DNA from: Bacteroidota bacterium
GTDB lineage: Bacteria > Bacteroidota > Bacteroidia > AKYH767-A > 2013-40CM-41-45
NCBI GenBank assembly: GCA_026391945.1
Contig: JAPLDA010000060.1
Span: forward strand, 1-44,993
DNA length: 44,993 nucleotides
Direction of reading: 5' to 3'
Of the stretch, positions 1-44,993 are shown piece after piece (positions within the stretch are counted from its first letter, which is position 1; every line of letters starts with the position of its first letter). Below the pieces are notes generated by a model. The model did not search any database and was not told the DNA's origin. It was given only the letters and a program-made list of their open reading frames with translations. Position numbers and translations under genes: made by a program.

Positions 1-330
1 GCTAATCATCCAAATTATTTTTTAGGAGCAAAAGTGGGTAGTATGTGTGATACTGTTCTTTCTGTCCAAAACATAAAGGAACATGATTCAAATTTCCAGT
101 TGTTTCCTAATCCGGTTGTAAATGATGAAGTAACTTTTACATACAATGTATTGAAAGAATCGGTGTTGCTCATTCTTAATAATATAGAAGGTCAAGAGGT
201 AGCCCGTTTTCATTTACCTCAGTGGAGTAGTGTTCAGCATTTAAAGCTACCTAAATTATCAAGCGGCATCTATTTGGCAAGACTGTTAGGTAATCATACA
301 TCAGCGAATGTGAAATTTTTTGTTGAATGA
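1..330 (+). CDS. C-terminal end of a T9SS-exported protein (partial, 5' end outside window)
   Basis: The reading frame is open from the first base, so only the last 109 residues of a larger protein are seen. The final ~80 residues look like a type A T9SS sorting domain: an FPNP motif (FQLFPNPVVND), then short beta-strand segments, then LSSGIYLARL near the end. Such domains direct secretion through the outer membrane and are usually cleaved and replaced by a lipid anchor. The catalytic or adhesive part lies upstream, so the function cannot be given. An in-frame GTG at 34 and ATG at 43 exist, but the open frame upstream argues against a start there. Confidence 0.8.
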   Translation, partial: ANHPNYFLGAKVGSMCDTVLSVQNIKEHDSNFQLFPNPVVNDEVTFTYNVLKESVLLILNNIEGQEVARFHLPQWSSVQHLKLPKLSSGIYLARLLGNHTSANVKFFVE

Positions 331-340
331 CAAAGGGGTA

Positions 341-408
341 CGGGGAATGTGTCCCCGCAAGATAGCGTGTGGCGGTTCAATCAGGAACTGTTGACCGTTC
401 ACACGCTA
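341..408. other. Two adjacent intergenic hairpins between convergent genes
   Basis: A CGGGG/CCCCG stem (341-345 with 353-357, 7-base loop) is followed by a longer imperfect hairpin. Its outer arms are 363-371 and 400-408, a perfect 9-bp pairing of TAGCGTGTG with CACACGCTA. Its inner arms are 373-380 and 391-397, with one bulge. It lies between the convergent stop codons of the T9SS protein and the nuclease gene, so a bidirectional terminator is the simplest reading. Neither side has a T-tract. Confidence 0.45.
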
Positions 409-429
409 CTTCTAAATCCACTACAGGTT

Positions 430-1026
430 TTACGATTGTTTCCTCCGGTTCAACTCATCACGGATACGCGAAGCACGTTCATACGCTTCTTCATCGAGCG
501 CTTTCTTCAGCAACTCTTTGAGATCTTCGGTACTGGCAGCCGACAGTTCACTTTCAGAAAGTTTCGTGGTAGCCGGCTTCTCTATTTTTTCCTCGATGGC
601 TTCCAACGGAGTGTTTTCTTCGAGTACGATGCCGGCAGATGATAAAATAAACTCATAGGTATAGATCGGGCATCCGAAACGAACGGCGATGGCAATGGCA
701 TCGGATGTTCTGGCATCAATTTCCATTTTCTTTTCGCCGTTGTTGCAAACCAGCTTGGCATAAAAAACTCCTTCGAGCAAATTGAAAATGATCACTTCTT
801 CCACGTCGATGTCAAATGAACCAGCCAGGCTTTTAAACAGGTCATGAGTGAGCGGCCTTGTCGGAGTCATGTTCTCCAGTTCAATCGCAATGGCCTGTGC
901 CTCGAAAGCTCCGATGATAATCGGCAATCTTCTTTTGCCTTTTTCTTCTCCAAGAACCAGGGCATAAGCGCCGCTCTGTGTCTGGCTGTAGGAAAGTCCG
1001 ATGATTTCTAGTTTTATTTTCTTCAT
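430..1026 (-). CDS. Bifunctional nuclease family protein (DUF151) with C-terminal UVR motif
   Basis: 198 residues. Residues ~5-130 match the DUF151 (BFN) domain, with the signature RTSDAIAIAVRFGCPIY at 106-122. Residues ~167-196 form a UVR-type helical hairpin (DLKELLKKAL...ERASRIRDEL) like the UvrB/UvrC/Clp-associated motif. Plant and some bacterial DUF151 proteins are reported to have DNase/RNase activity. The UVR motif suggests binding to a protein partner. It is probably cytoplasmic, since there is no signal peptide. It reads in the same direction as etfBA but sits 107 bases past the etfA stop, so it may have its own promoter. Family assignment is firm; the biological role is not. Confidence 0.85.
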   Translation of the reverse strand: MKKIKLEIIGLSYSQTQSGAYALVLGEEKGKRRLPIIIGAFEAQAIAIELENMTPTRPLTHDLFKSLAGSFDIDVEEVIIFNLLEGVFYAKLVCNNGEKKMEIDARTSDAIAIAVRFGCPIYTYEFILSSAGIVLEENTPLEAIEEKIEKPATTKLSESELSAASTEDLKELLKKALDEEAYERASRIRDELNRRKQS

Positions 1027-1133
1027 ACCTGTTCCTGTCTCCTGGAAAATTTATTTACCGAAAATAGTAATTATTTTTCTTCCTATTCGAATTACAAAAT
1101 TTTTTATGAGCGGCGATTGTCTTGTCCTTCAGT

Positions 1134-2108
1134 TCAATTTTGCCCGGCAGTGAATGCTTTGGCAGCTTCAACCAGTTTGGGTAGCACTTCAAAAGCGTCT
1201 CCCACAATACCGTAATCCGCCGATTTGAAGAAAGGAGCTTCCGGATCTTTATTAATCACCACAATCACTTTGGAAGAACTTACCCCGGCGAGATGCTGGA
1301 TAGCTCCCGAGATTCCGATAGCGACATACAGGTTCGGACTGATGGCGATGCCGGTTTGCCCGACGTGTTCTGAATGTGGCCTCCATCCTGCATCGGAAAC
1401 CGGCTTGGAACAAGCTGTTGCGGCACCCAGGATGTTCGCCAGTTCTTCAATCATTCCCCAGTGTTCAGGGCCTTTCATTCCCCTGCCTGCAGAGATTACA
1501 ATTTCAGCATCAGGAAGAGAAACTTTGTCGGTAGCACGAACCGTTTCTTTAATGATCACTGCAAAATCTTTTTCGGGAACCTGCGGTTCGAATTTAGTCA
1601 CCGGCGGTGACTGCGGATTTTCAACAACCTTGTATGAATTCGGCATCACGCTGATCACTTTTACCGCCGAAAGAATCTCCACCACAGCAAATGCTTTACC
1701 GGAGAAGGCTCCTTTGCGAACAGAAAAACCGCCGTCCGTTACGGGAAGATCAACAGCATTATCGGCCAGCCCGGCTTCGAGTTTCACAGCAACGCGCGGA
1801 GCCAGGCCCTTCCCAGAGAAACTGGCCGAGAGGATAACAAGTTCGGCGCCTTCCGCCTTCGCCGCTTCAGCGATGACAGTTGCATAGGGTTGTACATTGA
1901 ATGATTTCAACGTGGCATGATCAGAAAAAATAATTTTCGAAGCGCCGTATTTTCCGAGTTTGCTCAATTCATCCTGCGAAACATCCCCGATGGAAAGTAC
2001 GGTTACCGAATCATTCAATTTCGTGGCGACTGCACAGGCATAAGAAACAATTTCGAAAGTGGATTTTTTGAATTTGCCCAGTGTGTTTTCTGCGTAAACT
2101 AATATCAT
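1134..2108 (-). CDS. etfA: Electron transfer flavoprotein subunit alpha
   Basis: 324 residues, usual for EtfA/FixB. The C-terminal FAD-binding half (~200-320) is clear: SAGRGMKGPEHW, then GWRPHSEHVGQTG, GISGAIQHLAG and INKDPEAPFFKSADYGIVGD. With EtfB it forms a soluble heterodimer holding FAD. It accepts electrons from acyl-CoA and other dehydrogenases and usually passes them to ETF:quinone oxidoreductase, which is not in this window. The gene follows etfB after 57 bases on the same strand, so the two are probably cotranscribed. The ATG at 2108 starts directly with the expected MILVYAEN beta strand. Confidence 0.95.
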   Translation of the reverse strand: MILVYAENTLGKFKKSTFEIVSYACAVATKLNDSVTVLSIGDVSQDELSKLGKYGASKIIFSDHATLKSFNVQPYATVIAEAAKAEGAELVILSASFSGKGLAPRVAVKLEAGLADNAVDLPVTDGGFSVRKGAFSGKAFAVVEILSAVKVISVMPNSYKVVENPQSPPVTKFEPQVPEKDFAVIIKETVRATDKVSLPDAEIVISAGRGMKGPEHWGMIEELANILGAATACSKPVSDAGWRPHSEHVGQTGIAISPNLYVAIGISGAIQHLAGVSSSKVIVVINKDPEAPFFKSADYGIVGDAFEVLPKLVEAAKAFTAGQN

Positions 2109-2165
2109 GAGGATGGTTTGTTATGCGTTCAGATTTTTTTCGGTTGAATGAAATGTGGTGAAAAT

Positions 2166-2903
2166 TCAAATGACTTTTTTCTCATCCCTGAGCATCTCCC
2201 ACAACTTGCCGGCATCATCAGGAGAAATTAATTTCACGGAACTCCGCTGAACAGGTTTGTCAAAAGAAACGACTTTGGCGAGTTCAGGAACCGGCACAGC
2301 TTCCACAACTTTTAAAGGTTTTGTGCGTGCCGACATGATGCCGCGCATGTTCGGGATTTTTGGTTCCGACATTCCTTCGGATGCTCCCGCTACAAATGGC
2401 ATCGGAACAGAAATGATTTCCTTGCCTCCTTCAATTTCTCTTTCGATGGTTGCAGATGATCCATCCACCGTTAACTTTTTTGTGGATGACACGGATGGAA
2501 TGCCGAGCATTTCTGCAACCATCATCGGAACGGAAGTTCCGTTGTAGTCGCTTGATTCACGACCGCAAAGAATCATGTCGAAAGGATTTTGTTTTACATA
2601 TTCGGCAATTTGTTTTGAAACAAAATAGGCGTCCCTCGGCACAGCATTGATGCGGACAGCGTCTGCAGCACCGATGGCAAGAGCTTTACGGATGGTCGGT
2701 TCAGTGGTGGCATCACCCACATTGATAACGGTCACCGTTCCGCCGGTTCCTTCAGTGAGTTCGAGTGCTCTTGCAAGAGCAATTTCATCGTATGGATTGA
2801 TGATGTAGGTAACACCGGCTGAAACAAATTCCTTATTGTCGGAAGTAAAATTTATTTTTGCCGTGGTATCGGGTACGTTGGAAATGCAGACAAGAATTTT
2901 CAT
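2166..2903 (-). CDS. etfB: Electron transfer flavoprotein subunit beta
   Basis: 245 residues, typical of EtfB/FixA. It starts MKILVCISNVPDT, followed by INPYDEIALARALEL (35-49) and the nucleotide-binding segment CGRESSDYNG (113-122). The beta subunit carries the structural AMP and the loop that recognises partner dehydrogenases. It is first of an etfB-etfA pair read on the minus strand and is divergent from the TPR gene at 3033, with 129 bases between for both promoters. Candidate -7-like strings occur there, but none is clear enough to call. Confidence 0.95.
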   Translation of the reverse strand: MKILVCISNVPDTTAKINFTSDNKEFVSAGVTYIINPYDEIALARALELTEGTGGTVTVINVGDATTEPTIRKALAIGAADAVRINAVPRDAYFVSKQIAEYVKQNPFDMILCGRESSDYNGTSVPMMVAEMLGIPSVSSTKKLTVDGSSATIEREIEGGKEIISVPMPFVAGASEGMSEPKIPNMRGIMSARTKPLKVVEAVPVPELAKVVSFDKPVQRSSVKLISPDDAGKLWEMLRDEKKVI

Positions 2904-3032
2904 TGGTAATTCTTTAATTTGTTTGGGGTTGTTTGTTGTCCGGAAACCTGATTTCTTAAAGAAAAAAGTTGATCATCAAAAACCTTTGATAAAGAGCGGC
3001 GAATTTACACAAATCAATGAAGAATCAAACTG

Positions 3033-3365
3033 ATGAAAAACATTTCTGAAAACAGGATCGAGAGTTTAAAATCTTTTTTGAAAGAAAACCCGGAGGATCT
3101 TTTTTCCCAATATGCAATGGCATTGGAATACCTTCATCAGGATCATGTTGCCGTAGCGGTTGAAATTCTCAAACGGGTTTTGGAACAGGATAAAAATTAC
3201 CTCGCTGCCTATTACCAGCTTGGCAAAGCGTACGAAGCGATGTCATCAGTTGATGCGGCAAAACAGGTTTATGCCGATGGTATCCGCATCGCAGAACTTC
3301 AGAATAATAAACGAACGCTGAATGAACTCCGGGGAGCATTGGAAACCTTGATTGAAGATGAATGA
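3033..3365 (+). CDS. Small tetratricopeptide-repeat protein
   Basis: 110 residues with two TPR units (~20-53 and ~54-87), recognised by the W/L-G-Y-A-F-A-P spacing in FSQYAMALEYL and AAYYQLGKAYEAM. A capping helix ends in acidic residues. There is no signal peptide or membrane segment, so a cytoplasmic protein-protein adaptor is likely. It precedes pdhB by 115 bases, and a promoter-like TTG-N18-TACTTTTG lies across its stop codon. pdhB may therefore be transcribed separately. The partner is unknown. Confidence 0.8.
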   Translation: MKNISENRIESLKSFLKENPEDLFSQYAMALEYLHQDHVAVAVEILKRVLEQDKNYLAAYYQLGKAYEAMSSVDAAKQVYADGIRIAELQNNKRTLNELRGALETLIEDE

Positions 3366-3380
3366 TTATTTTTACTTTTG
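3352..3380 (+). promoter_or_regulatory. Probable promoter of pdhB
   Basis: TTG at 3352-3354, an 18-base spacer and TACTTTTG at 3373-3380 fit the Bacteroidota -33/-7 consensus (TTTG / TAnnTTTG). The site overlaps the end of the TPR gene and would give a leader of roughly 90 bases before the pdhB ATG. Confidence 0.5.
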
Positions 3381-3479
3381 CCGGAGAAGAATTGCGAATC
3401 GGTACGAACAGGTGAATGCACAGGTGTTGTTTTATTCATCCCTCGTTCCGGTCAGTCCAATAACAGGTGTAATCATTTT

Positions 3480-4460
3480 ATGAAAGAGATACAGTTCAGA
3501 GAAGCACTTCGTGAAGCCATGAACGAGGAGATGAGGCGTGACGATCGCGTTTTCCTGATGGGTGAAGAAGTAGCTGAATACAACGGGGCTTACAAAGTGA
3601 GCCAGGGAATGCTGGAAGAATTCGGCCCGAAGCGCGTGATAGATACTCCGATTGCTGAACTCGGTTTTGCAGGGATAGGTGTTGGCGCCGCCATGAACGG
3701 ATTGCGCCCGATCATCGAATTCATGACGTTTAATTTTTCACTGGTTGCCATCGACCAGGTCATCAACTCTGCTGCTAAAATGATGAGCATGAGCGGCGGA
3801 CAGTTTACGGTTCCGATTGTGTTCCGCGGCCCGACAGCTTCGGCCGGTATGTTAAGTTCACAGCATTCACAGGCTTTTGAAAACTGGTATGCCAACTGTC
3901 CCGGGTTGAAAGTGGTGGTTCCTTCCAATCCTGCTGATGCAAAAGGTCTTCTTAAATCAGCGATCCGCGACAATGATCCTGTTATTTTTATGGAGAGTGA
4001 ACAGATGTATGGAGATAAAGGACAGGTTCCTGAAAGTGAATACTTAATTCCCATTGGCGTTGCTGATGTTAAAAGAACAGGAACCGATGTTACCATTGTT
4101 TCTTTCGGTAAGATGATGAAAGTGGCTTTGAAGGCTGCTGATGAACTGGCAAAAGAAAACATCAATGCAGAAGTCATCGATCTGCGCACCGTTCGCCCGA
4201 TTGATTATGATACCGTTATTCAATCGGTCAGGAAAACAAACCGTCTTGTCATCGTTGAAGAATCGTGGCCATTGGCTTCCATTGCTTCGGAAGTTACTTT
4301 TATGGTGCAGAAAAAAGCATTCGATTACCTGGATGCACCGGTAATAAGGGTGATGGGCGGAGATGTTCCGTTGCCTTATGCGCCTACTTTGATAGAAGCC
4401 TATCTCCCCAACCCTTTACGGGTGATAAAAGCGGTGAAGGAAAGCATGTACCTGGTTTAA
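3480..4460 (+). CDS. pdhB: Pyruvate dehydrogenase E1 component, beta subunit
   Basis: 326 residues from the ATG at 3480. The frame is open further upstream, but that extension has no family similarity, while MKEIQFREALREAMNEEM is the usual start. The N-terminal half is the pyrimidine-binding transketolase-like domain (DTPIAELGFAGIGVGAAMNG, FRGPTASAG, QHSQAFENWYANCPGLKVV). The C-terminal half is the transketolase C domain (DLRTVRPIDYDTV, VEESWPLASIASEV). With the alpha subunit it decarboxylates pyruvate using thiamine diphosphate and acetylates E2. pdhA is not adjacent, so the complex is encoded at dispersed loci. A branched-chain 2-oxoacid E1 beta is the main alternative. Confidence 0.92.
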   Translation: MKEIQFREALREAMNEEMRRDDRVFLMGEEVAEYNGAYKVSQGMLEEFGPKRVIDTPIAELGFAGIGVGAAMNGLRPIIEFMTFNFSLVAIDQVINSAAKMMSMSGGQFTVPIVFRGPTASAGMLSSQHSQAFENWYANCPGLKVVVPSNPADAKGLLKSAIRDNDPVIFMESEQMYGDKGQVPESEYLIPIGVADVKRTGTDVTIVSFGKMMKVALKAADELAKENINAEVIDLRTVRPIDYDTVIQSVRKTNRLVIVEESWPLASIASEVTFMVQKKAFDYLDAPVIRVMGGDVPLPYAPTLIEAYLPNPLRVIKAVKESMYLV

Positions 4461-4533
4461 TTGGGAATCAGGGGTATTTCAGAGCTTGTAAAACAATCCC
4501 AATTCCCGGTACTCAATTCCTTTTGATCCGACT

Positions 4534-4564
4534 TTTGCTTTTTTTCTTTATTAATTTACCTTTG
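4534..4564 (+). promoter_or_regulatory. Promoter of hppA
   Basis: TTTG at 4534-4537, 19 bases, then TACCTTTG at 4557-4564, a near-perfect Bacteroidota promoter. The -7 element is followed by CGTCCCTTT, shared with the rpsF promoter. The start codon is about 40 bases downstream. Confidence 0.8.
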
Positions 4565-4604
4565 CGTCCCTTTAAAAAAATCAAGACAAGAAAACTGACT
4601 CTTT

Positions 4605-6800
4605 ATGGAAATGATGATATACCTTGTACCTGCAATTGCAATTTTAGCGCTGATCTATTCGGCCTTCGTAACTGCACGGATTTCAAGACAGGAAGCCGGA
4701 ACAGACCGGATGAAAGAAATTGCCGGCTTCATCGCTACCGGAGCGATGTCATTCTTAAAAGCCGAATATAAAATATTGGCCATTTTCGTTGTGATCGTGG
4801 GTGCTATGTTGGCACTTACAGCCGACCCAAACACTTCATCGCCTTTGATCGTGCTGGCATTTGTAACCGGGGCGTTTCTCTCAGCTTTTGCCGGTTTCAT
4901 CGGGATGCGTGTGGCTACGAAAGCAAACGTGCGAACCACGCATGCTGCCCGTACCAGTTTGTCAAAGGCATTGGACATATCTTTCTCCGGCGGATCCGTA
5001 ATGGGAATCAGCGTTGCTGCTCTCGGTATCCTCGGGTTGAGTTTACTCTTTCTTTTGTTTCAGCACATGTTTAATGGTAACGATGAACTGGGCGCACCGT
5101 TGCGAAAAGTACTGGAAGTATTAACCGGTTTTTCATTGGGTGCGGAAAGCATTGCTCTCTTTGCCCGTGTGGGTGGCGGTATTTTCACGAAAGCCGCTGA
5201 TGTAGGCGCTGATCTATCAGGAAAAGTGGAAGCAGGCATTCCTGAAGATGATCCACGTAATCCGGCTGTGATTGCGGATAACGTGGGTGACAATGTGGGA
5301 GATGTTGCCGGTATGGGCGCTGACTTGTTTGGCTCCTATGTAAGTACGGTGCTTGCCACCATGGTATTGGGTGCGTCTGTCATTATGAATGAAAATAACA
5401 AAGACCAGTTTCATGGGATGTCAGCCGTTTTTCTTCCTCTTATCATTGCCATCACAGGACTGGTATTCTCCATTGTCGGAACATGGTTTGTGCGGATTAA
5501 GGAAAATGGAAATCCGCAAGCGGCATTGAACCGCGGTAATTGGGGAGCAATAATAATGACGGCGGCTGCCTGTTATTTTGTAGTCACTCAAATATTGCCA
5601 TCCACTTTTTCAATCAAAGGAATTCAATACACCAGCCTTGATGTATTCTATACGGTTGTAATCGGTTTGGTTGTAGGCGCACTCATGAGCGTCATCACGG
5701 AATTTTATTGTGCCATGGGAAAAAATCCTGTGAATACGATTGCGCGTCAGTCTATATCAGGTGCGGCTACCAACATCATCAGCGGATTGAGCGTCGGAAT
5801 GATTTCAACAGCGCTTCCGATTTTAGTTTTAGCGGGAGGAATTATCGCTTCGTTTAGTGTGGCTGGAATTTACGGTGTGGCCATTGCTGCATCGGGAATG
5901 ATGGCAACAACGGGAATTCAATTGGCGATTGATGCATTCGGTCCGATTGCAGACAATGCCGGTGGTATTGCCGAAATGAGTCACCTTCCAAAAGAAGTTC
6001 GTGAAAAAACAGATATTCTTGATTCAGTTGGAAACACGACTGCCGCCATCGGAAAAGGATTTGCGATTGCATCAGCAGCATTGACTTCACTCGCTCTCTT
6101 CGCCGCATTCAAGGAAATCACAGGAGTTGAAGTGATCGACATTTCAAATGCGAAAGTACTGGCAGGCCTGTTCATTGGCGGAATGGTTCCGTTTCTGTTC
6201 TCCGCTCTTGCCATGCGCGCCGTTGGCCGTGCTGCCAATGCCATGGTGGTGGAGGTACGCAGGCAGTTTAAAGAAATCAAAGGTTTACTGGAGGGAAAAG
6301 AAGGCGTCGTGGCGGATTACGATAAGTGCATCCAGATATCTACATCCGCAGCTCTGCGACTCATGTTACTCCCGGGAATTCTGGCAATCGTGACCCCGAT
6401 TATCATCGGTTTTGGTTTTGGTGATGACGGTGCACAGGTGCTTGCATCCGTCATGGCAGGTGTTGCAGTATCAGGCGTGCTGATGGCGATCTTCCAAAGT
6501 AATGCGGGCGGTGCATGGGACAATGCCAAGAAAAGTTTCGAGAAAGGTGTGGAAATTGACGGACAGATGTACTACAAAGGCAGCGAACCTCACAAGGCCG
6601 CTGTAACGGGAGATACAGTCGGCGATCCGTTTAAAGATACATCCGGACCATCCATGAATATCCTCATTAAGCTCACGGCCATCGTTTCGCTGGTGATTGC
6701 ACCGTTACTGCATAAGCCGGTAACGATGCAGACAGGAGTGGTGAAACAGGAGATGTCTTCACCGGCAAAGGTGATCAGCCCGGTGGAACCGGTTAAATAA
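4605..6800 (+). CDS. hppA: Membrane-bound ion-translocating pyrophosphatase, K+-dependent type
   Basis: 731 residues with about 16 hydrophobic segments, usual for the family. The hydrolytic core is visible: [21 protein letters not shown] around residues 207-227 and [13 protein letters not shown] near the C-terminus. It couples PPi hydrolysis to pumping of H+ or Na+ across the inner membrane. Residue 480 in GNTTAA (476-481) is Ala. K+-independent members have Lys there, so this is the K+-dependent branch, which includes H+-, Na+- and dual-ion pumps. The pumped ion cannot be decided by eye. It has its own strong promoter and follows pdhB by 144 bases. Confidence 0.95.
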
Positions 6801-6858
6801 CGGGTATCCCCCGAATGCCGCGACCGGAGCCGGAAGACAAGTAATTTTCACGCTACCC

Positions 6859-6889
6859 TTGCCGGATTTGAATTGATTTAATACATTTG
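6859..6889 (+). promoter_or_regulatory. Promoter of rpsF-rpsR-rplI
   Basis: TTG at 6859-6861, a 20-base spacer and TACATTTG at 6882-6889, followed by CGTCCCTTAAAAAT. The start codon of rpsF is 44 bases downstream of the -7 element. Confidence 0.75.
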
Positions 6890-6932
6890 CGTCCCTTAAA
6901 AATAAATCAATAAATAAAATTCATTCCACAAC

Positions 6933-7295
6933 ATGTCAAACCAGTATGAAACAGTATTCATCATGACCCCGGTTTTATCCGAGGAACAAATGATGGAGAC
7001 TGTTGCTAAATTCAAGAAGATCCTCACCGACAACGGTTCCGAACTTGTTCATGAGAACAACTGGGGATTGCGTAAGCTGGCCTACCCTATCCAGAAAAAA
7101 AACACAGGGTTTTACTACCTCGTTGAATTCAAGGCTCCCGGAGAACTGATCTCCAAACTGGAAACTGAATTCAAACGCGATGAGCGCATCATGCGTTTTC
7201 TCACCATTGCATTGGACAGGCACGCGATTGCTTACAACGAAAAGAAGCGTAAAAACGCTGCTGCTAAGAAAGAAGAAGAATCAACAACCGCTTAA
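6933..7295 (+). CDS. rpsF: 30S ribosomal protein S6
   Basis: 120 residues. S6 ([16 protein letters not shown] at the start, [22 protein letters not shown] in the middle) pairs with S18 on the platform of the small subunit. The ferredoxin-like core ends at about residue 100 and is followed by a Lys/Glu/Ala-rich tail ([17 protein letters not shown]), which is common and variable in the family. It is the first gene of a three-gene ribosomal operon with its own promoter, 14 bases from rpsR. No S6:S18-binding leader motif is visible in the short 5' leader. Confidence 0.97.
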
Positions 7296-7309
7296 AAAAA
7301 TCCAACACA

Positions 7310-7576
7310 ATGGCTACACCCAATGAAGTACGTTATCTCAACCCTCCTTCGGTTGATGTATCAAAGAAAAAATACTGTCGTTTCCTGAAAAACGGAATCA
7401 AGTACATCGATTATAAAGATGCTACCTTCCTGATGAAATTTGTGAATGAACAGGGAAAAGTTCTTCCTCGCAGGCTAACAGGCACTTCGCTGAAATACCA
7501 GCGTAAAGTAGGACAGGCTATTAAACGGGCAAGACATCTTTCGTTGATGCCTTATGTATCGGATCTTTTAAAATAA
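7310..7576 (+). CDS. rpsR: 30S ribosomal protein S18
   Basis: 88 residues. The S18 core is clear: [17 protein letters not shown], then [31 protein letters not shown], a basic helical protein that binds 16S rRNA together with S6. The N-terminus ([12 protein letters not shown]) is a short lineage-variable extension. It lies between rpsF and rplI with gaps of 14 and 12 bases, so it is cotranscribed with them. Confidence 0.97.
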
Positions 7577-7588
7577 GGAGAGAAAATA

Positions 7589-8035
7589 ATGGAAGTAATT
7601 TTAAAACAGGATTTGGATAATCTCGGCTATGCCGATGAAGTGGTAAAGGTTCGCGCAGGATATGCCCGTAACTTTTTAATTCCACGCGGGCTGGCTGCAA
7701 TCGCGAATGAAACCAACAAGAAGATTCTTGCTGAAACTGTCAAACAACGTGCACATAAGGCGCAGAAACTGAAAGGTGATGCTGAGTCGGTTGCGAAGCA
7801 ACTGGAAAGCATGACACTGAAGATTGGTGCGAAAGTGGGCGAGAGCGGAAAGATTTATGGTTCTGTAAACGCTTTGCAGATTGCCGATGCTCTGGCTAAA
7901 CACGGCGTGAATGTGGAACGCAAGAAAATACACCTCGACGAAGATCATATCAAAGCGCTGGGTAATTATACAGCAACGGTTAATCTTCATAAAGACGTGA
8001 AGGTAAAAGTGAACTTTGAAGTTATAGCAGAGTAA
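7589..8035 (+). CDS. rplI: 50S ribosomal protein L9
   Basis: 148 residues, standard length. The N-terminal rRNA-binding domain begins MEVILKQDLDNLGYADEVV and contains the conserved RAGYARNFLIPRGLA. A long connecting helix (~45-80) leads to the C-terminal domain (GKIYGSVNALQIADAL). L9 binds at the base of the L1 stalk and restrains frameshifting. A GGAGAG string 7 bases before the ATG resembles a Shine-Dalgarno site, which is uncommon in this window. The gene ends the rpsF operon just before a strong terminator. Confidence 0.97.
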   Translation: MEVILKQDLDNLGYADEVVKVRAGYARNFLIPRGLAAIANETNKKILAETVKQRAHKAQKLKGDAESVAKQLESMTLKIGAKVGESGKIYGSVNALQIADALAKHGVNVERKKIHLDEDHIKALGNYTATVNLHKDVKVKVNFEVIAE

Positions 8036-8043
8036 ACATTTTC

Positions 8044-8095
8044 ATCACCATAAAAAAAGCGTTCTGAAATTTCAGAACGCTTTTTTTATGGTGAT
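8044..8095. terminator. Perfect bidirectional terminator palindrome
   Basis: A 52-base perfect inverted repeat: arms 8044-8069 and 8070-8095, centred on GAAATTTC, with GCGTTCTGAAA/TTTCAGAACGC in the core flanked by A7 and T7. Each strand reads as a GC stem followed by a T-tract. It therefore terminates both rplI (plus) and the convergent glycosyltransferase gene (minus). Confidence 0.92.
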
Positions 8096-8115
8096 TTTTT
8101 TTCTATCCGGTTGAT

Positions 8116-9792
8116 TCAATAATCAATCTCGTACAGGTAAGCAGATTCATCCGTGCCGATGGTTTTCAGAAGTTTCAGCTTCTGAGGATATTTTGCCTGG
8201 ATTGGCTGCATCATCCGGTGGAGGGTATTGATGAAGTTGCCGTCATTGCGTTTCGGGTCTCTTCTCAAACTTGCCAGGATCACGTATTTGATATTTTGTT
8301 TCTTCCAGTCCATCAAAACCGTGTCAGGATCCATCGAAGTAACCATGTACTGGCCTTTGAATTTCCGGCCGTTCCCGTAGATAAAGGACATCTCGGGTTT
8401 CCGGGAAAGTATTTCTGCATCAGCCGCAAGGCTGTCGGCAGTGTACCTGCTCATCTTAAGGAAATTCACCCAGTCGGGCGTGTATCCAAAATAAACATCT
8501 CCGCTTAAATTTTTTTGCAATGCGGTTGAGTTTTGCTGTGCTTTTGAGATGGATTTTCCAACCGTTATCAACATCATGAGTGAAGCAAACAGGATGAATA
8601 CATACTGGATGAAATCGGATTTTTTAGCAAAGGAGTAAGTGGTAAAAAACAAGAGGACAAAAATCAACGGCATCACGATGATGATGAGCCTGTCCTGTGT
8701 ATTGGTTGCCTGAACGCCAAAAAATATTCCTGCTGAAAGTGCCAGCATATAAAGTCCGCTGAAGAAAACATATTTGTTTTTCCTGTAATTGATGATCGTG
8801 AAAATGCACAGGATGATAGCGGTGAGATTGGCCAGTGCCGGAAACATTTTCGTTGTGTCAGATGAACGAAGGTTTAATATGCGGTATATGTGCAATGAAA
8901 AATAGGTATTCATGTTATTGAAAAACCGGTCAATCATTCCCGAAAAATCTTCATGGCCACTCTCGGGTTTGTAGATTTCTTTCCGGAGCATCATTTCAAG
9001 CTGATCGCTGTCGTTGGCCCCGAATGCAGAAGTGGTGATCAGTTGGTAGATCACACGGAATGCCGCAAATGCAACAATGGCGAAGACAATTTGCTTATAA
9101 TTTTTATTTAACAGGAAGAACAGCAGGATGGCACCGATGGTCACAAAGGCAATGCTCTTTGAAATGGATAAGATCACGAACATCAATCCGAACAGGAGCC
9201 ACTTCAGGTAGTTTTGTTTCAGGTCTTCAACAAATCCGCGGTCACTTTGAACAGAGTCAATAATCTTAAAGGTGATGAACAGGCAGATCGACTGAACAAA
9301 AAGGAAAAACATTTCCGTGTACGTCTGGCTGGAATAATACTGAATGAAACTGTTGAATGAAATAAAGGCGACCAATGAGAACAACACGGTAAACGGAACA
9401 CGCTTCCGGAAAGTAAGGTAGGTGATCCATACAAACCCAAACTGGCACAACACGGATGATAGTTTGATCGGAATCACTTTCAGTCCGAATAATTTTACAA
9501 AAAAAGTTAAGAAGATCGGGTAGCCCGGTCCCTGGAAGTAAGGGAATGTGTGTTCATGAAGGAGAACCCAGGCTCTTTCGATATAACCGGAATCGTCGCC
9601 ACCGGTTGAAACTTTTGAATCGAAAAGCAATAGCGAAAACAAGGTCGACAAACCCAACAGGGAATAGAACAGTTTTTTGTCGTTTTTTTCAAACCACTTG
9701 TCTGTCTTTTCCAGGATGCCATGGTCAACAGTTGTTTTTGCAGTTTTTTTGCTGACGGGAACCGGTTTTTTTATTTGTTTTTTTTGTGTCAT
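8116..9792 (-). CDS. Multi-pass membrane glycosyltransferase, GT-C / GT39-like
   Basis: 558 residues. A basic Lys-rich cytoplasmic N-terminus (~1-38) is followed by a first membrane segment (~41-58) and a periplasmic acidic motif GGDDSGYIERA with Asp66-Asp67. Many further hydrophobic helices run to about residue 410, then a C-terminal soluble domain of ~150 residues. The layout and the DD motif in the first loop fit the GT-C fold of the PMT/ArnT group, which transfers sugars from polyprenyl phosphate. Donor and acceptor are unknown. The gene stands alone, closed by the shared terminator at 8044-8095, with a candidate promoter at 9811-9840. Confidence 0.7.
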   Translation of the reverse strand: MTQKKQIKKPVPVSKKTAKTTVDHGILEKTDKWFEKNDKKLFYSLLGLSTLFSLLLFDSKVSTGGDDSGYIERAWVLLHEHTFPYFQGPGYPIFLTFFVKLFGLKVIPIKLSSVLCQFGFVWITYLTFRKRVPFTVLFSLVAFISFNSFIQYYSSQTYTEMFFLFVQSICLFITFKIIDSVQSDRGFVEDLKQNYLKWLLFGLMFVILSISKSIAFVTIGAILLFFLLNKNYKQIVFAIVAFAAFRVIYQLITTSAFGANDSDQLEMMLRKEIYKPESGHEDFSGMIDRFFNNMNTYFSLHIYRILNLRSSDTTKMFPALANLTAIILCIFTIINYRKNKYVFFSGLYMLALSAGIFFGVQATNTQDRLIIIVMPLIFVLLFFTTYSFAKKSDFIQYVFILFASLMMLITVGKSISKAQQNSTALQKNLSGDVYFGYTPDWVNFLKMSRYTADSLAADAEILSRKPEMSFIYGNGRKFKGQYMVTSMDPDTVLMDWKKQNIKYVILASLRRDPKRNDGNFINTLHRMMQPIQAKYPQKLKLLKTIGTDESAYLYEIDY

Positions 9793-9810
9793 AAATTGAA
9801 ATAAGCGGGA

Positions 9811-9840
9811 TAAATATATTTCAAATAATCAACGAAGCAA
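9811..9840 (-). promoter_or_regulatory. Candidate promoter of the glycosyltransferase gene
   Basis: Read on the minus strand: TTG (9838-9840), 19 bases, TATATTTA (9811-9818). The final A departs from the TAnnTTTG consensus. It lies about 18 bases upstream of the ATG. The rest of the 310-base gap 9793-10102 holds no open frame worth calling, only the rpsL promoter and AT-rich sequence. Confidence 0.45.
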
Positions 9841-10008
9841 ACTATCATACAATTCCCGGTGACATATCCTTTGAAAACCGCTTGCAGCATGATTGAATTC
9901 CAGGGTAAAAACGTAGGTTCAAAAATACCATCGGGGAAAATTTCAGGTTGCATTTTTTTTAGTCATAAAAAAGAAGAGTAGGATGTTTAAAAAATTTTAT
10001 CAACAAAC

Positions 10009-10038
10009 TTGGTAAATAAAAAAATAGATTTACCTTTG
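10009..10038 (+). promoter_or_regulatory. Promoter of the ribosomal superoperon (rpsL onward)
   Basis: TTG at 10009-10011, a 19-base spacer and TACCTTTG at 10031-10038, followed by CGTTCCCTAAAAAT. The same spacing and -7 sequence occur at hppA. The leader to the rpsL ATG is about 60 bases. This is the only strong promoter I can recognise before 29488. Confidence 0.8.
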
Positions 10039-10102
10039 CGTTCCCTAAAAATGGGCAAAATCGCATAAATTATTGACTGTAAACTAATTCAAACCCAATA
10101 GA

Positions 10103-10486
10103 ATGCCTACAATACAGCAGTTGGTTCGTAAAGGACGCTCTAAGCTTATGGATAAAAGTAAGTCGCCTGCCTTGACATCTTGTCCTCAGCGCAGGGGTGT
10201 TTGTACCCGTGTGTACACGACCACTCCAAAGAAACCGAATTCGGCAATGAGAAAAGTTGCCCGTGTGCGTCTGACCAATAAATACGAAGTAACTGCATAC
10301 ATTCCGGGTGAAGGCCATAACCTCCAGGAACACTCCATCGTGATGATACGCGGTGGTCGTGTGAAAGATCTTCCGGGAGTTCGTTATCACATCATTCGTG
10401 GCACACTCGATACAGCAGGAGTGGAAGGAAGAAAACAACAGCGAAGCAAATACGGAGCAAAGAGACCGAAAGAAGCAAAAAAATAA
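10103..10486 (+). CDS. rpsL: 30S ribosomal protein S12
   Basis: 127 residues. S12 sits at the decoding centre. The accuracy loops are intact: [11 protein letters not shown] with Lys43-Lys44, and [10 protein letters not shown] with Lys88 and Asp89, the latter being the usual methylthiolation site. Because Lys43 and Lys88 are unchanged, no classical streptomycin-resistance substitution is present. The basic C-terminal tail ends [12 protein letters not shown]. It is the first gene of the superoperon, in the usual str order rpsL-rpsG-fusA. Confidence 0.98.
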
Positions 10487-10580
10487 ATGAGATGATTAGC
10501 CGGTTTGTTGATGAAATTCCGATCAGCAAATTGCCTCTCAGGAAAACTCAGATTGTTAAAAAATCAGTTAATTAAATACA

Positions 10581-11048
10581 ATGCGCAAGTCGAAACCCAA
10601 AAAAAGAATTCTGTTGCCGGATCCGAAATTCAACGATACGTTAGTAACCCGTTTTGTAAATAATCTCATGTACGGCGGAAAGAAAAGCACAGCCTATGGT
10701 ATTTTCTATTCGGCTATTTCCAAGGTTGAAGAGAAAACGAAAGAGAACGGACTGGATACGTGGAAGAAAGCAATGACGAACGTGATGCCTACGGTTGAAG
10801 TAAAAAGCCGGCGTGTGGGTGGTGCTACTTTCCAGATTCCAAGCGAGATTCGTGCTGACAGGAAGATTGCATTGACGATCAAATGGCTCATCTCTTATTC
10901 GAGAAACCGCAACGAAAAATCGATGGCTGAAAAATTAGCAGGAGAAATTATTTCTGCATCCAAAAACGAAGGTTCAGCCGTTAAGAAAAAAGAAGATACA
11001 CACAGGATGGCGGAAGCGAACAAAGCATTCAGCCACTTCAAAGCATAA
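10581..11048 (+). CDS. rpsG: 30S ribosomal protein S7
   Basis: 155 residues, normal length. It begins with the basic MRKSKPKKR, followed by the conserved [17 protein letters not shown] and [18 protein letters not shown], and ends [14 protein letters not shown]7 nucleates assembly of the 16S 3' major domain (head) and lies at the mRNA exit channel near the E-site tRNA. It follows rpsL after 94 bases, a longer gap than usual; a 27-codon open frame there (10492-10575) is doubtful. fusA follows after 84 bases. Confidence 0.98.
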
Positions 11049-11132
11049 CCGGAAGAATCAGTTAAACACTTAAACGAAAAATAACAAAGACACCTGAGCA
11101 ATCAGAAAGGCAACGGTGCATTTTAATAAACA

Positions 11133-13289
11133 ATGGCTACAGATCTTTTATTCACACGCAACATCGGAATCTCTGCACACATTGATGCGGGCAAGACCAC
11201 CACGACTGAACGTGTCCTTTATTATACCGGTAAAGTTCACAAGATAGGCGAGGTGCATGAAGGTGCGGCTACCATGGACTGGATGGTCCAGGAGCAGGAG
11301 CGTGGTATTACCATTACCTCTGCAGCCACCACTACTTTTTGGAATTATCCAACGAATAACGGAAAAGTAACTCCCCAGACCCAGCAATATAAAGTCAACA
11401 TCATCGATACACCGGGCCACGTAGATTTTACAGTCGAAGTGGAACGTTCACTTCGTGTACTCGATGGAGCTGTTGCTTTGTTTTGTGCTGTTGGAGGAGT
11501 GGAGCCACAGTCGGAAACGGTGTGGAGACAGATGAATAAATATCATGTTCCACGTATCGGTTTCGTGAATAAAATGGACCGTGCCGGAGCTGATTTCCTC
11601 AATGTGGTCGCTCAGGTTAAGGAACGTTTGCACGGGAACCCGATTCCTCTTCAGATTCCGATTGGAGCTGAAGATATGTTCAAAGGTGTAGTTGACCTGA
11701 TCCGTAACAAAGCCATTATCTGGCATGATGAAACGCAAGGTGCTACTTTTGATGAAGTGCCGATCCCGATGGATATGAGAGCGGATGTGAATCACTGGAG
11801 AGCACAATTGGTTGAATCGGTTGCTGAGTTTGATGATCACCTGATGGAAAAGTTTTTTGAGAATCCTGATTCCATCACCGAAGAAGAATTACGTATTGCT
11901 ATCCGCAAGGCTACCATTGCCATGAAGATCACACCTCTTCTCTGCGGTTCAGCATTTAAAAATAAAGGTGTACAGGCCATGCTGGATGCAGTCATCCAAT
12001 ACCTCCCTTCGCCGATGGATGTGCCAAGTGTAACCGGAATAAATCCTGATACCGATAAAGAAGAACAAAGAGGCGCCGATGCAAACGATAAGTTCGCAGC
12101 GCTGGCGTTTAAAATTGCTACGGATCCTTTTGTGGGCCGATTGGCATTCTTCCGCGTCTATTCCGGAAGACTGGATGCAGGCTCCTATGTATTGAATGCA
12201 CGTACAGGAAAAAATGAACGCATTTCACGCATCATCCGGATGCATGCCAACAAGCAAACACCGATTGATAGTATCGAAGCAGGAGATATTGCAGCGGCAG
12301 TCGGCTTCAAAGAAATTAAAACAGGGGATACTTTATGTGACCCTTCTGCACCGATCGTTTTAGAATCCATGACATTCCCGACACCGGTTATTGGTCTTGC
12401 GATTGAACCTAAAACACAGGCTGATGTCGATAAACTTGGAATGGCACTGGCGAAACTGGCTGAGGAAGATCCGACGTTCCGTGTACATACCGATGAAGAT
12501 ACCGGTCAGACCGTGATCAGTGGTATGGGAGAACTTCACCTCGAAATTATTGTTGACCGTTTGAAGCGTGAGTTCAAAGTGGAAGCCAACCAGGGCGCTC
12601 CACAGGTGAACTACAAAGAAGCGCTTACCAAAAATGCCACTCACCGCGAAGTGTATAAAAAACAAACCGGTGGCCGTGGTAAATTCGCCGATATCCAGTT
12701 TGAAATAGGGCCGGCAGATAAGGAATGGCTTGAGAAAGGACATACAGGCCTCCAGTTTGAAAATGAAATTACCGGCGGAAACATTCCAAGAGAATTTGTT
12801 CCCGCAGTGCAGAAAGGTTTTGCTGCCGCCATGACGACGGGCATCCTCGCCGGTTATGCGAACGACAGTATGAAAGTCCGGTTGTTTGATGGTTCATACC
12901 ACAGCGTTGACTCAGATGCGTTGTCGTTTGAAATCTGTGCAAGAGTTGCATTCCGCGAAGCGGCACCCAAAGCAAAACCTGTTTTGATGGAGCCAATCAT
13001 GAAAGTGGAAGTCGTTACACCGGATCTGTACATGGGCGATGTGATGGGCGATCTGAACAAAAGAAGAGGACACCTGGAAGGAATGGATACGCGTGCCGGT
13101 GCACAGGTGATCCGTGCAAAAGTTCCTCTGTCTGAAATGTTCGGATATGTAACAACGCTTCGTACGATTACCTCCGGACGCGCATCTTCATCCATGGAGT
13201 TTTCACACTATCATGAAACACCGAAAGCCATGTCAGAAGAAGTCATTGCCAAAGTAAAAGGCAAAGCGAAAGCAGAAAAAGTAAGTTGA
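11133..13289 (+). CDS. fusA: Translation elongation factor G
   Basis: 718 residues. The GTPase motifs are intact: AHIDAGKT (15-22), DTPGH (92-96) and NKMD (146-149), with the switch segment [13 protein letters not shown]. Domains II-V follow, with the domain IV tip around [17 protein letters not shown] moves tRNAs and mRNA through the ribosome after peptide bond formation and helps split ribosomes. It is third in the str cluster, and unlike in many bacteria no tuf gene follows: rpsJ starts 40 bases later, joining the str and S10 clusters. Confidence 0.97.
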
Positions 13290-13329
13290 TCTGATTGAAT
13301 ATCATTAATAATATAAAACGTTCTTTATA

Positions 13330-13638
13330 ATGTCTCAGCGAATCCGCATCAAATTGAAATCCTACGATCATAACCTGGTTGATAAATCAGCCGAGAAGAT
13401 CGTGAAAACCGTGAAGATCACGGGTGCTGTTGTTAACGGTCCAATTCCTTTACCGACAGACAAAAAAATCTTCACTGTTCTACGTTCACCACACGTCAAC
13501 AAAAAGGCGCGTGAGCAGTTTCAGTTATGTGCTTACAAACGGCTGCTGGACATTTATAATTCATCAGCCAAGACTGTGGATGCATTAATGAAGCTTGAAT
13601 TGCCGAGCGGAGTTGAAGTGGAAATTAAAGCATCATAA
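13330..13638 (+). CDS. rpsJ: 30S ribosomal protein S10
   Basis: 102 residues, standard. [21 protein letters not shown] opens the protein; [28 protein letters not shown] contains the conserved extended loop that reaches into the 30S head. S10 (NusE) also acts with NusB in transcription antitermination. It opens the S10 cluster but has no recognisable promoter of its own. The 71-base gap to rplC shows no repeat. Confidence 0.98.
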
Positions 13639-13709
13639 TAATTTACTAATACAAAGTGAATGTTTTTCGTCGTTTGACGGATAAACCTCTGACTTAAAAA
13701 CGAAACAAA

Positions 13710-14327
13710 ATGTCCGGAATTATTGGAAAGAAAATCGGAATGACCAGCATCTTTGCTGCTGACGGAAAGTACATTCCATGCACTGTTGTTGAAGCAGGGC
13801 CATGTGTGGTAACACAGGTGAAGACGGTGGAAAGCGATGGCTACAATGCTGTTCAGCTTGCTTTCGGAGAGAGAAAAGAAAAACACACCACTTCATCCTT
13901 AAGGGGCCATTTCAAAAAATCAAATACCACTCCTAAAAGAAAACTGGTTGAGTTCAGGCATTTCCCTGAATTGCCTTCACTGGGTTCTGAAATTAAAGCG
14001 GAACTTTTTGTGGAAGGTGATTTCGTGGATGTGATCGGAACATCAAAAGGAAAAGGTTTTCAGGGTGTGGTGAGAAGGCATCATTTCCAGGGAGTCGGCG
14101 GTCAGACTCATGGTCAGCATAATCGCCTGAGAGCTCCCGGATCCATGGGTGCTTCTTCATGGCCTTCACGCGTTTTCAAAGGAAAACGATTGGGCGGCCA
14201 TATGGGTGTGGATCGTGTGAAAATGCAAAACCTGGAGGTGGTCAAAGTAATCCCTGAACAAAACCTGATATTGATCAAAGGTTCTGTTCCAGGGCATATT
14301 GGTTCTTATGTAATCGTGGAGAAATAA
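13710..14327 (+). CDS. rplC: 50S ribosomal protein L3
   Basis: 205 residues. It starts [15 protein letters not shown]; the conserved loop that approaches the peptidyl transferase centre is present ([20 protein letters not shown], then [15 protein letters not shown]). Where E. coli L3 has GSIGQ, whose Gln is methylated by PrmB, this protein has GSMGA, so that modification cannot occur here. rplD starts two bases after its stop codon, so the two are likely translationally coupled. Confidence 0.97.
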
Positions 14328-14329
14328 TC

Positions 14330-14959
14330 ATGGAAGTAGCTATCGTAAATACATCCGGCAAAGAGACCGGAAAGAAAGTAAAACTCAGTGCAGAGGTTTT
14401 CGGAATCGAGCCGAATGATCATGCCATCTACCTCGATGTGAAACAGTACCTCGCCAATCAGCGCCAGGGAACTCACAAATCGAAAGAGCGTGCGGAAATC
14501 AACAGGACTACCAAAAAACTGAAGAGACAGAAAGGTACAGGCGGAGCACGCGCCGGTTCCATGAAATCTCCTTTGTTTGTGGGAGGCGGACGTGTATTCG
14601 GACCGCGCCCGAGAGATTATTCATTCAAGCTGAATAAAAAACTGAAACATATCGCCTGCCAGTCGGCATTGACCTATAAAGCCAAAGATAACAGCATCAT
14701 TGTGCTGGAAGATTTCAATATGGATCAGCCGAAGACAAAGGCATACACTGATATTCTGAATAACCTCAACCTCGCCGACAAAAAAGTTCTGTTGGTTCTT
14801 CCTGATCATAACAAGAACATTTATCTGTCGTCAAGGAATTTAGAAAAAAATAAAGTAACCACTGCATCAGAGTTGAATACCTATGATGTGTTGAATGCCC
14901 AAAACCTGGTATTGGTACAGAGTTCCGTTCCTGCCTTAGAAAACAGACTGACAAAATGA
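14330..14959 (+). CDS. rplD: 50S ribosomal protein L4
   Basis: 209 residues. The long loop lining the exit tunnel is recognisable: [20 protein letters not shown], then [20 protein letters not shown]. The globular domain follows with [12 protein letters not shown]4 is an early assembly protein and in E. coli also represses the S10 operon. No equivalent S10 leader hairpin is seen here. The stop overlaps the rplW start by four bases (ATGA), indicating coupled translation. Confidence 0.97.
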
Positions 14960-15246
14960 GCATCCTGAAAAAACCAATCATCACTGAAAAGATGACCAAG
15001 GCCGGCGAGAAACTCGGCATGTACGGTTTTGTTGTAGATAAAAACGCCAACAAAATTCAAATCAAGAATGAAGTTGAGAAAATGTACAACGTCACCGTAG
15101 AGAGTGTGAACACCATGAAGTACTATGGAAAACTGAAATCACGTTTCACCAAAACGGGAGCCATCACCGGCAGCAAAGGAGTATTTAAAAAAGCAGTCAT
15201 CACTGTGAAGAAAGGTGAAACCATCGACTTCTACAGCAGCATATAA
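14956..15246 (+). CDS. rplW: 50S ribosomal protein L23
   Basis: 96 residues, usual length. [12 protein letters not shown] is the family start, and [26 protein letters not shown] the core. L23 sits at the tunnel exit and is the docking point for trigger factor and the signal recognition particle. Its start lies inside the end of rplD (four-base overlap). A 104-base spacer with an octameric repeat separates it from rplB. Confidence 0.97.
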
Positions 15247-15317
15247 TAATCAATAGGATGATGCTGTGATTAGCCAATGAAAAACAGAGCGATAATAATT
15301 AAAAAAGTACCGGAGAA

Positions 15318-15349
15318 AATCAGCCAATCATCCAATTAACAAATTAAAC
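15318..15349 (+). repeat. Octameric spacer repeat before rplB
   Basis: Four consecutive 8-base units: AATCAGCC, AATCATCC, AATTAACA, AATTAAAC. The array ends one base before the rplB start codon. Each unit starts with AAT. See the related 7-base arrays in other spacers of this operon. Confidence 0.6.
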
Positions 15350-15350
15350 C

Positions 15351-16175
15351 ATGGCAGTTAAGAAACTAAGACCAATGACTCCGAGCCAGCGACACACGAT
15401 CGTTGACTCGTATGATGATATTACAGCTTCCAGCCCGGAAAAAAGTCTGACGGTTAGTAAGAAACGTTCAGGCGGACGTAACGACAGTGGTAAAATGACC
15501 ATGCGTTACATTGGCGGTGGACACAAAAAATTATACCGTCTCATCGATTTCAAGAGAGACAAGGTGGGTATTGAAGGTGTCGTGAAAACCATTGAGTACG
15601 ATCCGAACCGTACGGCGCGTATCGCTCTTGTTTTTTATACGGATGGAGAAAAGCGTTACATGATTGCTCCGAACGGTTTGAAAGTAGGACAGAAAATCAT
15701 GTCGGGTGAGAAGGCTGTTCCTGAAATCGGAAATGCTTTATTCCTTCGTGATATTCCTCTCGGAACATTGATTCATAATATCGAAATGCGCCCGGGACAG
15801 GGCGGGGAAATCGCAAGAAGTGCCGGATCTTTTGCCCAGCTGGCAGCGCGCGACGGAAAGTATGCAGTTTTGAAAATGCCAAGCGGAGAAACCAGGATGA
15901 TCCTGATCACCTGCCTTGCTACCATCGGAACTGTTTCCAACGCAGATCATATCCAGGAAAGACTTGGAAAAGCCGGCCGTTCGCGCTGGATGGGACGCAG
16001 GCCAAGAGTAAGAGGTGTTGCAATGAACCCGGTGGATCACCCGATGGGTGGTGGTGAAGGACGTGCTTCAGGAGGCCATCCTCGCTCACGCAAAGGGAAA
16101 CTGGCAAAAGGATACAAGACGCGTCATCCGAAAACAACTTCCAATAAATACATCATCGAAAGAAGAAAAAAATAA
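15351..16175 (+). CDS. rplB: 50S ribosomal protein L2
   Basis: 274 residues, standard. It binds 23S rRNA domain IV and is needed for subunit joining and peptidyl transfer. The OB and SH3-like RNA-binding domains are present ([38 protein letters not shown]). The critical His is kept as His230 in [13 protein letters not shown] (equivalent to E. coli His229). The second His of E. coli (DHPHGG) is Met232 here, which I remember as typical of Bacteroidota. The C-terminus ends KYIIERRKK. Confidence 0.98.
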
Positions 16176-16246
16176 ATTGATTTTGTCATTCGGGCATTTC
16201 ATATTTTAAATGTCAGAAAGTAAAATCCAAAAATGAATAAATAAAA

Positions 16247-16522
16247 ATGGCTCGCTCACTAAAAAAAGGTCCTTACATCGCTTACCATCTTGATAAGAAA
16301 GTGATCAAGATGAATGACGGTAAGAAGAAAACAGCAATCAAGACATGGGCACGTTCATCCATGATCTCTCCCGAGTTTGTGGGGCATACGTTCGCGGTGC
16401 ATAATGGGAATAAGTTCATCCCTGTTTATGTCACAGAAAATATGGTCGGGCATAAACTCGGAGAGTTCGCGCCAACCCGCACATTCAGAGCTCACAGTGG
16501 AAATAAATCCGAAGCGTCCTAA
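16247..16522 (+). CDS. rpsS: 30S ribosomal protein S19
   Basis: 91 residues. [19 protein letters not shown] is the family start, and the conserved [22 protein letters not shown] and [14 protein letters not shown] follow. S19 lies in the 30S head and contacts S13 and the A-site tRNA region. It is cotranscribed between rplB and rplV, with a 22-base gap to rplV. Confidence 0.98.
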
Positions 16523-16544
16523 TTAATATTATCAGAAATTCATC

Positions 16545-16982
16545 ATGGGAATCAGAAAAAGACAAGCTGCAGAAAACCGTAAGGAGATATTGAAAAGTAC
16601 TGCCATTGCGCGGTTGGTGAACGTTCCGACGTCGCCACGTAAGATGAGAGTCGTTGCCGACCTGATCCGCGGACAGGAAGTGACGTCTGCTATGAACATC
16701 TTAAAGTACAATGCGAAAGCATCATCAGCCAGGCTGGAAATCCTTTTGCAATCTGCCATCTCAAACTGGGAGTCAAAAACAGGAGAGAAAATCGATGAAG
16801 GCAAAGCGTATGTAAAATCAGTGAACGTGGATAGCGCCCGTATGCTGAAACGACTCAAGCCTGCCCCGCAGGGAAGGGCGTACAGGGTTCGTAAACGCTC
16901 CAACCATGTCACGATCATTCTTGACAGCATGGCTAACAAATCAGCAAAATCAGAAGCGGCTGCCGCGGAAGAAACAAAATAA
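16545..16982 (+). CDS. rplV: 50S ribosomal protein L22
   Basis: 145 residues, longer than the ~110 of E. coli because of N- and C-terminal extensions. The core is clear: LVNVPTSPRKMRVVADLIRG and the tunnel-lining beta hairpin around MLKRLKPAPQGRAYRVRKRS. The hairpin has no deletion of the type linked to macrolide resistance. The tail is Ala/Glu/Lys-rich (SAKSEAAAAEETK). It is cotranscribed with rpsC, 39 bases downstream. Confidence 0.97.
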   Translation: MGIRKRQAAENRKEILKSTAIARLVNVPTSPRKMRVVADLIRGQEVTSAMNILKYNAKASSARLEILLQSAISNWESKTGEKIDEGKAYVKSVNVDSARMLKRLKPAPQGRAYRVRKRSNHVTIILDSMANKSAKSEAAAAEETK

Positions 16983-17021
16983 TCAGAGTAAAAAACTTTA
17001 CCAAACACCAACTACAATAGC

Positions 17022-17828
17022 ATGGGACAAAAATGCAACCCGATCGGTAACAGGTTAGGAATCATCAAAGGATGGGATTCGAACTGGTATGGCGGAAAAA
17101 ACTACGGAGACAAACTGCTGGAAGATGATAAGATCCGCAAGTATGTGATGGCACGCCTGATCAAAGGCGGTGTATCGAAAATTGTGATCGAGCGAACATT
17201 GAAACTTGTTACCGTCACCATTCATACTGCACGCCCGGGAATTGTTATTGGTAAAGGTGGACAGGAGGTTGACAAGTTGAAGGAAGAATTAAAAAAACTC
17301 ACCAAGAAAGATGTTCAGATAAACATTTTCGAAGTGAAACGTCCGGAACTGGATGCCCAGTTGGTTGCAGAAGGCGTTGCAAGACAACTCGAGGCCAGGA
17401 TTTCTTTCCGGAGAGCAACCAAGATGGCGATTGCTTCGAGCATGAGAATGGGAGCTGAAGGAATCAAAGTGATGACAGCAGGCCGTTTGGGCGGAGTGGA
17501 AATTGCCCGTACGGAACAATATAAAGAAGGAAGAATTCCTCTTCACACCTTCAGGGCTGATATCGATTTCGCCATTGCAGAAGCTCAGACTTCCTATGGA
17601 AAAATCGGTGTGAAAGTATGGATCTGCAAAGGAGAAGTATATGGTAAGCGCGATCTTTCCCCGAATGTCGGGCAGGCTGCAGTGAGCGGCGGTGCTAAAG
17701 GAATGGGTGACGAAAGAAGAGGAGACGGACGCGGCGAGAGAAGAGGTGGTGGCGATAGAAGAGGCGGCGGCGACCGGAGAGGCGGCGGCGGCAATGACCG
17801 TGGCGGAAGAGGCGACAGGAGAAGGTAA
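17022..17828 (+). CDS. rpsC: 30S ribosomal protein S3 with Arg/Gly-rich tail
   Basis: 268 residues against the usual 210-235. The start [14 protein letters not shown], the KH RNA-binding loop ([16 protein letters not shown]) and the C-terminal S3 domain ([20 protein letters not shown]) are all intact. S3 lines the mRNA entry channel and has helicase activity. From about residue 226 an extension of some 42 residues is built of Gly, Arg and Asp with repeated RRGGGD units, resembling RGG boxes. The encoding DNA is a GGCGGC-rich low-complexity stretch (~17720-17825), so the tail length may vary between strains. Confidence 0.97.
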
Positions 17829-17896
17829 AGTAACCGGTGGAAAGTCATTGAAAAATTTCTGCCTTGAAAAAAATAATGAAAAATCAAAATTAGAAA

Positions 17897-18322
17897 ATGT
17901 TACAGCCGAAGAAAACCAAGTTCAGGAAACAGCATAAGATGAAAGCGAAAGGCAACGCTACTCGCGGCCACGATCTTTCTTTCGGATCTTTTGGCATCAA
18001 GTCAATGGAGACGGCATGGATTCCAAGCAAGCAAATTGAAGCAGCCCGTGTTGCCGTAACCCGTTTCATGAAACGTGAAGGTCAGATCTGGTGCAGGGTG
18101 TTCCCCGATAAACCGATTACGAAAAAACCAGCTGAAGTACGGATGGGAAAAGGAAAAGGAGCACCGGAATATTGGGTTGCTGTCGTGAAACCAGGAACCA
18201 TCATTTTTGAAGCGGAAGGTGTTTCAGAAACAACAGCAAAAGAGGCATTGCGTCTCGCAGCTCAGAAACTTTCAGTGACCACCAAATTCATTGTAAGAAG
18301 GGACTACGCTTCTGCATCGTAA
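17897..18322 (+). CDS. rplP: 50S ribosomal protein L16
   Basis: 141 residues. [19 protein letters not shown] starts the protein; [20 protein letters not shown] and [19 protein letters not shown] are conserved. L16 joins late in assembly and helps position A-site tRNA near the peptidyl transferase centre. The Arg that YcfD hydroxylates in E. coli is kept within the RMGKGKG segment. It follows rpsC by 68 bases. Confidence 0.97.
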
Positions 18323-18342
18323 ACAATTGATAAAACCGAATC

Positions 18343-18549
18343 ATGAAAAAAGAAGATATTAAAGAACTGACAACCGATGAACTTCGCCTTCGCCTGGCGG
18401 AAGAGAAGACGCATTATGCCAAGCTGAAAATGAATCATGCGATCTCCCCGATCGAAAACCCGTTGAAGATCCGGATTACGCGGAGGGGAATAGCGATGAT
18501 TCAAACCGAGCTTACCAAACGGACGAACGAAGCACAGGCAAGCAAATAA
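18343..18549 (+). CDS. rpmC: 50S ribosomal protein L29
   Basis: 68 residues forming the typical two-helix hairpin: [20 protein letters not shown], then [21 protein letters not shown] and a final helix. It lies by the tunnel exit beside L23. The gaps to rplP (20 bases) and rpsQ (23 bases) fit tight cotranscription, in the universal L16-L29-S17 order. Confidence 0.96.
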
Positions 18550-18572
18550 TAACCGGTCAGAACAAAACAACA

Positions 18573-18842
18573 ATGGAACAGACAACAGAAAAAAGAGGCC
18601 TGAGGAAAGAAAGAACGGGCACCGTAATCAGCAATAAGATGAGCAAAAGCATCGTGGTTGCCGTGGAACGTAAAGTGAAGCACCCGATGTATGGAAAGTT
18701 CATCAAGAAGACTGCCAAATTCATGGCTCATGATGAGAAGAATGAATGTGGAATCGGTGACCTGGTGACCATTACCGAAACCCGTCCTCTCAGTAAAAAT
18801 AAGAACTGGAGATTAAAAGCAATATTAGAGAAGGCAAAATAA
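18573..18842 (+). CDS. rpsQ: 30S ribosomal protein S17
   Basis: 89 residues. The OB-fold is recognisable from [20 protein letters not shown] and [20 protein letters not shown], with the conserved [20 protein letters not shown]17 is a primary binder of the 16S 5' domain. It is followed by an 83-base spacer that holds the cleanest heptameric repeat of the window, directly before rplN. Confidence 0.97.
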
Positions 18843-18878
18843 AATCAGACGTGCGATTGCAGACGAGAGACATTAACC

Positions 18879-18920
18879 ATCTCAGATCTCAGATCTCAAA
18901 TCTCAAATCTCAAATCTCAA
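18879..18920 (+). repeat. Six-copy heptameric repeat before rplN
   Basis: Two ATCTCAG units followed by four ATCTCAA units, 42 bases with no interruption. The array ends five bases before the rplN ATG at 18926. It lies wholly in the rpsQ-rplN spacer. Confidence 0.9.
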
Positions 18921-18925
18921 GAAAA

Positions 18926-19294
18926 ATGATACAACAGGAATCAAGACTGACAGTAGCCGATAACAGCGGAGCCAAAGAGGTTCTATGTATCCGTGTACTT
19001 GGCGGAACCAGGAAAAAATATGCATCCCTTGGCGACAAGATCGTGGTGAGTGTGAAACATGCACTGCCTTCAGGAAATATCAAGAAGGGAACCGTGACAA
19101 AAGCAGTAGTTGTCCGCACCAAAAAAGAAGTGAAAAGACAGGATGGTTCTTACATCCGTTTCGATGATAACGCCGTTGTTCTCCTCACCGCCCAGGATGA
19201 GTTAAGGGGAACGCGTATTTTCGGACCGGTGGCAAGGGAACTTCGCGAAAAACAATTCATGAAAATTGTTTCCCTGGCCCCTGAAGTAATTTAA
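18926..19294 (+). CDS. rplN: 50S ribosomal protein L14
   Basis: 122 residues from the ATG at 18926, which is exactly the family length. The frame stays open upstream to 18851, but that stretch translates the heptameric repeat and is not L14. Conserved parts are [37 protein letters not shown] and [21 protein letters not shown]14 lies at the subunit interface, forms bridge B5 and is the docking site of the silencing factor RsfS. Confidence 0.97.
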
Positions 19295-19327
19295 TTGACA
19301 TTGGATGAGAGAAAAAAAAGGATTAAA

Positions 19328-19355
19328 ATCCCGGATCTCGAATCTCAAATCTGAA
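19328..19355 (+). repeat. Degenerate heptameric repeat before rplX
   Basis: Four 7-base units: ATCCCGG, ATCTCGA, ATCTCAA, ATCTGAA, ending nine bases before the rplX start. It is the same family of units as before rplN, but degenerate. Confidence 0.65.
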
Positions 19356-19364
19356 TAAAACAAA

Positions 19365-19700
19365 ATGGAAAGAAAGAAAAATAAACAACCCAAGCTGAAG
19401 CTGAGAAAAGGCGACATCGTGAAAGTGGTGTCGGGCGATTCCAAAGGCCAGCAAGGCAGAATCCTCGAAGTGTTACTCGAGAAAAGAAGGGCATTGGTGG
19501 AAGGTGTGAACATGGTGAGCAAACACACCAAGCCGAATGCAAAAAATACCCAGGGAGGTATTGTGAAAAAAGAAGCTACCATTCATATTTCTAACCTCAT
19601 GCTCATTGACGGAAAAGGCAATGCAACCCGTGTAGGCAGAAAAGAAGAAGGCGGCAAAATAGTTCGTTATTCTAAAAAATCAGGGGAGGTTATCAAATGA
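19365..19700 (+). CDS. rplX: 50S ribosomal protein L24
   Basis: 111 residues. The KOW motif is clear: [20 protein letters not shown], followed by [22 protein letters not shown]24 is one of the two assembly-initiating proteins of the large subunit and lies near the tunnel exit. Its TGA stop overlaps the rplE ATG by four bases (19697-19700), so L24 and L5 are probably translationally coupled. Confidence 0.97.
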
Positions 19701-20248
19701 CATACATTCCGAGATTGAAAACAAAGTACAAGGAGGAAGTAGCTCCTGCACTCAGGAAAAAATTCAACTACAAAAGTGTGATGCAGGTTCCGCGTATCAC
19801 CAAGATTTGTGTAAACCAGGGTGTCGGTGATGCCGTCAGCGATAAAAAACTGATCGACTCCGCCATTGCTGAAATGACCCAGATCACAGGTCAGAAGCCG
19901 GTTCCAACAAAATCCAAAAAAGATATTTCAAACTTCAAGTTGAGGGTGAATGTTCCGATCGGTGTTCGTGTTACACTCCGTGATAATACGATGTATGAAT
20001 TCCTGGATCGTCTCATTGCCGTGGCACTTCCCCGTATCCGTGACTTCCGCGGGATCAATCCAAAAGGATTTGACGGAAGGGGAAATTATACACTTGGTGT
20101 GACTGAGCAGATCATCTTCCCCGAAATTGATATCGACAAAGTGGGCAAGGTTACAGGAATGGATATTACGTTTGTCACCAGTGCCCAAACGGATGAAGAA
20201 GCGATGGAACTTTTGAAAGAGTTTGGCTTCCCGTTCAAAACTAATTAA
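19697..20248 (+). CDS. rplE: 50S ribosomal protein L5
   Basis: 183 residues, normal. Conserved segments: [49 protein letters not shown] and [20 protein letters not shown]5 anchors 5S rRNA in the central protuberance and touches P-site tRNA. It begins within the end of rplX and is followed after 25 bases by rpsN. Confidence 0.98.
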
Positions 20249-20273
20249 TTGAAAAAAGAAATTCAGAAAAGAC

Positions 20274-20543
20274 ATGGCAAAAGAATCAATGAAAGCAAGA
20301 GAAGTGAAGCGTGCACGAATGGTAGCCCGTTATGCAGCCAAGAGAGCGGCATTGAAGGCAGCCGGGGATTACGAGGCGCTTGATAAATTACCGCGCAACG
20401 CTTCTCCTGTCCGCCAACACAATCGCTGCAAACTCACCGGCCGCCCGCGTGGTTACATGCGCACCTTCGGTTTGTCGAGAAACATGTTCCGCAAAATGGC
20501 TTTGGAAGGAAAAATCCCGGGAGTAACAAAAGCAAGCTGGTAA
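20274..20543 (+). CDS. rpsN: 30S ribosomal protein S14, zinc-independent form
   Basis: 89 residues, the long type. [21 protein letters not shown] and [35 protein letters not shown] are typical (only parts quoted by motif). A single Cys (52) remains, so the CxxC...CxxC zinc knuckle of the short form is absent. It lies in the 30S head near S3 and S10. A 52-base heptad-repeat spacer separates it from rpsH. Confidence 0.96.
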
Positions 20544-20558
20544 TAAGAAACCAGGTAC

Positions 20559-20593
20559 GATAAACGAAATTCAATAAACGATTAACGAAACTA
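20559..20593 (+). repeat. Degenerate heptameric repeat before rpsH
   Basis: Five 7-base units: GATAAAC, GAAATTC, AATAAAC, GATTAAC, GAAACTA, ending two bases before the rpsH ATG. The unit is unlike the ATCTCAA type, but the period is the same. Confidence 0.5.
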
Positions 20594-20595
20594 CC

Positions 20596-20991
20596 ATGAC
20601 AGATCCAATCGCAGACTTCCTCACGAGAATCAGAAATGCCGTAAGAGCAAATCACCGCATCGTGGAAATTCCTTCTTCAAACCTGAAAAGGGAAATGACC
20701 AAAATTCTCAAAGAGAAGGGATATATACTCGATTATAAATTTGAAGACAATGCCATCCAGGGAGTCATTAAGATTGCATTGAAATACCACCCGGTTACCA
20801 AGGCTCCGGCGATTCATAACATTTCAAGAATCAGCAAACCCGGTTTAAGAAGGTATGCCGGTACGAACAGGATGCCGCGCGTATTGAATGGTTTGGGTAT
20901 CGCCATTCTTTCCACTTCAAAAGGAGTGATGTCGAACAAGGAAGCGAAGGACCAAAAGATCGGCGGAGAAGTGCTGTGCTACGTTTATTAA
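20596..20991 (+). CDS. rpsH: 30S ribosomal protein S8
   Basis: 131 residues. MTDPIADFLTRIRNAVRANH opens the protein; the C-terminal rRNA-binding domain ends with the family signature GIAILSTSKGVMSNKEA and GGEVLCYVY. S8 binds helix 21 of 16S rRNA and in E. coli represses the spc operon through a mimic near the L5 gene. I did not identify such a mimic here. It is cotranscribed with rplF after a 98-base spacer. Confidence 0.98.
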   Translation: MTDPIADFLTRIRNAVRANHRIVEIPSSNLKREMTKILKEKGYILDYKFEDNAIQGVIKIALKYHPVTKAPAIHNISRISKPGLRRYAGTNRMPRVLNGLGIAILSTSKGVMSNKEAKDQKIGGEVLCYVY

Positions 20992-21049
20992 TTGGTGAAG
21001 TATATAGTATTAGGATAAAAATATAGATGGCTGATTGAAGATTTCTAAA

Positions 21050-21084
21050 ATCTATCATCTCAATTCTCAAATCTCAAATCTGAT
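21050..21084 (+). repeat. Heptameric repeat before rplF
   Basis: Five 7-base units: ATCTATC, ATCTCAA, TTCTCAA, ATCTCAA, ATCTGAT, ending five bases before the rplF ATG at 21090. Confidence 0.75.
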
Positions 21085-21089
21085 TTTAA

Positions 21090-21644
21090 ATGTCACGAAT
21101 AGGAAAATTACCAATCACGATTCCCGCCAAGGTGGAGGTAAAGGTCAGCGGCAACACGGTTCATGTAAAAGGACCTAAGGGTGAATTGTCGCAAAAGATG
21201 GAAGACGGCGTGCAGGTGAAGGTCGATGGAAATACCATCACCCTGGAACGTGCTACCGAGCAAAAACGCCATCGTGCTTTACACGGGTTGTATCGCGCTC
21301 TTATCAACAACATGGTGATCGGTGTATCACAGGGATTCACCAAACAACAGGAGCTGGTCGGTGTCGGATATAAAGCCTCTAACCAGGGGCAGATGCTCGA
21401 TATGGTACTCGGTTATTCCCACCATTTCATTTTTGAAATTCCTGTTGAAGTAAAAGTGACCACCAAAACTGAAAAAGGAAGCAACCCGACCATCATCCTT
21501 GAAAGCGCGGATAAGCAATTACTCGGAGCTGTTTCTGCAAAGATCCGTTCGTTCCGTACTCCTGAACCTTACAAAGGAAAAGGTATCAAGTTTACCGGTG
21601 AAGTGCTGAGAAGGAAAGCCGGTAAGTCAGCAGCTAAGAAATAA
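21090..21644 (+). CDS. rplF: 50S ribosomal protein L6
   Basis: 184 residues in two similar L6 domains. The N-terminal one starts MSRIGKLPITIPAKVEVKV with VHVKGPKGELSQ; the C-terminal one carries the signature PEPYKGKGIKFTGE. L6 binds near the sarcin-ricin loop, where elongation factors act. It is followed by a 92-base spacer with heptameric repeats before rplR. Confidence 0.97.
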   Translation: MSRIGKLPITIPAKVEVKVSGNTVHVKGPKGELSQKMEDGVQVKVDGNTITLERATEQKRHRALHGLYRALINNMVIGVSQGFTKQQELVGVGYKASNQGQMLDMVLGYSHHFIFEIPVEVKVTTKTEKGSNPTIILESADKQLLGAVSAKIRSFRTPEPYKGKGIKFTGEVLRRKAGKSAAKK

Positions 21645-21650
21645 AAAATA

Positions 21651-21730
21651 AGAATCAAGAATTAAGAATCAAGATGAAAGATACAAAAGAGAAAAATTAA
21701 AAATCTCACATCTATCATCTCCAATCTGAA
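21651..21730 (+). repeat. Two successive heptameric repeats before rplR
   Basis: First array 21651-21685: AGAATCA, AGAATTA, AGAATCA, AGATGAA, AGATACA. Second array 21703-21730: ATCTCAC, ATCTATC, ATCTCCA, ATCTGAA, ending six bases before the rplR ATG. The first array is purine-rich and the second pyrimidine-richer, so they can partly pair. Confidence 0.65.
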
Positions 21731-21736
21731 AAAAAA

Positions 21737-22090
21737 ATGTTAAAGAAACAGTTAAGAAGAAACAGCATTCGCGAACGAATCCGTAAAGCGATCAAAGGAA
21801 CTGCGGAACGCCCGCGTCTCTCTGTTTTCAGAAGCAACAAACAAATCTATGTTCAGATCATTGATGATATCGCGGGATTGACGATCGCTGCTGCTTCATC
21901 AGCATCCAAAGATTTTGAAGGAGTGAAGGGAAATAAAGTGGAGATCGCCAAAGCTGTCGGTAAAGCCATTGCCGAAAAGGCAACCCAGTCAGGAATTAAA
22001 TCAGTGGTCTTCGATCGCGGAGGTTACCTGTATCACGGGCGCATCAAATCATTGGCTGAAGGAGCACGTGAAGGCGGACTTCAATTTTAA
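21737..22090 (+). CDS. rplR: 50S ribosomal protein L18
   Basis: 117 residues. [20 protein letters not shown] and [16 protein letters not shown] are conserved, and the end [20 protein letters not shown] is the family signature. L18 binds 5S rRNA with L5 in the central protuberance. It is followed by rpsE after 23 bases. Confidence 0.97.
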
Positions 22091-22113
22091 TCATAATCAT
22101 TAACTGAAAAAAA

Positions 22114-22632
22114 ATGTCAGAAGCAAACATAAAAAGAGTAAAGACCAGCGAGATCGAACTGAAAGACCGTCTGGTGGCCGTAAAGCGTGTTACGAAAGTG
22201 ACAAAGGGAGGCCGTGCCTTTACATTCTCCGCTATTGTTGTAGTAGGCGATGAAAATGGTGTGGTCGGATATGGACTGGGAAAAGCAAAAGAAGTAACCG
22301 ATGCTGTTGCAAAAGGGATTGACGATGCAAAAAAGAACCTGGTGAAAGTTCCGATCATGAAAGGTACCGTTCCCCATGAGCAGTACGGAAAATACGGCGG
22401 AGCTTATGTGTTGCTGAAGCCGGCAGCAGCCGGTACCGGTGTTATCGCCGGTGGTGCGATGCGCGCCGTACTCGACAGCGTGGGTGTTCATGATGTGTTG
22501 GCAAAATCAAAAGGGAGTTCAAATCCTCATAACGTGGTGAAGGCAACGATTGATGCTCTTGCGCAGATGCGCGATCCTGCAACGATTGCCCAGCACAGGG
22601 GAATTAAAATGGCAAGGGTGTTTAACGGATAA
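22114..22632 (+). CDS. rpsE: 30S ribosomal protein S5
   Basis: 172 residues. The double-stranded-RNA-binding-like N-domain ([20 protein letters not shown]) and the C-domain ([20 protein letters not shown]) are typical. S5 sits with S3 and S4 at the mRNA entry pore and affects decoding accuracy. The rpsE-rpmD spacer (74 bases) contains an octameric mirror-like repeat. Confidence 0.98.
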
Positions 22633-22635
22633 ATC

Positions 22636-22699
22636 AATTTGAAAATTTGAGAATGTCCAAATGACTGATCAAATTATTAAGTTGTCAAAGTATCAAATT
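22636..22699 (+). repeat. Octameric inverted repeat before rpmD
   Basis: Eight successive 8-base blocks. The first two are AATTTGAA and AATTTGAG; the fifth and last are both ATCAAATT. The left arm is therefore close to the reverse complement of the right arm, and a hairpin is possible. It ends seven bases before the rpmD ATG. Confidence 0.5.
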
Positions 22700-22706
22700 A
22701 AAGAAA

Positions 22707-22889
22707 ATGGGAAAGCTCAGAATTAAATTAGTGAAAAGCGGAATTGACAGGTCCGAGCGTCAGAAAAGAACACTGTCGGCATTGGGTTTGCGGAAGTTGC
22801 ATCATACTGTTGAACATGAAAGCACTCCCCAGATAAAAGGCATGCTGGTAAAGGTGAGTCACCTGGTAGAAGTAACGGAAGTAATTTGA
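22707..22889 (+). CDS. rpmD: 50S ribosomal protein L30
   Basis: 60 residues, full family length. It begins MGKLRIKLVKSGIDRSERQK and continues TLSALGLRKLHHTVEHESTP, ending in a basic-hydrophobic strand. L30 is a small bacterial-archaeal large-subunit protein placed between S5 and L15 genes, as here. Confidence 0.96.
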   Translation: MGKLRIKLVKSGIDRSERQKRTLSALGLRKLHHTVEHESTPQIKGMLVKVSHLVEVTEVI

Positions 22890-22935
22890 TGATTTGAAAG
22901 TGTGCGGTCAGAAGAAGATAAAAATCAAAAGCACC

Positions 22936-22967
22936 ATTCTCAAATTCTCAAGTCAACAAATTTTCAA
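22936..22967 (+). repeat. Octameric repeat before rplO
   Basis: Four 8-base units: ATTCTCAA, ATTCTCAA, GTCAACAA, ATTTTCAA, ending 11 bases before the rplO ATG. Extending the heptamer ATCTCAA by one T gives the first unit. Confidence 0.55.
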
Positions 22968-22978
22968 ATACATAAAAA

Positions 22979-23467
22979 ATGAACTTAAGTAATCTAAAAC
23001 CTGCAGAAGGTTCAGTCAGAAAAAATAAACGCCTGGGACGCGGAACCGGCTCCGGCCGTGGCGGTACATCCACGCGTGGCCATAAAGGTGCACAGTCCCG
23101 CTCAGGCTACAGCAGCAAACGTGGTTTTGAAGGTGGCCAGATGCCGTTGCAGAGGCGTGTTCCGAAATTCGGTTTCGTCAACCATTTCCGCAAAGAGTTT
23201 CATGGCATCAACCTCGATACGTTGCAGGCGCTTGCTGAAACAAAAAAAATCACTTCCATTGATGTGAACACACTGGTGGAAAACGGGCTTGCCGCAAAGA
23301 AAGACAAAGTGAAAATACTCGGAAGAGGTGAGTTGAAAACAAAGCTCGATGTGAAAGTTCATGCATTTTCAGCATCGGCAAAAGCAGCTATTGAAGCACA
23401 AGGCGGAACGGTTGAAGTCATAGGCAATCAACAGCCAGCGGCGGGAAGTAATGAAAAACAAAAATAA
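22979..23467 (+). CDS. rplO: 50S ribosomal protein L15
   Basis: 162 residues. The Gly/Arg-rich rRNA-embedded N-terminus is clear: [20 protein letters not shown] and [20 protein letters not shown]. The globular C-terminal half ends with a lineage-specific Gln/Ala/Gly-rich tail after VEVIGNQQP. It lies just upstream of secY (47 bases), as in most bacteria. Confidence 0.97.
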
Positions 23468-23514
23468 ATTTCTATTTGTAATTCGTAAATTAGTAATGAT
23501 TCGTATTTCATAGT

Positions 23515-24876
23515 ATGAAGAACTTCATTCAGACATTAAGAAACATTTTCAAGATCGAAGACCTGAGAATCCGTATTCTCAACACGCTCTTCTTTCTTGT
23601 GATCTACCGCCTTGGTACACACATCGTGCTTCCGGGCGTTGATCCGGAACAACTGGCCAACCTCCAGAACCAGACTTCGCGCGGTGTTCTGGGTTTGCTC
23701 GATATGTTCTCTGGAGGAGCCTTCTCTCATTCTTCGATTTTCGCATTGGGAATCATGCCTTACATCTCGGCGTCCATCGTCGTTCAGCTGTTAAGCATTG
23801 CCATACCTTATTTTCAGAAGTTGCAGAAAGAAGGTGAAAGCGGAAGAAAAAGAATCAACCAGATTACACGCTGGCTCACCGTGATCATCACTATGTTCCA
23901 GGCACCCGGTTACATCGTGAACCTGAGGTCACAGGTTCCGGCTGCGATCATCTCCGTCACCAATCCGAATATTGTTTCTCCTTTCCAGTTCTGGTTCACA
24001 TCCATTTTAATCCTCGTGGCAGGAACCATTTTCGTCATGTGGCTCGGTGAACGAATCACTGACAAGGGAATCGGCAATGGTATTTCCCTCATCATCATGG
24101 TAGGTATCATGGCGCGTCTTCCAATTTCATTGCGTGATGAATTGCTGTCACGTTTAAACCAGGGCGGAGGACTGGTGGTGTTCCTGCTTGAGTTGGTCGC
24201 ATTGGCCGCCGTCATCGCCTTTGTCATACTACTCGTACAGGGAACACGAAGGATACCGGTGAACTTTGCCAAGAAAATTGTAGGCAACAAACAATACGGT
24301 GGGGTACGCCAGTACATTCCATTGAAAGTAAACGCTGCCGGTGTAATGCCGATCATCTTCGCGCAGGCCATCATGTTTATCCCGGCCACCATCGCCCAGT
24401 TTTTCCCGGAGTCGAATGCATCACAGGGAATCCTGACAACATTTGGTAACTATACATCGTTCTGGTACAACTTTGTTTTTGCCACCCTGATTATACTCTT
24501 CACGTATTTCTATACTGCCATCGCTGTGAATCCAACGCAAATGGCTGAAGACATGAAGAGAAACAATGGTTTTATTCCGGGTGTGAAGCCGGGAAGACAA
24601 ACCGCCGATTTTATTGATGATGTCATGTCGCGCATTACACTGCCGGGTTCATTCTTCCTGGCTGCTGTAGCCATCATGCCGACCTTTGCCATCTTAGCCA
24701 ATGTGAATAACAACTTCGCTCACTTCTACGGAGGCACGTCGCTCCTGATTTTAGTGGGTGTGGTTTTAGATACGCTTCAGCAAATTGAAAGTCACCTGTT
24801 GATGCGCCATTACGATGGACTGATGAAATCCGGCCGGATCAAAGGACGGAGTACACAGGTTGCATCGGCAGTATAA
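23515..24876 (+). CDS. secY: Protein translocase subunit SecY
   Basis: 453 residues with ten predicted membrane helices. It starts MKNFIQTLRNIFKIEDLRIR; TM1 (ILNTLFFLVIYRLGTHIVLPG) is followed by the plug region (GLLDMFSGGAFSHSSIFALG) and TM2 (IMPYISASIVVQLL). The cytoplasmic loops C4-C5, which bind SecA and ribosome, include KPGRQTADFIDDVMSRIT. SecY is the channel through which proteins leave the cytoplasm or enter the membrane. Cotranscription with ribosomal genes is universal. adk, often next, is missing. Confidence 0.97.
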   Translation: MKNFIQTLRNIFKIEDLRIRILNTLFFLVIYRLGTHIVLPGVDPEQLANLQNQTSRGVLGLLDMFSGGAFSHSSIFALGIMPYISASIVVQLLSIAIPYFQKLQKEGESGRKRINQITRWLTVIITMFQAPGYIVNLRSQVPAAIISVTNPNIVSPFQFWFTSILILVAGTIFVMWLGERITDKGIGNGISLIIMVGIMARLPISLRDELLSRLNQGGGLVVFLLELVALAAVIAFVILLVQGTRRIPVNFAKKIVGNKQYGGVRQYIPLKVNAAGVMPIIFAQAIMFIPATIAQFFPESNASQGILTTFGNYTSFWYNFVFATLIILFTYFYTAIAVNPTQMAEDMKRNNGFIPGVKPGRQTADFIDDVMSRITLPGSFFLAAVAIMPTFAILANVNNNFAHFYGGTSLLILVGVVLDTLQQIESHLLMRHYDGLMKSGRIKGRSTQVASAV

Positions 24877-24888
24877 TTAGTTTATAGC

Positions 24889-24942
24889 GTTTACAGTTTA
24901 CGGTTTACATCAACCGCAAACAGTAAACAGTAAACCGTAAAC
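24889..24942 (+). repeat. Heptameric inverted repeat before map
   Basis: Left arm 24889-24909: GTTTACA, GTTTACG, GTTTACA. Right arm 24918-24942: AAACAGT, AAACAGT, AAACCGT, AAAC. Bases 24896-24908 pair perfectly with 24930-24942 (13 bp). The array ends four bases before the map ATG. Confidence 0.85.
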
Positions 24943-24946
24943 AAAG

Positions 24947-25741
24947 ATGTTGTATTACAAGACGCAGGAAGAAATTGAGCTGATCAGAGAAAGTTCTTTA
25001 CTTGTTTCAAAAACACTGGCCGAAGTGGCCAAACACATCCGGGTGGGAATTACCACTCTTTACCTGGATAAACTGGCTGAAGAATTCATCAGGGATCATG
25101 GCGGAGTGCCGGCATTCCTGGATTACAACGGGTTTCCGAATTCGTTGTGTGTATCGGTGAATTCGCAGGTGGTTCATGGAATTCCAAATGATGCCGAACT
25201 GAAAGATGGCGACATTTGTTCCGTGGATTGCGGAGTCCTGAAAAATGGCTTCTACGGTGATTCAGCCTTTACATTTCCAATCGGGGAGGTAAAGAATGAA
25301 ACGCTGCGGCTGCTGGAGATAACGAAGGAAAGCCTTTACAAAGGAATCGAGAAGGCAGTGGCAGGAAGCAGGCTGGGAGATGTGAGTGCAGCCATCCAGC
25401 AACATGCAGAATCGAATGGGTACTCGGTAGTGAGGGAACTGGTCGGACATGGAATCGGGAGAAACCTGCATGAAAAACCTGAAGTTCCGAATTACGGGAA
25501 ACGTGGTTCGGGAATGGTGCTGAAGGAAGGATTGGTGATCGCCATTGAACCGATGATCAACCTGGGAGGAAAGGCAGTGATTCATGAGCATGATGGATGG
25601 ACGGTAAGAACCGCTGATAACAAACCTTCCGCTCACTTCGAGCATACGGTTGCGATCAGGAAGAACAAGGCAGATATTCTCTCTACGTTCGATTACATTG
25701 AAGAAGCATTGAAAGAAAATAAAATAAAAGTCATTAACTGA
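24947..25741 (+). CDS. map: Methionine aminopeptidase, type I
   Basis: 264 residues. It removes the N-terminal Met from new proteins on the ribosome. All five metal ligands of the pita-bread fold are present: Asp94 and Asp105 ([17 protein letters not shown]), His168 (GHGIGR), Glu201 (AIEPMIN) and Glu232 (FEHTVAI). The substrate His is in VVHGIPND. There is no N-terminal zinc-finger extension, so it is the short type Ia form. It is cotranscribed with infA, which starts five bases after its stop codon. Confidence 0.97.
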
Positions 25742-25745
25742 AAAC

Positions 25746-25964
25746 GTGGCAAAACAGGCAAGCATAGAACAGGATGGAACCATTACAGAGGCTTTGTCCA
25801 ATGCCATGTTCAGGGTAGAGTTGGAGAACGGACATGAAATCATTGCTCACATTTCAGGAAAGATGAGAATGAATTACATCAAAATATTGCCCGGCGATAA
25901 AGTGAAAGTGGAAATGTCGCCATACGATTTAACAAAAGGAAGAATAACATACAGGTATAAATAG
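25746..25964 (+). CDS. infA: Translation initiation factor IF-1
   Basis: 72 residues, full length, a single OB fold: [39 protein letters not shown] and [15 protein letters not shown]-1 blocks the A site during initiation. The start is GTG at 25746, four bases after the map stop, an uncommon start codon in this cluster. No ATG alternative lies in range. Confidence 0.97.
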
Positions 25965-25997
25965 ACATTAGATGTGAGAAATGAGTCATGAGAGAAA

Positions 25998-26032
25998 ATC
26001 TCAAACATCAAACATCAAATCTTAAATCTCAA
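25998..26032 (+). repeat. Heptameric repeat before rpmJ
   Basis: Five 7-base units: ATCTCAA, ACATCAA, ACATCAA, ATCTTAA, ATCTCAA, ending five bases before the rpmJ ATG. A purine-rich stretch with GAG/ATGAG units just upstream (about 25970-25995) has the same period. Confidence 0.75.
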
Positions 26033-26037
26033 ATAGA

Positions 26038-26154
26038 ATGAAAGTAAAACCATCGATCAAAAAAAGAAGTGTTGACTGCAAGATTGTACGCAGGAAGGGA
26101 AGATTGTATGTGATCAACAAAAAAAATCCGCGCTTTAAACAGAGACAAGGATAA
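26038..26154 (+). CDS. rpmJ: 50S ribosomal protein L36, zinc-free form
   Basis: 38 residues. It begins [20 protein letters not shown] and ends NPRFKQRQG, the canonical L36 frame. The usual zinc ligands are Cys11, Cys14, Cys27 and a C-terminal His. Only Cys14 remains, while the others are Ser, Asn and Phe. This is the C-minus form expected in Bacteroidota. L36 is the smallest large-subunit protein and lies near 23S helix 89-97. It is cotranscribed between infA and rpsM. Confidence 0.95.
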
Positions 26155-26234
26155 TTCAATTTGAAAATTGAATAATGAAATTTAGAATTCATAATTAATT
26201 AAAAAATAATGTGATGGACGACTTGGGTTGGAAA

Positions 26235-26262
26235 ATCCGAAATCCGAAATCCGAAATCCGAA
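26235..26262 (+). repeat. Four-copy heptameric repeat before rpsM
   Basis: Four perfect copies of ATCCGAA, ending seven bases before the rpsM ATG. The unit differs from the ATCTCAA arrays at two positions, yet is uniform within this spacer. Confidence 0.9.
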
Positions 26263-26269
26263 ATAAAAA

Positions 26270-26647
26270 ATGGCTCGTATAGCTGGTATTGATTTACCAA
26301 AACACAAAAGAGGAGAAATCGGACTCACCTATATTTATGGGGTTGGCCGGGCTCAGTCACAAAGGATCCTTACCGAAGCCGGTATTGACTTCAATAAAAA
26401 AGTGGAGGAGTGGAACGATGACGAACTGAATAAAATCCGTTCTGTCATCAATGAAATGAAGGTGGAAGGAGCGCTCCGCTCTGAAGTTCAGCTGAACATC
26501 AAACGCCTGGTCGACATCAACTGTTATCGCGGCATTCGCCATCGCAGCGGGTTACCGGTTCGCGGGCAGCGCACGAAGACCAACTGCCGTACAAGAAAAG
26601 GAAAACGTAAAACCGTTGCGAACAAGAAAAAAGCAACCAAAGTATAA
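26270..26647 (+). CDS. rpsM: 30S ribosomal protein S13
   Basis: 125 residues. [20 protein letters not shown] and [13 protein letters not shown] form the start, followed by the conserved [20 protein letters not shown] and a very basic tail. S13 lies in the 30S head, contacts P-site tRNA and forms bridges to the large subunit. It is separated from rpsK by only nine bases. Confidence 0.98.
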
Positions 26648-26656
26648 TTAATAAAC

Positions 26657-27067
26657 ATGGCTACTCAAGCAACAACAACAACAACTGCCAAGAAGGTATC
26701 GAAAAAAAGAGTGGTGCGCGTGGATGCCGTTGGTGAAGCACACATCAATGCTACATTCAACAACATCATCATTTCGCTGACCAACGAAGCAGGACAGGTG
26801 ATCTCCTGGAGCTCGGCAGGTAAAATGGGTTTCAAAGGATCCAAGAAAAATACTCCGTATGCAGCCCAGATGGCCGCGACCGACTGTGCAAAAGTCGCTC
26901 ACGACCTGGGTTTACGCAAGGTGAAAGTATACGTGAAAGGGCCGGGTGCAGGTCGTGAATCTGCCATCCGTACTCTTCACCAGAATGGAATTGAAGTGAG
27001 CGAAATTGTTGACGGAACTCCGATTCCTCACAACGGATGCCGCCCTCCCGGAAAGAGAAGAGTGTAA
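26657..27067 (+). CDS. rpsK: 30S ribosomal protein S11
   Basis: 136 residues. The N-terminus is Thr/Ala/Lys-rich ([13 protein letters not shown]), then the conserved [19 protein letters not shown] and [18 protein letters not shown]. The C-terminus ends [18 protein letters not shown], the family signature. S11 forms the platform with S6, S18 and S21 and contacts the mRNA Shine-Dalgarno region. Confidence 0.98.
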
Positions 27068-27138
27068 CAGAAGTGGTCAATCATAAATTAAGAAATATTA
27101 ATTAAACACAAATTTGATTTTTGAAGTGAGGCCGCAAA

Positions 27139-27165
27139 ATCTCCAATTCAAATCTCAAATCTCAT
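27139..27165 (+). repeat. Heptameric repeat before rpsD
   Basis: ATCTCCA, a six-base ATTCAA, ATCTCAA and ATCTCAT, in a 107-base rpsK-rpsD spacer. The array ends nine bases before the rpsD ATG at 27175. Confidence 0.6.
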
Positions 27166-27174
27166 AATTAGACA

Positions 27175-27780
27175 ATGGCAAGATATACCGGTCCAAAATC
27201 AAGGATAGCAAGAAAATTCAGAGAGCCCATCTTCGGTCCTGATAAATCGTTCGAGAAGAAAAATTATCCTCCCGGACAACACGGGCTGACAAAAAAAAGA
27301 AACAAGCAATCTGAATATGCTACACAGCTGATGGAAAAGCAAAAGGTGAAGTACATGTACGGAATCCTGGAGCGCCAGTTTGCTAAAACATTCGATCGTG
27401 CTTCCCGCATGCAGGGAATCACCGGTGAAAACCTGCTGAAGCTCGTCGAGTCGCGCCTGGATAATATCGTGTACCGCATGGGCATTGCTCCTTCACGCAC
27501 TTCGGGAAGACAGCTGGTTTCGCATCGCCACATTACCGTGAACGGAAAAGTGGTGAACATTCCTTCTTACAACTGCAAAGCCGGTGATGTGGTTGCTGTA
27601 AGAGAAAAATCAAAAACACTGGAAGTCATCACGCATTCAGTAGTGGGCCGGGTGAATAAATACCCATGGCTTGATTTCGACAAATCAACGATGACAGGAA
27701 AAATCATCAGCCTTCCGTCGCGCGACCAGATTCCTGAAAATATCCGTGAGCAGCTGATTGTCGAGTTGTATTCTAAATAA
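27175..27780 (+). CDS. rpsD: 30S ribosomal protein S4, zinc-free form
   Basis: 201 residues. [20 protein letters not shown] at the start lacks the Cys knuckle of C-plus S4. The S4 RNA-binding domain is clear: [20 protein letters not shown] and [18 protein letters not shown]4 starts 30S assembly on the 16S 5' domain and lies at the mRNA entry pore. In E. coli it represses the alpha operon. No pseudoknot leader was recognised here. Confidence 0.98.
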
Positions 27781-27868
27781 AAGTGAATGGTTACCGGATC
27801 ACGGGTTTTTCATCACTGTTTATATCATCAGAACAAATAACAATAACTATAACAAATAACATATACAA

Positions 27869-28861
27869 ATGGCAATCTTAGCATTTCAGAGACCGGACAA
27901 AGTGATCATGATCAGCTCAACCGACAGGCAAGGTCAGTTTGAGTTTCGTCCACTTGAGCCGGGTTACGGAATTACTGTTGGCAACGCCCTTCGCAGGATT
28001 CTGCTTTCATCGTTGGAAGGTCATGCAATCGTATCCGTGAAAATCTCCGGTGTCGATCATGAGTTCTCAACCATCAAAGGAGTGGTGGAAGATGTAACGG
28101 AAATGATTCTCAACCTCAAGCAGGTTCGTTTCAAAAAACAAATTGAAGGAACCGATACGGAAAAAGTAACCGTGAATGTTTCCGGGAAGAGCCAGTTTAC
28201 CGCCGGGGATATCAGCAAATTCACTACCGCTTTCCAGGTATTGAATCCTGAACTGGTGATCTGCAACATGGAGTCGAATGTGAAAATCAGCATGGATGTA
28301 CAGATCGACAAAGGACGTGGTTATGTACCATCAGAAGAAAATAAATCGAGCAGCGCACCGATCGGAACCATTTTCGTTGATTCGATTTTCACTCCTATCC
28401 GTAACGTAAAGTATTCAGTGGAAAACTACCGCGTGGAACAAAAAACAGATTATGAAAAACTGATCATGGACATTACTACCGACGGATCCATTCATCCGAA
28501 GGAAGCTTTGAAAGAAGCTGCTGAAATCCTGATTCACCACTTCATGCTGTTCTCGGATGAAAAAATTACGTTGGAGACGAAAGAAAAAACTCCAACAGAA
28601 GAGCTGGATGAAAATACGCTTCACATGCGCCAGTTGCTTGGTACGAAACTCGTGGACATGGATCTTTCCGTTCGCGCTCTCAACTGCCTCAAAGCAGCAG
28701 ACGTGGAAACACTTGGCGACCTGGTTTCTTACAACAAATCCGACCTGCTGAAGTTCCGCAACTTCGGTAAAAAATCACTGACGGAACTGGAAGAACTTGT
28801 GCGATCCAAAAACCTGACGTTTGGAATGAACATCACAAAATATAAAATGGAAAAAAATTAA
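27869..28861 (+). CDS. rpoA: DNA-directed RNA polymerase subunit alpha
   Basis: 330 residues. The N-terminal dimerisation domain (~1-235) contains [20 protein letters not shown] and [16 protein letters not shown] linker leads to the C-terminal domain (~255-315: [39 protein letters not shown]), which contacts upstream DNA and activators. Two alpha subunits scaffold beta and beta'. It follows rpsD by 88 bases, in a spacer whose last half is AAC/AAT-rich with period-7 traces. Confidence 0.98.
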
Positions 28862-28864
28862 ATG

Positions 28865-28885
28865 GTTGAAAATTGAAGATTGAAC
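28865..28885 (+). repeat. Short heptameric repeat after rpoA
   Basis: Three units: GTTGAAA, ATTGAAG, ATTGAAC, four bases after the rpoA stop. A partly complementary CAGTTTTCAAT at 28910-28920 lies nearer rplQ, giving a possible hairpin. Confidence 0.5.
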
Positions 28886-28939
28886 ATACAGGTTTGATGA
28901 AACACGATTCAGTTTTCAATATAAAGTAATCAATACACA

Positions 28940-29488
28940 ATGAGACACGGAAAAAAAGTAAATCACTTAGGAAGAACGCACAGTCATCGTGCTGCTATGT
29001 TGTCGAACATGGCAACGTCCCTGATCATGCATAAGCGCATCAATACCACGGTGGCAAAAGCAAAAGCTCTTCGTAAGTATGTAGAGCCGATCCTTACACG
29101 TTCAAAAGACGACAGTACACATTCACGCCGCCTGGTGTTCAGTTACCTTCAGAGCAAAGACGCCGTTACCGAGTTGTTCAGGGAAGTGGCACCAAAGATC
29201 GGGGAACGCCCGGGTGGATACACTCGGATCCTGAAAACCGGAAACCGTTTGGGTGACAATGCCGAAATGTGCATGATGGAACTTGTGGACTTCAATGAAA
29301 GCATGCTCTCTGCGAAAGATTCGAAGAAAACAAAAACAACGCGCAGAAGAGGCGGTAAAAAGAAAACTGATTCGGCTGCAGAAGGATCTGAACATGCTTC
29401 CTCTGCAACGGATACCAAAACGGAGGAGACGCCTAAGAAACGCGGAAGTAAGAAGGCATCTGATTCCAATGATAAAACAGAAGAATAA
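28940..29488 (+). CDS. rplQ: 50S ribosomal protein L17 with charged C-terminal extension
   Basis: 182 residues against about 127 in E. coli. The core (1-~120) is normal: [58 protein letters not shown]. The last ~55 residues are low-complexity, rich in Lys, Glu, Ser, Thr and Ala with several KK/RRRGG clusters, and probably disordered. L17 lies near the tunnel exit. It is the last gene of the superoperon, followed by a terminator after about 25 bases. Confidence 0.96.
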
Positions 29489-29513
29489 TGATTCGCTGAG
29501 ATTGATATTTAAG

Positions 29514-29547
29514 AAAAGGATAAACCACCAGGTTTATCCTTTTTTTA
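29514..29547 (+). terminator. Rho-independent terminator of the ribosomal superoperon
   Basis: AGGATAAACC (29517-29526), loop ACCA, GGTTTATCCT (29531-29540), then a run of T to 29547. The stem can extend by three A-T pairs at the base. It lies 26 bases after the rplQ stop. Confidence 0.9.
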
Positions 29548-29570
29548 TGCCTGTTAATCAGAAAATAAAT

Positions 29571-29578
29571 TATCTTTG
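29571..29578 (+). promoter_or_regulatory. -7 element of carA promoter
   Basis: TATCTTTG matches the TAnnTTTG consensus, 21 bases before the carA ATG. No convincing TTG lies at the expected upstream distance. Confidence 0.5.
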
Positions 29579-29599
29579 ATCATTCATCATTCATTCCGT

Positions 29600-30715
29600 A
29601 TGAAATATACATCAAAAAAGCCGGCCATCCTTCTTCTTGAAGATGGAACTGTTTTTCATGGTAAAGCAGCAGGCGCTATTGGTACCATAACCGGGGAAAT
29701 CTGTTTCAACACCGGGATGACCGGATACCAGGAGATCTTTACCGATCCGTCTTATTTCGGACAACTGCTCGTTTCAACCCATGTTCATATCGGGAATTAC
29801 GGAATCCACCAGGAGGAAGTGGAAAGTGATTCCATTAAAATTTCAGGATTAATTTGCCGGTCATTCAATGAATTGTATTCGAGGAAATCTGCTGTATCCT
29901 CTATCGAAGATTATTTTGTTTCACAGAACATCGTTGCCATCTGTGATGTGGATACCCGGGCGCTTGTCAGGCATATCCGCAGCAAAGGTGCTATGAATGG
30001 AATCATCTCATCGGAGACAACGGATCTGAAAACACTTCGCGAACGCCTGGATAAAGTTCCTTCCATGGAAGGACTGGAACTTTCATCCCGTGTAACGACC
30101 AAGCAGCCTTATTTCATCGGCAACCCGAATGCCCGCTACAAAGTGGCGGCATTGGATTTGGGAATCAAGAAAAACATCTTGCGTAATTTCATAAAACGGG
30201 ATTGCCTCGTACAGGTCTTCCCTTCCGATTCTTCTTTCGCATCTATAAAAAAATGGAATCCTGATGGTGTCTTCCTCAGCAACGGTCCGGGCGATCCGGC
30301 TGCCATGGCCGACGTCGTGCAAACGGTGAAAGAAATTCTGAATGTGAATACTCCGGTTTTTGGAATTTGCTTAGGACACCAGTTGCTTGCCGAAGCCTGT
30401 GGAATCAGGACGTACAAAATGCATCACGGTCATCGTGGAATCAATCACCCTGTGAAGAATGTCATCAGCGGAAAATGCGAAGTCACTTCCCAGAATCATG
30501 GCTTCTCCGTGGTGGAAGAGGATGTGAAAAAATCCAGTAAAGTGGAGGTGACGCACATCAACCTGAACGACGGCACCATCGAAGGTATCCGGGTAAAGGA
30601 TAAAGTGGCGTTCTCCGTTCAGTATCACCCCGAATCGGCTCCCGGCCCTCACGACAGCACTTACCTGTTCGATGATTTCATCGAATGCATGAGTAAAGTG
30701 GAAGTCGAACAATAA
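29600..30715 (+). CDS. carA: Carbamoyl-phosphate synthase small (glutaminase) subunit
   Basis: 371 residues from the ATG at 29600. The upstream TTG at 29576 would overlap the -7 promoter element, so it is not the start. The N-terminal CarA domain (LLLEDGTVFHGKAAGAIG; CFNTGMTGYQEIFTDPSYFG) is followed by a class I glutamine amidotransferase with nucleophile Cys257 (GICLGHQ) and His343/Glu345 (QYHPES). It releases ammonia from glutamine for the large subunit, feeding pyrimidine and arginine synthesis. carB is not adjacent. The gene ends three bases from a convergent gene. Confidence 0.96.
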   Translation: MKYTSKKPAILLLEDGTVFHGKAAGAIGTITGEICFNTGMTGYQEIFTDPSYFGQLLVSTHVHIGNYGIHQEEVESDSIKISGLICRSFNELYSRKSAVSSIEDYFVSQNIVAICDVDTRALVRHIRSKGAMNGIISSETTDLKTLRERLDKVPSMEGLELSSRVTTKQPYFIGNPNARYKVAALDLGIKKNILRNFIKRDCLVQVFPSDSSFASIKKWNPDGVFLSNGPGDPAAMADVVQTVKEILNVNTPVFGICLGHQLLAEACGIRTYKMHHGHRGINHPVKNVISGKCEVTSQNHGFSVVEEDVKKSSKVEVTHINLNDGTIEGIRVKDKVAFSVQYHPESAPGPHDSTYLFDDFIECMSKVEVEQ

Positions 30716-30718
30716 CCG

Positions 30719-31465
30719 TTACTTTTCTTTTTTAGTTTCTGTTTCCTTGCTGCCGGCCAGCGTATCCAGGTTCTTTTTGGCGAGTGAAAAATCAGGAAAA
30801 ACCTGAAGGGCAGCTTCAAAGTATTCTTTTGCTTTTTCTTTCTGGTTGATCTCATTGAAAATAATTCCGCGCAGGTTTAAAGCGGCAGCTTTTAACGGAA
30901 CATTTTGACGACCGTCTTCCGAAGAAATCGGTATGTTTTCTTTTGCTGATTGCGGATCATTCAGGACGATGTCGATCATTTGGTTGCATTCACCGATCCG
31001 CTTTAAAACATACTGCTGCACCGCCAGGTGGTATGCATAGTAAATCTTGCCGGTCTTCAGGTACATTTTTTCATACAAGGCAAGTGCTTCTTTGTTTCTT
31101 TTCATGGCAACATTCGAAATGGCGACCATCTCCATGACATCGAGGTTGGATGTGTCTTTTTCAAGATACGCATTCCCTGTCAGCACACATTGGGGATAAG
31201 CATTGAGGTTGTAATACAAGGCAACCAGCGAATCCAGGTAACCGGTACGGTCAGGGTTACGGATCATGAGCGTATACAAAGCATGTTTGGCTACATCATA
31301 ATCACCATATTGAATGGCGCGGTTGTACAGATCAATATCCGGATCTTTTGTTATGGCTGTGTTTTTCGATGGCGGAACAACAGAGCTTTTTGATTTTGTC
31401 TGTGCGGAAACTGAGGTGACCAGGATCGCTGAAACTGAAAGGATGATGACGAGGATTCTTTTCAT
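30719..31465 (-). CDS. Exported tetratricopeptide-repeat protein
   Basis: 248 residues with an N-terminal Sec signal (MKRILVIILSVSAILVTSVSA, probable cleavage before Gln-Thr). TPR-like helices run from about residue 50 to 235, e.g. YNRAIQYGDYDVAKHALYTL and AKEYFEAALQVFPDFSLAKK, and the tail is Lys-rich. It is probably periplasmic or envelope-attached and mediates protein contacts. It is convergent with carA (three bases between stops) and divergent from the helicase gene. The precise role is unknown. Confidence 0.75.
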   Translation of the reverse strand: MKRILVIILSVSAILVTSVSAQTKSKSSVVPPSKNTAITKDPDIDLYNRAIQYGDYDVAKHALYTLMIRNPDRTGYLDSLVALYYNLNAYPQCVLTGNAYLEKDTSNLDVMEMVAISNVAMKRNKEALALYEKMYLKTGKIYYAYHLAVQQYVLKRIGECNQMIDIVLNDPQSAKENIPISSEDGRQNVPLKAAALNLRGIIFNEINQKEKAKEYFEAALQVFPDFSLAKKNLDTLAGSKETETKKEK

Positions 31466-31584
31466 GATGATAGGTGTTCGGTATTGATTTTAGCGGCAAG
31501 TTAAAAAATGTTTTCCTGTATCCGGGCTTCCATTTGCAAATAAGATTATTCGCTCGCCGGGCATTCCATCTCACTTCAAAATCT

Positions 31585-31592
31585 TATTTTTG
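31585..31592 (+). promoter_or_regulatory. Candidate -7 element of uvrD promoter
   Basis: TATTTTTG fits TAnnTTTG, 43 bases before the uvrD ATG, in the 170-base divergent gap. A second TTTTG follows eight bases later. No good -33 is seen. Confidence 0.4.
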
Positions 31593-31635
31593 ACTTTTGA
31601 ATACCGGTATTCCTGTTCGCCTGAAAACATAAAGT

Positions 31636-33975
31636 ATGACTCCTGATTATTTGAATAAACTCAACGACGCGCAGCAACAGGCTGTCCTGCATACCGAAGG
31701 CCCGGTGATGATTATTGCCGGTGCAGGATCAGGAAAGACAAGGGTTCTTACGTACCGGATTGCTCACCTGCTGCACAACGGGGTGGATGCCTTCAACATC
31801 CTCGCACTTACATTTACCAATAAAGCGGCGCGTGAAATGCGTGCGCGGATAGAAAAACTTACCGGCAGCGAAGCACTCAATTTATGGATGGGAACATTCC
31901 ATGCCGTGTTTGCAAAAATTCTCCGGATCGAATCTGAAAAGCTGGGGTTCCCATCGAACTTTGCCATCTATGATACCGATGATGCCAAAAGCCTCATGCG
32001 GGATATTCTCCGCGAACAGGGACTGGATGATAAAATCTATAAACCCGAGGTCGTGCTCAACCGGATTTCAGCGGCAAAAAATAATCTCTACTCATGGCAG
32101 GAGTACCAGGAAAATACGGAATTCGTAAATGACGATCATGCCAGCGGGAAACCTAAGCTGGGCCTGCTGTTTGAGCTTTACGTAAAGCGATGCTTCAAAG
32201 CATCAGGAATGGATTTCGATGACCTTCTGTATAACATGTATGTGCTCATCAACCGGCATCCGGAAACATTGCATAAGTACCAGCATAAATTCAAATACAT
32301 TCTTGTTGATGAATTCCAGGATACGAATTATGCGCAGTACATGATCCTGAAAAAACTTTCTGCGGTGCATGAAAATATCTGCGTGGTGGGCGATGATGCA
32401 CAATCCATTTATGCATTCCGCGGAGCCAATATCCGGAACATCCTCAACTTCGAAAAAGATTACCCTGACCTGAAAGTTTTTAAATTGGAACAGAACTACC
32501 GTTCCACCAAAAATATCGTACTCGCCGCCAACAGCATCATTGTACACAACAAACACCAGTTGAAAAAAGATGTCTGGACGCACAATGATCCTGGTGAAAA
32601 AATTCAATTGATGCGTGCGCTGAGCGACAACGAAGAAGGCAACATGGTTGCGCAATCCATCTTTGAAACCAAGGTGAATAAACAATGGCACAATAAATCA
32701 TTTGCCATCCTCTACCGTACCAATGCGCAATCGCGGGCGATGGAAGAGGCGTTGCGTAAACTGAACATCAGTTACCGGATTTACGGAGGCTTGTCGTTCT
32801 ATAAACGCAAAGAAATAAAAGACCTCATCGCTTATTTCCGGCTTACCATCAATCCGCATGACGAAGAAGCGCTGAAACGTGTGATCAATGTTCCGGCAAG
32901 AGGAATCGGGAAAACCACCATTGAAAAACTCACCGTCACTGCCGCAGAAAACGACCAAAGCATCTGGGATGTCATCGAAAATTCTTCTACGAACCCGGCC
33001 GGGTTTAACAACGGAACTCTTGCGCGTATTCATGATTTCGTGACGATGATAAAAAGTTTTTCGGTGAAATTGAAAGCGGATAATGCGTATGAACTTTCCA
33101 GCCACATCGCCACATCCACAGGTTTGCTGAGGGAATTGTATGCTGATAAAACACCTGAAGGGTTGAGCCGTTATGAGAACGTCCAGGAATTGCTCAATGG
33201 AGTGAAAGAGTTTACGGAAACAGGAAGAAGCATCACACCCAAAGGCGATGAAGATATTTTCAGGGAACAGGACGATTTCAGAACACTCGATATGTTCATG
33301 CAGGACATCGCATTGCTCACCGATGCTGATGATGAAAAAAAACAGGATGACGATACGGTTTCTTTGATGACCATCCATGCAGCCAAAGGACTTGAGTTCC
33401 CGGCCGTATTTGTTGTCGGGCTCGAGGAGAATCTGTTCCCTTCGCAACTTTCGGTGAACTCCCGTGAAGATCTTGAAGAAGAGCGGCGACTGTTTTATGT
33501 GGCCATCACCAGGGCCGAACATAAACTCACCATATCGTATGCCTCCAGCCGCTACCGTTGGGGCAACCTGGTGAACTGTGAGCCCAGCCGTTTTTTGGAA
33601 GAGATCAATGCCGAATATGTGGAAGAATCCGGAATCAGGAAAAAGCAGGACAGTGGTTTTGTTTTCGGTGAAAAATCTTTGGACCGGTGGAGTACGAAAC
33701 CCTTGCCATCCAAACAAGCTGCCGTTTTCAAAAACGTTCCTTCGCACCTGAAAAAAGTGAACTCTTCAGAAGTTCAGAATTTCACCGGTGATGATACGAG
33801 CAACATACAAACCGGGATGGAAGTGGAACACCAGCGTTTTGGAACCGGCAAAGTGCTGCTGGTGGAAGGAAAATTCCCTGACCTGAAAGCCACCATTTTT
33901 TTTCATGGAATCGGTCAGAAACAACTGTTGCTGAAATTCGCCAGGCTGAAAATCATCAATGGTACTTCCGATTAA
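31636..33975 (+). CDS. uvrD: UvrD/PcrA-type superfamily 1 DNA helicase
   Basis: 779 residues. Motifs in order: Walker A AGAGSGKT (28-35), DEFQDTN with catalytic Asp225-Glu226, GDDAQSIYAFRGA, EQNYRST, then TIHAAKGLEFPAVFVVGLEE and VAITRAEHKLTISYA. Near the C-terminus GMEVEHQRFGTGKVLLVEGK resembles the PcrA Tudor-like domain that binds RNA polymerase. It is a 3'-5' helicase for mismatch and excision repair and for removing stalled complexes. UvrD, PcrA and Rep cannot be separated by eye. The DUF4290 gene follows after 33 bases. Confidence 0.93.
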   Translation: MTPDYLNKLNDAQQQAVLHTEGPVMIIAGAGSGKTRVLTYRIAHLLHNGVDAFNILALTFTNKAAREMRARIEKLTGSEALNLWMGTFHAVFAKILRIESEKLGFPSNFAIYDTDDAKSLMRDILREQGLDDKIYKPEVVLNRISAAKNNLYSWQEYQENTEFVNDDHASGKPKLGLLFELYVKRCFKASGMDFDDLLYNMYVLINRHPETLHKYQHKFKYILVDEFQDTNYAQYMILKKLSAVHENICVVGDDAQSIYAFRGANIRNILNFEKDYPDLKVFKLEQNYRSTKNIVLAANSIIVHNKHQLKKDVWTHNDPGEKIQLMRALSDNEEGNMVAQSIFETKVNKQWHNKSFAILYRTNAQSRAMEEALRKLNISYRIYGGLSFYKRKEIKDLIAYFRLTINPHDEEALKRVINVPARGIGKTTIEKLTVTAAENDQSIWDVIENSSTNPAGFNNGTLARIHDFVTMIKSFSVKLKADNAYELSSHIATSTGLLRELYADKTPEGLSRYENVQELLNGVKEFTETGRSITPKGDEDIFREQDDFRTLDMFMQDIALLTDADDEKKQDDDTVSLMTIHAAKGLEFPAVFVVGLEENLFPSQLSVNSREDLEEERRLFYVAITRAEHKLTISYASSRYRWGNLVNCEPSRFLEEINAEYVEESGIRKKQDSGFVFGEKSLDRWSTKPLPSKQAAVFKNVPSHLKKVNSSEVQNFTGDDTSNIQTGMEVEHQRFGTGKVLLVEGKFPDLKATIFFHGIGQKQLLLKFARLKIINGTSD

Positions 33976-34008
33976 TTTCTTATCTTCGTTTACTTTTTTA
34001 AAACTGAT

Positions 34009-34677
34009 ATGAGTACAAAAATTCCGAGGCCAAAGATCATGGAATACAATTCCAGCCGCAATCAGATGGTGATTCCCGAATACGGGCGCAACATTCAGAA
34101 GATGATTGAATATGCAATGACCATAGAAGACCGTGAGGAGCGAAACCGGGCCGCTAAAGCCATTGTAACTGTGATGGGTTTTCTCAACCCGCAGATCCGT
34201 GACATCGTGGATTTCAAACATAAACTGTGGGATCACCTGTTTTTGATTTCCGATTTCAAACTGGATGTGGATTCTCCTTACCCGATTCCACCACGTGAAA
34301 CGCTGAAGGTGAAACCGCAACGCATCAAATATCCCGAAAGCAATATCCGCTATAAGTATTATGGCAAGGCCATGGAGCAGATGATCCGTAAGATCGGTGA
34401 ACTGGAAGAAGGAGAGCGCAAAAACCAGATTGCCCAGAACCTCGCGAACTTCATGAAGATGTCGTACCTCACATGGAATAAAGATTCTGTGGATGATTCC
34501 ACCATTCTCGGTCATCTCGAAGAATTATCCGACGGCCAGGTGAAATTGCATGAAGAGGTGAGACTCAACCACACCGCGCAGATCCTCGCCATGAATGCCC
34601 AGAAGAAACAACTGCAGCAGCAGCAACATGTCAAAAACAATAACGCGAAGCGGCAGCAGCGACGAAAGAAAAAATAA
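34009..34677 (+). CDS. DUF4290 domain-containing protein
   Basis: 222 residues of unknown function, a family I know from Bacteroidota. Recognisable parts: NSSRNQMVIPEYGRNIQKM near the start, then RNRAAKAIVTVMGFLNPQIR, DFKHKLWDHLFLISDFKLDV and RKNQIAQNLANFMKMSYLTW. The C-terminus (~197-222) is a Gln/Lys/Arg-rich tail, which suggests nucleic-acid contact. It is cytoplasmic, as there is no signal. TATCTTCG at 33981-33988 may be a -7 element, but readthrough from uvrD is also likely. A terminator follows. Confidence 0.85.
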   Translation: MSTKIPRPKIMEYNSSRNQMVIPEYGRNIQKMIEYAMTIEDREERNRAAKAIVTVMGFLNPQIRDIVDFKHKLWDHLFLISDFKLDVDSPYPIPPRETLKVKPQRIKYPESNIRYKYYGKAMEQMIRKIGELEEGERKNQIAQNLANFMKMSYLTWNKDSVDDSTILGHLEELSDGQVKLHEEVRLNHTAQILAMNAQKKQLQQQQHVKNNNAKRQQRRKKK

Positions 34678-34689
34678 AACGATTTGTGA

Positions 34690-34719
34690 ATGCTCATCCG
34701 GATGATGAGCATTTTTTTT
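34690..34719 (+). terminator. Rho-independent terminator after the DUF4290 gene
   Basis: ATGCTCATC (34690-34698), five-base loop, GATGAGCAT (34704-34712), and eight T ending at 34719. It lies 13 bases after the stop. Confidence 0.9.
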
Positions 34720-34825
34720 GTCACACCTCTGAAATTCCATGACCTGTAGAATGGATTCAGCCGGATTCGAAAAAAGTTGCATCAGAAAAATGTATCTTTA
34801 TGATTCAATTCGATTGTCATTCCCC

Positions 34826-36781
34826 GTGAAAAAAAGAATCGTATGGTTGTTTAGCTTTCTTGCCCTGCAATCGTTTGCACAGGGACAGCGATTCGTTAAC
34901 TCCATGGATATTTCCGAATCAGAAGGGAAGGCTGCCATGAGAAATTTTTGTAGTGAGCATGTTGCTTCTTCTTCACTGGATCGCTATGATTTGAAATACC
35001 ACCGTCTTGATTGGCATGTGGATCCCAATGTGAATTTTATTTCAGGTGCCATCACTTCTTATTTCCAGGTAGTGGATGCTAATTTTTCTGAAATAGATTT
35101 TGAACTGGCCGATAACATGTCAGTCGATTCGACATCTTATCATTCTGTTCCCATTTCATTTCTCCATTCAACAGGAGACCTGCTGCGGATTACATTTCCC
35201 TCAGTCATTTCACAGGGTAACCTGGATTCAGTAACAGTTTATTATCATGGTACTCCCGGTGCAACAGGTTTCGGATCGTTTGCACAGGATTATCATTCCG
35301 GTGTTCCCATCATCTGGACATTGTCGGAACCATACGGTGCAAAAGACTGGTGGCCGTGCAAGCAGGAACTCAGTGACAAAATTGATTCTCTTGATATCCT
35401 TGTCACCACTCCACAGGCTTACCGGGCAGCCAGTAACGGGTTGCTTGTTTCAGAAATATCCAATCCTGATTTTTCAAAAACATATCACTGGCAAACTCAT
35501 TACCCGGTGGCGGCTTACCTTGTTGCCATTGCTGTCACCAACTATGTGTATTATACGGATTATGTCACGTTGAATTCCGGCGACTCACTGCCCATTCTCA
35601 ATTACGTTTACCCGGAAAGTTTAAGCGATGCACAATATTATTTGCCTGACATCAAGGCGATCATCAGGATCTATGATAGTTTACTGATTGACTATCCTTA
35701 TCACAGGGAAAAATACGGTCACGCTGAATTCGGCTGGGGCGGAGGAATGGAGCACCAGACGATGAGTTTTGTCGGGGGCTTCGGTCATAATTTAATTGCT
35801 CATGAATGTGCACATCAATGGTTCGGTGATTTGATCACACCGGCCAGTTGGAAGGATATATGGCTCAACGAAGGATTCGCAACATACTTTGCTGCTATAA
35901 CTGAAGAAATTCTTTTTCCGGAATCCTGGCATCCCTGGAAAACAAACACGATGAACCTGGTCACCGCGCAGCAGGATGGTTCGGTGTTTTGTGATGATAC
36001 CACCAGTGTTTCCCGGATTTTCAGCGGCCGGCTTTCCTATAATAAGGGAGCTTTTTTACTTCACATGCTTCGCTGGCAACTGGGGGATTCACTTTTTTTT
36101 CTAAGCCTACGGAATTATCTCAGCGATCCGCAACTTGCCTTTCATTATGCCTCTACGCCGGATCTTCAGCATCACCTCGAACAGGTAAGCAATCAAAATC
36201 TCTCTCATTTTTTTAACCAGTGGTATGCCGGTCAGGGTTACCCGATGTATCACCTGACATGGAACCAACAGGCGAATCATTTTTATCTGAAAATAGAACA
36301 GCGCCAGTCGCATCCGTCTGTTTCGTTTTTTGAAATGCCCGTGCCTGTTGAACTCCGTGGTGAAGGCCATGATACTATCCTTGTGTTGAATCATACGTAT
36401 TCCGGCCAGTTGTTTTCCCTGGACATTCCGTTTCATGTCGACACCATTTCTTTCGATCCGCAGCAATGGATTTTGGCGGCGCACAATATGATAACGTATA
36501 ACCCGGTTTTCAGTCCAGGCAACCCGGATCCGCTGTCATCACAGTTGTATGTGTATCCGGTACCAGCAGAAACAGTTATTAAAATTTACAGTTCTTCTTC
36601 TGCCCGGTTGGAGGAAGCAACCATGTATGATGTGCTGGGAAACCTGGTCATGCAATACATTCTCCAGCCGTCCATGCTTCCTTACGAACTTGATGTTTCC
36701 GGAATAGAAGCCGGTGTTTACCTGTTGAATGTAAAAACTGATCTCGGCACGGTCACAAAAAAAATAGTCAGAACCCGTTAA
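34826..36781 (+). CDS. M1-family zinc aminopeptidase with T9SS sorting domain
   Basis: 651 residues from GTG 34826, which gives a compact signal peptide (KKRIVWLFSFLALQSFA, cleavage before Gln-Gly). In-frame ATG 34790 and a start at 34739 give longer N-termini, but TATCTTTA at 34793-34800 resembles a -7 element and would put them upstream of transcription. The gluzincin site is complete: GGGMEHQT (Glu309, exopeptidase loop), HECAHQW (His326, Glu327, His330), Glu349 in LNEGFA. The last ~80 residues carry a type A T9SS domain (YVYPVPAETVIKIYSS, then GIEAGVYLLNV). It probably trims peptides outside the cell. The start is uncertain. Confidence 0.9.
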   Translation: MKKRIVWLFSFLALQSFAQGQRFVNSMDISESEGKAAMRNFCSEHVASSSLDRYDLKYHRLDWHVDPNVNFISGAITSYFQVVDANFSEIDFELADNMSVDSTSYHSVPISFLHSTGDLLRITFPSVISQGNLDSVTVYYHGTPGATGFGSFAQDYHSGVPIIWTLSEPYGAKDWWPCKQELSDKIDSLDILVTTPQAYRAASNGLLVSEISNPDFSKTYHWQTHYPVAAYLVAIAVTNYVYYTDYVTLNSGDSLPILNYVYPESLSDAQYYLPDIKAIIRIYDSLLIDYPYHREKYGHAEFGWGGGMEHQTMSFVGGFGHNLIAHECAHQWFGDLITPASWKDIWLNEGFATYFAAITEEILFPESWHPWKTNTMNLVTAQQDGSVFCDDTTSVSRIFSGRLSYNKGAFLLHMLRWQLGDSLFFLSLRNYLSDPQLAFHYASTPDLQHHLEQVSNQNLSHFFNQWYAGQGYPMYHLTWNQQANHFYLKIEQRQSHPSVSFFEMPVPVELRGEGHDTILVLNHTYSGQLFSLDIPFHVDTISFDPQQWILAAHNMITYNPVFSPGNPDPLSSQLYVYPVPAETVIKIYSSSSARLEEATMYDVLGNLVMQYILQPSMLPYELDVSGIEAGVYLLNVKTDLGTVTKKIVRTR

Positions 36782-36784
36782 TGA

Positions 36785-37630
36785 TCAGTTTGTTTTCGCT
36801 GGTGTTTTCTTTTTGAGCAAAAAAGTTTTGACGATATAAAAAGCAGAGACAGCCAGGAAGATGGCACCGAGCATGGCTACGATGGAAGAGCCCGCCGGGA
36901 AATCGAATTTGTAGGATACATGCAAACCGAAGAATGCACCGGAGATGCTAAGCACGATGGCTATGATCACAACTGCTGCATTTTTCCTCGCCAGCATGAT
37001 GGCTCCCACGGCAGGAATGATCAGGAAAGAAAATACAGGAATCACTCCGCTGATGCGAACAGCGAATACAATGCTCAGCCCGATGGAAATGTAAAAAAGA
37101 AAATTCCATGGATTGAAAATGCCGATGGAATGTCCTTCATTGTTTTCAAATCGTTGAGTGAGGGAAAAGAATTTTCTAAAAAAAATGATGTGAAGCAAAG
37201 CGAGGCATCCGAAAACAATACCCGTCATTTTGATCTGGTCCCAGCTTACTGATAAAATGTTTCCGAATAAAACTTCCTGGATGTCGGAATCGCCGTGCGG
37301 GGTTTTTGAAATAAGCATGACTGTTACCGCAGAAGCAATGGCATACAGAATCCCGATGATGGCTTCCAGTTTCAGCCTCTTGTCGCGGATGTTGATCAGC
37401 GACATCAGGAATGCACCGACAATTGCAAAAAGTATGGGGATGAATGTTTTTCCTTTCCCGATGTAATCAGAAAAGGCGACACCCAGCGATGAAATCTGAC
37501 CGAGTGCAAGATCAACAAATACAATTCCTCTTCCAACCACGTGTACGCCGAGGTAGGAGAGAAGGATGCCGACGATGGCGCTGATGGTAAATGCCTGTAC
37601 AATGAAATCGAGTTTAAACATTTCAAACAT
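36785..37630 (-). CDS. Metal ABC transporter permease (ZnuB/MntB-like)
   Basis: 281 residues of the ABC-3 family with about eight membrane helices. LDFIVQAFTISAIVGILLSY opens the protein, followed by GVHVVGRGIVFVDLALGQIS; the coupling region is EAIIGILYAIASAVTVMLIS. It forms the inner-membrane channel for Zn2+, Mn2+ or Fe2+ delivered by the binding protein encoded just upstream. The ATPase that normally sits between the two genes is absent. The gene stops three bases from the convergent M1 peptidase. The metal cannot be assigned from the permease alone. Confidence 0.88.
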   Translation of the reverse strand: MFEMFKLDFIVQAFTISAIVGILLSYLGVHVVGRGIVFVDLALGQISSLGVAFSDYIGKGKTFIPILFAIVGAFLMSLINIRDKRLKLEAIIGILYAIASAVTVMLISKTPHGDSDIQEVLFGNILSVSWDQIKMTGIVFGCLALLHIIFFRKFFSLTQRFENNEGHSIGIFNPWNFLFYISIGLSIVFAVRISGVIPVFSFLIIPAVGAIMLARKNAAVVIIAIVLSISGAFFGLHVSYKFDFPAGSSIVAMLGAIFLAVSAFYIVKTFLLKKKTPAKTN

Positions 37631-37684
37631 GGTGGTTTTTTTTATACTATTGAAATTGATTTTGGATTGACTTAAGAAGCGAAA

Positions 37685-38590
37685 TTATTTCATCACCGAA
37701 ACCAGCTGGTTGATGTTGTAATCAAAGAGATCGTAATAATTTTTAATTCCATCGAAAGCCCCGACCGACGTGGCCAGCGTCAGCACTTTAGCGCCGGTTT
37801 GTTTGGCCACCACGTCAGAAGATGAATTGGTGAAATAGGGAGAGGAGATGATTACTTTGATGGAATTGTTTTTTACCTCGCCGATGATTTTTACAAGTTG
37901 TGAAGGCGTTGGCGGAATGCCAGGTTTCGGTTCCAGGAAATCGACGATCTGCAAACCAAAACGGTTTTCAAAATAACACCACTCGTTGTGGTAGGCGATC
38001 ACTTTCATGCCTTTGTATTTTGCCATGACTGAATTCCATGCTTTCAGTTTCTGGTCGATGGTTTCGTTGAATACTTTCAGGTTCGCTTCAAAATAATTTT
38101 TGTTTTCCGGCGATATTTTTTCAAGCCCGTTGCAGATATTCCTTGCGATGAATTTACCGTTCAACGGATCCAGCCAATAGTGCGGGTTTCCGAAGATGTG
38201 AATGTCGCCTTCTGCCCGGTTGATGCTGGAAGGAACCTGCATCAGCGGAACGCCAAAAGAAGCATCCACATAACCCGGACTTCCTTTCTGAATTTTCTGA
38301 TTTCTTGAACTGGATAGCAGTGAAGGCGACCATCCCGTTTCAAGGTCCAGGCCAAGTGTTACAAAGAGATCTGCATTGGAGAGTTTGATGATGTAACTTG
38401 GTTTAGGATCCACGAAGTGCGGGTTCTGGTAACCTGTTGCAATGGCAAAGACCTCCACCTTGTTGCCGCCGATGATTTCGGTGATGCTTTTGGTGTCCTG
38501 GGTGGTCGTCACCACGTGGATGTTTCCCGCCTGTGCGCGACCGGAGATGATGATGAGAACGATGACAACTATTTTTTGAATGTTTTTCAT
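37685..38590 (-). CDS. Metal ABC transporter substrate-binding protein (ZnuA-like)
   Basis: 301 residues of the cluster A-I (SBP_bac_9) family, with a signal peptide (~1-21, ending RAQA). Likely metal ligands are His58 (NPHFVDPKP), His137 (NPHYWLDP), His201 (AYHNEW) and Asp280 (GAFDGIKNY). The acidic residue often found in the strand before the last domain is replaced by the sequence SSPYF. There is no His-rich loop as in E. coli ZnuA. It delivers metal from the periplasm to the permease encoded 54 bases downstream. It is 42 bases after the barrel gene on the same strand, so one operon is likely. Confidence 0.88.
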   Translation of the reverse strand: MKNIQKIVVIVLIIISGRAQAGNIHVVTTTQDTKSITEIIGGNKVEVFAIATGYQNPHFVDPKPSYIIKLSNADLFVTLGLDLETGWSPSLLSSSRNQKIQKGSPGYVDASFGVPLMQVPSSINRAEGDIHIFGNPHYWLDPLNGKFIARNICNGLEKISPENKNYFEANLKVFNETIDQKLKAWNSVMAKYKGMKVIAYHNEWCYFENRFGLQIVDFLEPKPGIPPTPSQLVKIIGEVKNNSIKVIISSPYFTNSSSDVVAKQTGAKVLTLATSVGAFDGIKNYYDLFDYNINQLVSVMK

Positions 38591-38632
38591 TTTCCTTTTG
38601 TTTAAGTATGCGTAAGAATGATAACGGTTCCA

Positions 38633-39790
38633 TTAATACTGGTGTGCTCCATGTGTGCCGATCACGAAGATCCACCGGAGAAAAATCTGAGTAAAGTTTT
38701 TTTCATAATTGTTCAATGCATCCGGTTGGTTGGCAAACGTGGCTTTGCCCTGCAATTCTATTTTTTGAAATTCAGTCGCGTACCATCCGAATGTTGTGGA
38801 TGCAGCCTGCTCCACGAACTGTACCGAAGAAGGCTTGTTCGTATAGTCATAGCGCGCTGTCACAAACCAGCGTTTTGATACTTGCAGGTTCATGAGCGAA
38901 TACAAACCGATGGAGTTTACCGTGAGGCTGTCGAACTGCGCATGACTGAAATAGATTTCATTCTGAAAGGTGAATGATTTGTAGGTGTTGTATTTTACAG
39001 GCTTCCATTTGTAGGTGAGATCGGCGGCGCCGACATTCGTTTGGTGATCTGTAAAATTCGCTCCTGAAATTCCGGTGAGTCCGAGTTCAAGAGTCGCATT
39101 TGCAGTCAGGTCCCAGAAATTTTTCAGGTGGGCAAGTTTGAGATAATTGTTTTTTGAACTCCTCGCAAACCCCGGGCTGTCACGCGGTCCGTCAGTCACT
39201 TCCACCGTCAGTTCCTGGAAAAATGCCTGGTTCGGAAGCAGCCAGCTGAGTTGAAGTCCCTCATCATTCATTCCTTCCTCTCCAAAAAATCTGACGAAAG
39301 CATTCGGCATATCCACGAAGGCAAGCGCATGAGGATGTACGGGATTTATTCTGCCGAGTGCCTGTTTGAATTTCCCGGCTTTGAGCTGCAGGTGAGCGGG
39401 AAGCGAAAGCGTGGTTAAATATCCTTCTTCAATTTCGCTTTTGAATTCCCCCGTTACGGGGTCGCGTGTAATGGAAATAAAAAAATCTGCTTTGGCATAC
39501 GGATCCACAGTCGACTGAAGCGATATCTCCGTTTCGTGAAGGTTGGCGTCAAAATTACGGCTGTGGTTACTTTGGTAACTTCCCCTGAAATCACCGATCA
39601 CGCTGATGTCCGGGTTGGCCGATGGCGCTGATCTCGGAGCGGGAGCATTCGTTACAGCATTGTTTTCCTGCGTCAGTTGTTTCTGTATCTCCTGTAACAA
39701 CAGGGAGTCCGGAGTCGTGCTGTCAGTCTGAGCATACACGGGAGAAATCAGCAGGATGGAGAAAGTGATTGCACCAATTATTTTTATCAT
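38633..39790 (-). CDS. Outer-membrane beta-barrel protein, porin-like, in metal-uptake operon
   Basis: 385 residues. A signal peptide (MIKIIGAITFSILLISPVYA) is followed by a ~40-residue polar Gln/Asn/Pro-rich linker and then alternating strands (e.g. HETEISLQSTVDPYAKADFF, LQLKAGKFKQALGRINP). The C-terminus ends in aromatic Tyr, as in many barrels. There is no TonB box or plug domain, so it is more like a phosphate-selective-porin-type channel than a TonB receptor. Its place upstream of the ZnuA-like gene suggests metal passage across the outer membrane. Substrate is inferred only from context. Confidence 0.65.
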   Translation of the reverse strand: MIKIIGAITFSILLISPVYAQTDSTTPDSLLLQEIQKQLTQENNAVTNAPAPRSAPSANPDISVIGDFRGSYQSNHSRNFDANLHETEISLQSTVDPYAKADFFISITRDPVTGEFKSEIEEGYLTTLSLPAHLQLKAGKFKQALGRINPVHPHALAFVDMPNAFVRFFGEEGMNDEGLQLSWLLPNQAFFQELTVEVTDGPRDSPGFARSSKNNYLKLAHLKNFWDLTANATLELGLTGISGANFTDHQTNVGAADLTYKWKPVKYNTYKSFTFQNEIYFSHAQFDSLTVNSIGLYSLMNLQVSKRWFVTARYDYTNKPSSVQFVEQAASTTFGWYATEFQKIELQGKATFANQPDALNNYEKNFTQIFLRWIFVIGTHGAHQY

Positions 39791-39889
39791 GGAATGGTTT
39801 TATCATGCAGTATGAAAAGGAAGTAATATGAAAGCACTTGCTTTCATAGCATCAGTTTTTAAAGGGTCAGCTTTAAACTGATCAATGCA

Positions 39890-40228
39890 TTATACAACCG
39901 GAGGTCCCCTGAAAAATAAAAAAGGAGAAGATGAATAAAAATAATCACATGATGTTCCTGTTGAAACAGAAACCGGAATAACAGAAGTATGCAAAGTGAA
40001 AATGTTTGCCTCATGAAACATCGGCGGAACTGAAAACTGCAGCATGTCGCAATGCTGATGCAGGGCTTCGACATGCGTGGATGTTTCGGAATGTGCAATT
40101 AAGTCAAACGTGTCATCGTGATCGGTAAGTTGATGAATAAGTTCAGTGGGCGTCACAAAAAAGGAAACGGCAGCCAGGAGAAACCAGGCTATCCATTTTC
40201 TTATGTTGTTTTGTTTAGCTGAATACAT
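39890..40228 (-). CDS. Small His-rich membrane/exported protein of unknown function
   Basis: 112 residues. One hydrophobic segment (~12-26, IAWFLLAAVSFFVTP) is followed by a segment rich in His and acidic residues (IHQLTDHDDTFDLIAHSE; HVEALHQHCDMLQF) and a C-terminus ending FFRGPPVV. I recall small Bacteroidota proteins with the same plan and RGPP ending near metal transport genes, uncharacterised as far as I know. The cluster of His, Asp and Cys could bind zinc or copper. It is first gene of the module, 99 bases from the barrel gene. A -7 element lies only five bases before its ATG, so the mRNA may be nearly leaderless. Confidence 0.6.
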   Translation of the reverse strand: MYSAKQNNIRKWIAWFLLAAVSFFVTPTELIHQLTDHDDTFDLIAHSETSTHVEALHQHCDMLQFSVPPMFHEANIFTLHTSVIPVSVSTGTSCDYFYSSSPFLFFRGPPVV

Positions 40229-40233
40229 TCAAT

Positions 40234-40261
40234 CAAAAATAAGAAAATTAAATCGTGTCAA
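40234..40261 (-). promoter_or_regulatory. Promoter of the metal-uptake module
   Basis: On the minus strand: TTG (40259-40261) within AATTGACACG, 17 bases, TATTTTTG (40234-40241). It is five bases from the ATG of the small His-rich gene. A Zur or Fur operator was looked for, and no clear palindrome was found. Confidence 0.6.
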
Positions 40262-40299
40262 TTGTTAAGTAAAGGATAAAGTTCCTGATCGGGATCGAA

Positions 40300-41751
40300 T
40301 TACTTTGGCAATTTGAATTTTCCTGATTCCAGGTCGCTGATAAATCCACTGACCTTTTCAGTATCGAGGCGTTTGGCAATGATTCGTTTCCTGTCGTCGA
40401 GGAGGTAAATCACCGGCGTGGAATAAATATCATAGTAGTTCCTGAAGTTCGTCTGGTTGTATAAATCAGAAACATTCAGCCAGTCGAGTTTGTTATCGCG
40501 AATGTATTTCTTCCACACTTCCATGTCGGATTCTATTCCGACTGCAAAAACTTCAATACTGATTTTTGTTTTGACGCTGTCGTAATAGTGCAGGAGTTTT
40601 GGAATTTCAATTTTACAATGGCTGCAGGTAGGGTCCCAGAATACCAGTACGGTGTATTTTGTTTTCAATCCATACAAGGTATGCATGACGAAAGCCGTAT
40701 CCGGCATGGCCAGGTCATGTGCGGGAGTGAAGAGAATATTTGGTTTTATCTTTTCGACACGCTCATGAATTTTCGCTTTCAGCGTGGAGTCGGCCCAGTA
40801 AGCGAGATCGGATAAATAATATTTTTCCGCCAGGTGAACAAAAATTTTATCGAATCCCATGATCTTGGAATTCTCATACGTGTTGGTGAAAGTGGCTACG
40901 CAATATTTAAAGACTTCCTTGTTCGCTTTTGCTTTTTCGATGATGGTGTCCAGTGAAGCAATCAGCGAATCCGGAATCTGTGCCGTGAGTTGTGTGGTAT
41001 ACATCTTTACCTTGCCTTCAAAAATCGGCGTGCGAAGCATCCGTGCATCGCTGAAGTCTACGTTGTCCCAGAAATGAAGTTTGAAATAGCGGAATTGAAA
41101 AGTGGAATCGATGTTTCCTTTTTCATCTTTCGGCGGCTCTGGAACTTCCGGTTCCGACATGGTCTTGAAAATTTTTGCCATGAACGATTTCGGGTAATCG
41201 TTCATCATTTTAATACGGTAAGCTTTTACTTCTTTGTCAAGAGCAGTCACTTCCCCGCGAATCGCTTTGGTGGAATCTTTATTGTCTTTGTTTGCATCCA
41301 GCCTGTTCTTCAGTGAAGAAGATTGTTTGGATTTCTCAACGATAAATTTCTGATGCTCACTGAAGAGTTTGTTTTCCTGTGTTCCGCTGCATTTAAAGTT
41401 GCTGATAAAATCGATGGTGTCGGATTCGATCGTGAATTTTTGTTCATCAACAAGAATTTCAAAATACGTTTTACTGGGCATGATCACGAGGTAGATTCCG
41501 CCGGGCAACGAATCCTTCCCGCTGAAAGTTCCCCAACCGTCTTTGTTGATCCTCGTGGTGTCTTTGATGAATTGCTTTTCCCCAAAGTGATAACCGAGGT
41601 AACAAATCGTGTCTTTCAACCCGTTGATGTGAACCTTGATTTCATGACCCGCTGGTCTTACGTCAGAAGAAAATACAAATACAAAAGCAAGCATCAAACA
41701 TAGTCCGGTCCATACAGGAAAACTCATTTTTTTCATAAGCTTCAATTTCAT
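40300..41751 (-). CDS. TlpA-like thioredoxin-fold protein with N-terminal DUF4369-type region
   Basis: 483 residues. The N-terminus has a signal or anchor (~8-29, FPVWTGLCLMLAFVFVF). Residues ~35-140 resemble the DUF4369 beta domain (GLKDTICYLGYHFGEKQF), a helical middle follows, and from ~340 a redoxin fold with the active site WDPTCSHCKIEIP, Cys376-Ser-His-Cys379. The cis-Pro loop is YSTPVIYLLDD. It probably reduces disulfides in the periplasm or for cytochrome maturation, as in Bacteroidota ResA/TlpA paralogs. ATG 41751 is used; Met6 is a possible start. A TACCTTTG -7 element lies about 34 bases upstream. Confidence 0.82.
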   Translation of the reverse strand: MKLKLMKKMSFPVWTGLCLMLAFVFVFSSDVRPAGHEIKVHINGLKDTICYLGYHFGEKQFIKDTTRINKDGWGTFSGKDSLPGGIYLVIMPSKTYFEILVDEQKFTIESDTIDFISNFKCSGTQENKLFSEHQKFIVEKSKQSSSLKNRLDANKDNKDSTKAIRGEVTALDKEVKAYRIKMMNDYPKSFMAKIFKTMSEPEVPEPPKDEKGNIDSTFQFRYFKLHFWDNVDFSDARMLRTPIFEGKVKMYTTQLTAQIPDSLIASLDTIIEKAKANKEVFKYCVATFTNTYENSKIMGFDKIFVHLAEKYYLSDLAYWADSTLKAKIHERVEKIKPNILFTPAHDLAMPDTAFVMHTLYGLKTKYTVLVFWDPTCSHCKIEIPKLLHYYDSVKTKISIEVFAVGIESDMEVWKKYIRDNKLDWLNVSDLYNQTNFRNYYDIYSTPVIYLLDDRKRIIAKRLDTEKVSGFISDLESGKFKLPK

Positions 41752-41784
41752 CCGTTAAACTTTATGTAGCAAGTAATGGTTTCG

Positions 41785-41792
41785 CAAAGGTA
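41785..41792 (-). promoter_or_regulatory. -7 element of the TlpA-like gene
   Basis: TACCTTTG on the minus strand followed by CGAAACC. No matching TTG at the expected distance. Confidence 0.5.
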
Positions 41793-41886
41793 AAATCCTA
41801 TGGATAGCCTGCATGAAGGAATCATAAATTCCGGGGCTTAATCAGAATCTGTTCCTTGCAGATTCCAATCACGAAATTTTTGAAAA

Positions 41887-42981
41887 TTACAAATTCCCTC
41901 TCAATGCCTGTTCCCTCTCAATGGATTCAAACAGGGCTTTGAAATTTCCCTTACCGAATGATTTGGCTCCTTTCCGCTGGATGATTTCAAAAAAAACAGT
42001 TGGCCTGTCCTGGACTGGTTTCGTAAACAACTGGAGCAGGTACCCTTCTTCATCACGGTCAACGAGGATGTTCAGGCGTTTCAGCGTTTCGATGTCTTCA
42101 TCAATTTTTCCGACACGCTCAATTAAATCGACATAATAATTTTCCGGAACATAGAGAAAATCGACTCCGCGGCTGCGAAGTTCCGTAACCGTGTGTTCGA
42201 TGTCGTCCGTGAGAACAGCGATGTGCTGAACTCCTGCACCATGATAAAATTCGATGTACTCTTCAATCTGCGATTTTTTCTTTCCGCTCGCCGGCTCATT
42301 GATCGGGAACTTCACGTACCCGTTTCCATTGGAAACCACTTTGCTCATCAACGCCGAATATTCGGTGCTGATATCCTTGTCATCGAAGGTGAGCAGGAGT
42401 TTGAAGCCCATCACATCTTCGTAAAATTTCACCCACTGGTTCATGGCTCCGAGTTCCACGTTCCCGACACAATGATCCACCACTTTCAACCCAACGGGTT
42501 TGACTGTGAGGGAACTTTTGGCAGGCTTATATCCCGGGAGAAAAACTCCTTTGTAATTTTTTCTTTCCACGAATTTGTGAATCGTGTCGCCGTAGGTATG
42601 AATCGAAGCAATTTTTACTTCGCCGTTTTCATCGCTCAATACCGTAGGCTGCGTATGTGCTTTCGCGCCGCGCGACATGGTTTCGTAAAAAGATTTTTCA
42701 GCATCATCCACCCATAACGCCAGGACTTTTACTCCATCACCATGCTTTACATGATGCTGGGTGATTTCACTTTCAGGCTGCAGCGAAGAGGTAAGGATGA
42801 TCCTGATTTTTCCCTGCTGCAAAACATACGATGCACGGTCGCGGACACCGGTTTCCGGGCCGGCGTAGGCGATGAGTTCATAACCCCAGGCAACCTGGTA
42901 GTAATAGGCCGACTGCTTGGCATTGCCAACCCAGAATTCAACGTGATCAGTTCCGTTTAACGGAAGAAAGTCTTGTGACAT
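41887..42981 (-). CDS. hppD: 4-Hydroxyphenylpyruvate dioxygenase
   Basis: 364 residues from the ATG at 42981. A longer open frame begins 31 codons upstream, but it overlaps the promoter, and MSQDFLPLNGTDHVEFWVGN is the family start. The Fe(II) ligands are His170 (VVDHCVGNVE), His253 (GVQHIAVLTDD) and Glu332 (VFFEIIQRKG). The enzyme turns 4-hydroxyphenylpyruvate into homogentisate in tyrosine breakdown. Downstream homogentisate genes are not adjacent. It follows yidC on the same strand with its own promoter, so the pairing seems coincidental. Confidence 0.95.
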   Translation of the reverse strand: MSQDFLPLNGTDHVEFWVGNAKQSAYYYQVAWGYELIAYAGPETGVRDRASYVLQQGKIRIILTSSLQPESEITQHHVKHGDGVKVLALWVDDAEKSFYETMSRGAKAHTQPTVLSDENGEVKIASIHTYGDTIHKFVERKNYKGVFLPGYKPAKSSLTVKPVGLKVVDHCVGNVELGAMNQWVKFYEDVMGFKLLLTFDDKDISTEYSALMSKVVSNGNGYVKFPINEPASGKKKSQIEEYIEFYHGAGVQHIAVLTDDIEHTVTELRSRGVDFLYVPENYYVDLIERVGKIDEDIETLKRLNILVDRDEEGYLLQLFTKPVQDRPTVFFEIIQRKGAKSFGKGNFKALFESIEREQALRGNL

Positions 42982-43043
42982 GGTATTAAATTTATGATTG
43001 AATGGCGTATCGAATACATGTTTCCCATGAGTGTGGGAAGACG

Positions 43044-43074
43044 CAAATATCTTAATAAAGTCAGGAATAATCAA
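43044..43074 (-). promoter_or_regulatory. Promoter of the dioxygenase gene
   Basis: Minus strand: TTG (43072-43074), 20 bases, GATATTTG (43044-43051), then CGTCTTCC, which repeats the TTTGCGTC start seen at hppA and rpsF. It gives a leader of roughly 60 bases. Confidence 0.6.
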
Positions 43075-43141
43075 ATCCGTTAAAGCGGGATCAGGGCAAC
43101 GTCTACGATAGTTTTCCGGTTATACAGCTACTCTATCGGTA

Positions 43142-44993
43142 TTACTTTTTCTTTGGCTGGTAACCTCTTTCCTTCGCCATTTTTTCGAGCCTTTCCTGGA
43201 AGGAAGATTTTTTCTGGATTTTCGGACGTTTCTTATTTTCCTGGATCTGGCGATGGATGGCATCTTCATCAATAAATGCTTTGAAGAGATACTGCTGTCC
43301 GAATCCGAAAATGTTGCTGAGGAAATAATAATAACTCAACCCGGCTGAATAGTTATTGAATACACCGAGGAACATGATGGGCATCAGATACATCATCCAT
43401 TTCATTTGCGGGTTGGCAGCGCTGGTCATCTGCATGTTCATCCGTGTATACAATAAAGTGGAAACGGTCATCAGCAAAGTAAAGAGCGAAACGTGATCAC
43501 CGTAAAAAGGAATTTTGAACGGGAGATCAAGAATGGAATCGTAAGTCGAGAGATCTTTTGCCCACAGGAAATGTTCTCCTCTCAACTCAATGGAGGACGG
43601 GAAGAAACGGAACATCGCGATGAGGATAGGCATCTGTAACAGGCCAGGGATACAGCCTCCCAGCGGGTTCACACCGGCTTTCCTGTAGAGGCTCATCGTT
43701 TCCTGCTGCTTCTTCATCGCGTCATCAGGGAACTTGGCCGTGATCTCTGCAATTTCAGGTTGCAGCACTTTCATCTTCGCCTGCGACTTGAACGATCCGT
43801 AAGTAAGCGGCAGCAACACAATCCTGATCAGGATGGTTAAGATCAGGATGATGATTCCGAAATTCAGGTGGAAGCCATTGAGGAAATTAAAAGTCGGGAT
43901 CACTAAAAAACGGTTTACCCATCCGAAGATTCCCCAACCGAGCGGAATTTGCTTTTCAAGTTTCAGGTCGCCCGTTTTTTTCAGCGTCTGGTAATGGTTC
44001 GGGCCGATATAAAAACGCATTCCGTAACTCTCACTGGCCTTGTGTTCAAAAGGCAAGGCAATGGAAGTGGAAAGTGTTTTCACATATTTTTCAGAATTTT
44101 TATCCGTCCTGCTTTCAACGGTAGGAGAATCGAATGAATTGTCAGCGATCAGAACAGAAGTAAAATATTGTTGTTTGAAAGCAATCCATTTCACCTTTGT
44201 CTTCAGCGACTGCTGTTCATCCTTGCTCTCGGAAATATAATCCACATCTTCGTCTTCGCCGGAGAACCTGTAATAAACAGTGGTGGCCATGCGTTCACTC
44301 TGCATCGTCTTTTCCTGTTTGGTAATCGGTTGCTTCCAGTCCAATGAAAGGTAACTGGCTGCAACCAGGTCACTCATGCCGACGACATCAATTTTAAACT
44401 TCACCATGTAGTCCATGCTGTCGAGGGCATAACTGTATTCAATGTACCTGTTGTTCCCGGCACTCACGCGAAGAGTCACATGGTTGGGTGAAACGTCGCC
44501 GGCTTCCGCGAAGAAAAGTGTATTGGTGCGGATGATCCTGTTTTGCGCAGATAGCGATAAACCGAAATCGGCAGAATCAGAATTCATCAGCGCGACCGGT
44601 TTGCCATCAAATGTTTTGTAATTTTTCAGTTCAGCGTTGGTGATTCTGCCGCCTTTATTAGAGATGGTGATTTTGAGACGACTGTTCTCAAGCGTGAAGA
44701 ATTTTTCTGTACCGTCTGCTGCTGATGCAAAATCACCGAACTGTTGTTTGCGTATTTCCTGCTTTGCAGAATCATTGATATCAGCTGCCACAATAAGGGA
44801 GGTGTCTTTGGTAACAACACTCTTTTGCTGTTGCGCGATTTCCTTTTGTTTTTCTTCTGCTTTCATCACGGCAGTGATGGAGTCCTGCCTGTGCTTCATG
44901 ACCAGTTGCTCTTCAGCGCTTGGTTGAGTATAAAGGCTGTAGGCAATTATGAGAAAGCCGATCAGAATGATGCCGATGATTGAATTCCTGTCC
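43142..44993 (-). CDS. yidC: Membrane protein insertase YidC (partial, start codon just outside window)
   Basis: 616 codons are visible before the stop at 43142; the frame runs past the internal ATG at 44899 to DRNSIIGIILIGFLIIAYSL at the window edge, the normal YidC start, so only the first Met or so is missing. TM1 is at this start, then the periplasmic beta domain (~60-330), then the insertase core (NFGIIILILTILIRIVLLPL with the groove Arg; KAGVNPLGGCIPGLLQMPIL). The C-terminal tail is Lys-rich. It inserts membrane proteins alone or with SecY. Gram-negative type by its large periplasmic domain. Confidence 0.96.
   Translation of the reverse strand, partial: DRNSIIGIILIGFLIIAYSLYTQPSAEEQLVMKHRQDSITAVMKAEEKQKEIAQQQKSVVTKDTSLIVAADINDSAKQEIRKQQFGDFASAADGTEKFFTLENSRLKITISNKGGRITNAELKNYKTFDGKPVALMNSDSADFGLSLSAQNRIIRTNTLFFAEAGDVSPNHVTLRVSAGNNRYIEYSYALDSMDYMVKFKIDVVGMSDLVAASYLSLDWKQPITKQEKTMQSERMATTVYYRFSGEDEDVDYISESKDEQQSLKTKVKWIAFKQQYFTSVLIADNSFDSPTVESRTDKNSEKYVKTLSTSIALPFEHKASESYGMRFYIGPNHYQTLKKTGDLKLEKQIPLGWGIFGWVNRFLVIPTFNFLNGFHLNFGIIILILTILIRIVLLPLTYGSFKSQAKMKVLQPEIAEITAKFPDDAMKKQQETMSLYRKAGVNPLGGCIPGLLQMPILIAMFRFFPSSIELRGEHFLWAKDLSTYDSILDLPFKIPFYGDHVSLFTLLMTVSTLLYTRMNMQMTSAANPQMKWMMYLMPIMFLGVFNNYSAGLSYYYFLSNIFGFGQQYLFKAFIDEDAIHRQIQENKKRPKIQKKSSFQERLEKMAKERGYQPKKK

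Follow-up and report, generated by a model that had tools for sequence, protein, structure and literature searches.

An ATPase-less Metal-Uptake-Type Gene Module of Bacteroidota and Its Possible Independence of ATP

Introduction

How could a permease of the ABC-3 family, encoded next to a periplasmic metal-binding protein of the ZnuA/MntA kind, serve metal uptake from an operon that holds no ATPase gene? ATP hydrolysis is the defining trait of ABC importers, and it is thought to drive the transfer of substrate from the binding protein (SBP) to the permease. Annotation pipelines would probably label the genes considered here as a Zn/Mn ABC transporter, implying ATP-driven uptake where no such ATPase exists. 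A clade without the ATPase, whose SBP, permease and outer-membrane barrel have nonetheless been kept by strong selection, is a natural experiment on the capacities of the ABC permease fold by itself. No description of ATPase-less ABC-3 modules was found in the literature searched, most subscription journals being outside the reach of that search.

The Module and Its Components

The window, that is, the whole stretch of 44,993 nucleotides analyzed here, is contig C107 of a Bacteroidota genome (G000; 3.10 Mb, 114 contigs, scored as 100% complete). An earlier note on this DNA had described a four-gene metal-uptake-type module without an adjacent ATPase, and this description holds, with coordinates that are right to the base: positions 36785-40228 are filled exactly by four minus-strand open reading frames, and no ABC ATPase was found beside them, the neighbors being a plus-strand M1 peptidase downstream and a minus-strand TlpA-like thioredoxin protein upstream. 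In the order of transcription, the genes encode a small His-rich protein, a barrel, a PF01297 SBP and a PF00950 permease, separated by gaps of 99, 42, and 54 bases. The features of the module are as follows.

36785..37630, minus strand: ABC-3 family permease, 281 aa (PF00950, E 1.4e-38), a member of the ATPase-less clade
37127..37156, minus strand: permease residues 159-168, the site of the coupling-helix motif, with the motif missing (column table, PsaB alignment)
37364..37366, minus strand: permease residue E89, present in every member of the ATPase-less clade (alignment counts) and at the position of MntC D94 by alignment
37496..37513, minus strand: permease residues 40-45 (DLALGQ), of which D40 and Q45 do not vary within the ATPase-less clade (alignment counts)
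37685..38590, minus strand: periplasmic metal-binding protein, PF01297 (ZnuA/MntA-like), 301 aa (E 3.2e-52), with a signal-peptide-like N-terminus
38633..39790, minus strand: outer-membrane barrel, 385 aa, porin-like, 16 strands in the model (AlphaFold2, Foldseek, alignment)
39890..40228, minus strand: small His-rich protein, probably periplasmic, 112 aa, ending in RGPP (homologs in L054 and L056)

The family assignments of the two transport components are clear. The permease matches PF00950 with 133.3 bits (cut-off 20.1), and its model is most similar to PsaB (7kyp; Z 23.0, 227 residues, 3.1 A). The SBP matches PF01297 with 178 bits (cut-off 29), and its residues H58, H137, and H201 are invariant in all aligned relatives. 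A profile of the SBP finds binding proteins of known structure for both Mn and Zn (PDB relatives MntA, ZnuA, and PsaA), a result compatible with either metal. The AlphaFold2 model of the barrel (pLDDT 81) contains 16 strands, with a helix (163-169) in a loop that points inward, and Foldseek comparisons show it to be similar to OmpT, VhChiP, OprP, and OprO; the protein has no Pfam match, and we do not assign it to a named porin family. Conserved HxH and C-terminal GxHGAHxY motifs in the barrel alignment suggest a role in metal handling. The family of the small protein is characterized by His clusters, often a CxxC motif, and a C-terminal RGPP or RAPP. No NCBIfam model matches the small protein, and the copy in the window does not match DUF2946 (PF11162), for which a relative (L096) scores just under the cut-off (21.1 bits, E 5.7e-4, cut-off 23.7). 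The proposal that the module links outer membrane, periplasm, and inner membrane gains support from the three invariant histidines of the SBP and from a gene order that is kept across families of the phylum.

Scans for signals of regulation gave little. No conserved Zur/Fur-like palindrome was found upstream of the module, and sigma-70 promoter and terminator scans yielded no more sites than shuffled sequences; the promoters of Bacteroidota are of a different type.

Search for the Missing ATPase

The conjecture that the ATPase is encoded elsewhere or shared between systems was not borne out in the source genome, which has neither a ZnuC/MntB-like ATPase nor a FecCD importer. The ABC-3 permease and the PF01297 protein of the module are the only ones encoded in this genome. 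A dedicated znuABC set elsewhere, which would have spoken against the earlier note, does not occur. Among the 37 ABC_tran domain matches, profile searches recovered no ATPase of the ZnuC/MntA type: the ZnuC model reaches at best 83 bits (cut-off 306), and a profile (A1) of 14 metal-importer ATPases at best 145 bits, compared with 254-357 bits for the ATPases of intact ABC-3 systems that served as controls (234 for one partial gene). An unlinked znuC is thus ruled out by profile searches with positive controls. For ten of the single-domain ABC ATPases of the genome, the best models are LolD/MacB, LolD (two), FtsE, MlaF-like or similar (two), ABC-2 exporter (three), and CcmA-like; the others were typed from their sequences alone.

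The A1 profile was run on 62 genomes. In 24 module genomes that are at least 90% complete (G000, G002, G005, G422, G151, G230, G313, G258, G301, G136, G550, G578, G555, G527, G581, G554, G521, G595, G540, G557, G423, G552, G588, and G561), nothing scores above about 161 bits, which is the generic ABC background, and by this profile both metal-type and FecE-like ATPases are missing from all of them. A separate ABC-3 system or metal-type ATPase is present in 12 of the 48 module genomes, and could be borrowed there but cannot explain the rest. A FecE/BtuD-like ATPase, scoring 205-226 bits, is encoded in 11 module genomes; in one case (L112) it adjoins FecCD, and several others lie without a neighboring permease gene, near genes that resemble nusB, fructose-bisphosphatase or leucine dehydrogenase on inspection of the sequences. 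Because matches of this class are also found where the metal operon has retained an ATPase gene (G113, G074, G536, G546, and G530), these ATPases are not specific partners of the module. A true FecCD permease was identified in only two of 12 module genomes tested (G422 and G151), and none was found in G000, G002, G230, G301, G136, G550, G540, or G423; the matches in G527 and G581 are the ATPase-less ABC-3 permeases themselves. A borrowed FecCD-type ATPase was rejected on the ground that the FecCD permease is missing from the source genome and from 7 of the 11 other module genomes checked.

Distribution and Origin of the ATPase-less Modules

Phylum- and class-level searches, followed by annotation of about 60 retrieved neighborhoods, revealed 49 distinct ATPase-less loci in 48 genomes. 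Thus the gene order, which the earlier note had proposed to compare in relatives, is kept without an ATPase in 48 loci other than that of the window. Within the family of the source genome, it is found in G002 (L056; permease identity 77%) and in a Bacteroidetes MAG (G005, L054; 73%), and it recurs in an Ignavibacteria MAG (L055; 60%). Apart from a few loci cut by contig ends, the genes for barrel, SBP, and permease are directly consecutive. Under a strict pattern, a member of the small-protein family lies upstream of the barrel in 26 of the 46 loci without an ATPase and in 5 of the 6 loci with one. The ATPase-less loci comprise a core of 29, a second, HEAT-fused branch of nine, and 11 with a short cytoplasmic loop. 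Permeases of the second branch are mostly about 500 aa long (all except L201 and the contig-cut L205), and the one that was scanned (L095) carries C-terminal HEAT repeats. The only recurrent neighbors of the modules are a short-chain dehydrogenase, a family of generic ABC ATPases that the searches above had covered, and genes with no relation to the module; a conserved energizing partner specific to the ATPase-less loci was not found among them.

The closest relatives with an ATPase come from the same phylum (L099, L206, L208, L209, L210, and L232); their operons read barrel-SBP-ATPase-permease, with the ATPase gene exactly between the SBP and permease genes that are adjacent in the window. 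In phylogenetic trees, the 49 ATPase-less permeases fall on one side of a branch that separates them from 29 ATP-linked permeases (SH-aLRT 93); in a careful tree, from which long-branch and near-duplicate rows had been removed, the clade has a support of 98/93 and is present in 96% of bootstrap trees. Sister to this clade are the operons in which the ATPase gene still separates those for SBP and permease. A single loss of the ATPase gene, before a large clade within the phylum diversified, explains the data.

Relative to the G002 orthologs, the permease has a dN/dS of about 0.08 and the SBP one of about 0.06. These values, which are rough given that synonymous changes are near saturation, show purifying selection on the module genes.

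Loss of the Docking Site and Residues Specific to the Clade

Solved ABC-3 permeases share a cytoplasmic motif that in PsaB reads SFDELLAKAMGM in the alignment, a site that, as is established for type II importers, corresponds to the ATPase coupling helix. When this motif (FDxxxAxxxG) is counted as the pattern D(3)A/S(3)G/R, it is present in 25 of 29 ATP-linked permeases, in none of the 29 of the core, the window included, in four of nine of the HEAT branch, and in none of the 11 short-loop permeases, in all of which the segment is deleted. The coupling segment stands at the 11th percentile of conservation within the protein in the core, versus the 92nd in the ATP-bearing sister group. The docking site has thus been lost in two of three branches; the loss is incomplete in the clade as a whole, the HEAT branch keeping the motif in some members.

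The most conserved stretch of the core permeases, in turn, comprises residues 30-50. In MntC, residues D47, H51, and D94 are essential for Mn import (PMC8487065). The conserved stretch falls in the region of D47 and H51, where the sequence in the ATPase-less clade is FVDLALGQ or close to it. D40 is present in 49 of 49 ATPase-less and 0 of 29 ATP-linked permeases, Q45 in 49 of 49 versus 7 of 29, and position 89 is E in all 49 of the former and D in all 29 of the latter. Since the ATPase-less permeases form one clade, D40, Q45, and E89 are fixed markers of it; the three residues might form a new metal path, or they may mark common descent and nothing else.

Proposed Mechanism and Alternatives

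Taken together, these observations are compatible with the following scenario. The ancestor would have been an ordinary ABC-type metal importer, encoded by an operon of the form [small protein]-barrel-SBP-ATPase-permease, from which the ATPase gene was lost once, such that the SBP and permease genes became adjacent. A divalent metal, probably Zn2+ and possibly Mn2+, would enter through the porin-like barrel, its passage across the outer membrane being aided by the barrel's own His motifs and by the small His-rich protein; the three-His SBP would then capture the metal and hand it to the permease of the ABC-3 fold. We consider it rather probable that the permease, having received the metal from the SBP, moves it without hydrolysis of ATP, presumably inward, driven either by a gradient that results from the membrane potential and the buffering of metal in the cytosol or by ion coupling, conceivably to protons via the clade-specific D40 and E89 and, in two branches, H30. 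The broader proposition, namely that ABC importers of an ancient clade lost their ATPase and turned into a metal transporter dependent on the SBP but not on ATP, ion-coupled or equilibrative, with its metal path rebuilt around D40, Q45, and E89, has in our judgment an even chance of being correct. If true, it would define a class of SBP-dependent secondary transporters built on the ABC permease fold. What counts against independence of ATP is that release of metal from a tightly binding SBP usually depends on ATP-driven opening.

The missing ATPase and docking motif would also fit a protein that has given up transport altogether, with SBP and permease acting as a receptor or sensor for metal in the periplasm, or as a dock in the membrane from which metal passes to other proteins. 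The variability of the cytoplasmic loop and the HEAT repeats fused in one branch, repeats that usually bind proteins, could be read in this sense. Nevertheless, we regard such a function as unlikely: the whole permease fold is retained, its best conserved stretch lies in the region of the MntC metal path, no conserved signaling partner gene was found beside the modules, and the barrel gene is always kept together with those for SBP and permease, as uptake would predict. Somewhat less likely still, in our view, is a permease that remains an ABC importer and borrows an ATPase encoded elsewhere, be it a generic one (of LolD, MlaF, FtsE, or ABC-2 type) or an orphan of the FecE/BtuD-like kind, in the manner of MsmK, which serves several sugar importers. 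Candidates for such lending exist, considering the many ABC_tran matches of the source genome and the module genomes with FecE/BtuD-like ATPases, several of which have no adjacent permease gene, and the HEAT-branch permeases partly keep the coupling motif. However, neither metal-type nor FecE-like ATPases occur in 24 near-complete module genomes, that of the window among them; the ATPases of the source genome fit other families and it has no FecCD system; the orphan type accompanies metal operons with an ATPase of their own as well; and the coupling segment to which a borrowed ATPase would dock is lost from the permease in the core and deleted in the short-loop branch.

An ATPase gene missing from the assembly, or an operon in decay, seems very improbable. 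The source genome is a draft, but the module is internal to a 45-kb contig, all its genes are open and under purifying selection, and the other ATPase-less loci include assemblies of only 9-10 contigs (G002, G422, and G230). An assembly gap, like mere chance, is contradicted by the 48 further loci together with the near-closed assemblies.

Relationship to Known Systems

By its SBP and permease families, the module is best described, on sequence grounds, as derived kin of ZnuABC/MntABC. With these systems, PsaABC, and TroABCD, it shares both families, the permease fold seen in PsaB, and the three-His site of the SBP. Unlike them, it has no cognate ABC ATPase in the operon or the genome and has lost the coupling-helix motif, and it adds the D40/Q45/E89 signature and a barrel gene within the operon. 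Since ATPase and coupling motif are two defining features of such importers, we do not file the module as an ABC importer. The best-scoring NCBIfam models are those of the AztABCD zinc importer, AztB for the permease (108.7 bits) and AztC for the SBP (84.3 bits), but both scores are far below the curated equivalog cut-offs of 280 and 350 bits, and the module has no AztA ATPase. The ATPase-bearing operons of the same phylum have the same barrel and SBP families, the same gene order and often the small protein, but an ATPase is still encoded between SBP and permease, and their permeases retain the coupling motif and have Asp as residue 89.

With respect to function, the solitary ECF S-components (BtuM and solitary BioY) are likewise membrane components of ATP-driven importers that occur with no ATPase module of their own, and BtuM supports uptake in a host that has no ECF module (PMC6072759). 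Solitary BtuM is the nearest precedent, in spirit, for the transport without ATP that is proposed for the permease, although S-components have an unrelated fold, no periplasmic binding protein, and no outer-membrane barrel gene. Binding-protein-dependent transport without ATP, as proposed for the module, is also the mode of TRAP-type transporters, which differ in their DctQM membrane proteins, in their mostly organic-acid substrates, and in not being derived from an ABC permease. A ZIP-family gene is present elsewhere in the source genome, so the module need not be its sole route for zinc.

Permeases and ATPases

Members of the second branch of the ATPase-less ABC-3 permease clade are about 500 aa long and are encoded without an ATPase gene at

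L095:5256-6758
L096:5904-7403
L097:1606-3114

(L-numbers denote loci retrieved from other genomes), and likewise in L194, L202, L203 and L204. The L095 permease, the only one of these ~500-aa proteins scanned, carries a C-terminal fusion to HEAT repeats (PF13646), and this domain may serve as a cytoplasmic partner in place of the ATPase. A short-chain dehydrogenase gene neighbors the permease in both ATPase-bearing and ATPase-less loci:

L097:920-1609
L098:2315-3319

and is also found near the permease in approximately 11 further loci.

A FecE/BtuD-like ABC ATPase is the central ORF in L113, L114, L250, L251, L253, L254 and L255; in these loci it has no adjoining permease gene, and the nearby genes are nusB-like, fructose-bisphosphatase-like or leucine-dehydrogenase-like.

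Small proteins and other genes of the window

Metal-uptake barrels are preceded by small proteins of a rapidly evolving family, encoded at 39890-40228 in the window and by ORFs upstream of the barrel in other loci. These proteins have His clusters, in many cases CxxC, and an RGPP/RAPP terminus, and DUF2946 may be a distant relative.

Two further genes of the window are

34739-36781, convergent with the module, a peptidase of the M1 family bearing a sorting tail for type IX secretion
41887-43074, minus strand, 4-hydroxyphenylpyruvate dioxygenase (TIGR01263, 452 bits)

The TTG start listed for the dioxygenase is probably placed too far upstream.
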